The position numbers and the translations under genes were made by a program. 44,813 bases of DNA from contig QHVI01000079.1 in NCBI GenBank assembly GCA_003223515.1, forward strand, positions 1 to 44,813. The letters run 5' to 3'. This DNA is from Candidatus Angelobacter sp. Gp1-AA117 (GTDB lineage: Bacteria > Acidobacteriota > Terriglobia > Terriglobales > Acidobacteriaceae). Under the pieces are notes generated by a model. The model had not been told where the DNA came from. It ran no database searches and saw only the letters and a list, made by a program, of their open reading frames with translations. Within the stretch, counting starts at the first letter, position 1. The number at the start of each line of letters is the position of its first letter. This document shows, one piece after another, positions 1 to 44,813 of the stretch.

Positions 1-54
1 AAGCGCTTAGAGGAACTCGGTCTGAAGGTACTCACGACACCCATGGCGGCATAG
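1..54 (+). CDS. 3' end of an unidentified gene (partial)
   Basis: The first 54 bases read as an open frame ending in the stop TAG, giving a 17-residue tail KRLEELGLKVLTTPMAA. The composition looks like real coding sequence and a dense repeat region starts right after the stop, as it does after other genes in this window. The gene begins outside the window and the tail is too short to name. It could also be a chance open frame. Confidence 0.45.
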   Translation, partial: KRLEELGLKVLTTPMAA

Positions 55-59
55 GGATT

Positions 60-185
60 TTCAGGGCAGAGAGCACAACCAAGGCTTTAACCGCAGAGGG
101 CGCAGAGGACGCAGAGGGGACAAGATCAAAAGGCGCACCACGGAGGCACAGAGACACTGAGGAGGCCACGGAGAGAAGCTGATAA
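60..185 (-). repeat. Short-period intergenic repeat (CTCTGCGNN family)
   Basis: On the minus strand this reads CCTCTGCGTC-CTCTGCGCC-CTCTGCGGTTAAAGCC followed by TTGGTTGTG, the same layout as the copies near 4530, 8850 and 44650. The upstream part (about 130-180) holds further degenerate units such as CCTCAGTGT and CTCTGTGCC. The stretch to base 310 contains no credible gene. Confidence 0.75.
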
Positions 186-310
186 AGAAAAAAATCAAAA
201 GCTAAATTGCTTTCGCGTGTTTCCGGTGGAAAACTACGTAAAGTTTCTGATTGCCCGGTCCGCTTATTTTCCTGATAATGCCAGACAGGTGATTTTTCCG
301 CTGGCCTATT

Positions 311-3250
311 GTGTCTAAATCCTTCATCCCTAATCCCAGGCAGAAGCAGGCGATTGAGCACACCACTGGCCCTATGCTGGTGCTGGCGGGCGCAGGCACG
401 GGCAAGACTTCAGTCTTGACCGAGCGCATTGCCTTCCTGATTGAGAACAAGCACGCTCTGCCGGAAGAGATTCTCGCCATCACCTTTACTGAGAATGCCG
501 CCCAGGAGATGAAAGCCCGCGTGCAGAAGCGCCTCGGACGCAAGGCCGCCATCTCCGCCAGCACCTTTCATGCGTATTGCCATGGCGTGCTCAAGCGCAA
601 CGGCAAGGCCTTCCATGTGCTCCCTCCGGAGGACGTTTATGTATTCCTGCGCCAGCGCATTGACCAGCTTGGCCTGGAGCGCTTCATACGCCCCGCCGAC
701 GTGGGTGAATTTCTCTACGATCTGCGCAACTTCTTTGACCGCTGCCATGAAGAGCTGATCGACCCGGAAAAATTCCGCGCTTACGTGGAATCGCTTCAGC
801 CCGGCCAGAGTGAAGACCTGCCGCGCAACTGCAGATCCAAAGACGTAGAGCAGTTAGGGCAGCATGAAATCCTGGCGCGCTGGCGGGAGATTGCCCGCGT
901 CTATTCCAACTCCATGCCTCTGCTGGAAGAAAAGAACCTGGGCACCTTTGGTATGCAGATCAGCAAGGCCGTCGGCCTGCTGCAATCGAATCCGGAGTTG
1001 CTGCGCAAGGAGCAGCAGCGGGCGCGCTTCATCCTGATTGATGAGTTCCAGGACTGCAACGCCAGCAACATCACCATCGCCGAGCTGCTGGGCGGCTCCC
1101 AAAGGAATATTTTTGCTGTAGGCGATCCCGATCAGGCCATCTACCGCTTCCGCGGGGCATCCAGCGCCGCTTTTGAGGAATTCCAGAGGCGCTTCCCTGA
1201 AACCCGGGGTGTAGTCCTCGATGAAAATCAGCGTTCGCGTGGCAATATCCTGCGCGTGGCCTTTGCCGCCATTCACCAGAACCCCAGCGTCTCGGTAAAG
1301 AATTCAAAAATCAACTTTCAGCGGTGCCCCCTGCAATCGGCCCGCGATGCCCGTGACGAGCAGGCCGGGCGCTTTGTCTTTGATGGGCCCGTCGAGGTAG
1401 CCATCAGCTTTAATGAGCAGCAGGAGGCGGCCGACATCGCCGAAGAAATCCTGCGGATCAGGCAGCGGCGAACGAAAGCTCCCGGCAATTCCATGGCAGT
1501 GCTCTACCGCTCGCACGCCCATCGGGAAAGGATGATCGAAGAGCTGGCGGCGCGCGAGATTCCTTTCATCGTGAAGGGCATCGATGTTCTCGATGCTCCG
1601 TTGGTGCGTGATGTGCTGGCGGCGGCCCGTGCCGTTGAGAATGATAGCGATGTAGAAAGCCTCTTCCGCCTCTGCGCCTTTCCTGAATTCGGCATCAACG
1701 CCGAAGAGCTGCGGAGCGAACTGGCCACGGCCGCCAATAAAACATCGTTCAAGGCAGTACTTGCCGGGCTCAAGGGCGGTGCGGCGGTGCTGGAAGTGAT
1801 CCAGGCGGCTCGCAAATCGATCTCATTGCAGAAAACGGGTGTGACTGCGGTCTTCACCTTCCTGCTGCGCCACTTCAACCTGCCTGCCGACGATCTTTCC
1901 ATCCAGGCCTTGATGCGTTTTCTGAAAGACTGGGAGAAGAAGCCTTACATCGAAGTGAATACCCTGCCGGTTTTTCTCTATTACCTGGGTTTCTTTGAGG
2001 AAGCCGGGGGCACGATTCCCCTGCTTTCTGAAGAGCAGCTTGCCGAAGCCCAGGAGAAAACCCCCGACGCGGTGCAACTGATGACCGTACACGGGGCCAA
2101 AGGGCTGGAGTTCTCTTACGTCTGGCTGCTGCGCGTGGTCGCCTCCTCGTTTCCCACACCCTATCGTGAGTCGCTGTTTGAATTCCCTCCCGCGTTGCGC
2201 AGCTCCATTGCCATTGGCGATGGCAAAGAGATCAACGAGCAGGAAGAGCGCCGCCTGTTCTATGTGGCGATTACCCGGGCCCGCGACCAGCTCACCATCG
2301 GCTCACGCCGTGGACGCGGAAAGGACCCTACTCCCGCCGGCTTTCTGCGTCCCTTGTTACAGGACCAGGCTCTTGCTCCGGCGCTGCAGTCCCGAGATGT
2401 TGGGCGGCCCAGATCAGTGCCGGTTCCGGAAAAAGAAGGTTCACCGGTAGCAGCGTGGATGCTTCTGCCTCCAGCATTCCAAACCGATGATCTGGTGCTG
2501 AGCGCGAATTCGGTCGAGAGTTATTCCACCTGTCCCATGAAGTTCAAGCTGGGGCGGGATTGGCAGATTCCCGGCGGAGCCGCCGCCGCGCTGCACTATG
2601 GCAACGCTGTCCATACCGTGCTGAAGAATTACTATGACCCGCGTTCCGATGCTCCCCAGCAAACTGCGGCTGATGTCATAGAGGCCTTCATTCGCGAATT
2701 CAATAAAGTTGTGATTGAAGACGTAATGCAGCGGCAACTCTATGAAAGCCAGGGACGAAGGCATCTGGAGGCGCTGGTTACCGCAAAACCACGCAGCTCA
2801 GTGGACGCGGTCGCCGCCGAGGCCACCTTCCGCTTCAACATGGGCAAACTGAAGCTTACGGGACGCATCGACCGCATCGACCGTTTAAAAGGAAACCTGG
2901 TGCGGGTCATCGATTACAAAACCGGCTCGCCCAAGACGCAGAAGTATGCCGACGAGAGCCTCCAGCTTTCCATTTACGCCATGGGCGCCACCCAGATGGG
3001 CTATGCGCCTCTGGAACTGGTGCTGCTCAATCTGAATGGCACGCAGGAGATCGTCACCGCGCGCTCCTCCACCCAGTTGGACAAAGCCCGCCAGAAGATC
3101 GAAGACGCGGCTGAAGGTATTGCCAACCGCATCTTTGACCCTAAACCGGGTATGCATTGCCGCTGGTGCGAGTTTGAGCGGCTGTGTCCTGCAACCGAAC
3201 AGCGTGTGCTCATACCCGTGCAGGCCCTCACAGCCGGAGTGAATGGATGA
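311..3250 (+). CDS. UvrD/AddA-type helicase fused to PD-(D/E)XK Fe-S nuclease
   Basis: A 979-residue superfamily 1 DNA helicase with a C-terminal nuclease. Seen: Walker A GAGTGKT (residues 27-33), Walker B IDEFQD (243-248), GDPDQAIYRFRGA (from 271), VHGAKGLEF (about 593-601) and YVAITRARD (651-659). The C-terminal part has IDYKTG (867-872), the nuclease core Asp-x-Lys type motif, framed by Cys741 and the cluster Cys950-x2-Cys953-x5-Cys959, the pattern of 4Fe-4S-stabilised AddB/RecB-like nucleases. The protein therefore combines the unwinding and cutting functions that AddAB divides between two subunits. The start is GTG at 311, chosen because the helicase Q-like region follows at once. Its stop overlaps the rmuC start by four bases (ATGA), so the two are probably co-translated. 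Likely role: processing of DNA ends in recombination repair; a part in defence is possible but not shown. Confidence 0.93.
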   Translation: MSKSFIPNPRQKQAIEHTTGPMLVLAGAGTGKTSVLTERIAFLIENKHALPEEILAITFTENAAQEMKARVQKRLGRKAAISASTFHAYCHGVLKRNGKAFHVLPPEDVYVFLRQRIDQLGLERFIRPADVGEFLYDLRNFFDRCHEELIDPEKFRAYVESLQPGQSEDLPRNCRSKDVEQLGQHEILARWREIARVYSNSMPLLEEKNLGTFGMQISKAVGLLQSNPELLRKEQQRARFILIDEFQDCNASNITIAELLGGSQRNIFAVGDPDQAIYRFRGASSAAFEEFQRRFPETRGVVLDENQRSRGNILRVAFAAIHQNPSVSVKNSKINFQRCPLQSARDARDEQAGRFVFDGPVEVAISFNEQQEAADIAEEILRIRQRRTKAPGNSMAVLYRSHAHRERMIEELAAREIPFIVKGIDVLDAPLVRDVLAAARAVENDSDVESLFRLCAFPEFGINAEELRSELATAANKTSFKAVLAGLKGGAAVLEVIQAARKSISLQKTGVTAVFTFLLRHFNLPADDLSIQALMRFLKDWEKKPYIEVNTLPVFLYYLGFFEEAGGTIPLLSEEQLAEAQEKTPDAVQLMTVHGAKGLEFSYVWLLRVVASSFPTPYRESLFEFPPALRSSIAIGDGKEINEQEERRLFYVAITRARDQLTIGSRRGRGKDPTPAGFLRPLLQDQALAPALQSRDVGRPRSVPVPEKEGSPVAAWMLLPPAFQTDDLVLSANSVESYSTCPMKFKLGRDWQIPGGAAAALHYGNAVHTVLKNYYDPRSDAPQQTAADVIEAFIREFNKVVIEDVMQRQLYESQGRRHLEALVTAKPRSSVDAVAAEATFRFNMGKLKLTGRIDRIDRLKGNLVRVIDYKTGSPKTQKYADESLQLSIYAMGATQMGYAPLELVLLNLNGTQEIVTARSSTQLDKARQKIEDAAEGIANRIFDPKPGMHCRWCEFERLCPATEQRVLIPVQALTAGVNG

Positions 3251-4425
3251 CTATAGGATTGGAAATTGCCATCGGCATTACGGTGGTGTTGGCCGTTTAC
3301 GTAATCGTCTCGAGAAAACCGCAGCCGCAGGTAGAAGATCAAGCCATGCGGGCACTTCAGAGTGACGTGCAGGCCCTCCGCGATGCCACGCAGCAATCCA
3401 TTCTGAGCGTGAGCAGCACCTTCGGCTCGCAATTGCAGACCGTCACCTCGCATGTGCAGGGTTCGCTGGCAACGGTAACCACGCAACTGGGCGACCGCCT
3501 GGATGCCATGAACCGCCAGGTCACCGAGCAGTTGAACCAGAGCACGGTGCAGATGAACGCCAGCACCGATGCGGTAAACCAGCGCGTGGCCTCCGTCCAG
3601 ATGTTCTTTTCCGGATTGCAGAAGCAGGTGGGCGAGATGACCGAGTCGGCCCGCCAGCTTTCGGAATTATCAAGATCAGTCACGGCCATCGAGCATGTGC
3701 TGCGCGCTCCTAAGATGCGTGGCAACTTTGGCGAAGAGCAGCTTGAGAACCTGCTGGCGCTGGTTTTCTCTAAGCAGCAGTTCCAGATGCAGTACCGCTT
3801 TGCCTCCGGCGAGATAGCGGATGCCGTCATCTTTCTGCCGCTGGGCAATGTGCCGGTCGATTCCAAGTTCCCGCTGGAAAACTTTCGCCGCATCGGCGAG
3901 GCCGCCACCGATGAAGAAAAGAAATCGGCCCGCCGCGACTTCCTGCGCGATGTAAGAAAGCGGGTGGATGAGATTGCCGTCAAATATATCCGCCCGGCGG
4001 ACGGCACTCTGCCCTTTGCCTTGATGTACGTTCCCGCCGAGAACGTCTATTACGAAACCATCATCCGTGATGATGATGGCAACCAGCTCTACCGCTACTG
4101 CCTGGAAAAACGCGTGGTCCCGGTCTCGCCCAACTCTCTCTATGCCTATCTGCAGACGATCCTGGTTGGCCTGAAAGGCCTGCAGGTAAGCCAAAGGGCT
4201 GAAACCATCGTGCGCGAGATTGAGTCACTGCGAATTGAACTGGAGAAGTTCGGCAAGGCCTACGAGACTATCGGTGGCCACATCCGCAACGCCGCCACCA
4301 AGTTCGAAGACGGCAACAAGCTGCTCACCAAAGTGGAACTGCGCGTGGAAAGCCTGGTAGGCAACGGCGCCGAACAAGTAGAGCTGTTCGCCGAGGAGAA
4401 GAAGTCACTGGGAGCAGCAAGATAG
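3247..4425 (+). CDS. rmuC: RmuC family DNA recombination protein
   Basis: A 392-residue RmuC-family protein. An N-terminal membrane segment (about residues 3-20) is followed by a long Gln/Ala/Ser-rich coiled coil (about 35-165) and the conserved RmuC domain, with MRGNFGEEQLENLL, PVDSKFPLENF and YVPAENVYYE recognisable. RmuC proteins are linked to limiting inversions at short inverted repeats and to DNA recombination, probably as nucleases of the restriction-endonuclease fold. The start at 3247 overlaps the helicase stop as ATGA; upstream in-frame starts would run into the helicase gene and add 21 unrelated residues. Coupling to a helicase-nuclease suggests that the two act on the same DNA ends (inference). 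Confidence 0.93.
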   Translation: MTIGLEIAIGITVVLAVYVIVSRKPQPQVEDQAMRALQSDVQALRDATQQSILSVSSTFGSQLQTVTSHVQGSLATVTTQLGDRLDAMNRQVTEQLNQSTVQMNASTDAVNQRVASVQMFFSGLQKQVGEMTESARQLSELSRSVTAIEHVLRAPKMRGNFGEEQLENLLALVFSKQQFQMQYRFASGEIADAVIFLPLGNVPVDSKFPLENFRRIGEAATDEEKKSARRDFLRDVRKRVDEIAVKYIRPADGTLPFALMYVPAENVYYETIIRDDDGNQLYRYCLEKRVVPVSPNSLYAYLQTILVGLKGLQVSQRAETIVREIESLRIELEKFGKAYETIGGHIRNAATKFEDGNKLLTKVELRVESLVGNGAEQVELFAEEKKSLGAAR

Positions 4426-4426
4426 C

Positions 4427-4602
4427 AGTCAGCATTTAGAGCATTTAGGTTGAGGTGTAGGAAATTCACGCCCCTCTTTGTCCAAAGGGAGCAACACCGC
4501 CAAATTCAATACGCATAAACTTATTTTTGCTTCCTCTGCGTCCTTTGCGTCCTCTGCGGTAAAAGGTTTTGCTTGTGGCAGCCACGCTGTGGCACTTCGA
4601 AT
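4427..4602 (+). repeat. Short-period intergenic repeats, two word types
   Basis: Just after rmuC come CAGTCAGCATTTAG-AGCATTTAGG units (4427-4450). At 4529-4560 comes CCTCTGCGT-CCTTTGCGT-CCTCTGCGGT, followed by the tail TTGTGGCAGCCACGCTGTGGC (4573-4593), in which GTGGC and GCCAC form a small hairpin. The same tail occurs near 8889, 12158 and, inverted, near 44575 and 44615. Confidence 0.7.
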
Positions 4603-4670
4603 TAACCTGCCCCAGAAAGGTTAAGGGGACGCTTTCGCGTCCCCCGTGGTTGTTGGTGTCGAAGGCTTAC

Positions 4671-4736
4671 TTACTTTTTCTTGCTGCCCTTTTTGCCGCC
4701 ACCTTTTTTCGAACCACCTTTTTTCTTAGCTGCCAT
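4671..4736 (-). CDS. 21-residue Lys/Gly-rich peptide
   Basis: A very short gene: ATG at 4736-4734, 21 codons and TAA at 4673-4671. The peptide starts MAAKKKGGSKKGGG and ends in KKGSKKK, so it is built only of Lys, Gly, Ser and Ala after the Met. A good ribosome binding site (GGGAG, ten bases before the ATG) precedes it. Composition resembles the basic tails of histone H1-like proteins, so nucleic-acid binding is a reasonable guess, but no family can be assigned. Lys is coded by both AAA and AAG, which argues against a simple repeat artefact. It stands alone between rmuC and a CPBP gene. Confidence 0.6.
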   Translation of the reverse strand: MAAKKKGGSKKGGGKKGSKKK

Positions 4737-5106
4737 ATTTTCTATTCTCCCTTTCCATTTTCATGGATATGCGGTCCTTAAGATAAAAAACCGCAATTGA
4801 TGAATGTATAGAGTTATTGAAAATTGAAGTCAAGCAAAAAATTGATGACTTTTTTGATGGCAGGTGCTCCGAACACAACGCGCATCATCATCAACAATCA
4901 TTCGTGAACCTTCTTGAGTTCGCTCGGGCAGGAACAAACGCGCGAAAAAGCATTGTGGAATGCGGGTAAAACGCATTTGCGCCGCTTCTTCATCCATCCA
5001 GAGCGCGTGTGATCGCAGTAAGAATCGCGTAACCGGTGCCATGCGCCGAACACCTTGGTAACCGAAAAAAAATTGCAGAAACCGAACGTGAACACGCAGA
5101 AGAGAG
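4737..5106. other. Intergenic, no gene supported
   Basis: This 370-base stretch is AT-rich on its left side (to about 4860), where the promoter of the 21-residue peptide gene is expected. Open frames present are short, lack family signals and overlap one another. Nothing else is recognised. Confidence 0.5.
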
Positions 5107-5892
5107 TCATCCCATCGGAATGATTCCCCTCTTCACGAGGTACAATCCCACTCCGGCCAGCGAATCATGAAAGGCATGGGCCATCATTCCCGGACGCAAA
5201 CTCTTCCTCCAGAGTGCCAGCAGGCCGAACATTGTGCCGTACACCGCAATGAGCAGCATGCGCCGCGCGCCCTCATATCCATGCCCTGCGCCGAAAATAA
5301 TCGCCTGGATAATCAAGCCCAAATAAATGTTGCCGGTAAGCGCGGCAAACTGCTTTTGCAAATATCCCCGGAAAATAATCTCTTCGACAAACCCGGCCAC
5401 CGAGCTGAGCAGGATAAACATCGCCAATGCCAGCGGACTTTCAGGAGCAAGCATGTCCGCCAGCTTCTTGGCCTCTCCGGCCTGGGAACCTTTTGTCAGT
5501 CCCAGGAGGTAGCCCAACCCGCCAAGGACTGCAATCGCCACCAGCCAAAAACCAAAAGCAATGGCAATATCGAGCAGAAAGGCCTCCACCGATTTCCAGC
5601 GCCCGCCGATGAGTTCCTTCATCTTCACGCCCCGTGACCGGATGCCTAACCACACGATCAGCAGCAATATAAATTCAAAGCCAATGGTGAATGCGTATTC
5701 GAAGATGCGCTGTTTCGCAGTTGCTCCTCCTGCAGTCACTTTCGGCAGGGTTGATGCGGTGAAATACGAGTTGCCCAGCAGGATGATGATGAATACGACC
5801 GTGTGCCAGATGGGAGCAAGCAGTTTCCGCTCGCTGGCGGCAGGATTTTCAGCAATGGGTTGAGCCAGGAATTCCGGTCCGTCAGTTTGCAT
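5107..5892 (-). CDS. CPBP family intramembrane metalloprotease
   Basis: A 261-residue polytopic membrane protein of the CPBP (CAAX protease and bacteriocin-processing) family. Hydrophobic helices lie near residues 30-48, 68-84, 105-130, 152-168 and 188-204. The three conserved blocks are present: EEIIFRG (Glu170, Glu171, Arg175), GAGHG (His204) and HAFHD (His239, Asp243). These residues bind metal in the Rce1-type fold. Substrates of bacterial members are mostly unknown. The start ATG at 5892 lies back to back with the thiolase gene, so promoters of both share about 60 bases. A second CPBP gene occurs at 18497-19492. Confidence 0.88.
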
Positions 5893-5951
5893 CGAGTTCA
5901 GCCTCGCCTCATCTTATAATGAAGGGTTTGGAACATCATAAAGGAGTGGCT

Positions 5952-7139
5952 ATGGAAGACGTGGTAATTATCAGCGGGGTGCGTACCGCGATTGGCAAGT
6001 TCCAGGGAGCTCTCGAGAATTTCAGCGCGCCGCAGCTTGGCGCGATTGCCGTCCGCGAAGCCGTAAAGCGGGCCAATGTTGATCCCAATCAGGTGGATGA
6101 ATGCATTATGGGTTTGGTGATCGCCGCCGGGTTGGGCCAGAATCCTGCGCGCCAGGCCGCCTTGAACGGAGGACTGCCTCCTACTGTCGGAGCCATGACC
6201 ATAAACAAGGTTTGCGGCTCCGGGCTAAAAGCCGTTTCGCTGGCCACCCAGGCCATTCAGACCACCAATGCTGAGATCGTGGTGGCCGGCGGCATGGAAT
6301 CGATGACCAACGCTCCCTACCTGCTGCCCCAGGCCCGTAAGGGATACCGGCTCGGCAACTCCCAGATCATCGATTCCGTAGTGAATGACGGCCTCTGGGA
6401 TATCTACAACAACTACCACATGGGAATGACCGGTGAGAACGTGGCCGGTAAGTACGGTGTCACCCGCGAGCAGCAGGACGAATACGCCGTGAACTCCCAC
6501 CGCAAGGCCGTGCAGGCCTGGAAAGAGTGCCGTTTCAAGAGCCAGGTGTTTCCGGTAGAACTTCCGGCAAAGAAGAAAGGCGAGGCGCCCACGTTGTTCG
6601 ACAAAGACGAAGGGCCCCGCGAGGATACCTCCGCGGATCTCCTCCGCAACCTGAAACCTGTATTCAAGAAAGATGGCACCGTAACCGCCGGCAATGCCTC
6701 CACCATGAATGACGGTTCCGCCGCCGTGGTGGTGACCTCGGCCGCCAAAGCGAAACAACTCGGGGCAGAACCCATGGTGCACATCGTGGCCCAGGCGACC
6801 AGCGGAATCGAGCCGCAGTGGGTGATGATGGCCCCCGTCGATGGCATTCGCAAGATCTGGGCCAAAACCGGATGGAAGCCCGACGAGGTCGACCTCTATG
6901 AGATCAATGAAGCCTTCTCGGTGCAATCGGTGGCTGTAATTAAGGAACTCGGCATCGATCCGGCCAAAGTCAACGTGAACGGTGGGGCGGTAGCTCTGGG
7001 CCACCCGATTGGCGCCAGTGGCGCCCGCGTGCTGGTCACGCTGATCTATGAATTGATTCGCCGCAACGCCCGCAAAGGAATCGCAGCCCTGTGCCTGGGC
7101 GGCGGCAACTCCGTAGCCATGGCCATCGAGCGCCGGTAA
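5952..7139 (+). CDS. Acetyl-CoA C-acetyltransferase (thiolase)
   Basis: A 395-residue thiolase that condenses or cleaves acetyl-CoA and acyl-CoA/acetoacetyl-CoA. The active-site residues are in place: Cys88 in VCGSGLKA (acyl acceptor), His351 in [11 protein letters not shown] and Cys381 in CLGGGN. The length matches biosynthetic thiolases. The start ATG 5952 is preceded by AAGGAG at eight bases or so; an earlier in-frame ATG at 5919 has no such site. The role may be acetoacetyl-CoA formation or fatty-acid breakdown; neighbours do not settle which. Confidence 0.95.
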
Positions 7140-7146
7140 CTCTCAA

Positions 7147-7318
7147 AGCCTTACCGCGGAGTACGCGAGAACGCCAGGGCAATGTTTCTCGCGTTCTCTG
7201 CGGATACTGATGCTCGAATCTGTGTTTATCTGTGTTTATCTGTGTTGATCTGTGGTGAAATCTTCCCCATCAGCGTCATCAGCGCCATCAGCGTTGATCA
7301 GCGGCAAAAAACTTTCGC
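7147..7318 (+). repeat. Tandem short-period repeats of three word types
   Basis: Three different degenerate arrays sit side by side between two gene ends. They are CTCGCGTTCTCTGCGGAT (about 7188-7206), ATCTGTGTTT-ATCTGTGTTT-ATCTGTGTTG-ATCTGTGGTG (7217-7258), and CATCAGCGT-CATCAGCGC-CATCAGCGTTGATCAGCGGC (7268-7305). All have a 9-10 base period and end in a GG-containing unit. Confidence 0.75.
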
Positions 7319-7336
7319 TAAGGGCCAAGAGTGATC

Positions 7337-8599
7337 CTAGCGGCTCATCCTGAACGACTGTGACTCATCATCGTCGTCTCGGCCCAGCATTCTGTTCAGG
7401 CGGTTGTAGAGTTGCTGCACGGTTTCGTAAAGCTCCCCTACACCTTCGCTGAATTCGCTGATGCCTTCAGAATCCAGATCGGCAACTACATTGTGGGCCA
7501 GCTTGATGAGCATATGCATGCGCTCGGCTTCAAGTTGAGGCAAGACTGTAAACGGGTCACCGTCGCTCGCGCGCAGATCCACCCACTGCTGTACTGACCA
7601 GGCAGTCTGGCGGGTGTGCTCCATGGCGTCATGGAACTGGGCGATCAAGCGGGGATCGATCTTCTCTTTCACCAGATACTGCTCCAGTTCATTCAGTTCG
7701 GTGATCAGGCGCATGATCTGCGCGGAGAGAGGGTTTTCCTGTAACGGGTCGGAAGCTGAGTCATCTTCGAAAGCAGGGGCGGAAGCGTACGAGAGTGGCG
7801 GATCAGCCGGTACGAACGTGCGTTTTTCCTCGGGCAGCAGCTCCTGCTGTCCGGCCAGGCTGCCAATCAGGAATTCCAGATTATGTTGCGAATCATTCTC
7901 AAGGTGCAGGAACGCCAGGCCCATGCCAACGGCATGATGCGAGGTCTTGACAATGGCCCTGCCGGTAATGCTCAGGTCATGGGCATGAACATGAAAGAGC
8001 ACCATCCCTCCCAGTGGCAGGGTGGAGGCGGTTTCGACATAGCAGCCCGTAAGGCTGATGTCGTTCAGGTTCCCCCATGCAGGCGGTCCGCCTTCCTGCT
8101 GGCGCAACTCGACTCCGCCGGTGCACAGATACCGTGGATGTTTCCTTCTGGAGGACTGCATATCTCTTCTCGCCGGGGCCGCTTTCTTTTGAGTATCGAA
8201 TCCAGACTGAGTTGAGTGCGATCCGTTGGCGCGCACCGGCCTCAGGCTGAAAAGCTCCCTGTCAGGTTCCAGATTGTGAAGCCCGATCTGCCCCTGTTTC
8301 GGGGTGTTCTCGCGGCCCACCCAAACCACTTTGAACCGGGATTTCTGCTGCCCGTGCTGGACACTGATGATCTCGCCTAAGTTCACGCAATCCACGCCCA
8401 GTAGGCGCAGGCCGATGCGCGTTGCATCCAGTGTCTGGGCATTCTGGACAAATGGTTTCCCGTGCCGGTCGAGTCCCCACACCTTGACCTCAAGGTTGAT
8501 CTCCACCCGTGGCTCTCGGCGTCGGCTCATCCCTACCTGAATTTTCCGGGAGTGTGAGCAGATAGTACTTTTAATAGTCATCGGATTCAATACAAACAT
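7337..8599 (-). CDS. Protein with two PilZ-like domains
   Basis: A cytoplasmic protein of up to 420 residues. Two PilZ-type beta-barrel domains are suggested by RRREPR (residues 25-30) followed by an all-beta region to about 120, and by SRRKHPRYL (about 150-158) followed by NDISLTGCYVET, the usual DxSxxG region of PilZ domains. PilZ domains typically bind cyclic di-GMP. The C-terminal 150 residues are mainly helical and of no known family. The longest start, ATG 8599, has AAGGAG only two bases upstream; ATG 8530, directly before the first Arg-rich motif, is a realistic alternative. It stands alone, so its target process is unknown. Confidence 0.82.
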   Translation of the reverse strand: MFVLNPMTIKSTICSHSRKIQVGMSRRREPRVEINLEVKVWGLDRHGKPFVQNAQTLDATRIGLRLLGVDCVNLGEIISVQHGQQKSRFKVVWVGRENTPKQGQIGLHNLEPDRELFSLRPVRANGSHSTQSGFDTQKKAAPARRDMQSSRRKHPRYLCTGGVELRQQEGGPPAWGNLNDISLTGCYVETASTLPLGGMVLFHVHAHDLSITGRAIVKTSHHAVGMGLAFLHLENDSQHNLEFLIGSLAGQQELLPEEKRTFVPADPPLSYASAPAFEDDSASDPLQENPLSAQIMRLITELNELEQYLVKEKIDPRLIAQFHDAMEHTRQTAWSVQQWVDLRASDGDPFTVLPQLEAERMHMLIKLAHNVVADLDSEGISEFSEGVGELYETVQQLYNRLNRMLGRDDDDESQSFRMSR

Positions 8600-8689
8600 A
8601 ACTCCTTAGTACGTGACCTCCGTAATAGCTGCCGTGGTTCCGGCACACGTTGTTGTTGCCTTTATTTTCTTACTCTGCTCCTTTCTTTC

Positions 8690-8910
8690 CCTGTTCCTTT
8701 CTTCCTTTGCGTCCTTCGCGCCCTTTGCATTGCTAACAATCAAATTCGTCTCAAGCCGCGAAGAATTCTGCTTGGGCAGCTAAATGCTAATCCCATTTCT
8801 GATTCGCGAGATTCGCGCAGTTCGCGTCATTCGCGGCTTACTTGCCTTCCTCTGCGCTCTCTGCGTTCTCTGCGGTTAAAGCCGTTTGGTTGTGGCTCGC
8901 ACGCTGTGGT
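8690..8910 (+). repeat. Short-period intergenic repeats, long composite copy
   Basis: The 376 bases between the PilZ gene and the TonB-like pseudogene hold mostly repeats. TCCTTTGCGTCCTTCGCGCC lies near 8696. GATTCGCGAG-ATTCGCGCAG-TTCGCGTCAT-TCGCGG lies at 8801-8836. From 8834 comes CGGCTTACTTGCC, then CTCTGCG units, GGTTAAAGCC and TTGTGGCTCGCACGCTGTGG. The stretch from 8834 to about 8896 matches the inverted copy beginning at 44686 with one mismatch over about 60 bases. Confidence 0.8.
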
Positions 8911-8975
8911 GAATCCGGGATATCACTTTCCCCCCAGGGATGCGTCTAAATAGGTGTATTCTTGAATTAACGGGT

Positions 8976-9456
8976 ATGGATCCCCTTCTCCCGAACACCG
9001 GCCGCCGCAGTTGGAATGCTTCCCTGCTGGTCTCCATGGCTGCTCATGCGATTGTGCTGGCCCTGATGCTGGTATCGCTCCGCCACGCTCCCACCTTTGT
9101 TAAAGCTTCCCTGGTTGCCCTTGGTGAAGGCGGCAAAGTCACTTTGATCTACTCGCCGTCCGCTCCAGCCGTAACCAAGCCGAAAAAGCAGACCCGGCAG
9201 GACGCGCTTACCTACATAAAAAACACGCCCCAGTTTGCGCCTCGTAACACAGGTACCCGGAGACCGAAGAAAGAGAATCAGGCGCGTCCGGTGGAAGAAG
9301 TCGCGACTTCAGTCACGGCAGGCTCCCCCTACGGCTCCATGTACGCAGACAACACCGACGGCCCGCACCCTCCGTAGCTGGCACTTCCGCCCCGCAACCA
9401 AAGACGGCTCACCCATCCCCTCCAAGCAGGATTACAAACACCACTTCCCCAGCTAG
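8976..9456 (+). pseudogene. TonB-like protein, internal deletion and frameshift
   Basis: The 5' part (8976-9377) encodes a short cytoplasmic start, one membrane helix (about residues 18-36) and a basic, Pro-rich linker, as in TonB-family energy transducers, and stops after GSMYADNTDGPHPP. The tail of a TonB C-terminal domain, WHFRPATKDG followed by PIPSKQD, is found directly after in another frame (9379-9453, stop TAG 9454-9456). In intact relatives about 60-70 residues separate these parts. The simplest reading is an internal deletion that also shifted the frame. ATG 8976 is preferred over 8940 because the family starts close to its membrane helix. Confidence 0.75.
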
Positions 9457-9468
9457 CAATGGCGCTTG

Positions 9469-9506
9469 TTTCCTTTGCGCCCCTTAGCGCCCTTTGCGGT
9501 GAAAAA
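9469..9506 (+). repeat. Short-period intergenic repeat
   Basis: Units TTTCCTTTGCGCC-CCTTAGCGCC-CTTTGCGGTGAAAAAC lie against the stop of the methyltransferase gene. A matching CATCTCTGCGTCCTCTGCGGT copy lies beyond its start at 10253-10290. Confidence 0.65.
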
Positions 9507-10235
9507 CTACGAGGATTTCATCTTCCATACGATTTGCCGCAGCATCCCCAGCACCACCTCCGCATCCACCGCCGATAGCTTGAATCTGCGCACCAGCCGC
9601 CTGATTTTCTCTTCCGTAGGAGCTGTGGTCCCGGGTTTCAGATAGCCGCTGGCGCGCAATGATTCCAGCAGCACCCCTGTGATCCTCTCCAGTTCGCCCG
9701 CGCTCGCCATCTCCAGCTTTTCCGGTTCGATTGCCTCATGTGACTCCCGCGCCAGTTCATAGAGACAGATGGCCACTGCCTGCCCTAGATTCATGGAGCT
9801 GTGCTCTTCGCGTGTAGGAATACGCAGCAGCCAATGGCAATGACTCAGGTCTTCATTGGCCAGCCCGCGCTTCTCTGAACCAAACAACAGCGCCACCGGC
9901 CCTGACGCGAGCTGCTTGCGCACCAGCTTTGCGCCTTCTTTGAGAACTCGCAACCGATGCTGCAGCTCCCTTTGCCGCGCATCAGTAGTTCCTACAACCA
10001 ACTGGCAGTCAGCAACAGCCTCGGCCACGCTCGTGAATTCCTGGGCATTGGCCAGCAACCCCGGAGCGCCCACGGCCGAGCGCGCCTCGCGAAATGCGAT
10101 GCCATAAGGATTCACCACCCGAAGCTGGGCAAACCCAAAATTGCTCATCGCTCGCGCCGCCGCCCCGATATTCAGAGGGTTGCGCGTCGCGGCCAGCACC
10201 ACGCGTAACTGATCGAATTCAGCAGGAACAGGCAA
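9507..10235 (-). CDS. trmJ: TrmJ-type RNA 2'-O-methyltransferase
   Basis: A 242-residue SPOUT-fold methyltransferase. Motif 1 is VLAATRNPLNIGAAARAMSN (about residues 12-31), motif 2 is VALLFGSEKRGL (about 113-124) and motif 3 is LRIPTREEHSSMNLGQAVA (about 136-154). These form the knotted SAM-binding site. TrmJ methylates ribose at tRNA position 32; the C-terminal helical extension (about 165-242) is also typical of the TrmJ branch. A different RNA target within the TrmH/SpoU superfamily cannot be excluded. ATG at 10235 directly precedes the conserved region. Confidence 0.86.
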   Translation of the reverse strand: MPVPAEFDQLRVVLAATRNPLNIGAAARAMSNFGFAQLRVVNPYGIAFREARSAVGAPGLLANAQEFTSVAEAVADCQLVVGTTDARQRELQHRLRVLKEGAKLVRKQLASGPVALLFGSEKRGLANEDLSHCHWLLRIPTREEHSSMNLGQAVAICLYELARESHEAIEPEKLEMASAGELERITGVLLESLRASGYLKPGTTAPTEEKIRRLVRRFKLSAVDAEVVLGMLRQIVWKMKSS

Positions 10236-10335
10236 GCGAACATTCTACTTATTTTCTCTGCCATCTCTGCGTCCTCTGCGGTGGAAAGGACGAGTGCTAC
10301 AATGCCCGACAGAACCTCAGGTGGGAGAAAATCAC

Positions 10336-11979
10336 ATGAAGCGTATCGCCTCTGTTCTGTTATTGCTCTTGTGTTGTGCATTCGTTGCAGCCCAGCATCA
10401 GCACGCTCCGGCAAAGGGCACGAATGTTGCCCTGATGCCCGGCTTGGGAGACCTCCATCATCCGGTCACTACCAGCAATCCTGAGGCGCAGAAGTTTTTC
10501 GACCAGGGGCTGCGGCTGATCTATGCCTTCAATCATCAGGAAGCCACGAGTTCGTTCCAGCGTGCAGCGGAGCTCGATCCCAGGATGGCGATGGCCTGGT
10601 GGGGCATTGCGGAATCCATTGGCCCGAACTACAACGATCCTGCTGATCCCGACCGCTTCAAGCAGGCGCATGAGGCGATTCAGAAGGCGCAGGAACTGGG
10701 GGCCAATGCCTCGCCCAGCGAACGTGCTTACATCGCTGCTCTGGCCAAACGGTTTCCCGCAGACCCCAATGCCGATCTCCAGGCAGCGGCACAGCAGTAT
10801 GTGGATGCCATGCGCGAACTGGTGAAACAGTTCCCTGACGATCTGGATGCCGCCACTCTCTTTGCCGAAGCGGGCATGAACCTGCATCCCTGGGGCCTGT
10901 GGCATGTGGATGGCTCGCCGGAAGCCGGTACGCAGGAAATTGTCGCTACTCTAGAATCCGTGATCCGCCGCGATCCCAATCACATGGGCGCGGTCCACTA
11001 TTACATCCACACGGTTGAGGCTTCACCGAATCCTGAGAAGGCATTGGCAGCAGCCAACCGGCTGGCCGCTCTGGCGCCGTCCGCCGGGCACCTGGTCCAC
11101 ATGCCCGGACACGTTTATATCCGCACTGGCGATTTTGACGCAGCCGTAAAGACCAACGAACTCGCGGCCGCAGCCGACCGCAACTACATCCAGAGGCGAG
11201 GCGGCGAGGGCATGTATCCCGCCATGTATTACAGCCATAACCTGCATTTCATCGCCTCCTGCGCCAGCATGGAAGGCGACTATCTTCGCGCCCACAAAGC
11301 TGCCGGGATGCTGGCCGCGCACGTTGGCCCTCATGTAAAGGAGATGCCGCCGCTGGAAGGCTTTATGACCATACCGGCCTCGGTGGAGCTGCGCTTTGAT
11401 AAATGGGACCAGATTCTCAAGATGCCGCAGCCTGATCCTTCCATGAAAGGCGCTACCGTGTTCTGGCATTTCACTCGTGGCATGGCGCTGGCTGGAAGCG
11501 GCCAGCCTGCCGAAGCCGGGGCTGAACTCAACTTTCTTTCTGAAGCGGAGAAGCAGACGCCGGAAGAAGTAATCTTCAATGCGCCCATCAATAACAAGCT
11601 CAAGGACATTCTGAAGATTGCCGAAAACGTGCTCGGCGCCAAGATCGCAGTGGCCCGGCATGACAACGCTGCTGCCGTTCCCCTGTTGCGCCAGGCCGTA
11701 GCTATACAGGACACCCTCAAGTACGGCGAACCGCCTGACTGGTTCTACCCCGTACGCGAGTCGCTCGGCGCCGTTCTGCTGCTCAGCGGCAATGCGTCGG
11801 AAGCCGAGAAAGTCTTCCGTGCAGACCTGGATCGCAACCCGCGTAATCCCCGTTCCCTGTTTGGCCTGCGTGAAGCTCTCAAAGCCCAGAACCGCGCCTA
11901 CGACGCCCAATTCGTGAACAAACAATTCCAGTCATCATGGAAGAGCACCGAAAAGCTGCGTGTAGAAGACCTGGCGTAG
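10336..11979 (+). CDS. Secreted TPR-repeat protein
   Basis: A 547-residue protein with a cleavable signal peptide (MKRIASVLLLLLCCAFVAAQ). Helical tetratricopeptide-type pairs follow, including NPEAQKFFDQGLRLIYAFNH, AATSSFQRAAELDPRMAMAWWG and a C-terminal set (SEAEKVFRADLDRNPRNPRSLFGL). This layout is common in acidobacterial exported proteins of unknown role; the repeats probably mediate protein contacts in the periplasm. The start ATG 10336 is preceded by GGGAGAA; an earlier in-frame ATG at 10294 would spoil the signal peptide. The gene stands alone between repeats. Confidence 0.88.
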   Translation: MKRIASVLLLLLCCAFVAAQHQHAPAKGTNVALMPGLGDLHHPVTTSNPEAQKFFDQGLRLIYAFNHQEATSSFQRAAELDPRMAMAWWGIAESIGPNYNDPADPDRFKQAHEAIQKAQELGANASPSERAYIAALAKRFPADPNADLQAAAQQYVDAMRELVKQFPDDLDAATLFAEAGMNLHPWGLWHVDGSPEAGTQEIVATLESVIRRDPNHMGAVHYYIHTVEASPNPEKALAAANRLAALAPSAGHLVHMPGHVYIRTGDFDAAVKTNELAAAADRNYIQRRGGEGMYPAMYYSHNLHFIASCASMEGDYLRAHKAAGMLAAHVGPHVKEMPPLEGFMTIPASVELRFDKWDQILKMPQPDPSMKGATVFWHFTRGMALAGSGQPAEAGAELNFLSEAEKQTPEEVIFNAPINNKLKDILKIAENVLGAKIAVARHDNAAAVPLLRQAVAIQDTLKYGEPPDWFYPVRESLGAVLLLSGNASEAEKVFRADLDRNPRNPRSLFGLREALKAQNRAYDAQFVNKQFQSSWKSTEKLRVEDLA

Positions 11980-12295
11980 CCGCAAAAGACGGGTCAATCC
12001 CATATCGGTACCTCTCTATCCCCATCTTCTGACTCCCGTAAAGTCGCGCGATTCGCGTCATTCGCGGCTTACGTCCGAGGTCTCAAACAGCTTTCCTCTG
12101 TGCCCTTTGTGAAACCTTTGTGCCCTCCCATGAATAATGTCTCTGTGGTTAGCTTTTGGTTGTGGCTCCGCCACGCTGTATTCTCTGCAAGATTTTCAAT
12201 TATGGCAATTACAGATTTTGGCATTTTTGGCAATTCATGGCGGCCCGATCTGTTCATGTACAATTTTCTCGATAAGCTCCACGTAAGGAGGGAGT
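11980..12295 (+). repeat. Intergenic region with several repeat words
   Basis: No gene is seen in these 316 bases. Repeats present: GCGCGATTCGCGTCATTCGCGGCTTACG (about 12046-12072), CCTCTGTGCCCTTTGTGAAACCTTTGTGCCC (about 12098-12127), the tail TTGTGGCTCCGCCACGCTGT (12159-12178), and an AT-rich array TGGCAATT-ACAGATTT-TGGCATTT-TTGGCAATT (12201-12235). The cupin promoter must lie at the right end. Confidence 0.7.
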
Positions 12296-12799
12296 ATGCG
12301 TAAATCGATTGCAGTTTTATTCCTGCTGGCCGGATTGGTATTGGCCCAGACAGATACCAAGACCGGCAAGAAATCCACAGCAACCAGGAAAGGCAGCGCC
12401 ACAGATGCCATTGTAGTTACCCCGGACACGATTCAGTGGGCAGCGGCTCCGCCCACGGTCCCGGCAGGCGCAAAGATGGCTGTTCTCTCCGGCAATCCCA
12501 ATGGCACTGGCCAATTCGCCGTGCGCCTGAAGCTGCCGGACGGCTATCGCATCATGCCTCACTGGCACCCGACCACGGAAAATGTGACGGTGCTCTCCGG
12601 CGAGTTCCGTGTAGGCATGGGCAATAAGTTTGATGAGAGCAAGCTCCAGGCTCTGCCCGCTGGTTCTTACGCCAGCGTTCCCGCGCATCATAACCATTAC
12701 GCCATGGCTAAGGGCGAAACCGAACTGCAGATCACCGCCATGGGCCCCTTCAAAGTCAATTACGTCAACCCTGCCGACGATCCTTCCAGGAAGAAATAG
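12296..12799 (+). CDS. Secreted cupin-domain protein
   Basis: A 167-residue exported protein: signal peptide (residues 1-18, ending LVLA-Q), a short Lys/Thr-rich linker, then one cupin domain. Cupin motif 1 is seen as MPHWHPTTENVTVLSGEF, where the two His and the Glu are the usual metal ligands; motif 2 is VPAHHNHYAMAKG. A metal-binding sensor or small-molecule enzyme in the periplasm is likely; the substrate is unknown. AAGGAGGGAG lies just before the ATG, a very strong ribosome binding site. Confidence 0.9.
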   Translation: MRKSIAVLFLLAGLVLAQTDTKTGKKSTATRKGSATDAIVVTPDTIQWAAAPPTVPAGAKMAVLSGNPNGTGQFAVRLKLPDGYRIMPHWHPTTENVTVLSGEFRVGMGNKFDESKLQALPAGSYASVPAHHNHYAMAKGETELQITAMGPFKVNYVNPADDPSRKK

Positions 12800-12957
12800 G
12801 AAACAGGAAAAGTTTGGTAATCAGGGTGCGCTCCGGCGCACCCATTTGCTTTATTGCATGCCATAGCGGTTACTTAAGTTGCTATTCGGCAACGCCGAAA
12901 ATTGCGATACTATCCCCCAGAATCATCGTGACATTCCAGGTAATCAGAGAGGGTTGA

Positions 12958-13476
12958 ATGACCAGAATAATCCGTACGATCGCTTTCGCTGTTCTTCTAC
13001 TGCTGCTGCTTGGCTGCGGCAAATCTTCCAAGCTTCAAGCACTCCTGCCCCAATCGCCGGATGGATGGAAAACCGACGGAGGCGCTTCCAACACAGACAC
13101 CTCAGGCGTGGCCCATGCATCGCGCAGATCATATGCCCCCACCAGCGATGCGGCGGGAAAAGGCGCTGGCAAAGTGACTGTCCAGATATTACTGGCGGAA
13201 AAGAACGCAGAACACGGCAATGTGCAGAAAATGGCGGTGATCTCTTCGGCGGAGATGAAGGAGCGGGAGGAACTCAACGGCAGTCCCGCATGGGAAAGCT
13301 TTCCCTTTCCTGATTCTGACCACCACGATCTGGTCATCATCCCCAAGCCGGGCACATACATTGAGATTGTCGCCTATAAAGGCAGCGGCCCCTGGGAAAA
13401 CGCCGAAAATCGCAAAGCCGTAGTGCGCGATTTCCTGAACAAAATCGACCTGAAGAAGGTCGGAGCCGTGGAATAG
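12958..13476 (+). CDS. Putative lipoprotein, function unknown
   Basis: A 172-residue protein whose N-terminus (MTRIIRTIAFAVLLLLLLGC) ends in the lipobox LLGC, so it should be lipid-anchored at Cys20. The mature part is alpha/beta in character with no motif recognised. It follows the cupin gene in the same direction after about 160 bases and may share its transcript. GAGAGG lies before the ATG. Confidence 0.8.
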   Translation: MTRIIRTIAFAVLLLLLLGCGKSSKLQALLPQSPDGWKTDGGASNTDTSGVAHASRRSYAPTSDAAGKGAGKVTVQILLAEKNAEHGNVQKMAVISSAEMKEREELNGSPAWESFPFPDSDHHDLVIIPKPGTYIEIVAYKGSGPWENAENRKAVVRDFLNKIDLKKVGAVE

Positions 13477-13543
13477 CGGCAAAACTTCGAGATTTATCCT
13501 GGAGAACACAGCGCAGCAAGGCCGCAATCAAAACGAAAACCTT

Positions 13544-13576
13544 TATGGAGCGCAGCCGCCCTCGGCTGCGGGAGAT
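13544..13576. repeat. REP-like hairpin, copy 1
   Basis: CGCAGCCG-CCCT-CGGCTGCG forms an eight-base-pair stem (13551-13570) flanked by TATGGA on the left and GGAGATAA on the right. The same core and flanks recur at 21664-21695 and, inverted, at 32575-32605. Here it lies between the convergent lipoprotein and terminase genes. A degenerate copy of the TTGTGGC tail lies just left of it at about 13504-13535 on the minus strand. Confidence 0.7.
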
Positions 13577-13629
13577 AATCTTTCGTGAGTCGAGAATCGA
13601 AACTGAATGATTGAATCCCGAATTCATTT

Positions 13630-14337
13630 TCAGGTGGCGGTGGTGACGAAGTCGGCGAACCAACCAGGGCCAGCGGAGCTGACCACGATGATTTTCTTGC
13701 ACACAGGCACGGCGTTGTCATAGGCATCTCCGGCCTCCGGCATGAATGCGGCTTCGTCCTGAAACAATCCCCAGGGGTGATAAGAGCGAATCTGGTCGCC
13801 ACCGCCAGGAATCCCGATAATGCGGCTGCCGTGGGCGAACTCCAGCGATCCTTGCGCCTGGATCCTGGACTTGAGAGGGAAAGCCCTACGAAGCACCTCA
13901 TCCTGCTGGTGGTAGAGAGTTTTGGCATACTCCACGAGTTCAAATGCCTTCTCTTCCTTCTGTGACTGGAAGAGTACCTCGATTCCGGGATTGGTCATGG
14001 CGGCGTGAGTGAAGAGTCCTACACCAAGCCAGGAGACCATCATGTCCCTGGATTTCTCGATGAATAATACCGGCGCCTGCTGGAACATATCGATGATAGG
14101 ACGGAGATAAGGCTTATCGGGGAAGGGGCGATAAGGCGACTGCGCGCCGGCTTCACGCCAATGACTGTCTTTGGTTTTGGTGTGCATCTGAAGCCAAATC
14201 AGAGGATCACTGAGCATCTGGCGGATGCGCACAACATCATCAGAGGCGGCCTGTATCTGCTGATAGCGCTGACGGAGCGCGAGGCGGTCATCTACGGAAG
14301 CGGGATTATGAGGGCTCCACTTGCTTTTCGGTTTCAT
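13630..14337 (-). CDS. Truncated phage-type terminase large subunit (ATPase part)
   Basis: A 235-residue protein matching only the ATPase half of terminase large subunits. The Walker A-like region is LFIEKSRDMMVSW and the Walker B acidic pair is in LFQDEAAFM, followed by the coupling motif IIVVSSAGPG. Large terminases are about 450-600 residues with a C-terminal RNase H-like nuclease; here the frame ends just after the ATPase core, so the DNA-cutting domain is missing. The start ATG 14337 lies inside the small subunit gene (32-base overlap), a normal arrangement for this pair. No portal, capsid or tail genes are present, so this is a remnant or a repurposed ATPase. Confidence 0.8.
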   Translation of the reverse strand: MKPKSKWSPHNPASVDDRLALRQRYQQIQAASDDVVRIRQMLSDPLIWLQMHTKTKDSHWREAGAQSPYRPFPDKPYLRPIIDMFQQAPVLFIEKSRDMMVSWLGVGLFTHAAMTNPGIEVLFQSQKEEKAFELVEYAKTLYHQQDEVLRRAFPLKSRIQAQGSLEFAHGSRIIGIPGGGDQIRSYHPWGLFQDEAAFMPEAGDAYDNAVPVCKKIIVVSSAGPGWFADFVTTAT

Positions 14338-14788
14338 GCTGCGACTCCGGGAAATGGCCATGGGCAACGAAGTAATTGACTTCTTCTTCAGTACGGCCTT
14401 CAAGCTCACGGTCCAGATCAGCGGTACGGTTAATGCGAACATCAAAAATTTGAGCAAGAATTTCCGTGGCCTTGATCTGGCCGCTGATGGTGTTGCTGGT
14501 GTCTTTGGGCTTCATCTGGGCGAGTTCCCAGAGGTGGTTGATGAGATCGGCGCGGCAGACGGTAATTTCTTTAGCGAGAAGCTTTCCTGATTCTTTAATC
14601 ATAGTGTCCTGTTTGATTCTGAGTTGATTCCTGAACTTCTGGTTTTTCATGAGTTTGTATGCAGTCCTCTTGGGATTGCTGTAGCCAGCCCGGGCGACAG
14701 CAGAGATGATGTTGCCGGACCACAAAAGGACGGAGCATAACTGTTTTTGTGTGAGGAGATTTTGATCTTTGAGATTTCTTCTGTTCAT
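14306..14788 (-). CDS. Phage-type terminase small subunit
   Basis: A 160-residue protein. Its N-terminal helical DNA-binding region has IISAVARAGYSNPKRTAYKL followed by MKNQKF, as in terminase small subunits (Terminase_2 type: a repeated helix-turn-helix that recognises packaging sites). The centre (about 85-125) is a helical oligomerisation region. It precedes and overlaps the large subunit gene. The ATG at 14788 follows a poor ribosome binding site. Base composition is slightly more AT-rich than the surrounding genes. Confidence 0.78.
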   Translation of the reverse strand: MNRRNLKDQNLLTQKQLCSVLLWSGNIISAVARAGYSNPKRTAYKLMKNQKFRNQLRIKQDTMIKESGKLLAKEITVCRADLINHLWELAQMKPKDTSNTISGQIKATEILAQIFDVRINRTADLDRELEGRTEEEVNYFVAHGHFPESQHETEKQVEPS

Positions 14789-15120
14789 ATGCGGGAGTAT
14801 CCAGGGAGGTTTTTGGTCACCAAACCCCCGGGGGGTGGAGATTGTGATTGGCAGTTTTTAATTTGTCGTTTTTGAGAGACACGTGGCTCAAGCGTTGAAA
14901 AAGGCCACGAGAGTTAACGTCCTCGCGGAGGACGCGAATTTACGGTGCCACTATAGAACAGCTACTAGAGAATAGTCAAGAGAAAATTGCACCCCAAATT
15001 CCGGAGCAATTAGCAACTGGCAAATAGCAATTAGCAAGAACTAACCGGTGATCCAAAAGACCTTACCGCTGATGACGCTGATTTAACTGATTGACGCTGA
15101 TCGCATGCGTTGAGGTTATA
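14789..15120. other. Intergenic: dyads and repeat words upstream of terminase
   Basis: This 332-base stretch has no gene. It holds a dyad TTGGTCACCAA (about 14814-14824), a hairpin CGTCCTC-GCG-GAGGACG (14918-14934) and two repeat arrays: GCAATTAGCAACTGGCAAATAGCAATTAGC (about 15006-15036) and CCGCTGATGACGCTGATT... (about 15066-15100). The dyads lie where the terminase promoter or operator would be expected. Confidence 0.5.
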
Positions 15121-16074
15121 TCACCCTCGCAAAGTCAAGGACGGATGCCGCTTCCGCAGTACCGCAATCATGTGCTCTTTGGTGATGTGCGTATAGCGCT
15201 GTGTGGTGGCTATCGATGCGTGTCCCAGGAACTCCTGAACAATCCGGATATCCACACCATTGCGCAGCAGCAGCGTGGCCACGGTATGGCGCAGCATGTG
15301 CGGGGTCACGTGCCGCTCAATTCCGGCTAGTTCCCGCAATTGGGCAATTACATTGGCGATCCCCTGCGTGGAAAGCCGGCTGCCGGAGGCGTTCAGAAAT
15401 AGGGCTGTGCTGGTTGTGACGATTTTTGTTCTCGCCTGCAGATGCTCCCGCTGGATCTGCAACGTGGCGTCGTCCACGGCAAATGCCAGCCGGTCTCTTC
15501 CGCCCTTGCCCTGTACCCGGAACATGGCTTCCTGCAGGAGAAAGTCGCTGGTATCCAGCGTCGATACCTCGCCCACGCGCATGCCCGTAGCAAAGAGCAG
15601 GTCAACCAGGGCCATATTCCGCAAGGCGCGGTAGTACGCTCCGCCGGCGTCTTCATTTTGAGTTTTGGATTTCTCTTTTCGGGCTGCTGCATGATTCCGG
15701 CGGGCCTGCGTCAGCAGCGAACGCATTTCCTTGGCTGTCAGCGTGCGCGGGAGTTGTTCGATGCGTCCGATGCTCAGCTTCACCCGCCAGAAAGGCGATT
15801 CCGGCAAGACTCCCTTGCGCACCCAATACGAACAGAACACCCGCAGGGCAACCATCTTCCGCCGGATCGAAGCCGGGGAATACTCGTCCTTCTGCAGATG
15901 CGCCGCCCAGTTCTCGATCAGGGATCCACTTACGGCCTTGAGTTCCGCCTTTTTCCCTGCAAATTGCTGAAACTGCGCCAGATCAGATTGATAAGCGACC
16001 CTGGTCTTCTGCCGCCTTTCGTGGGTAGAGAAATACCCCTTCAGGAACGCAACACGCGCTTCTTTCAATTCCAT
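15121..16074 (-). CDS. Tyrosine recombinase (XerC/D or integrase type)
   Basis: A 317-residue site-specific recombinase. An N-terminal SAM-like core-binding domain (about residues 10-95) is followed by the catalytic domain. All catalytic residues are visible: Arg166 (TGMRVGE), Lys190 (GKGGRDRL), His259 and Arg262 (HMLRHT), His285 (LGHAS) and the nucleophile Tyr294 (RYTH). Length fits the XerC/D class and many simple integrases. ATG 16074, with GGAG ten bases upstream, is preferred over TTG 16098. It reads away from the inverted-repeat segment that begins 85 bases upstream of its start, and toward the terminase remnant. It may be the chromosomal Xer protein or, as proposed here, act on the neighbouring repeats. 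Confidence 0.92.
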   Translation of the reverse strand: MELKEARVAFLKGYFSTHERRQKTRVAYQSDLAQFQQFAGKKAELKAVSGSLIENWAAHLQKDEYSPASIRRKMVALRVFCSYWVRKGVLPESPFWRVKLSIGRIEQLPRTLTAKEMRSLLTQARRNHAAARKEKSKTQNEDAGGAYYRALRNMALVDLLFATGMRVGEVSTLDTSDFLLQEAMFRVQGKGGRDRLAFAVDDATLQIQREHLQARTKIVTTSTALFLNASGSRLSTQGIANVIAQLRELAGIERHVTPHMLRHTVATLLLRNGVDIRIVQEFLGHASIATTQRYTHITKEHMIAVLRKRHPSLTLRG

Positions 16075-16158
16075 GCTCAGCTTGCTCCGCAGCAACAAGA
16101 ACCCAGGCCGGCTTAGAGGGCTCTTATACAGTAAGAGGCCTCAAGACGCAAAATCTTA

Positions 16159-16181
16159 TTTGGATAACTGAGAATTATCCG
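16159..16181 (+). repeat. Left 23-base inverted repeat (IR-L)
   Basis: It begins TTTGGATAACTG and ends AATTATCCG; its exact reverse complement is at 18343-18365. Inside it, GGATAA and TTATCC (16162-16167 and 16175-16180) form a dyad around the asymmetric seven-base spacer CTGAGAA. The match stops at once on both sides. Confidence 0.93.
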
Positions 16182-16198
16182 CCCCGCAGGTGTTTTTC

Positions 16199-17353
16199 GT
16201 GAAGGATACGAAACGTCTGACAGATATCATCGTGATCGGAGGGGGGCCAGCAGGCCTATTATTGTCTTCGAAGGCTGGCCGTCAATTGACAGTTCGTGTA
16301 GTTGAAAAGAATCGTCTTGGCCAAACATCCAAATTTTGGCTCACAGCTGAACGTAGATTGGTTCAACACGACCTCGCAGCAGCTGCTCAATATCGCACAA
16401 AACGCGCGACTTTGGGCACCTTTCAAGGCAGTTTTGCATTTGCCGAAGGACAATTTACTGTTATCAATGACACTGTGCTTCTGCGCCTTCTGTTAGAGCG
16501 TTGTAAAAATAGCGGTGTTCATCTTCTTGAGAATACAAAAGTACTTAGTATTAGCAAACAGAAGGAGAATTTAGCAGTTCAGACAACTGATGGAGAATAT
16601 TATGCCCGGCTGATTCTTGATGCATCTGGTGGCAATTCTCCATTCGCCAGTACTTTTCGTCTTCATCGGCTTGAGGGCTTTTACTCCATTTTTGGCGGTC
16701 ATCTTGAAAATTTGAATTTAAAGAGCGATGACATCATAGGCGCACATGTCATCCACTTCGGACATCCCGCACCTATTTTTGAGATTATTCCAACGAGTTC
16801 AACCTCTGCATTCTGTTGTGTCTTTATCATCGCAAAAGAAGCTGTTGATCCTCAAAGACTTGCAAAATCATTCGAAGAGCATATATTTCACAATCCTTTT
16901 TTTACTGTGAATCAGCAATTTACTCACAATCAGGACCTTAAGATGGGATTAATTCCAATAGGCCGCATAAAAAGGAGAGGAATGCCGGGCGTATTGCCTG
17001 TTGGTGAAGCAGGAATGCTTCAATCCCCTCTTCTTGGTGCTGCTTTGAATGAGGTTCTTGAGCAAGCAGACAGAATAATCAACTGCATAATGTATGGCTT
17101 CAGGAATCAAAGCTCTGGTATTATCCATCCGCACTTGGGTCTCCCACTTACCAAAACACTCAATGATAGGCTCCAACTAGCATTGGTTAAGCCGCTCTTG
17201 GACGGTACGCTTTCATCATTTGAACGATTAGTGGAATTTCTGAAGGCTGTGGGGCCGTCGCGGGTTTATCGCTTATTTGGCACAGAACTTGAATTAAGAG
17301 ATATGCCAACTATTGCTTGGGCACTAGCTCATTATTTGCTACATTCGCAGTAA
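16199..17353 (+). CDS. FAD-dependent oxidoreductase, lycopene-cyclase-like
   Basis: A flavoprotein of about 384 residues. The N-terminal Rossmann dinucleotide motif is DIIVIGGGPAGLLL (GxGxxG at residues 14-19). LILDASGGNS lies in the middle, and VGEAGMLQSPLLGAALNEVL sits where the second FAD-contact motif of the PHBH/lycopene-cyclase fold belongs. It may act on a hydrophobic substrate such as a quinone, isoprenoid or lipid; the actual substrate is not known. GTG 16199 is preceded by GCAGG at eight bases; GTG 16190 is the other choice. Codon use is AT-rich, unlike the core genes nearby, indicating transfer. It begins 17 bases after IR-L. Confidence 0.75.
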   Translation: MKDTKRLTDIIVIGGGPAGLLLSSKAGRQLTVRVVEKNRLGQTSKFWLTAERRLVQHDLAAAAQYRTKRATLGTFQGSFAFAEGQFTVINDTVLLRLLLERCKNSGVHLLENTKVLSISKQKENLAVQTTDGEYYARLILDASGGNSPFASTFRLHRLEGFYSIFGGHLENLNLKSDDIIGAHVIHFGHPAPIFEIIPTSSTSAFCCVFIIAKEAVDPQRLAKSFEEHIFHNPFFTVNQQFTHNQDLKMGLIPIGRIKRRGMPGVLPVGEAGMLQSPLLGAALNEVLEQADRIINCIMYGFRNQSSGIIHPHLGLPLTKTLNDRLQLALVKPLLDGTLSSFERLVEFLKAVGPSRVYRLFGTELELRDMPTIAWALAHYLLHSQ

Positions 17354-18343
17354 CTTTCGGAGAATCTGTCCTACCAGCTCCTTAGAGATAAACAAACTCC
17401 CAATATTGACGATATATGTAAGCGCAGCGCCTATTGCGATTGGAAAATTCAATGCGAAGCTGGGGGAACTCTCAATTCGTTTAATCAGATCTGCTAACGC
17501 ATTGACACGCTCAATATCTTGCTTCGATAACGATTGTGCATCTCCGATTAATGAGTTTATTTGCTCTTGATAAGAGATGATCAATCGATCTTTTTCTTGG
17601 CGTATAACTCGATGGATGACAAGATGAGGATAAGTCGTAATCGCTAAACAAAGTGGGACATATATGACCGGCCAGAATGCTCGGACTCCGTTTATCCAAG
17701 TTGAATTCCCACGCCATAAAGGCGACATTGTGCCTGCAAAAGCGAAAATATATCCCACCGTTACACTAAGGCTGAAAGTGACAAAATATACAGCTAATTT
17801 TTTTAGACTTCTTGTCTCTCCGGGAGAATAAACAAAAAATTTGATTTTAAATTCACTTATCTTGGTTGCAGTATATAAAACCTCAATTGCATGCCATGTG
17901 ATGAATCCGGCCATCGCACAAACGCCTGTGCATGTAAGCCACATAAAATATCGTGTCGGCGGGGGAACAGTGAATCCAAGCCGAGTAGTTGTTATGGTGC
18001 CCACGATCATGATGAAGATGATCACAACCCGTCGCAAGCGAGCAATCTTTTGTTGATCGGACCAACATTCGAATTTCGGACAATGAGATGCCTGTTGTAC
18101 GGTTTCGCTCAAAGCTGGAGAAAGCGCCATAAGTCCCAAGAACAACGCAGCTGCGACTGCAAAAAAGCCTTGGATATATAGCCATTCGCGCCAAAACAGA
18201 TGAATTGAGCCGCTTAATGCTGCAATCAGACATCCAAATAAACTCCACATCAATGCGCCCCCCAATGCTATGAACGCAAGAAGTGGCAAGCTTGAAGGAG
18301 GCCTGCATTTAGAACACAGTTCTACTAGGTCTCGGAATATCAC
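17339..18343 (-). CDS. Polytopic membrane protein, unknown family
   Basis: A 334-residue protein with about seven membrane helices (near residues 19-45, 53-78, 106-128, 134-157, 185-210, 222-245 and 298-320). A soluble, mostly helical loop (about 250-295) lies before the last helix. No motif allows naming. The GTG start (18343-18341) uses the innermost base of IR-R, so the repeat itself supplies the bases normally used for ribosome binding (GAGAA at seven bases); moving the site would change its leader. It faces the FAD gene, overlapping by 15 bases at the 3' ends. Base composition is AT-rich like its partner. A functional link with the flavoprotein is suggested only by co-location. Confidence 0.68.
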   Translation of the reverse strand: MIFRDLVELCSKCRPPSSLPLLAFIALGGALMWSLFGCLIAALSGSIHLFWREWLYIQGFFAVAAALFLGLMALSPALSETVQQASHCPKFECWSDQQKIARLRRVVIIFIMIVGTITTTRLGFTVPPPTRYFMWLTCTGVCAMAGFITWHAIEVLYTATKISEFKIKFFVYSPGETRSLKKLAVYFVTFSLSVTVGYIFAFAGTMSPLWRGNSTWINGVRAFWPVIYVPLCLAITTYPHLVIHRVIRQEKDRLIISYQEQINSLIGDAQSLSKQDIERVNALADLIKRIESSPSFALNFPIAIGAALTYIVNIGSLFISKELVGQILRKLLRM

Positions 18344-18365
18344 GGATAATTCTCAGTTATCCAAA
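18343..18365 (-). repeat. Right 23-base inverted repeat (IR-R)
   Basis: Exact reverse complement of IR-L (CGGATAATTC...AGTTATCCAAA on the plus strand). It carries the same GGATAA/TTATCC dyad with the spacer in opposite orientation. Confidence 0.93.
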
Positions 18366-18380
18366 ATGGAATTAGACTAA

Positions 18381-18407
18381 CGTGATAATACTATAGCTAT
18401 TATTACG
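18381..18407. promoter_or_regulatory. Dyad with 7-base spacer beside IR-R
   Basis: CGTGATAATA and TATTATTACG flank the seven-base centre CTATAGC; nine of ten arm positions are complementary. The arm-spacer-arm layout equals that inside IR-L/IR-R (7-base spacer, ATAA...TTAT next to it), though the sequence differs. It could be an attachment-type site, an operator, or the terminator region of the CPBP gene that ends at 18497. Confidence 0.45.
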
Positions 18408-18496
18408 TTTCTTTGCGAAAGCAGCTACTAAAAACTGCTCTATGCGCTTATGAACATTTGTTGCGCATTTTTAGGCTATTCATGCTGATGTTCTTG

Positions 18497-19492
18497 TCAC
18501 TTGAACCACAATCCCCAAACCACATCCACCAGCGTATGCGTAATCCCAGAGGCGAAGAGCCTGCGACGGGAGCGCCAGGCGCGTCCGTAGAAGAGCCCGG
18601 CAATCGTTGCCAGCAGGACGTAGCGCCAGTTGAAGGGCAGGGGCTTGTTGAAGTGGGAAAGGCCGAAGATTACGGCGGCCACGAATAACGACCGGGGATG
18701 GCCGATGCGGGCTTCGAGCATGTTCTGGAGCAGGCCGCGGAAGAAAAGCTCTTCCGGAATGGCCACAAAGAAGAAGGTAATCATCAGCGCCGAGCCGATG
18801 GTGGATGCCAGAGGCATCACCCGATGAAAGGTGATGAAGCCGAGCGTCAGGCCCAAGCCAATGGCAATGGGGGCAAAGAAGGCCCATTCGCGCAGGCCGA
18901 TCAGCACATCCTGCGCTCTGGCCCGGAAGTCGTAGCCAACGCCTTCCAGGCGGCGCACCACCAGGAACGAATACAGCGCCGCATCCAGCAGCAGAAACTT
19001 GGGCAGGGCGCTCAGGCCGGGATGCGGAAATGATCCGGCCAGCAGGCGAAACTCCACCGGGACGCCAATGATCGCCAGCGCCAGCACATCCTGCCAGCAG
19101 AGCTTCTGTGTTCCCGGAGGAGCAAACTCAAAGAGTGCGGCCAGACCCACAGGAATGGCAAAGAAGATGGCCGCATAACTCCACTCAAACTCTCCGCGAG
19201 GAATGGAAAACAACAGGTATGGAAGCACCAGCAGGCCGGGAGCCAGCACGCGGGCTGCGGGATGGCTCAGCTTTTGTTGCAGCAGACCGGCTGCGCCGAA
19301 TCCAAAAAACCAGTAAGGCGCGAGCAGCAGGGCAAAGCTGAGGAAGGCGCTTGGCATGTGTCCGCCGATGTGCGCCTCGACAGAAAAGTGTTGCGCCACC
19401 AGCCAGAACACCAGCAGAACAAGCCCAAAAAGCAGGCCGGCCAGCGCCAGAGTACGATCAGAATGCCTGTCTTGATGAGATTGCACCAGCAT
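18497..19492 (-). CDS. CPBP family intramembrane metalloprotease
   Basis: A 331-residue membrane protein with many hydrophobic helices. The CPBP core lies in the last third: IPEELFFRGLLQ (conserved Glu-Glu-x3-Arg), then a helix with VIFGLSHF (His), and ITHTLVDVVWG near the C-terminus (His/Asp). It is longer at the N-terminus than the CPBP protein at 5107-5892 (extra helices near 18-60 and 75-130). Start ATG 19492. Function beyond probable proteolysis of a membrane substrate is unknown. Codon use returns to the GC-rich style of the window, so it marks the right shoulder of the accessory island. Confidence 0.88.
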   Translation of the reverse strand: MLVQSHQDRHSDRTLALAGLLFGLVLLVFWLVAQHFSVEAHIGGHMPSAFLSFALLLAPYWFFGFGAAGLLQQKLSHPAARVLAPGLLVLPYLLFSIPRGEFEWSYAAIFFAIPVGLAALFEFAPPGTQKLCWQDVLALAIIGVPVEFRLLAGSFPHPGLSALPKFLLLDAALYSFLVVRRLEGVGYDFRARAQDVLIGLREWAFFAPIAIGLGLTLGFITFHRVMPLASTIGSALMITFFFVAIPEELFFRGLLQNMLEARIGHPRSLFVAAVIFGLSHFNKPLPFNWRYVLLATIAGLFYGRAWRSRRRLFASGITHTLVDVVWGLWFK

Positions 19493-19640
19493 GTGCGCCT
19501 TATTGCATTCTATCCTCAGGACTTATAGATTTGGAGGGCAGTATCAGGCAATCCCGCTGTAATGTACAGGCATCATCTATATCAGAGATATCAGAATCTC
19601 GGCCCAACCTCTTGGCACTTGTACGATTCGGGGACAATCT

Positions 19641-21599
19641 ATGAAAAACAGATTCCTGCAACTGTTCGCACTTGCACTTGCGTGTTCACTGCCACTCGTT
19701 GCGCAAACCGGTGGTTCAGGCTCCACGACCGGCGCCAATAATGACCAGAACTCCGCTCAGGGCACGGCCGGAACCACCCCGGCGCAAGCCAACGCTCCTG
19801 GCACGAGCACAGGCCAGAACCCCAGTGACGCCGCAACGCAGAACCCGCCCAGCACCACCCAGACCACGAATCCCACTGACAATCCGCAGACCGATGAAAA
19901 CGGCCAGCCATTTGTCTTTCGTTTGAAAGTCGTGCAACGCAGCACGGAGGCGGTGGACTACCGCGATCGTGGCGGCACAACCCAGGTGGATTTCAAGGGC
20001 ACGTCGTTAATGCCCAAGGTGGAAGGCCGCGCTAAAGTGACCGGCCACACCGGACGCCTGGCGATCGACACCAGCTTCCATCATTTGCAGCCGGCGCGTT
20101 TCTTTGGCCCTGAATACCTGACCTATGTTCTCTGGGCCATCACCACCGAAGGCCGTCCTGCAAATCTGGGAGAGGTGATTCCCAATGACAATGGCGATGC
20201 TTACGTGCAGGTCACCACTGGCTTGCAGGAGTTCGCCATGATTCTCACCGCTGAACCCTACTTCGCGGTCACACGTCCGGGCGAACTCACGGTTGCCGAG
20301 AATATTGTCCGCGCGGATACCGCCGGAGGCGTTCATCCCATCACTGCCCGTTATGAGTCGCTGCAAAAAGGACAGTACACAGTAAACATCAGCCCAACGG
20401 ACTTGCCGGCCACCAGCCTTGAAACTTCAAAGAACACGCCGCTGCAGGTGCTGGAAGCCGAGAACGCCATTGCCATCGCCCGGGCATCGGGCGCTGATTC
20501 ATATGCCGGTGACACGCTGCAGAAAGCCAAGGACTATCTGGCCCAGGCGCAGGATTACATCCGCCGCAAGCAGAGCCAGGTGCCCATTGGGACCGTGGCT
20601 CGCGCCTCTACCCAGGCGGCTGAAGATGCCCGGCTGATCACTCTGGAAAAGAAGCAGCAGGAGCAGGTGGCTGCGGAGCGCGAGCGTAACCGCAAGCGTA
20701 TCGAACAGGCGCAGACCCAGGCCGAGCAGGAAGCCGCGCGGGCCGCCCAGGCGCGGATCGATGCCCAGCATGAAGCTGACCAGCGCGCCCTGGCTGAGCA
20801 GGAACGCCAGGCAGCAGAGCAGGCCAGACTTCAGGCGGAGCAGGCACGCTCAGCGGCGCAGCAGCAGCTCCAGGAGGCTGAAGCGGCGCGCCAGGCATCC
20901 ATGCAGCAACAGCAGGCTCTGACGCAGCAGGCGGAAGCGGCGCGTCTGCAGGCACAACAGGCCGAGCAGGCAAAGTTGCAGGCGCAGCAGCAGGCGGAAG
21001 AGCAGCGGCGCAGACTATTGGCCCAACTCAACCAGGTGCTCCAGACCAAAGACACCGCCAAAGGCTTGATCGTAAATGTCTCTGATGTGTTGTTCGCTAC
21101 GGGCCAGGCCACGCTCAAGGAAGTTGCCAAGCTGCGGCTTGCCCGTGTGGCAGGCATTATCATGGCTTACCCTGACCTGCGGCTGGAGGTAGATGGCTAC
21201 ACCGACAGCACTGGTACGCCTGAGTTCAACCAGAAGCTTTCGGACAAGCGTGCGGCCACCGTGCGCGAGTTCCTGATCAGCCAGGGTGTTCCCTCGCCCA
21301 ATGTAAGCTCACGTGGATTCGGCGAAGCTGATCCTGTCGCCCCCAACAGCACTGCTTCCGGACGCCAGCTCAACCGCCGCGTAGAACTCGTGGTCAGCGG
21401 CAGCGCGATTGGTGAAAACATTGCACCGAACTCCGGTACCACCAGCAGCGGCACAAGCACAACCGGCGGGGTCTCGGGCGCAACCACCACCGGAACAACA
21501 GCGACAACACCGGGACGAACCACAACGCCCTCCGGCACTGTGGCAGCCCCAACTTCGGGAACAACAATGCCTCCGGGCGGACAATCGCCGCCGAAGTAA
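19641..21599 (+). CDS. OmpA-like peptidoglycan-associated outer-membrane protein
   Basis: A 652-residue exported protein. Signal peptide 1-21; a Thr/Gly/Asn/Pro-rich linker to about 85; a globular domain of unknown family to about 250; a long Gln/Ala/Glu coiled coil (about 325-465); an OmpA C-terminal domain (about 473-588) with VLFATGQATL, VDGYTDSTGTPEFNQKLSDK and GFGEADPVAPNSTASGRQLN followed by RRVEL, which binds diaminopimelate of peptidoglycan; and a Thr/Gly-rich tail. It probably bridges the envelope layers. The coiled coil could span the periplasm. Start ATG 19641 directly begins the signal peptide. Confidence 0.9.
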   Translation: MKNRFLQLFALALACSLPLVAQTGGSGSTTGANNDQNSAQGTAGTTPAQANAPGTSTGQNPSDAATQNPPSTTQTTNPTDNPQTDENGQPFVFRLKVVQRSTEAVDYRDRGGTTQVDFKGTSLMPKVEGRAKVTGHTGRLAIDTSFHHLQPARFFGPEYLTYVLWAITTEGRPANLGEVIPNDNGDAYVQVTTGLQEFAMILTAEPYFAVTRPGELTVAENIVRADTAGGVHPITARYESLQKGQYTVNISPTDLPATSLETSKNTPLQVLEAENAIAIARASGADSYAGDTLQKAKDYLAQAQDYIRRKQSQVPIGTVARASTQAAEDARLITLEKKQQEQVAAERERNRKRIEQAQTQAEQEAARAAQARIDAQHEADQRALAEQERQAAEQARLQAEQARSAAQQQLQEAEAARQASMQQQQALTQQAEAARLQAQQAEQAKLQAQQQAEEQRRRLLAQLNQVLQTKDTAKGLIVNVSDVLFATGQATLKEVAKLRLARVAGIIMAYPDLRLEVDGYTDSTGTPEFNQKLSDKRAATVREFLISQGVPSPNVSSRGFGEADPVAPNSTASGRQLNRRVELVVSGSAIGENIAPNSGTTSSGTSTTGGVSGATTTGTTATTPGRTTTPSGTVAAPTSGTTMPPGGQSPPK

Positions 21600-21663
21600 C
21601 AGTTTGTTTTTGGATGGAAAGCCGCTGGAAAACCCGGCGGCTTTTATTTTCAAGCCAGAGTCG

Positions 21664-21695
21664 TATGGATCGCAGCCGCCCTCGGCTGCGCGGGT
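21664..21695. repeat. REP-like hairpin, copy 2
   Basis: TATGGATCGCAGCCG-CCCT-CGGCTGCGCGGGTAA, with the eight-base-pair stem at 21671-21690. It lies between the convergent OmpA-like and MaoC genes and shares core and flanks with the copy at 13544. Confidence 0.7.
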
Positions 21696-21705
21696 AACTC
21701 TTTTG

Positions 21706-22125
21706 CTATGGAACCGCGATGACCGCTTCCCCCTTGATCTTCACCTCTCCATTCTGGTCAGCGGCAGCTACACGCAGGCGCAGGAGCTTTTCACCGTTCT
21801 GCTCAAACTGCTCCGTAATTGTGCCGGTGCAGGTGAGGCGGTCATGAATGTGCGTGATGGCCACGAAGCGCACTTGAAAGCTGCGCAGCGCCTCCGGAGG
21901 GACGCAGTTGGTCAGCAGCCGTCCTGCATAGGCCATCGAGAGCATGCCGTGCGCAAAAACATCGTCCAGTCCGGCCTCGCGCGCAAAATCGACGTCCACG
22001 TGAATAGGATTGTGATCACCGGAGGCTCCGGCAAACAGTGCCAGGGTGACGCGCTTGATAGGATCAGTGGTCAAAGATGGAATCTCATCTCCAACCTGCA
22101 GACTGCCAAGCTTCAGATCAGGCAT
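21706..22125 (-). CDS. MaoC-type (R)-hydroxyacyl dehydratase, catalytic subunit
   Basis: A 139-residue hot-dog fold protein. The hydratase-2 motif is complete: FAGASGDHNPIHVDVDFA, with the catalytic Asp and His of the (R)-specific enoyl hydratases, then DVFAHGMLSMAYAGRLL. This half supplies the catalytic residues in HadAB-like pairs of type II fatty-acid synthesis, which dehydrate 3-hydroxyacyl thioesters. Start ATG 22125 is preceded by GGGAG and overlaps the upstream gene by eight bases, so the two subunits are likely translated together. Confidence 0.88.
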   Translation of the reverse strand: MPDLKLGSLQVGDEIPSLTTDPIKRVTLALFAGASGDHNPIHVDVDFAREAGLDDVFAHGMLSMAYAGRLLTNCVPPEALRSFQVRFVAITHIHDRLTCTGTITEQFEQNGEKLLRLRVAAADQNGEVKIKGEAVIAVP

Positions 22126-22579
22126 TCCGGCTCCCTTCCCCATGGCGCAGCACAATCAGGCTGCGCAGCTCGGCTACCGGCGCACCCTGTTTATCTTTCA
22201 CAACAGTCTCCAGGGCAATGAACTCCAGCGCGCCGCCTTTTTTGTCATAGATATCGGCAATGCGCGGCTCGAAGATGACTGTGTCCCCGGCGTGAATCAC
22301 CTTGTGATAAACAAAAGACTGCTCTCCATGCAGAACCTGGTGCAAATCCGCTCCCAGCATCTGCAGGTAATCAAAGCGATGGGAGTGTTCGCGCTCCAGC
22401 GTAAAGAGAAATGTTGGTGGAATGGGCAAAGAAGGATGACCGGCAGCCCGGGCCGCCTGTTCGTCGATAAAGATAGGATTGGTTTCGCCAATGGCCTTGG
22501 CAAAAAAGCGCAGACGCCCTTTCTCCACTTCCACTTCATACGAGGGCAGGACGCGCCCGATGTGCTTGTGATCAATCAC
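22118..22579 (-). CDS. MaoC N-terminal-like dehydratase partner (HadA-type)
   Basis: A 153-residue hot-dog protein with YEVEVEKGRLRFFAKAIGETNP near the N-terminus and YHKVIHAGDTVIFEPRIADI in the middle, the pattern of FAS1-like/HadA dehydratase partners. The NP of the hydratase motif is kept but the catalytic His is not, so it should form the substrate-binding half of a heterodimer with the next gene. GTG 22579 is the start. Alternatively the pair may serve polyhydroxyalkanoate or beta-oxidation chemistry. Confidence 0.85.
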   Translation of the reverse strand: MIDHKHIGRVLPSYEVEVEKGRLRFFAKAIGETNPIFIDEQAARAAGHPSLPIPPTFLFTLEREHSHRFDYLQMLGADLHQVLHGEQSFVYHKVIHAGDTVIFEPRIADIYDKKGGALEFIALETVVKDKQGAPVAELRSLIVLRHGEGSRNA

Positions 22580-22662
22580 CGTGCAACTCCGTATGGAAGC
22601 TACGGCATAGCACTATAAAACAAAAAGGCGGCAAGATGCCGCCTTTTAGAAATTCGCTGGCC

Positions 22663-22863
22663 TTAGAGAGCGCGAACGTTCTCTGCCTGCCATCCTTTTT
22701 TGCCCTTCGTCACGGTGAATTCCACTGCCTGGCCTTCCTGGAGGCTGCGGTAGCCATCAGAGGCGATTGCCGAGAAATGCACGAAGACGTCTTCGCCGTT
22801 CTGCCGCGCGATAAAACCAAAGCCTTTGGCGGCGTTGAACCACTTTACTGTTCCTTGTTCCAT
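22663..22863 (-). CDS. Cold-shock protein, CspA family
   Basis: A 66-residue single cold-shock domain: [20 protein letters not shown] (RNP1 KGFGFI) and DVFVHFSAI (RNP2 VFVHF). It binds single-stranded nucleic acids and acts as an RNA chaperone. Start ATG 22863 matches the family; an in-frame extension to 22902 is not conserved. It has an AT-rich leader region upstream, as cold-shock genes often do, and lies back to back with a DEAD-box helicase gene, the usual partner in cold adaptation. Confidence 0.95.
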
Positions 22864-23252
22864 TGTGTTTATTGTCCTAAATTTAATGATTTTTACGCTC
22901 AAGGATGAATAGCAGAGGTTCAGCAGGTCGTGCAGAAGATCAACAATTCAACTCTAACGCTAACATAAGCATATCACAGCTCTAATCGGAAAAAACGTGT
23001 TCTTTCCAGTCCCTGCGATCCGCCATTTTACGGCATTGCGCCCGGCAGGCATGGCTGTGGTATACTGAAGTTGCGCTATTGCATACGGTTCGCTCGCGAT
23101 GCGGGCCCGGTCTGAATCATTGATCTGGTAAGCTCCTTCCGCCTTTCTTGCTCTCCGTTATTCTCAGCGAAATTTTTGAGAGCGGTATATTGCTCGGGGC
23201 ACACGTGTACCCGCAGAGGCACCCCTCCATAGAAAAGAACATTACTTAAAAA
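22864..23252. promoter_or_regulatory. Shared leader/promoter region of cspA and DEAD-box genes
   Basis: This 389-base divergent region has no credible gene. For the helicase, an extended -10 element TGGTATACT lies at 23058-23066, which would give a leader of about 180 bases. That leader contains the short dyad GCACACGTGTAC (about 23199-23210) and a GC-rich tail before AACATTACTT-AAAAAATG. For cspA, the left side is AT-rich with a long probable 5' untranslated region. Long leaders on both suggest temperature- or growth-linked control at the RNA level (inference). Confidence 0.55.
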
Positions 23253-24449
23253 ATGAAACAATTTTCAGAATTGCCAATTTCTGCTGGCTTACAGCAGAGG
23301 CTGGCCCACGCTCAATTCACCATACCTACACCTGTCCAGGCGCAAGCCATCCCCCATGCTCTTGAAGGCAAAGACGTACTGGCCACGGCCCAGACCGGCA
23401 CCGGCAAGACGCTGGCATTCCTGATCCCGGCCATGGAACTCCTGTTGAAGAGCCAGTCCAAAAACATTGAAGTACTGGTGCTGGTGCCCACGCGTGAACT
23501 CGCGATGCAGGTGCTGGATCAATACCAGCAACTGCGCGGCAAGACCCTTCCACCTGCGGCCCTGGTCATTGGCGGACTGCCGGAAAGAAAGCAGCTTGCG
23601 GCACTCCGTGCCGGAGCGCGCCTGGTGGTTGCCACTCCCGGACGGCTCGAGGATTTCCTCGACCGCAGGCTGGCTGATCTTCGCAACGTCAAGATCCTGG
23701 TGCTCGACGAATCTGACCGCATGCTGGACATGGGATTCCTTCCGGCGATCCGGCGCATCGTTGGTTTGCTGCCGAAGCAGCGCCAGACGCTGTGCTTCTC
23801 AGCAACGCTGGAAGCGTCCGTCGCCGGCCTCGTGCATGACTATATGCAGAACCCGGTGCGGGTGGCCCTCGGGTCTATCCTGAAACCGGCAGAGAACGTG
23901 GAACTGCACGCCTTTGAAGTTGCCGCACGCGAAAAGCAGGACGTGCTTCGCCAGCTTCTCTATGAAGAAAAAGGACGCAGCCTGATCTTTGCCCGCACCA
24001 AGCGCGGCACAGAACGGCTGGCCAAAGACCTGGCGCGGGACGGATTCTCCGCGGCCATGATCCACGGCGACCGCACCCAGTCACAACGCACCGGCGCATT
24101 GAATGGCTTTGAAGAAGGCCGCTTCAACGTTCTGGTGGCCACCGATATTGCGGCCCGCGGAATTCACATTGATAACGTGGCGCATGTAATCAATTACGAC
24201 CTGCCCGATCTCGCGGAAGATTTCATCCACCGCGTAGGCCGCACAGGCCGCGCAGGCCTGCTGGGCCGCGCTTCAACGCTGGTAGCAGGAGGCGAGATCA
24301 TCGAGTTGCGCCGCATCGAACGCACGCTCAAGCTGCAGATGGTGCGCAAGCAGATCAATGCTGGTGCAGCATCCAGCCCAAAACGGGCTATCAAGAATTC
24401 CCTGGCCAGCCGCACCTTGCAGGCGTTGCCGGGAGAGGTATTCGTCTAA
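23253..24449 (+). CDS. DEAD-box RNA helicase (RhlE-like)
   Basis: A 398-residue ATP-dependent RNA helicase core. Q motif region FSELPISAGLQQRL...PTPVQAQAIP; Walker A AQTGTGKT; PTRELAMQ; motif II reads DESD rather than DEAD; motif III SAT; motif V RGIHID; motif VI HRVGRTGRAG. The Ala to Ser change in motif II is conservative and keeps the Asp-Glu pair that binds Mg-ATP. The C-terminal tail is short. It probably helps ribosome assembly or mRNA decay, perhaps in the cold next to cspA. Start ATG 23253 has no strong ribosome binding site. Confidence 0.93.
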   Translation: MKQFSELPISAGLQQRLAHAQFTIPTPVQAQAIPHALEGKDVLATAQTGTGKTLAFLIPAMELLLKSQSKNIEVLVLVPTRELAMQVLDQYQQLRGKTLPPAALVIGGLPERKQLAALRAGARLVVATPGRLEDFLDRRLADLRNVKILVLDESDRMLDMGFLPAIRRIVGLLPKQRQTLCFSATLEASVAGLVHDYMQNPVRVALGSILKPAENVELHAFEVAAREKQDVLRQLLYEEKGRSLIFARTKRGTERLAKDLARDGFSAAMIHGDRTQSQRTGALNGFEEGRFNVLVATDIAARGIHIDNVAHVINYDLPDLAEDFIHRVGRTGRAGLLGRASTLVAGGEIIELRRIERTLKLQMVRKQINAGAASSPKRAIKNSLASRTLQALPGEVFV

Positions 24450-24506
24450 GAAGAGGCAGAGGCGCTGCAAACACAGCGCCTCTACCTATGAACTAAATCC
24501 GAGTAT

Positions 24507-24682
24507 TTATTTTTGAAAGCCGCTTTCCTGCTTCGCGGCAGCCCATTGATCGATAAGATCCAGTTCGGTGATCCACCGCTCCAGGTAGGCGCGGTCAAGG
24601 GCATCGGACTGGAATTCCAGCACTTGGGCTACATCGCGAATTTGCCGTTGCGATTCTCCTGAAGCGTCTGAATCTCAGTCAT
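24507..24682 (-). pseudogene. Nucleotidyltransferase-like gene, internal deletion
   Basis: After the ATGA overlap with the upstream small gene, an ATG at 24682 begins MTEIQTL, the usual start of small nucleotidyltransferase-like proteins, but the frame soon ends (stop near 24634). In a neighbouring frame ESQRQIRDVAQVLEFQSDAL continues to AYLERWITELDLIDQWAAAK and a TAA at 24509-24507; this is the C-terminal segment of the same family as I recall it. The middle, about 100 residues with the catalytic motif, is absent. The simplest explanation is one internal deletion that also shifted the frame. Confidence 0.65.
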
Positions 24683-24906
24683 GGCACCCAGGCTGGAAGG
24701 GGTTTCGGAAAAAATGCACGGCGAAGGACTTCCCGAATCACCTGTCTCTCAGACCAATCCGGGTGTTGCTCCCGAATCCCAGCTTTAGTCAGCTCTCGCG
24801 CAAACATGCTCATATTCCACGCGATTAAAAACCGCTGCTCGTCCGATAGAGATTTCAATACTCGCAGTTGTACGGCTTCGGCTTCAGGACTGGTATCGAA
24901 CGGCAT
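24679..24906 (-). CDS. Small protein of a nucleotidyltransferase gene pair
   Basis: A 75-residue protein, MPFDTSPEAEAVQLRVLKSL..., mostly helical, with HPDWSERQVIREVLRRAFF near the end. Similar small proteins are often found directly upstream of putative nucleotidyltransferase genes (recalled, not searched). Here the partner is reduced to a remnant (24507-24682), with the original ATGA overlap preserved. The protein itself looks intact. Such pairs resemble toxin-antitoxin layouts, but no activity is known to me. Confidence 0.75.
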   Translation of the reverse strand: MPFDTSPEAEAVQLRVLKSLSDEQRFLIAWNMSMFARELTKAGIREQHPDWSERQVIREVLRRAFFPKPLPAWVP

Positions 24907-24957
24907 GGCTCATAGTAGCATGCGTGCGCAAAGCTTATCCCAGCGAAAACAACGGCT

Positions 24958-25326
24958 CTAAGCCCTTCTTTCCGGCTTCACGATCTCAAGCTTGTAGAGC
25001 GCCTTTCTAATCTTTACCAGAAAACCTTTTGGATCCTCGTCAGCTACATGATCCAGCAATATGAAGCGGGTTGCGGGACTCTGTTCCTGCAATCGGTCAT
25101 GAATAGTCTGCTGTTCTCGTTCGGAGAACGAATAGCAGACCACTGCCAGGGCACAATTCATTCGTGCAGACAGCCGGGATGCCTCGTCCGGGGTACTGGC
25201 TGAAGAAGTGTAATACCCGGCATCATTCAGGATTTTTGCCCGCACGCCGCGAAGCTGCACATCGGGACATGCATTCAGGATCAGAATTGGGGACGATGAT
25301 TGACCAGACCCGTTGCTAAGTTCCAT
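24958..25326 (-). CDS. Degenerate response-regulator receiver-like protein
   Basis: A 122-residue protein with the alternation of a CheY-like receiver: ILILNACPDVQLRGVRAKIL..., then CALAVVCYSFSEREQ where the phospho-acceptor Asp would stand, and FILLDHVADEDPKGF. The acidic pocket and the acceptor Asp are not recognisable, so if it is a receiver it probably works without phosphorylation. ATG 25326 has AGAGG at six bases. It is a lone gene. Confidence 0.68.
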   Translation of the reverse strand: MELSNGSGQSSSPILILNACPDVQLRGVRAKILNDAGYYTSSASTPDEASRLSARMNCALAVVCYSFSEREQQTIHDRLQEQSPATRFILLDHVADEDPKGFLVKIRKALYKLEIVKPERRA

Positions 25327-25537
25327 GGCCACCTCTTGCCCTCATGGGGAGTTTTTAAGGACAAAGATGGCGCGCTTTAGACGAGGTGGCAGTGTATAGC
25401 TAGAGATGCAGGAACTTACGTGAGAGTTGCCCTTCCGATTCACCGGCCAGCCATCAGCCACACCAAAGTCTATGGCCTCCATAGCGGAATTCGGATATCC
25501 TCTGATAATTTATTCTGTTTATTGGAGGCACATCTGA

Positions 25538-25963
25538 ATGCAACGTAATGCAAGCGCTCATTGGACCGGCGGACTTAAAGACGGCAAAGGAACTCTTACT
25601 GCGCCCAGCGGTGTCCTGAAAGAGACACCCTATTCCTTCCACACACGTTTTGAATCACAACCGGGGACGAACCCGGAAGAGTTGCTGGCCGCCGCCCACG
25701 CCGGCTGCTTCACTATGGCGCTTTCCGCGCAGCTTGGCAACGCAGGCATGACCGCACAGGCGCTGGACACGACAGCAACGGTGACCCTGGAAAAAACCGA
25801 TGCGGGATTCACCATCACCGCCGTCCACCTTCAAGTGAAAGCCAGAATTCCTGGAGCAGATAAGAGCAAGTTTGACGAAGCTGCAGCCAATGCAAAACAG
25901 GGCTGTCCGGTCTCAAGATTGTTCAACGCCAAAATCACCATGGACGCGCAGCTTGAAAGCTGA
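25538..25963 (+). CDS. osmC: OsmC family peroxidase
   Basis: A 141-residue OsmC/Ohr-type thiol peroxidase that reduces organic hydroperoxides. The two catalytic Cys are Cys57 (AAAHAGCFTMAL) and Cys123 (KQGCPVSRLF), with Arg38 and Glu48 in place near the active site. The length and the VL-E-T-YSFHTRF start region agree with the OsmC branch. ATG 25538 is preceded by GGAGG. A strong hairpin follows the gene. Confidence 0.93.
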   Translation: MQRNASAHWTGGLKDGKGTLTAPSGVLKETPYSFHTRFESQPGTNPEELLAAAHAGCFTMALSAQLGNAGMTAQALDTTATVTLEKTDAGFTITAVHLQVKARIPGADKSKFDEAAANAKQGCPVSRLFNAKITMDAQLES

Positions 25964-25996
25964 GCAAGTTATGTCCGGCACTCGATCGTAATCCAC

Positions 25997-26030
25997 CGAC
26001 ACATGCGGCAATCAGTTGCCGCATGTGTCG
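25997..26030. terminator. Perfect 15-base-pair hairpin between convergent genes
   Basis: CGACACATGCGGCAA, loop TCAG, then the exact complement TTGCCGCATGTGTCG. It lies 34 bases after osmC and 11 bases after the converging beta-propeller gene. No T-run follows on either strand, so it may act as a bidirectional 3'-end stabiliser or Rho-assisted terminator, not a classical one. Confidence 0.7.
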
Positions 26031-26040
26031 CAGAGTAGTC

Positions 26041-28011
26041 TTACTGCGACGCAGTCAGGCTCTGCGGAGCGTAGCTGACGCGGCGCAACTCGTGCATCTG
26101 TCCATTTTTGAGTGTGCCTTCCACCAGTTCATAGCCGAGCAGCGCAATGATGCGTCCGCGCACAAAGAGCGGCCGGGCGTTCCCGTACCAGTCCACACAG
26201 GAGGCGCGGCATCCGTCGTCTTTGCTGCGTTCGGGCTGGGAGGCGAGTTCGCCCACTTCCTCAAAATGCAGTGAGCTGTTTTTCAGAAAGAGGATGGCTG
26301 CGGAGTTCTGAAACAAATGTTCATAGCCGGGGCGTCCGGGCAGACTGACCGGCAAGCCGAGCATGCCGCTGTCCCGCGAATCAGGCTTATAGAAGAAGCC
26401 CTGGCTGCGCAGCTCACCCTGTGACGCACCCTTGCGGATGTACTCATCCACCACCTCAGCCGAATTGCCAAGCCGCACTGCGCTGAAATGCAGGTCCTTA
26501 CCGTCGGTGCCGACAACAACCGCATCCAGCCCCATCTGCTCAATGCGATCCACTCCATGAGTGAGCGGAAGCGCATATGCAGATCCCTGTGCCCAGCGCA
26601 CCGCATACAGATTGGAGTAATTTTTATTCTGCGGATAGCCCCAGCCGCTGCCCGTGCCATACAGAAGATAATCGCCTACAAAACGGTTCTGGAAGGTGTA
26701 ACTGTTCCCTTCGGGATGAGGAAGCTTGTGATAGTTGCCTGCAGGTACATTTGCGCTTCCATCCGAGAAGCTATTCAGCGCCACCCGCATCAGGGCGACA
26801 TCACCCTGCGCCACTTCTGCTCCCCACATGCCGTCACCGCGCGCCTCCGACCGGACCAGCACGTTCAGATGTCCGTCCTCACTTTCAAGAAACGAGAACT
26901 GGTCTACCGGGCTGCCGGAGACGCCCAGCGCGGTAGGGGCAGAACCATCGAGCGGCATGCGGTACAACAACGATTGCGTCTTCCATTGCGTGCCAGTCTG
27001 TATCCACTCGTTCATCCACACATAGACCGATTCCGGCGAAACATAGAAGACGCGTCCTGGCGGTCCAAGCACCGCGGTTGCCTTGCAATCAAAATCGCCA
27101 CGCGCCAGATCGCATACAGTGACGGTGTGCAGCGCGGTGCCGTAAGACGGATTCAGCGGGTATGCAGGGCGGTAAACATCAGTAGCAGCTCCAATGCGAT
27201 GGAACTCACCCGGAGTCGCACCCTTATGCCATTTGCGCACTGCAGGAAAGCTCTGGAACGGATCCTGGGCGCCGGGATAAATATAGAGAGGCGAGTAGAA
27301 GATGAGCTTGGTGCCGATAAGACGGCTGGCATAGTTGCGCGATGAATAGTAATCATTGGAGCGGAGATGATAGGTCGAGCGATAGTTGAGCTTGCCCGCC
27401 GCATCGATTCCGAAGAGCCCAACCTCGGTACCGCCGCGCTGGTAGCTGTAGCCAATCACGGCCACCGTATCGTCGGAGACCAGCATCTCGTCATACCAGG
27501 TGCCGCTGGGATCGATGTCGGGACCGAAAGCGTCCACGCTGGAGATCGGAGTAAGCGCGCCATCGGCAATGGAAACTGTGAACAATCGGCCTCGCCGCAA
27601 CACAACCAGTTGGTTGCCATGTAGTTTGACGATTCCGCCTTCATCAACTCCGGCATGTTGTACGTTGGTGACAGATTCGGATGCCCCTGCAGCATCTGCC
27701 ATCTTGCTTGCCGGCGCTGCCGGAGCGGGCTGGGCTGCTCCGTTGTAGGAATAGGCTTCCGCTTTGCGCAGCCCACGCTGTTGCTTCTCCGCCAGTTCCC
27801 GGAAATAGCTCGCCAGTTCCTGCTCCGATCGGAACGCCGTCATGGTCTTCCTGGACATGGGAGCGTGAGTATTCGCAGTATTGTTTTGAGTGCTGTTTTG
27901 GACGTTGTCCGCGCTCTTGGACTGAATGTTGTTGTTATCGGGTTTGGCGGTGCATCCAGCCAGACAGGAAATCATCGCCAGCAGTAAAAGTCTCTTTATA
28001 ACTTGCCTCAT
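26041..28011 (-). CDS. Beta-propeller domain lipoprotein
   Basis: A 656-residue lipoprotein: signal ending in the lipobox LAGC (Cys20), an Asn/Thr-rich linker to about 50, a short helical segment with FRSEQELASYFRELAEKQQR, then a large region of repeated beta blades. Phrases such as VNVQHAGVDEGGIVKLHGNQLVVLRR match the archaeal/bacterial beta-propeller family PF09826 (TNVQ..GVDE is its hallmark). Role unknown; surface binding is likely. The start ATG 28011 is followed directly by basic residues and a hydrophobic core, as expected. Confidence 0.85.
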   Translation of the reverse strand: MRQVIKRLLLLAMISCLAGCTAKPDNNNIQSKSADNVQNSTQNNTANTHAPMSRKTMTAFRSEQELASYFRELAEKQQRGLRKAEAYSYNGAAQPAPAAPASKMADAAGASESVTNVQHAGVDEGGIVKLHGNQLVVLRRGRLFTVSIADGALTPISSVDAFGPDIDPSGTWYDEMLVSDDTVAVIGYSYQRGGTEVGLFGIDAAGKLNYRSTYHLRSNDYYSSRNYASRLIGTKLIFYSPLYIYPGAQDPFQSFPAVRKWHKGATPGEFHRIGAATDVYRPAYPLNPSYGTALHTVTVCDLARGDFDCKATAVLGPPGRVFYVSPESVYVWMNEWIQTGTQWKTQSLLYRMPLDGSAPTALGVSGSPVDQFSFLESEDGHLNVLVRSEARGDGMWGAEVAQGDVALMRVALNSFSDGSANVPAGNYHKLPHPEGNSYTFQNRFVGDYLLYGTGSGWGYPQNKNYSNLYAVRWAQGSAYALPLTHGVDRIEQMGLDAVVVGTDGKDLHFSAVRLGNSAEVVDEYIRKGASQGELRSQGFFYKPDSRDSGMLGLPVSLPGRPGYEHLFQNSAAILFLKNSSLHFEEVGELASQPERSKDDGCRASCVDWYGNARPLFVRGRIIALLGYELVEGTLKNGQMHELRRVSYAPQSLTASQ

Positions 28012-28198
28012 GTACTCTGAACGTGCAGGGCGAGGGAAGTTGCAGGGAAAAAATGGTTAATACTCAGTCTTTAGTAATTAGCCAAAGCGGGTATTGCCCT
28101 GCAATTGAAGGCACACTACAGCAGCAGCCAAGGAAATATCTTGAAGACACGAATTCTCAGGCTGTTCAGATAAGACACCGAACAATACATAAGAGTTC

Positions 28199-28277
28199 CC
28201 TTTCTTTCTCTGGGTTCTCTGCGCCCTCTGCGGCTCCAAGATGCCTTTGTGTCCTTAGCGGCCTTTGCGGTTAATCC
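28199..28277 (+). repeat. Short-period intergenic repeats
   Basis: TTTCTCTGGGTT-CTCTGCGCC-CTCTGCGGCTCC is followed by CCTTTGTGTCCTTAGCGGCCTTTGCGGTTAATCC. It lies between the divergent beta-propeller and amidase genes (gap 28012-28307). Nothing else is recognised in the gap. Confidence 0.7.
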
Positions 28278-28307
28278 GGAAAGTTATAATTCTCGACGGA
28301 GAAAATA

Positions 28308-30101
28308 ATGTCGAAAACCCGCAGGCAGTTTCTCACCCAGGCCACGCTCAGTACTCTCGCGGCAATGATGGCATCAAGAAGTGAAGCTCAACCATTGCAG
28401 GACACACCCGGTGCTCCACCCGCTTTCGGCACTGCGCCTCCCGTCGGCCCGGAGGTCTCACCGGCCACCTTCGCTGAAGCAGAAAAGCTGGTGCGCGTGG
28501 AGATGACTGCTGCAGAGCGCGCACAGGCCGCCAGCAACTGGCGCAGCGCTATGGCCCCGATCTATGAGTTGCGCTCCGGGCCGCGCAAGGTAGAGTTGGA
28601 ACCAACGCTGGCTCCCTATTCGCGCTGGGACCCGATCCTGCCCGGCGAGAAACCTGCTCCGCAAAAAGATCAGTTCGTCTGGAGCAAAGCCGATCCGGGA
28701 CCGCTGCCTGCGAAGGACGAAGACATTGCCTATGCTCCGGTAACGCGTCTCTCACGCTGGATCGAAACCCGCCAGCTCAAATCTGAACGCCTGACGCAAA
28801 TCTACCTTGATCGTTTGCAGCATTTTGATCCGAAGTTGCGCTGCGTCATCACTCTTACAAAAGATATGGCTCTGCAGCAGTCCCGCAAAGCTGACCAGGA
28901 GCTCGCCGCCGGTAAATATCGCGGTCCACTGCACGGTATCCCCTGGGGCGGCAAAGACCTGCTGGATACCGCAGGCATTCCCACCACCTATGGAGCGGAA
29001 CCTTTTCGCAATCGGGTACCCTCGGCCGATGCAGCGGTGGTCAAGCATCTGCACGATGCCGGCGCCGTGCTGGTGGCCAAGCTGAGCCTGGGCGCTCTCG
29101 CACTCAATGACATCTGGTTTGGTGGGCAGACGGTGAATCCCTGGCTGCTGGAAGAAGGGGCTTCTGGTTCAAGCGCTGGTCCGGGAGCAGCAACGGCCGC
29201 CGGGCTTGTGGGATTCTCTATCGGCAGCGAAACCGGGGGCAGCATCGTGTCGCCTTCGATGCGCTGCGGCATCACGGGGCTGAGGCCTACCTATGGCCGG
29301 GTGCCACGCACGGGCGCGATGACTCTCTGCTGGTCTCTGGACAAACTCGGGCCTATGACGCGCCATGTCGAAGATGCGCTCCTGGTTCTCCATGCCATCT
29401 CCGGTACTGATCCAGGCGATCTTTCCAGTGTCCCGAGCAAGCTGGATTACAACGTGAATGCTCCCGTGCAGGGCCTGCGCGTTGGCTACTTCCCTGAATG
29501 GATGAAGAAGAACCCGGCCACTGACGTGGATCGCGCTGCGCTGGAGACAGTGAAGAAGGTCGGCATGGTTCCAGTTGCGGTCTCCATTCCTGACTGGCCC
29601 TATGATTCCCTCGACCTCATTCTGTTTGCCGAAGCAGCAGCCAGTTTCGAAGAACTTACACTCAGCCGGCAAGTGGATCAACTCAAGGCGCAAGTACCGG
29701 ATGCGTGGCCGAACACCTTCCGCCAATCGCGTTTTCTTTCTGCCGTAGACTTCGTGCAGAACGATCGCTTCCGCAGAAAAGTAGCGCTGGAGATGGCCCG
29801 CGTCTTCTCTCAGGTAGACCTGCTGCTGGTGCCTTCCCTGCGCGATGAGATGCTCACCATCACCAACTTCACCGGACATCCTTCGCTCACCTTCCGCGCG
29901 GGGTTCGTCCATGTATCGGAAGCGCGCAGCGACTGGGCGCCCGATCCAAACAATCCATTGCCCAAGTTTTCACCGCCGCGCCGGGTGCCGCATGGAATCA
30001 CATTGATTGGGCGACTATTCGATGAAGGCACACTGGGCCGCGCGGGTCTGGCTCTGGAACGCGCATTCAACGTTGCGGACGAGAGGCCGCCAGGATTTTG
30101 A
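28308..30101 (+). CDS. Secreted amidase-signature family hydrolase
   Basis: A 597-residue amidase of the Ser-cisSer-Lys class. The N-terminus has a twin-arginine type signal (SKTRRQFLTQATLSTLAAMM). The catalytic Lys216 is in GIPWGGKDLLD; cis-Ser is at about 288-289 in GASGSSAGPG; the nucleophile Ser312 is in GSETGGSIVSPS. These enzymes hydrolyse amides (amino-acid amides, aryl amides, nylon oligomers); GatA is the translation homologue but lacks a signal peptide and neighbours here do not include gatB or gatC. The substrate is unknown. GGAG precedes ATG 28308. Confidence 0.9.
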   Translation: MSKTRRQFLTQATLSTLAAMMASRSEAQPLQDTPGAPPAFGTAPPVGPEVSPATFAEAEKLVRVEMTAAERAQAASNWRSAMAPIYELRSGPRKVELEPTLAPYSRWDPILPGEKPAPQKDQFVWSKADPGPLPAKDEDIAYAPVTRLSRWIETRQLKSERLTQIYLDRLQHFDPKLRCVITLTKDMALQQSRKADQELAAGKYRGPLHGIPWGGKDLLDTAGIPTTYGAEPFRNRVPSADAAVVKHLHDAGAVLVAKLSLGALALNDIWFGGQTVNPWLLEEGASGSSAGPGAATAAGLVGFSIGSETGGSIVSPSMRCGITGLRPTYGRVPRTGAMTLCWSLDKLGPMTRHVEDALLVLHAISGTDPGDLSSVPSKLDYNVNAPVQGLRVGYFPEWMKKNPATDVDRAALETVKKVGMVPVAVSIPDWPYDSLDLILFAEAAASFEELTLSRQVDQLKAQVPDAWPNTFRQSRFLSAVDFVQNDRFRRKVALEMARVFSQVDLLLVPSLRDEMLTITNFTGHPSLTFRAGFVHVSEARSDWAPDPNNPLPKFSPPRRVPHGITLIGRLFDEGTLGRAGLALERAFNVADERPPGF

Positions 30102-30109
30102 AAAGGGAC

Positions 30110-30134
30110 TGTTGGCTCTTGGCTGTTGGCTTCC
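30110..30134 (+). repeat. TTGGCT-word tandem repeat
   Basis: GTTGGCTCTTGGCTGTTGGCTTC, a degenerate 7-8 base array, lies right after the amidase stop. Confidence 0.55.
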
Positions 30135-30154
30135 GGCGTTCTCTGTACCAGCTA

Positions 30155-30180
30155 TCACCAATATGCACCATTCTGGTGTA
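30155..30180. promoter_or_regulatory. Possible operator of the RHH gene pair
   Basis: TCACCA is followed by the dyad CACCA-TTC-TGGTG (30166-30178) directly before the ribbon-helix-helix gene start. Repeated CACCA half-sites of this kind are typical for autoregulation by RHH antitoxins (inference). Confidence 0.4.
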
Positions 30181-30190
30181 CCATTGGCTT

Positions 30191-30445
30191 ATGGCTCAGA
30201 GAAAACTGGTTCGGCGTAGCGTCACACTGCCTCAACAATTGGATAAACAGGTGGAAGCTATCGCAAAGAACCGCCGACTTAGCGGCAATCGTGTCTTAGT
30301 GGAACTACTCGAACTCGGACTAGAAGCTCGCGACCAGAAGGAGAGAGCTTTTTTTGAACTGGCAGAGCGCTTCCGCAATTCCAAAAATCCTGATGAAGTG
30401 AAGAAGTTAGGCGATGAGTTAGGGCATTTCGTTTTCGGTGAATAA
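30191..30445 (+). CDS. Ribbon-helix-helix regulator, probable antitoxin-like
   Basis: An 84-residue protein starting MAQRKLVRRSVTLPQQLDKQ, a beta strand with alternating basic/hydrophobic residues, then two helices (VEAIAKNRRLSGNRVLVELL), the CopG/Arc-type RHH fold that binds DNA as a dimer. The rest is an acidic/basic helix tail. ATG 30191 is chosen because the RHH strand starts there; an upstream start at 30098 would pass through the repeat. It overlaps the next gene by one base (TAATG), so both are co-translated. Confidence 0.78.
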   Translation: MAQRKLVRRSVTLPQQLDKQVEAIAKNRRLSGNRVLVELLELGLEARDQKERAFFELAERFRNSKNPDEVKKLGDELGHFVFGE

Positions 30446-30690
30446 TGCCACAGATCGAAACGTGGTCACATCTTCCTGCCGCTGTTCGTGATCATTTGGT
30501 TGAACGTATGCACGACCGCAAGATCGGGATAGGTGATCTGAATAAGCTGCGCATCTGGATAGAGTCGAGACCCGAAGTACCAGAGGGTCCATGGTACAAA
30601 GATTTTGGTTCATTCAAGCTTTGCGGAGAGGGTAAATATCCCAAAACCTTTCTTCTACCTGGCCAGGTTGCAACTGGACAAAAACTCTGA
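30445..30690 (+). CDS. Conserved small partner of the RHH protein
   Basis: An 81-residue protein: LPAAVRDHLVERMHDRKIGI, then DLNKLRIWIESRPEVPEGPW and YKDFGSFKLCGEGKYPKTFL, ending near LLPGQVATGQKL. The pattern reads like a compact conserved family and I recall similar small proteins in other Acidobacteriota, but I know no function. The gene order (RHH gene first, one-base overlap) is that of a type II toxin-antitoxin or conditional module. No toxin fold is recognised; a DUF with a role outside toxicity is equally possible. Confidence 0.7.
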   Translation: MPQIETWSHLPAAVRDHLVERMHDRKIGIGDLNKLRIWIESRPEVPEGPWYKDFGSFKLCGEGKYPKTFLLPGQVATGQKL

Positions 30691-30699
30691 TGATTCCAT

Positions 30700-31596
30700 T
30701 TACTTCTTCGAATTCGTCTGGTCCAGTGCTGCGCGCAGTCCCTTGGCGAGTTTTACTGCATCGTCATTCGCCCAGAAATGCACAAAAAAGATCCGGGGCT
30801 GCTCGTCAAGCATGTGGGTATGCAGCGCAGTGACCTGGATGCCATTGCTTCTCAGCGCCTGAATTACAGGATTCACTTCTTTGCCCAGCAGGACAAAATC
30901 GCCGGTGATTGCGGCTTTGCCATTTCCTGTGGGCTGAAAATTGAGTGCCGTGGCCAATCCCATCGACGGCGGAACCACCATTCCTCCATGGGTGATCTGC
31001 TCAGCACGCGGTACACCTACCTGAAAGATACCGCCGTTCACTTTGCCTTTGTGACCAAGCGCCTCTTCGATCTGATTGGTATTAATACCAATGTCCTGCT
31101 GCGCTGCGGGCGCGGGACCGGAATCAGGGCCGGGAGTTTTGGTCAGTGCCACGGCATCATGCACAGCACCTGCCAGCTTCGCCGGGTCGCCATGCGCGCC
31201 GATGTGCATGTACATGACTCGCGGAGATTCGTGCAGCACGTGATTGTGCAGTGCCGTGATCTGAACACCGCTGCTTTCCAGCTTGGCCATCACCGGTCCC
31301 ACTTCATCTTCCGTCAACACCAGATCACCCATCAGCATGGCATCGCCTTGAGGCTTGGAGAACGCCACCCATGAGCCCAGAGCCAGACCGGGTTTCACCT
31401 CCAGGCCGTCGACCGTGACCTTCAGGTCTTTCCGGGGCATGCTAAATTTCATGGCTCCATCCGGCTGCGCCTGTCCGGAACGCCCCAGCGCTTTCTCAAC
31501 GGCCGCCCAGTCCCCCGATGGCTGCTGGTTCTGCGCGAGCAACAGAGAAGAAAGAGAAACGAGTGCGATGAAGAGTAAATTGCGGGCAAATTTCAT
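30700..31596 (-). CDS. Secreted protein with two DUF1259 domains
   Basis: A 298-residue exported protein (signal peptide 1-21). Two copies of the DUF1259/LppY-LpqO domain are visible: VEKALGRSGQ...LHNHVLHESPRVMYMHIGAHGD and IEEALGHKGKVNGG...LHTHMLDEQPRIFFVHFWAND. Each has a His-containing signature (HNHVLHE, HTHMLDE) that could bind metal. Function of the family is unknown. Internal duplication is plain. ATG 31596 has a GGGAGG-type site upstream. Confidence 0.88.
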   Translation of the reverse strand: MKFARNLLFIALVSLSSLLLAQNQQPSGDWAAVEKALGRSGQAQPDGAMKFSMPRKDLKVTVDGLEVKPGLALGSWVAFSKPQGDAMLMGDLVLTEDEVGPVMAKLESSGVQITALHNHVLHESPRVMYMHIGAHGDPAKLAGAVHDAVALTKTPGPDSGPAPAAQQDIGINTNQIEEALGHKGKVNGGIFQVGVPRAEQITHGGMVVPPSMGLATALNFQPTGNGKAAITGDFVLLGKEVNPVIQALRSNGIQVTALHTHMLDEQPRIFFVHFWANDDAVKLAKGLRAALDQTNSKK

Positions 31597-31677
31597 GATG
31601 AGCCTCCCTGCGCAAATATCGTACTACTATTTTTGTCGGCATCCCGTACTCCCCTGCAAATTGATAAACTAGAGGAC

Positions 31678-31998
31678 ATGCCGACCAGAGACGAAGTAAT
31701 GAATGCATTGACCGAGTGCTATGACCCTGAGATTCCCGTCAACATTGTAGACCTCGGACTGATTTATGACGTGCGATTGAACCCTCCGGACACCAGCCCC
31801 GATCCGCAGGATGTAGAGATTGAGATGACCATGACCTCGCCGGGGTGTCCGTCCCATGTAGGCATCAGTGAGGACGTGCGCCGCAAAGTGCAAGCCCTTC
31901 CCGGAGTGAAGTCGGTGAATGTAAATGTAGTGTGGACTCCGCCGTGGAGTCCGGAGCGCCTCAGCGCCGCCGCCCGCCAGAAGCTGGGAATCGAGTGA
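31678..31998 (+). CDS. DUF59/MIP18 family Fe-S assembly protein (SufT-like)
   Basis: A 106-residue single-domain protein: ALTECYDPEIPVNIVDLGLI followed by YDV, then EMTMTSPGCPSHVGI. The Asp-Pro-Glu and the Cys in SPGCPS are conserved in MIP18/SufT/PaaD proteins, which help deliver or mature Fe-S clusters. ATG 31678 has AGAGGA just upstream; the frame before it is not coding. No suf genes are in the window. Confidence 0.9.
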   Translation: MPTRDEVMNALTECYDPEIPVNIVDLGLIYDVRLNPPDTSPDPQDVEIEMTMTSPGCPSHVGISEDVRRKVQALPGVKSVNVNVVWTPPWSPERLSAAARQKLGIE

Positions 31999-32008
31999 AC
32001 AGAATTGG

Positions 32009-32097
32009 GGTAAATGGGTAATTTAGTAAATGGGTAAATAAATGAGCTGCAGGTCACGAATTTACTCATTTGCCAAATACCCATTTACCCATTCTTT
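32009..32097 (+). repeat. GTAAATGGGTA-word repeats in both orientations
   Basis: GGGTAAATGGGTAATTTAGTAAATGGGTAAATAAATG (about 32008-32045) is followed by the complementary TTTACTCATTTGCC-AAATACCCATTTACCCATT (about 32060-32095). The two halves could pair as a long imperfect hairpin between convergent genes. Related arrays lie at 33492-33606. Confidence 0.7.
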
Positions 32098-32099
32098 TC

Positions 32100-32384
32100 T
32101 TAGTACCGGGTTCCGCCAGCTACGGGCATATTGCGGTATCCGCCGCCCTGTTGCTGCTGGCCCAGCCTCTCCAGGAACGTAGCCGCCATATCCACAAACT
32201 TGCTGCCCTTATCGATATATTCGGGCATGCGCCGCCAGAGTTCTTCGAATTTTTCCGGGTTCTCAGAAGCAAAGGTCGCCAGCCCAATGCCGGCAACTGC
32301 CAGCCCGGCAGGCCGCCGTCCGGTCAGAAACAACACTGCACCTGCCGCAAATGAACCATAGATAAGCGCTTTTTTCCAATCCAT
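32100..32384 (-). CDS. Small membrane-anchored protein
   Basis: A 94-residue protein: MDWKKALIYGSFAAGAVLFL with a hydrophobic segment (about 6-25), a second weaker one (about 27-40: AGLAVAGIGLATFA), then a helical amphipathic region FEELWRRMPEYIDKGSKFVD and a Gln/Gly tail. GGAGG precedes ATG 32384. Function unknown. Confidence 0.8.
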   Translation of the reverse strand: MDWKKALIYGSFAAGAVLFLTGRRPAGLAVAGIGLATFASENPEKFEELWRRMPEYIDKGSKFVDMAATFLERLGQQQQGGGYRNMPVAGGTRY

Positions 32385-32574
32385 GCTTTTCTGCCTCCTC
32401 AATTCTCCACAATACAGGCTAACTCAGGTTTAGAGACAAACCTCACACAGTTTGTTGCCAGAGCTTTAGCTTATTCGCAATGCCGGGTTGCGCCTTGCTG
32501 CGGTCGAGCCTGCTCTTCATTAATTGTAAATTGTACGGCTGAATCAGAACCCTTAGCGTGGTGTCTCTCAAGAT

Positions 32575-32605
32575 TTTCCCGCGCAGCCGGGGGCGGCTGG
32601 GCTCT
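32575..32605. repeat. REP-like hairpin, copy 3 (inverted)
   Basis: CAGCCG-GGGG-CGGCTG (32584-32599). On the minus strand it reads CAGCCGCCCCCGGCTGCGCG, matching the cores at 13551 and 21671. It lies downstream of the Spy-like gene. Confidence 0.6.
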
Positions 32606-32675
32606 ATTAAGGAGTTCTCTCTGATCAAAACAGACAGGCAGCCAGAGGACTGCCTGTCCGTCAAAGCATCGCGGC

Positions 32676-33152
32676 CTACTGTGAAGGGGGGCCGTGATGC
32701 ATGCCCATACCCATGTGGCCACCCATCGGGCCCATAGCGTCATGGTGCATCTGCTGCGCCTTCGTCTGCTGATCGGGTGTGAGAGTCTGGAAGAATGCCG
32801 CATGAGCCTTGGCTTCCGTGGCGACCATCTGCGCGGTCAGGTTGCCGATGGTAGTCGAGAGGCTGTCAATGGTTGCGGTGTCATTGTTGTGAATGGCGGT
32901 TTCCAGCTTCTGGTGTGCATCCTTGAGGCTGTCATGGATGCTCCTGGAGCTATTGGCCGCGGTGGTGAAGATCGTTGTTGCGCTTTGCTGCTGGGCGGCA
33001 GTCAGCCCCAGAGCTTTGGTCAGATGATCAACCTGATGCTGCACATGCATGGCAGGATCAGGCGGATCCTGCTGCGGAGACTGTGCCCATAGTGTCAGAG
33101 TAGCCAACACTGAGGCCAGCAGCGCGAGGATTTTGGTTTGATTTCGGGTCAT
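32676..33152 (-). CDS. Spy/CpxP-like periplasmic protein
   Basis: A 158-residue exported protein (signal peptide 1-23). Two LTxxQ-type motifs are seen, GLTAAQQQSA and LTPDQQTKAQ, separated by long helices, as in Spy/CpxP periplasmic chaperones or metal-stress proteins. The C-terminus MHHDAMGPMGGHMGMGMHHG is rich in Met and His and may bind copper or another metal. Start ATG 33152 with GGAGG upstream. Confidence 0.82.
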   Translation of the reverse strand: MTRNQTKILALLASVLATLTLWAQSPQQDPPDPAMHVQHQVDHLTKALGLTAAQQQSATTIFTTAANSSRSIHDSLKDAHQKLETAIHNNDTATIDSLSTTIGNLTAQMVATEAKAHAAFFQTLTPDQQTKAQQMHHDAMGPMGGHMGMGMHHGPPSQ

Positions 33153-33654
33153 GTTTCCCTCCTTGGTTTAAAGAAGCATTCAGCAGTCAGCCATTAGCAC
33201 TCAGCCCTGCACGGTATAGAGAAGGACTGTTGCGCGATAAAGTTTGATCTGCCGGATAGCAATTTCGTCGATTATGTATTGAGAGCTGGAAATCATATTT
33301 ATGAATACGTGCTACCGTTAACGCTCTGCTGAAACCCTATACCTGATTAAGGCCGGAATACCTGCTGGTGATGGATTTTCTCCAGCGCCGTGGAGAGTTG
33401 GGTTTTAAACTCCAACTCCTTTACTGCATGCTGGTATCTAAACATGATTAAGAGCGGATGGGAGTAAACCTTGGGCAAAAAGGATGTAAAGAATTGGTAA
33501 AGGAGTAAATGAGGTAAAAATTGGTAAATGAGTAATTTGGTAAATGAGTAAATGAAGAGTAAGAGGCGGGCTTTCATTCACCCAATGACCAAACTACTCA
33601 TTACCCATTTCTCTGCGGTCTCTGCGCCCTCTGCGGTAAAGCAAATTCTTTTGG
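33153..33654. other. Intergenic region with repeat words and a hairpin
   Basis: No gene is supported in these 502 bases. Items seen: CAGTCAGCCATTAGCACTCAGCC (33183-33205); a dyad GAGTTGG-N10-CCAACTC (33395-33418); GGTAAATGAGTAATTT-GGTAAATGAGTAAATG units (33492-33553) with the inverse CCAAACTACTCATTACCCATT (33590-33610); and CTCTGCGGT-CTCTGCGCC-CTCTGCGGT (33610-33640). The centre (33230-33390) is AT-rich and unexplained. Confidence 0.55.
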
Positions 33655-36216
33655 TTAGAAGGCAGTCCTGGTGGTGACGAGCGAGATGCGCCGCCGCTCG
33701 GCATCGTCGATTTGGCGGGCGAAGCTGGCAAATGCCTCGTATTTTTCCGGCGCGATGACCTGTACCGGAATGCGAAAATCGCGCTCGATGTTGATCTGCT
33801 GCGCCGTTGTCGAGAAGCGAACCGAATATTCTCCAAACTCGTTGCGCGCCGTGAACTCTGAAGGCAGCGAACGCACCTGAAGCTCAGCCGGCAGATGCAA
33901 ATGGAAAACGGTGCTTTCGAAAAAAACAGAATCAATCAGCAGCGGGAATTTGCGCGTGGCGCTTTTTGCGTAAATCCCGCGCAGTCCCAGAGCAGGCACA
34001 AGCTGGTCGAGTTCGGCGGCGCCGTTCTGCACATCCAGAAGCTGGCTCACGGAGCACTCCACATTGATCTCCAGGGGCTGCCCCGAGTCGTCTTCATGCG
34101 CCGACGATCCGCTCACATTCCACGCTCCCGGAAAGATGCGCATGGCAAGCTGTTCAAAGAATGCCTGGCGCTCGCGTCGATTGGCATTACGCAGAATGGC
34201 CCTCACCTGTTGCGAGCGGGTAATACCCAGGCGAACATGAAGCTGCACGGCAAGGTTGCCATTGCTTTCCAGAACCAGGTCACCTTCAGCCAGGCTCTTT
34301 TCACCTGCGGCGTCGCCAGTCAAGGAAGCATGCAGTTGCCTGCCTTCATCTTCGGCGGTCAAGGGAACAAGCAGCGCGTCTTTGCGGTCGAAGGTCGCAG
34401 CGAGGGACCCAAATGGCAGCCCGCTGGATTCCGCATCCACATCCACGGTCTTTCCATCGGGAAACCAGAAGCGCACCAGCGGCTCGGTATAGCAACTGAA
34501 GCCGGAAGATCCACTACATCCATGCCCGGTCCGGCGCGCCAGCAGCAATGATGCTTTCAGTCCGAGAGTACGGCTGAGCGCCAGCAGCGTGACCGTGCGG
34601 CTGCCTTCAGAATTCACCAGCGTGTCTTCGGCGGTGGCGGTATTCCAGTCAGCCGAAGAGCTGATCTTCGTTGTGATAAAGCGGTGAAGGCGAATAGCCT
34701 GCTCGTGCTCGGTGATTCCTGGTTGCTCAAACGTTCTGGCAATTTCCAGGACACGCAAGCCCGCCCGAGTGCTTTCCATGACTTCGTCGCGCAGCCGCGC
34801 GCGCGTGTTTTCTTGGGGAGCAACTGTAACGGCCGGCAGCAAATCATCTGCGGGCAGTGAGCTTTCACCATCGGCCTGCAGGATGTTCTCCTGCTCCCAC
34901 AAATAAACGTGCTTGCCCCCGGCACGTTCCACATGCGCCGCCGGCGACCTGGGCTGGAAAGTTTGCAGTGCCTCTCCATCCGGCGCAATCACAACAAAGC
35001 GCGCATAGAGAATAGGAGCCGTGAATGATCCAAAGGCGAATTTGCCTGTATCATCGGCGGCCTCGTCCCAGCCGGCGTAATGCATCACAAACTCTTCTTC
35101 AATACTGTCGCCGGGTTCGAGTGCGGGCATGGAGATCGTCGGTTTCTGCTGCGCCAGTTCAGGCTCGATGATCTGGCCATTGGCTTTCACGGTGCGCAGT
35201 TCCAGCAGATCTGCCGCGCGCGGAATAGTGGCTTCGCCAAAGCGCGTGATGCCGTCTTTGTTCAGAACGCGGGTGATCCGATGAATGTAAACGGAGACCG
35301 AACTATCCTGCGCAAGCTGTACCGCTTTATCGGACAGGATCGTGACCGAAGGCCCCCCGGCAAATCGCCGTTCTGCCGCATTGCGGATAATCTTCAGCCC
35401 GTCACGCCGGTAAGGCAGGTAAAACTGCTTCTGCTCCGTAAAGCCTGCGGCTCTGTTGCTTCTGCTGTCCAGCGCTTCATAAGGGGCCTTGGCCAGCCGC
35501 GCAAAAACGACGGAGCCGGGCGCGATCTCATGCAGTTTTTGTGCCTGCTGCTGGGCTTCCTGTTCGCGCCCCGAGAGCAGCAGTTCCTGAACCAGCGTGC
35601 GGCGGGCCATCCGGTGCAGCGGATTATGGTCAAGCAGCTTCAGCAACGATTCCGCCGCGCGCGCATGCTCTCCGGCAGTAGAGAGCTTGCGAACATACTC
35701 CAGAGATTCCGGAGCACAACCGGCCAGCCGCGATTCCATCTTCTCTGCTTCATCCTGCCTGCCTGTGGAATCGTAGAACTCCATGGCTTCGCCGAAATAA
35801 GCGCAGGAGGGATGCAGCGCCAGCAGCCGCTGCAACGACTCTTCGCTGTGCAGCACTTCAAACACCAGTTGCTCCACCGCCTCTGCATCGGGCAAGGCTG
35901 CGGCAAGATCAGTGATCTCCTGTTTGTGCTGCTCATACTGGTCCCGATTCAATGCGATCTGCACTAGCCGGATACGGGCCAGCGGCAGAGGTGAGAGTGC
36001 TTCCCATGCAGTCTCTGCTTCAGAAGAACGGCCTTCGGAATCGGAGTAAAGCAGCGCCTTGACATATTCGGCCATGCGTCCGGAAAGAGAGGTCAGGTGT
36101 CGTTCCAACGCAGAGAACTGCGCGATCTCTTCCTCTCCCAAGCGCGTAACGGGCGTCATGTGTGAAAACCGGATTGCCATCGATAAAGATGGAGTATGTG
36201 CCGGAGCTGAGCACAT
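33655..36216 (-). CDS. 3' part of a frameshifted DUF3857/transglutaminase-like gene
   Basis: This open frame (up to 853 residues) continues the protein started at 36943; the natural join is by a one-base frame change near 36130-36150. It holds helical repeats (about 20-250), a DUF3857-type beta domain (about 270-480) and a transglutaminase-like region (about 510-620). The position of the catalytic Cys reads NSEGSRTVTLLALSRTLGLK, i.e. Ser at 34600-34602, so it is probably inactive as a protease or transglutaminase even if the frame is restored. The paralogue at 36940-39966 keeps the Cys. The ATG at 36216 or 36159 would be fortuitous starts. Either a real pseudogene or a sequencing error at the shift. 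Confidence 0.72.
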   Translation of the reverse strand: MCSAPAHTPSLSMAIRFSHMTPVTRLGEEEIAQFSALERHLTSLSGRMAEYVKALLYSDSEGRSSEAETAWEALSPLPLARIRLVQIALNRDQYEQHKQEITDLAAALPDAEAVEQLVFEVLHSEESLQRLLALHPSCAYFGEAMEFYDSTGRQDEAEKMESRLAGCAPESLEYVRKLSTAGEHARAAESLLKLLDHNPLHRMARRTLVQELLLSGREQEAQQQAQKLHEIAPGSVVFARLAKAPYEALDSRSNRAAGFTEQKQFYLPYRRDGLKIIRNAAERRFAGGPSVTILSDKAVQLAQDSSVSVYIHRITRVLNKDGITRFGEATIPRAADLLELRTVKANGQIIEPELAQQKPTISMPALEPGDSIEEEFVMHYAGWDEAADDTGKFAFGSFTAPILYARFVVIAPDGEALQTFQPRSPAAHVERAGGKHVYLWEQENILQADGESSLPADDLLPAVTVAPQENTRARLRDEVMESTRAGLRVLEIARTFEQPGITEHEQAIRLHRFITTKISSSADWNTATAEDTLVNSEGSRTVTLLALSRTLGLKASLLLARRTGHGCSGSSGFSCYTEPLVRFWFPDGKTVDVDAESSGLPFGSLAATFDRKDALLVPLTAEDEGRQLHASLTGDAAGEKSLAEGDLVLESNGNLAVQLHVRLGITRSQQVRAILRNANRRERQAFFEQLAMRIFPGAWNVSGSSAHEDDSGQPLEINVECSVSQLLDVQNGAAELDQLVPALGLRGIYAKSATRKFPLLIDSVFFESTVFHLHLPAELQVRSLPSEFTARNEFGEYSVRFSTTAQQINIERDFRIPVQVIAPEKYEAFASFARQIDDAERRRISLVTTRTAF

Positions 36217-36943
36217 CGAGCAGAAAACTTTGTGAGTGCGCAGCCTGCACTTCAGCGGAGGCGTAGAGAATGCCGGGAACAGCGAGATAGTCCGGCAGAT
36301 TGATCATGCCATCACGGAACCAGAATTCCTCACCTTGACCTGAGTGGTTGAGTTCCGGTGGCCACGCCTGATCGAATTCCGCGTTGCTGTAATGGCCAAA
36401 CGGCCCGGCAATATGCCAGCGAGTGAGCAAGCCCGCTGAAATTGCTGCCTGATCGAGATTTACATCGGCAAGCCCATCGGCGGCAGCAGCGGCCAGGGCC
36501 AGCTTCAAATTCAGCGCGCAGCCGTTTTCCTGCCGGCTAACAAGTTGAATGCGAGACAGAAGGTTGTTGAATATTCTGGTGTTGGCGGCATTGCGCAGAA
36601 TTCTGCTGGAAGCGATCTCCTGAATGGCACCCGGCGCAGAAGTGCGGCACAGACGCAGCGCGGAATCGAGAACCATTGCCGGCTGCGCCTGCAGTTCGGC
36701 AATTTCCATGCGCACAAACAGCGCAGAAATATTCTGGGGATCCCGCAGCAGAGTTGCTTCTGCTTCCTTCTTCGCACGATCAATATCGAGTTGCAGGAAA
36801 TGTGGAACAAACGTGGCGCGCGCTTCGGGTTTCCGGGTGGCGGCAGGAACCGGGGAGCAGAAGGAAATTGTAATTGCGAGCGCCAGGAACAATCTGCATG
36901 CAGGGGCTGAAGCCCGCCTTTTTTTATAGAGCAGACCATTCAT
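36020..36943 (-). CDS. 5' part of the frameshifted DUF3857-type gene
   Basis: A 307-residue frame with a signal peptide (about residues 14-34, ending PVPAA). Helical TPR-like segments and a beta domain with YSIFIDGNPVFTHDARYALG follow, after which the frame turns into low-quality sequence to a stop. The coding sense moves to the adjacent frame as ...LGEEEIAQFSALERHLTSL, about 36130-36150. It overlaps the end of the upstream paralogue by four bases (ATGA at 36943-36940), so both belong to one operon. Together the two parts would give about 1,090 residues, close to the 1,008 of the paralogue. Confidence 0.72.
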   Translation of the reverse strand: MNGLLYKKRRASAPACRLFLALAITISFCSPVPAATRKPEARATFVPHFLQLDIDRAKKEAEATLLRDPQNISALFVRMEIAELQAQPAMVLDSALRLCRTSAPGAIQEIASSRILRNAANTRIFNNLLSRIQLVSRQENGCALNLKLALAAAAADGLADVNLDQAAISAGLLTRWHIAGPFGHYSNAEFDQAWPPELNHSGQGEEFWFRDGMINLPDYLAVPGILYASAEVQAAHSQSFLLDVLSSGTYSIFIDGNPVFTHDARYALGRGRDRAVLCVGTTPDLSFRTHGRICQGAALLRFRRPFF

Positions 36944-39900
36944 CGCGCCAGCCCCACCACAATTTCGTTCCTGAAGGTGTGCTCCAGTTGCGAGCAGAAC
37001 TGGCGGAACGCCGGATATTCCTGCGTATTGATTCTGGTCTTTTCAAATTGCAGATGGCTATGGATCAGAATTTCCCGGCCCGAGTGAGTGTAGTGGAGCT
37101 TCACTGACCCAAAGCTGGTGGTGATCTCCTGATCTTTAGGCAGTTGCTGAATCACAGCCCCACGCGGCAGCGCTACATGAATCTCTTCCTCCGTGATCCA
37201 GGCCGAGGGCAGCACCAGGTCCTGCGTGCGACTTCCCACAGGCGCAAGCGCAGAAAGATAATCGCGGGCCATCCATGAAGAGCTGAGCGTGACCACCTGC
37301 TTGTGCGCAAAAGAATTCAATGCGCCCTGAAAATCCACGCTTACATCGCTCTCCAGGCTCTCTGCTCCGTGTACGTCCACATTGTCCAGCTCCACGGCAG
37401 GGAATACCTGCGCCAGGCGCTGCCGGAACTGATCAAGCTGCTGCTCCTGCACGGAAAGATCACGGCGCAGCCGGGGAGCATCTTCGCCACGGGTGAATGT
37501 GTACCCGCTGAAGTGGATCATTCCCTGAGATGACAGTTCCGCGTGGATGATGCGCTTGCTGTAATTCTCCTGTGCAGTGCTCATGGGCACCTGCTGAAGC
37601 TGTGCCTGCCCGTTGAGACTTACGGTAAGAGCGAGAGCGCCTTGGTCTTCAAGCGGCAACTCGCGTCCGGAGTACTCGGCGGTGCCATCGAGCCACAACT
37701 CATATTTCGGTATGTAGACAATGGCGTGATCGAACAGCGCAACCGACGCCGGCGCAGGCACCACGTCTCCCATGGACCGGGTACGCAGCAGGGCTATCTC
37801 GGCCTCGATACCGGCGGCCCGGAGCAGGGCGATCATCAGGCTGGCCTTGTCTTTGCAATCGCCGAAGCGGCGCGCATAGGTCTGGCTCACCGGATATGGC
37901 TTGTAGCTGTAAATTCCGAATTCCAGCGCCACGTAATGGGTGCTGCGCAACACGAATTCCTGGATGGCGGTGATTTTTTTCTGCTCCGAATGCTTGCCCT
38001 TTACTAACTGGGCGAGTTCCTCTTGCAGGGCATGATCCAGCGCAAACTGCGGCTCAATGAGTTTGGCGTACCACTCACCAAGCTTGTTCCAGTCGGCAAA
38101 CGTGGAAACATGGACGTAAGGAGAAGTCTCGGTAACGCCGGGACTGCGAGGCTCGCGCGAAAGCGCCGGAAGGTTATGCATCTCCCACAACATCGTGTGC
38201 AGGCCGTCTTTCTCAGTCGAGTTTGCCAAGTCCACTTTTTCGCCATGAACAAAAATCTTTTGCGCCGCTGGAACAATCAGCGCATACCGTTTCAGGCGTG
38301 CCGGGGTACGGCTGGCAAATGTGACCAGTTCGCCAAAATATCCGGCATAAGGGGGGTGTGGACTGGTGGGGACCAGCGAATAATCGAGCTCGGCCACGTC
38401 TCCTTTTTCCAGACGCGTAAACCGAATCTGCCGCGCCCGCATGTCGTAATACATGGAGACGTTGTTGTCAGCTACGGGAGTCTCGCCGAGTTCCTGGGCC
38501 TCGACCATGGTTCCATCGCGCTTCCAGATGCGCGCATGATGCACCTGCACATCTTCAGAGCCGGGCGAGTAACGAATCGACGTAACATGATGCGCTTCAG
38601 CCGCCGATTCCGAGCCTACATAGAAAATCTGCTGCACGTGCACCCGGTTCACACCGGTTTCATAAAGCTGTTGGATACGCGTATCCGCCAGAACCAGGTC
38701 GCTTTCCTGCGGCGGATGGCGAAACGCTTCAGCGGCCAGCGCGTGGGGATCGCTCAGCAGCCTTGAATCAGGATCTGATTTTTCGGTGCTCGTGTGCAGC
38801 AACGTGGCCGCCAGAGAAGTTTCCTTCCGCGCATCCTGAGCGAGATCAAGCCGCTGGTAAATCGCGCCCAGCCGTTTGTGCGCTTCGGCGTTTTTCGGTT
38901 CCAAAGCGGCCAGACGGAGCAAAGAATTTTTGGCTTGAGCCAGATCGCCGCTGCTTTCCTGCAACTGCGCCAGCTTCGACCACAATTCCGGAGCGTCGGG
39001 CTGCAGCGTGAGCAACTGGGCATAATCGGCGGCCAGTTCGTGTGCCATGTGGCGGCGTTGGTGGAAACGCGTGAGCAGTTCCAGGGCTTCAAAGCTGGCC
39101 GGTTTCTCCTGAAGAATCGCGGTGGCGAGGCGGGCAGCATCATCGAGCAAACCAATCTGCTCGTAATCAATGGCAAGGCGCGACTTCAACCATAAAGGCG
39201 AAGGCCAGCGCTGCTCCAGCTCCTCGAGTTCATGCAGGGCCGCAGAGCGCAAACCCAGATTCATGTGCAGCTCTGCCAGCTTGACCGATAGTACAAAGTC
39301 ATTGGGCGCAGCCCCAAGCGCCTTGCTCAAGACGCTTTGCGCCTTCTCAAGCTGCTGCCGGCCAATGTAGTAAATGGCAAGCTGGAGATTGAGCTGGGCA
39401 TTGTCCGGATCGAGGGCCAGCCCAGCCTGAAATGCTGCAAACTTCCTGAGAGGATCGACGGTATATTCGGCTGCCTCTTCCCAGCGTCGCGGACTTGGCT
39501 CGCGCAGGGCCGCCTGCTGCATGTGGTCGGGGGCAGCGGCAACTCCGGCCAGGTGCTCTAGTTCGCTCAGGACTTGCAGCCCATCGGCAGAAGACGCTGC
39601 CGCCTGCGCCTGGACCAGAACCTGTGTACGCGTTTGTTCCTGCTGGTACCAGCGGCGTGGTTGCTCTGCGGTCTGAATCTGTTTCAGGCAAGCCTTGCTT
39701 TCCGTCCTGACTAGATCAGAAACTCTGGGATTTTCGGCTAAGCCCGCAAAAACATGAGTGACGGCAGAGCGCTCATCCACCAGTTCCCGCAGCCCGAAAA
39801 TCCGCTCCATAAAGGCAAGCTGGTGCAGAGGGTCTGCTTCCGGCAGCTTTGATTGCAGCTTTTGCAGTTCAATGTCGTAAGGATTGTGCAACCGGGCGCA

Positions 39901-39966
39901 AAACGCAGAATTACACAGGACTGTGGCGAGGCAGACGAGCAGCAGCTTGCGGAACAGGAATCTCAT
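36940..39966 (-). CDS. Secreted TPR-DUF3857-transglutaminase-like protein
   Basis: A 1,008-residue exported protein. Signal peptide 1-23; TPR-type helices about 150-400 (LDPDNAQLNLQLAIYYIGRQ, AAPNDFVLSVKLAELHMNLG, LEPKNAEAHKRLGAIYQRLD); a DUF3857 beta domain (about 425-620); a transglutaminase core (about 640-760) with the triad Cys in RRFGDCKDKASLM, His in LFDHAIVYI and Asp in LWLDGTAEY; then a C-terminal beta region. It may cut or cross-link periplasmic proteins; substrates are unknown. It leads the two-gene unit with the frameshifted paralogue. A hairpin lies in its leader (40004-40031). Confidence 0.88.
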   Translation of the reverse strand: MRFLFRKLLLVCLATVLCNSAFCARLHNPYDIELQKLQSKLPEADPLHQLAFMERIFGLRELVDERSAVTHVFAGLAENPRVSDLVRTESKACLKQIQTAEQPRRWYQQEQTRTQVLVQAQAAASSADGLQVLSELEHLAGVAAAPDHMQQAALREPSPRRWEEAAEYTVDPLRKFAAFQAGLALDPDNAQLNLQLAIYYIGRQQLEKAQSVLSKALGAAPNDFVLSVKLAELHMNLGLRSAALHELEELEQRWPSPLWLKSRLAIDYEQIGLLDDAARLATAILQEKPASFEALELLTRFHQRRHMAHELAADYAQLLTLQPDAPELWSKLAQLQESSGDLAQAKNSLLRLAALEPKNAEAHKRLGAIYQRLDLAQDARKETSLAATLLHTSTEKSDPDSRLLSDPHALAAEAFRHPPQESDLVLADTRIQQLYETGVNRVHVQQIFYVGSESAAEAHHVTSIRYSPGSEDVQVHHARIWKRDGTMVEAQELGETPVADNNVSMYYDMRARQIRFTRLEKGDVAELDYSLVPTSPHPPYAGYFGELVTFASRTPARLKRYALIVPAAQKIFVHGEKVDLANSTEKDGLHTMLWEMHNLPALSREPRSPGVTETSPYVHVSTFADWNKLGEWYAKLIEPQFALDHALQEELAQLVKGKHSEQKKITAIQEFVLRSTHYVALEFGIYSYKPYPVSQTYARRFGDCKDKASLMIALLRAAGIEAEIALLRTRSMGDVVPAPASVALFDHAIVYIPKYELWLDGTAEYSGRELPLEDQGALALTVSLNGQAQLQQVPMSTAQENYSKRIIHAELSSQGMIHFSGYTFTRGEDAPRLRRDLSVQEQQLDQFRQRLAQVFPAVELDNVDVHGAESLESDVSVDFQGALNSFAHKQVVTLSSSWMARDYLSALAPVGSRTQDLVLPSAWITEEEIHVALPRGAVIQQLPKDQEITTSFGSVKLHYTHSGREILIHSHLQFEKTRINTQEYPAFRQFCSQLEHTFRNEIVVGLAR

Positions 39967-40003
39967 GGCTTCCGCCCTAAACCCGCGCGGCCAAATACGA
40001 AAT

Positions 40004-40031
40004 CCCCCGGAAACCGTTTAGCTTCCGGGGG
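40004..40031 (-). promoter_or_regulatory. Leader hairpin before the DUF3857 operon
   Basis: CCCCCGGAA and TTCCGGGGG (nine base pairs) enclose a ten-base loop, 38 bases before the ATG at 39966. A transcript from the right would contain it. It could be an attenuator or a protein site; there is no long T-run after it. The rest of the gap to 40275 shows no gene; it contains TAGGAAGAGTATCGGGCTGA near 40131 and the dyad CGGCTGAAGCCG. Confidence 0.45.
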
Positions 40032-40275
40032 CTCGCTAATCAGTCGGAGCCTTTTATCCTTTCCGCGCTGTTTCCCCCAGATTTTGTCCAGCTTCGGAAA
40101 GGCCGTAAACTCTTCTTGATTGGGGTTAAGGTAGGAAGAGTATCGGGCTGAAGCCGAAAATCGTGAATTGAACGAAAGACCTAAACCTCTGGTAATTAGA
40201 CCTTAGGCAGGGATTACATCCCCGCACAACGGCGCTTCATCTCAATTCAGGAACGAAATAGCTCGGGGTCTCCGT

Positions 40276-40929
40276 ATGCAAGGTCTTATCCGTCTTCTCT
40301 GTGTGGCATTCGTAATCACCACAGCTTGCGCGCAAACTGATGTCCGCGACTCGCATTTTCATGAGGCCGGATCAAGCGTGATTTTTGCGCGCTGCACCTT
40401 TGCCCACGGATACCGGCACGGATATGAAGCGGGCTATCACCTCGGCAATATGGACATCAACATGGGGCGGCAAATGCGCACCAGGCCGGCCCAGTTCCAT
40501 GATGTGCAACGCGGATACGATGGCGACTTCGGCCCCAAGAAATCTTTCGACGCCGGCTTTCAGAACGGCCTGAAAGCCGGTTATCTCGATGGTTATGTAG
40601 GTCACACCTTCCGTGCAGTCGATACCCTGCGCATGATTGCAGCTTCACTCAACGCTATGCCCGTAGCGGCAGATCCTCGCAATGTTTATTTCGATGAAGG
40701 ATTCTCCTCCGGCTATGATGAAGGCCTCACTCGCGGCCAGCATGAGGGCAGCCTGGAACAGAAGATCGATCTGCGCTTTGTGGGCTGCCAGTTCCATCCT
40801 GCAAAAGAGCAGGATTTACCCGCGCAGGACAGCTACTGCGAGGGGTATCGCCGGGGTTACTCTCTTGGTCACTCTGACGGTATTGTGATTCGGCCGGACC
40901 ATGGGTCCCTGGAAGCCAGTCGCAGGTAA
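40276..40929 (+). CDS. Secreted aromatic-Gly repeat protein
   Basis: A 217-residue exported protein (signal peptide 1-19, ...ITTACA-Q). It has four clusters of (Y/F)xxG(Y/F)xxG type: YRHGYEAGYHLGNMD, FDAGFQNGLKAGYLDGY, FDEGFSSGYDEGLTRGQ and YCEGYRRGYSLGHSDG. Such GxxxG-spaced helices resemble the deca-GX3 pattern of Yae1/Lto1-type proteins, where helices pack closely, but a homology claim is not justified. His and Asp are frequent around them. Function unknown. Confidence 0.82.
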   Translation: MQGLIRLLCVAFVITTACAQTDVRDSHFHEAGSSVIFARCTFAHGYRHGYEAGYHLGNMDINMGRQMRTRPAQFHDVQRGYDGDFGPKKSFDAGFQNGLKAGYLDGYVGHTFRAVDTLRMIAASLNAMPVAADPRNVYFDEGFSSGYDEGLTRGQHEGSLEQKIDLRFVGCQFHPAKEQDLPAQDSYCEGYRRGYSLGHSDGIVIRPDHGSLEASRR

Positions 40930-40965
40930 ACCTCAGAAAAAACCCTTAATTCCTGCCCGTAGACT

Positions 40966-40977
40966 GGTACATGTACC
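40966..40977. promoter_or_regulatory. Perfect palindrome upstream of the LuxR-type gene
   Basis: GGTACATGTACC, followed by CCTTTAAC. A related TGGTACATGTCCTGTTTAAC occurs at 41851-41870. It lies 116 bases before the regulator start and could be its binding site. Confidence 0.45.
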
Positions 40978-41092
40978 CCTTTAACAAATGGGCATGGGCC
41001 ACAGTTCATGATACTTTCGGATGTAGTGATTATTTTTGCCAAGAATCTGTTGTAATCTGCGTGAGGAGGACATTCTCGCAGGAGGAGTTTGG

Positions 41093-41752
41093 ATGAAGCC
41101 CGCCATGTCAAAGAAAGCTACCATTCGTATCGCCGTCGTGGAAAGTGATCCGCTGAGGTTTATCGGTCTCAAATCATTGTTTGATACCGAGCCCGATCTT
41201 GAATTGATCTCTTCAACGCTGGCAGAACTGGGCCCGCGCCGCGATGTTGATCTGGTGCTGCTGGGCAGCCGTGCAGGACAGAATCTGTTTGACGTGATGG
41301 CCGGACTGAAGGCCGCGCGTCCCGACCTGCGCATCATCGTGACCGGCAGCGGCGCCGATGATGAAACCATCCTGAAGGCACTGGCGGCGGGAGCGAAGGG
41401 CTATGTGGACGAAGCAGCCTCACCGGCTGAGTTCATTCAGGCTATGCGGATTGTCGACCAGGGCTCGGTATGGGCGCCCCGGCGTGTGCTTTCCATTTTC
41501 ATCGAGCGTGTTACCTCTTCTCCCGGACGCATCTTCCCTGCCGGCCGGGTCACCTTTACCGACCGTGAAAAAGAAGTCCTCGAACTGCTGGTGGTAGGAA
41601 GATCAAACAAGGAGATCGGCTCGGTGCTGGGAATCGAAGAGCGGACGGTGAAGGCCCATGTCGCAAAATTAATGCGTAAAGTAGGCGTTCAAAACCGCAT
41701 TGCCCTCTCCGTACACGCCATTACGCACTCCCTGGTGATGTCCTCGAAATAA
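41093..41752 (+). CDS. LuxR/NarL-type regulator with degenerate receiver
   Basis: A 219-residue protein with an N-terminal receiver-like domain (about 11-130) and a C-terminal LuxR helix-turn-helix (about 155-215: LTDREKEVLELL-type start TFTDREKEVLELLVVGRSNK, EIGSVLGIEERTVKAHVAKL). In the receiver the acceptor position reads DLVLLGSRAG, with Gly (residue 58) where Asp is expected, while the Lys in GAKGYVDE is kept. Phosphorylation is therefore unlikely and control may be by ligand or level. ATG 41093 has GGAGGAG at five bases. A terminator follows. Confidence 0.85.
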   Translation: MKPAMSKKATIRIAVVESDPLRFIGLKSLFDTEPDLELISSTLAELGPRRDVDLVLLGSRAGQNLFDVMAGLKAARPDLRIIVTGSGADDETILKALAAGAKGYVDEAASPAEFIQAMRIVDQGSVWAPRRVLSIFIERVTSSPGRIFPAGRVTFTDREKEVLELLVVGRSNKEIGSVLGIEERTVKAHVAKLMRKVGVQNRIALSVHAITHSLVMSSK

Positions 41753-41773
41753 GAAAATAAAAGGTTTTTAACC

Positions 41774-41802
41774 GGCCCGGCTCCTGCCGGGCCTTTGCTT
41801 TT
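41774..41802 (+). terminator. Intrinsic terminator of the LuxR-type gene
   Basis: GGCCCGGC-TCCT-GCCGGGCC followed by TTTGCTTTT, 22 bases after the stop. Confidence 0.88.
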
Positions 41803-41821
41803 AAAGGGGATGACACAACAT

Positions 41822-42006
41822 CATGTACCCTTGGACGTGCAGAAGGCCCGTGGTACATGTCCTGTTTAACCAGTAGCTCCCGGAACCCAAGTTACTTGCA
41901 GGGAAGCTATTCCGGGTGGATACTCTTCTCACCTACCACAGAACCTGGGAGACAGGGGTTGGAAACGGTTACGAGGGTCGCCGAATCCAACCCTTCATTG
42001 TTTTTT
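41822..42006 (+). ncRNA. Candidate structured RNA or leader with terminator
   Basis: Three hairpins follow one another. H1 is CATGTACC...GGTACATG (41822-41829 with 41852-41859). H2 is CCCGGAA...TTCCGGG (41879-41885 with 41910-41916), with inner pairs CCC-AAG/CTT-GCA-GGG. H3 is GGGTTGGA...TCCAACCC (41956-41963 with 41986-41993), with CGG/CCG inside, followed by TTCATTGTTTTTT (to 42006). H3 plus the T-run is a good intrinsic terminator 80 bases before the SYLF gene. So this is either a free small RNA of about 190 bases or a leader whose terminator controls the SYLF gene. It matches no riboswitch class known to me. Confidence 0.5.
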
Positions 42007-42085
42007 ATCCCACTCTCGCCATAAGCTTATTTCTGCATCCAATGAACTGCGGAAACTCACGTTAATTCTCTGAGGGGAGAAGTGC

Positions 42086-42781
42086 ATGAAGAAAGTTGCT
42101 ATTTTTCTGCTGTTTAATGTCTTGTGTCTATCTCCGGTCTTCGCGGAAACCGCCGCTAACCGGGTGGAATCTGCAGCCAATGTGCTGAATGAGATCATGG
42201 CCACGCCTGACAAAGGGATTCCGGAAGAAATTCTAAACTCGGCCAAATGCGTGGCCGTGGTACCGTCCATGCTGAAAGGCGGCCTTGGGTTTGGCGGCGC
42301 CTATGGCCGGGGTGTAGCGAGTTGCCGCACTGCGGACGGCTGGACCGCTCCAGCACCCTTCGGCATCAAGGGTGGCAGCTTCGGCTTGCAGATTGGCGGC
42401 CAGGCCGTGGATCTGATCATGGTGATCATGAACGATGAAGGCATGCAGAACCTGCTCTCCAGCAAATTCAAGCTGGGCGTGGATGCATCAGCCGCTGCCG
42501 GGCCCGTTGGACGCCATGTGGAAGGCGATACCGACTGGAAGATGCGCGCCCAGGTGCTCACCTACTCCCGTGCCCGTGGCCTGTTTGCCGGACTTACCGT
42601 GAATGGTGCGGTGATCAGCCAGGACAAAGATGCTACCCGTGAACTCTATGGACGCCTGGTTCCGTTCAAGACCATCCTGACCGGTGCAATCCAGACACCC
42701 CAGGGCGCCGAACCTTTCGTCAGTGCAGTGAAAAAAGTCACCGCCGGCGAGTCAGCCGCCACCGAGCCTAAAAAGCAGTAG
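42086..42781 (+). CDS. SYLF/YSC84-domain secreted protein
   Basis: A 231-residue exported protein (signal peptide 1-20, ...SPVFA). The mature part is a SYLF domain: AKCVAVVPSMLKGGLGFGGA, YGRGVASCRT, GWTAPAPFGIKGGSFGLQIG and YSRARGLFAGLTVNGAVI. SYLF domains bind lipids such as phosphoinositides in eukaryotes; the bacterial role is unknown, perhaps envelope lipid binding. GAGGGGAGA precedes ATG 42086. The upstream structured region may control it, and a terminator follows. Confidence 0.92.
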   Translation: MKKVAIFLLFNVLCLSPVFAETAANRVESAANVLNEIMATPDKGIPEEILNSAKCVAVVPSMLKGGLGFGGAYGRGVASCRTADGWTAPAPFGIKGGSFGLQIGGQAVDLIMVIMNDEGMQNLLSSKFKLGVDASAAAGPVGRHVEGDTDWKMRAQVLTYSRARGLFAGLTVNGAVISQDKDATRELYGRLVPFKTILTGAIQTPQGAEPFVSAVKKVTAGESAATEPKKQ

Positions 42782-42825
42782 CGTACCTACCGGCGAAGAA
42801 CGCCAAGGTATCTTTAGAAGCAAAC

Positions 42826-42856
42826 GGCGCACGCTCAATCGTGCGCCATTTCTTTT
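42826..42856 (+). terminator. Intrinsic terminator of the SYLF gene
   Basis: GGCGCACG-CTCAAT-CGTGCGCC followed by ATTTCTTTTT. Confidence 0.88.
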
Positions 42857-42867
42857 TGGGTTTGGCT

Positions 42868-42930
42868 AAGGACTAAAAACTAAGTACTAATTACTTATCT
42901 TTGCGTCCTTTCGCGCCCTTTTGCGGTAAA
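42868..42930 (+). repeat. Two adjacent short-period repeat words
   Basis: AAGGACTAAAAACTAAGTACTAATTAC (42868-42894), then TTTGCGTCCTTTCGCGCCCTTTTGCGGTAAA (42900-42930). Confidence 0.6.
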
Positions 42931-42961
42931 TAAAAAACGAGGGTCTTACCGGCTGAATGTT

Positions 42962-43474
42962 TCAGTGCTTGTGCTCATGCTCCGCATGCTCGTGCTCTTC
43001 AGCTTCTTCTTTATAAAGCGCAGGCGCACCCAGGCTTCCCTTGGCCGGCAGGTGGCGCATGTACAGCACTATCTTCCACATCTCGTCGTCATCCACAATT
43101 CCTTTCCACCCCGGCATTCCCGAGGGGCCAATGCCATTTTCGATAATCCATTTCAGTTGTCCGTCTTTATATTCCTGCACATCCTTGGAAGAGAGATCCG
43201 CTACCGGAGGAGACATCTTGGCGGCAAAGGGCACGCCGGTATTCTGGCCATCCAGGCCATGGCAAATCTCGCAGTGATGCTGGAAATGTTCAGCACCTTC
43301 TTTAACCGCTTCCGGTGTGTCTGCCACTGGATTCTTCCAGTCCTTGCCGCCAATGGTCACATTGCGCTTGATTTCGCCCATGACCGTGCTTTCAACCTTT
43401 CCCGGTTTGCCTACCTTGCATCCGGTCACAACCAAAACAGCCATAAGAGCAGCAGATGCCCATACAATTTTCAT
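42962..43474 (-). CDS. Cytochrome c lipoprotein with His-rich tail
   Basis: A 170-residue lipoprotein: MKIVWASAALMAVLVVTGC gives the lipobox and Cys19. A single class I cytochrome c domain follows, with haem motif Cys68-x2-Cys71-His72 (CEICH) and a probable axial Met120 in GPSGMPGW. The C-terminus, EEAEEHEHAEHEHKH, is rich in His and Glu and may bind metal. It should carry electrons in the periplasm, perhaps for a terminal oxidase or copper enzyme outside the window. ATG 43474 has GAGGAG at seven bases; the longer open frame upstream is not coding. Confidence 0.9.
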   Translation of the reverse strand: MKIVWASAALMAVLVVTGCKVGKPGKVESTVMGEIKRNVTIGGKDWKNPVADTPEAVKEGAEHFQHHCEICHGLDGQNTGVPFAAKMSPPVADLSSKDVQEYKDGQLKWIIENGIGPSGMPGWKGIVDDDEMWKIVLYMRHLPAKGSLGAPALYKEEAEEHEHAEHEHKH

Positions 43475-43593
43475 GTTCTTTCTCCTCGCTATACGAGCAA
43501 CCCATTGTAAAACCACGAGATGCGCTTGTTCTACTGATAGGAGTGCGGCCCGCGAGCCGGGGTTACATGCGAATTTGAAATATTTTTGCGCGA

Positions 43594-44520
43594 ATGTTAC
43601 CGTCCAGACTTCAATTTGAAATGCGACACCGGCTCGAATATCTGCCTGTATGGCTGATGGCAAAGTTTGTTGGCGTGCTTCCGCGGTCACTGGCGCGCGC
43701 CATCGGTATTTCCCTCGGTCTTGCGTTCTATCTGTTGCATGCGCGGCTGCGGCGTGTTGGCCTGCGTAATCTGAGCATTGCATTTCCCCAAAAAAACGAA
43801 AAAGAAAAAAAACGAATTTTGCGGCAGTTCTATCGCCATCTCGGACGGCAGCTTGCCGAATTTTGCCGCTTCCCGCGATACACCAGAGAGAATATCTCGC
43901 GACTGGCAGTCTATGACGGCTTCGAAAACTTTGCCCAGGCCAACGCGCGCGGCAAAGGAGTGATCTTCCTTACCGGGCATTTTGGCGGCTGGGAGATCGG
44001 ATCATTTTTTCATTCACTGCAGGGTCATCCTCTCAATATTGTCATTCGTCCTCTGGATAATCTTTATATCAACGATCTTGTAGACCACTACCGCACGCTG
44101 CATGGCAACAGCACTTTTCCCAAGCGGGATTTCGCCCGGGGCTTGCTTAGCTCTCTGCGGCGCGGTGAGACCGTCGGCATCCTCATGGACACCAACATGA
44201 CTCCACCCCAGGGGGCGTTCGTCGATTTCTTTGGCGTGCCAGCCTGCACCGCGATCGGTCTGGCGAGGGTGGCTGTACATGTTGACGCAGCGGTAGTGCC
44301 CGCATTTACCGTCTGGGACAACGAACTTGGTAAATACAGGATTCGCTTTGATCCGGCGTTGAAGCTGGTACGCACCGGCAACGATGAAGCTGACGTGCTC
44401 GCCAACACGGCTATATTCACCAAGGTAATTGAGAGCTATGCCAGCCGCTATCCCGAGCAGTGGCTGTGGGTCCACCGCCGCTGGAAAACCCGCCCCCCGG
44501 GTGAGCCACCCATCTATTGA
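43594..44520 (+). CDS. LpxL/HtrB-type lipid A acyltransferase
   Basis: A 308-residue lysophospholipid acyltransferase of the LpxL/LpxM group, which adds secondary acyl chains to lipid A at the inner membrane. An N-terminal membrane helix lies at about 17-48. The catalytic HX4E motif is His129-Glu134 (GHFGGWE), and LMDTNMTPPQGAFVDFFGVP and QWLWVHRRWKTRP are the other family blocks. ATG 43594 has no good ribosome binding site; ATG 43621 is possible. A run of AAAAAAACGAAAAAGAAAAAA-type sequence lies inside the gene (43791-43812), a potential slippage site. It is the last gene before the repeat and intron. Confidence 0.93.
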   Translation: MLPSRLQFEMRHRLEYLPVWLMAKFVGVLPRSLARAIGISLGLAFYLLHARLRRVGLRNLSIAFPQKNEKEKKRILRQFYRHLGRQLAEFCRFPRYTRENISRLAVYDGFENFAQANARGKGVIFLTGHFGGWEIGSFFHSLQGHPLNIVIRPLDNLYINDLVDHYRTLHGNSTFPKRDFARGLLSSLRRGETVGILMDTNMTPPQGAFVDFFGVPACTAIGLARVAVHVDAAVVPAFTVWDNELGKYRIRFDPALKLVRTGNDEADVLANTAIFTKVIESYASRYPEQWLWVHRRWKTRPPGEPPIY

Positions 44521-44686
44521 TCTTGATCTTTTTGGGGCTGGTGATGACGCTGAAAACCCAAATCACCACAGATGAACACAGCGTGGCGAGCCACAATCAA
44601 AACCTTTTACCGCAGCGTGGCGCGCCACAACCAAACGGCTTTAACCGCAGAGAACGCAGGGAGCGCAGAGGAAGGCAAGTAAGCCG
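44521..44686 (-). repeat. Composite short-period repeat interrupted by a group II intron
   Basis: On the minus strand from 44686: CGGCTTACTTGCC, CTCTGCGCTCCCTGCGTT, CTCTGCGGTTAAAGCC, TTGTGGCGCGCCACGCTGCGG, then a second tail TTGTGGCTCGCCACGCTGTG and TCATCTGTGGTGATTTG. The first 60 bases match the copy starting at 8834 with one mismatch; that copy continues left with more repeat units, whereas here an intron starts. Confidence 0.8.
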
Positions 44687-44813
44687 GTAGAGTAGGAGAG
44701 AGGGCAACACAGTAGTGCGACCCACTCTCCCCTCGTCGAACCCGACGTGCAGATTTCCCGCATCGGGCTCTCCTGAAAACTTCTTGTCATTGGCGTGCAC
44801 AGGCAGTTGCGCG
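44687..44813 (-). mobile_element. 3' end of a group II intron (partial)
   Basis: On the minus strand, 44770-44738 reads GAGCCCGATGCGGGAAAT followed by CTGCACGTCGGGTTC, which has the 33-34 base form of intron domain V: GAGCCCGA pairs with TCGGGTTC, a GAAA-type tip and the AGC triad near the 5' strand. Domain VI follows as GGGGAGAG...CTCTCTCC, and the intron would end in CTACTCTAC at 44687, a usual group II 3' end. The reverse transcriptase gene would lie right of the window. The 3' exon matches an uninterrupted repeat at 8834, which fixes the boundary. Confidence 0.78.

Follow-up and report, generated by a model that had tools for sequence, protein, structure and literature searches.

In the invertible G segment of phage Mu and the C segment of phage P1, convergent gene sets adjoin a recombinase gene, and the orientation of the segment sets which of them is expressed. 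In the shufflon, the tyrosine recombinase Rci acts on inverted sites with short spacers and swaps C-terminal coding segments of one gene. In Ureaplasma, DNA inversion at short inverted repeats alternates two oppositely oriented genes (mba/UU376 and UU172/UU171; PMC3047005), and three tyrosine recombinases are candidates (PMC3599477). At the vpma locus of Mycoplasma agalactiae, associated with Xer1, inversion joins a silent gene to the active promoter (PMC2268961, PMC3047005). In another case, inversion by a serine recombinase blocks a phage (PMC12529663). GT4 proteins, STAND-type NTPases and Mrr-type nucleases have been named as components of predicted conflict systems (PMC7159879, PMC8195603).

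Here we analyse a 2.2 kb segment located within a 44,813-nt stretch of DNA, referred to as the window, which corresponds to contig C97 of a draft genome of 6.48 Mb. A literature search in one open collection revealed neither a description of such a module nor one of inversion in Acidobacteriota. In a sequence-only reading of this DNA, no described switch with this gene pair was known.

Organization of the segment and its inverted ends

The segment is bounded by two arms of 23 nt (16159-16181 and 18343-18365), which are 100% complementary and separated by 2161 nt. The left, recombinase-proximal site lies on the forward strand (core 16163-16179, GATAACTGAGAATTATC, spacer CTGAGAA), and the right, distal site, identical to the left one over 23 nt, lies on the reverse strand (core 18345-18361); both are directed inward. 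Each repeat is an imperfect palindrome, GGATAA-CTGAGAA-TTATCC, a feature that the sequence-only reading had not reported. When up to 3 mismatches are allowed, the core GGATAACTGAGAATTATCC is found in the window at the two arms only (mean of 0.02 places in shuffled sequences), and the same holds for the whole draft genome. The exact 23-mer is absent from the viral contigs scanned.

The GC content of the segment is 0.435, compared with 0.563 for 4 kb of DNA on each flank. The first gene (16190..17353, forward strand), proximal to the recombinase in the assembled orientation, encodes an FAD-dependent enzyme similar to lycopene cyclases and geranylgeranyl reductases, with an in-frame GTG located 10 nt behind the site. 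The matches are partial (Lycopene_cycl, 4.6e-13; geranylgeranyl reductase subfamily, 7.4e-13, under the NCBIfam cut-off). The second, distal gene (17339..18343, reverse strand) starts with a GTG located 1 nt behind its site and encodes a multi-pass membrane protein with no match in Pfam or NCBIfam. The two ORFs are convergent, with 3' ends that overlap over 15 nt. Neither the ORFs nor the Pfam matches of the segment include a transposase, and in the window sequence the segment ends show no target duplication beyond a single base. The perfect inverted ends, the two AT-rich, inward-facing genes overlapping tail to tail, and the lack of both transposase and target duplication had all been asserted in the sequence-only reading, and all hold. 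Its membrane protein with seven helices holds only in part: a simple hydropathy scan revealed five clear hydrophobic segments, which supports a multi-pass protein, and seven helices derive only from the model of a relative.

Of 396 genomes of the phylum, one, the genome of the window itself, gave a match to the membrane protein, and two contain relatives of the FAD enzyme at 1e-15. Viral contigs searched with both proteins, and plasmids searched with the FAD protein only, yielded no relatives. A viral or plasmid origin of the cargo was rejected because of the lack of viral relatives, the absence of the FAD protein from plasmids and the absence of the 23-mer from viral contigs. PADLOC returned no match for the window pair and two weak matches among 10 cargo proteins. 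A single-sequence model of the FAD protein was useless (mean pLDDT 34).

The adjoining recombinase and the flanks

An accessory XerC/D-like tyrosine recombinase gene (15121..16098, reverse strand) reads away from the segment. Its start lies 85 nt outside the repeat if the ATG at 16074 is used, as in the sequence-only reading, and 61 nt outside if translation begins at the TTG at 16098. The reading frame is intact and the expected residues are present. R174, K198, H267, R270, H293 and Y302, which we take to be the catalytic residues, are invariant in five aligned relatives, in line with the complete catalytic set claimed earlier. The protein scores 225 of 335 and 225 of 330 bits against the XerC and XerD models, below both cut-offs, and is rare, being found in 2 of 60 genomes of the family at 1e-35. 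A housekeeping XerC/XerD protein acting with dif was rejected on these two grounds. In the phylum, the family profile matches 18 of 396 genomes at 1e-45, many of the matches being other Xer proteins; at 1e-100, four genomes are retained (G000, G205, G083 and G246).

A divergent promoter is expected in the space between the recombinase and the proximal site (16099..16158). The AT-rich outer flank of the distal site (18366..18496) contains a sigma-70-like match (18419-18390) directed inward. In a promoter scan of the segment flanks, neither this match nor any other stood above chance (6 found, 4.3 expected). An imperfect inverted repeat (GGCTCTTA ... TAAGAGGCC) noticed by eye at about 16119-16140, between the recombinase and the site, is a possible operator. 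Just 3' of the recombinase lies a dispersed repeat about 45 nt long (15057-15101), which recurs many times, at 83-95% identity, in the same genome and in the genus. An ORF at 14306-14788 weakly matches a phage terminase small subunit (E 2.6e-4, under the Pfam cut-off).

Recurrence of the module

The sequence-only reading had suggested searching other genomes for the repeat. Relatives of the recombinase were collected through whole-genome searches, a scan of 84,980 species genomes (10 loci) and a scan of viral contigs; when viral contigs were scanned for sites, only those with at least 4 purines of 5 were kept. The same type of site was observed beside most of these recombinases, bounding 16 segments in 14 loci, mostly from Acidobacteriota; one locus is from a Chitinophagaceae bin. 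At each end of a segment lies a copy of GATAAC-NRRRRR-TTAT directed inward; a few have CATAAC instead. Judged from these comparisons of sequence, the module is recurrent and not a one-off.

A spacer-free motif scan of 30 loci detected 31 sites forming 17 inverted pairs with the same spacer, which correspond to 14 different segments, as the sites of L031 are doubled; pairing required identical spacers. Fifty shuffles of the 30 loci gave a mean of 0.24 sites, at most 2, and no pair; shuffling was a random walk in which dinucleotides were kept only approximately. Two further segments (L030 and the first of L066), whose spacers fall outside the scan motif, bring the total to 16. The only unpaired site of the scan is in L073. 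In all 16 segments, both ends have the same 7-nt spacer, and 10 different spacers were found overall. Spacers identical within pairs and different between them are expected from strand exchange by a tyrosine recombinase. L066 and L077 carry two segments each, with differing spacers, and in L077 each segment has its own recombinase. In L031, the sites at both segment ends are doubled in tandem (12195-12231 and 14400-14450), and one duplication takes in the first codons of the membrane-protein gene.

Loci recovered repeatedly were counted once (L038 as L033, L040 as L032, L042 as L066, L039 as L067, L096 as L037 and L093 as L036). By coordinates, L100 equals L037 and L101 was taken as L043, while L026 lies inside L078. 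L097, the recombinase of which is divided between two ORFs (10412-11239) beside a single site, and L103 were left out of the recombinase tree.

Sites accompany all 13 recombinases of the clade that includes the window protein, those of L036 and L037 being assigned through sites at contig ends. In a second group of the tree, sites occur in 4 of 5 rows (L072, L077 twice and L078); the fifth, L073, has a single site of opposite sense and no partner. L075, the placement of which is unsure, ends in a site. No sites were found beside 11 other Xer homologues, some on short contigs (3.5-6 kb). The recombinase of L103 (7726-8700), 68% identical, has no site, even after a rescan with 2 mismatches, and is a counterexample to a strict link between recombinase and site; L103 is a contig of the viral collection with a ParA-like gene, recognized by eye. 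L067 features a third, unpaired site (3444-3460) with AAGGAG in its spacer; it is directed out of the segment, lies close to an ORF that looks transposase-like by eye, and is probably what is left of a second unit that has decayed. The CPBP-gene loci in G004 and G006 show neither recombinase nor site in the stretches fetched, and their flanks are too diverged to reveal an exact empty site.

Sites as putative translation-start regions

Positions 8-12 are purines without exception in the 32 site copies. In 28 of the 32 junctions, an in-frame start codon is located at most 10 nt behind the site; in the remaining four, the start lies at 15 nt (L068), 38 and 225 nt (L077) or 41 nt (L067). The upstream in-frame stop is often within the site, being either the TAA of GATAAC or a TGA, TAG or TAA after it. 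The purine spacer resembles a Shine-Dalgarno sequence, and that of L066 contains AAGGAG. Pairing of the spacers with the anti-Shine-Dalgarno tail gave -3.97 kcal/mol, compared with -1.00 kcal/mol for shuffled spacers (0 of 2000 samples), a figure that is no true probability since the sites are related. We infer that the site seems to double as ribosome-binding region for both genes, which would explain both its inward direction and why both genes remain whole after a flip. The overlap with translation starts was not part of the sequence-only reading, nor were the recurrence of the module and the cargo rule described below.

Cargo of the segments

Each segment contains two convergent units, usually an enzyme unit opposite a sensor-like protein. 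Membrane proteins are paired with an FAD enzyme in the window, L031 and L078, with UbiA in L032, L043, L044 and the second segment of L066, and with a CDP-alcohol transferase in the second segment of L077. Elsewhere, GT4 faces a Mrr-type/AAA/TPR protein in L041 and an AAA/TPR protein in L030, and ATP-grasp faces an AAA protein in L033 and a TPR protein in the first segment of L066. A methyltransferase is combined with ATP-grasp opposite an AAA/TPR protein in L072 and with TauD opposite a WD40 protein in L068. GT2 and a carbamoyltransferase face an AAA/TPR protein with a weak Mrr match in L067, and a protein without Pfam match faces a TPR protein in the first segment of L077. Families were assigned by Pfam; several AAA assignments are under the Pfam cut-off, and the cargo of L068 was assigned from the 25 best Pfam families only. 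The rule that emerges is that membrane-embedded enzyme kinds pair with membrane proteins, and soluble enzyme kinds with NTPase/repeat proteins.

The enzyme side is adjacent to the recombinase in 10 of the 16 segments and the other side in 6; the unnamed protein of L077 was counted as enzyme side, and the second segment of L066 was judged by a recombinase about 4.4 kb away. Both orientations relative to the recombinase are observed in all four cargo kinds with at least two examples: FAD (window and L078 versus L031), UbiA (L043 and L066 versus L032 and L044), ATP-grasp (L033 and L066 versus L072) and GT4 (L041 versus L030). A fixed arrangement does not predict both orientations among homologous modules; repeated independent capture could give them.

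In the independent loci L030 (15700-15860) and L041 (5500-5720), a +1 frame change interrupts the GT4 gene at one and the same point between its two domains. A programmed frameshift, a split gene or shared decay are alternatives.

The membrane-protein family

A cargo membrane protein distantly related to that of the window (L040:7875-8825) was modelled from a five-sequence alignment with a mean pLDDT of 81. A Foldseek search with this model placed insect gustatory or odorant receptors in 9 of the first 11 rows, none of them significant (E from 0.2). After realignment, insect receptors filled the first 16 rows (Z 8.2-10.9, 254-288 residues, rmsd 5.4-6.9), although helical models can reach such Z values by chance; the rows below were mostly helical bundles and coiled coils with no evident relation. 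The protein of the window may accordingly be described only as a distant relative of a protein whose predicted fold resembles insect chemoreceptors. Two of the four positions of the TM7 motif of 7TMIC proteins, (T/S)Yhhhhh(Q/K/E)(F/L/M) (PMC7746228), namely T and Q, occur in 3 of 8 cargo membrane proteins, and not in the window protein. Earlier studies reported no prokaryotic 7TMIC by structure (PMC9998090) or by sequence (PMC7746228), and a review states that there is support for transfer of 7TMIC to prokaryotes (PMC11526382). A 7TMIC-like chemoreceptor in the cargo is a lead that rests on the model of the L040 relative, not on one of the window protein.

The two main sets of cargo membrane proteins are related by profile comparison (probability 98; that of L077 was not included). 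Family A4 gave 3 matches in 2 of 396 genomes and was rejected as a marker of the modules, one of the three lying outside any segment. A 426-residue relative of the cargo membrane proteins with an N-terminal extension is encoded in L164 (8393-9673, G205:C2), outside any site-bounded segment.

Traces of inversion in assemblies

Three contigs (G452:C597, G453:C10 and G123:C16) end at most 3 nt from the inner edge of a site, compared with 0.017 expected for 42 sites on 21 contigs; the test was post hoc. Assemblies are not expected to break at a repeat of only about 20 nt if the reads contain no second junction; we read these breaks as traces of flipping. Strain mixtures could contribute to them. 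The segment contig of G452 was not found. Contig G144:C430 starts with 41 nt that repeat, in inverted form, the 3' coding end of the recombinase and the site, joined to a methyltransferase gene, and is probably the alternative, flipped junction. A second copy of the recombinase, located on the far side, could be another source of this junction; none was seen in the 13 remaining loci whose sites are paired, and no further copy was found in that 67%-complete bin. The window contig features one orientation and no break at its sites.

Proposed mechanism and alternative explanations

We propose that the window carries a tyrosine-recombinase inversion module, in which the 2.2 kb segment is flipped and only the proximal gene is expressed, an interpretation that we hold with good, not full, confidence. 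The adjoining recombinase would bind the GGATAA/TTATCC arms, and strand exchange inside CTGAGAA, the 7-nt spacer common to both inverted sites, would invert the segment. The purine spacer would then serve as ribosome-binding sequence of whichever gene lies behind it, and transcription from the recombinase side would result in expression of the proximal gene alone, namely the FAD enzyme as assembled and the membrane protein after a flip. Inversion itself is very likely. Its dependence on this recombinase is inferred, as is flipping in this strain, and neither reads nor a second orientation of this locus are behind it. The invertible two-gene switch put forward in the sequence-only reading remains the best reading; it is strengthened by 16 segments of the same anatomy and by both orientations in relatives, and is not proven for the window locus. 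The recombinase-side promoter and the silence of the distal gene are likewise deduced. The recombinase is directed at the segment in 5 of the 14 loci (L044, L068, L072, L077 and L078), where it ends in the site or at most 49 nt before it, an arrangement that would permit co-transcription of the proximal gene; it is divergent in the nine remaining loci, among them that of the window. Counted against the inversion module are L103 without a site, the unpaired sites of L073 (of opposite sense) and L067, and the lack of a standout promoter.

The segment may be invertible without either/or expression, which we regard as possible but not favoured: outer promoters on both sides would express both genes, and a flip would swap promoter strength or do little. 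The AT-rich distal flank with its inward promoter-like match would fit, and the paired genes look functionally related, like partners, which sits oddly with mutual exclusion; yet that match is within chance, and a recombinase reading into the proximal gene in 5 of 14 loci favours one-sided transcription. Somewhat more doubtful is cassette exchange between genomes, mediated by the recombinase at the two inverted sites, with inversion as a by-product. Cargo kind does not track the recombinase tree, in which the window (FAD) goes with L041 (GT4) and L033 (ATP-grasp) with L030 (GT4), and both the low GC content of the window segment and the locus from the Chitinophagaceae bin point the same way; no empty or swapped site was seen, however, and the differing spacers would limit exchange among loci.

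We consider it improbable that the segment was once invertible and is now locked, or that the sites are mainly recombinase operators or translation-start elements. The single orientation and unbroken sites of the window contig would agree with this, as would the overlap of sites with translation starts, but not the intact recombinase with its expected residues or the identity of the two sites over 23 nt. A transposon or non-autonomous element is hardly credible and was rejected: despite perfect terminal inverted repeats and AT-rich cargo, the segment is a single genomic copy without inner transposase or target duplication beyond one base, the recombinase lies outside the repeats, and spacers vary between loci but never within pairs.

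If the inversion module is accepted, its two orientations might act as a sender/receiver switch, one yielding a small molecule and the other the matching receptor, which would divide clonal bacteria into producers and responders and avoid self-triggering. We offer this only as an unlikely conjecture, the main hint being that membrane enzymes face membrane proteins and soluble enzymes face NTPase/repeat proteins. Equally conjectural are the products, which would be of lipid/terpenoid type for FAD, UbiA or CDP-alcohol enzymes; those imagined for GT4, ATP-grasp or methyltransferase units (glycosylated, ligated or methylated) are no firmer. The receivers, which would be either chemoreceptor-like proteins of the membrane or NLR-like NTPases, are just as tentative. 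Certainty falls progressively from the invertible module to either/or expression to the sender/receiver switch.

Comparison with known systems

The modules would form a compact, recurrent class of invertible elements in Acidobacteriota, and their recombination site apparently also serves as ribosome-binding region. With the site motif, such modules can readily be located and their orientation scored in metagenome reads, and the rule of enzyme opposite sensor-like protein gives a testable prediction on the function of these orphan genes. If the sender/receiver idea were true, the split of clonal bacteria into producers and responders would be heritable.

Like the window module, the Mu G and P1 C segments have convergent gene sets in an invertible segment and an adjoining recombinase gene, but they rely on serine recombinases with an enhancer and on tail-fibre genes with a common constant part. 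We know of no ribosome-binding role of their sites. The shufflon with Rci shares the tyrosine recombinase and the short-spacer inverted sites and differs in that C-terminal segments of one gene are exchanged.

GT4, STAND-type NTPases and Mrr-type nucleases link the soluble class of cargo to predicted conflict systems, for which inversion is not described in the available passages of PMC7159879 and PMC8195603. The vpma locus with Xer1 also features a Xer-type tyrosine recombinase, but acts on a family of homologous surface lipoprotein genes, whereas the window module has a single pair of unrelated genes. The Ureaplasma switches are similar in their short inverted repeats, two-gene alternation and proposed tyrosine recombinases. 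In Ureaplasma, one repeat lies within the gene, the 5' coding part is exchanged and the products are surface antigens; in the window module, in contrast, the sites precede both starts, the genes are whole, the cargo is an enzyme with a sensor-like protein, and the recombinase is located at the module. The two-gene logic resembles that of Mu G and Ureaplasma, and the sites, the cargo rule and the hosts appear to be new.
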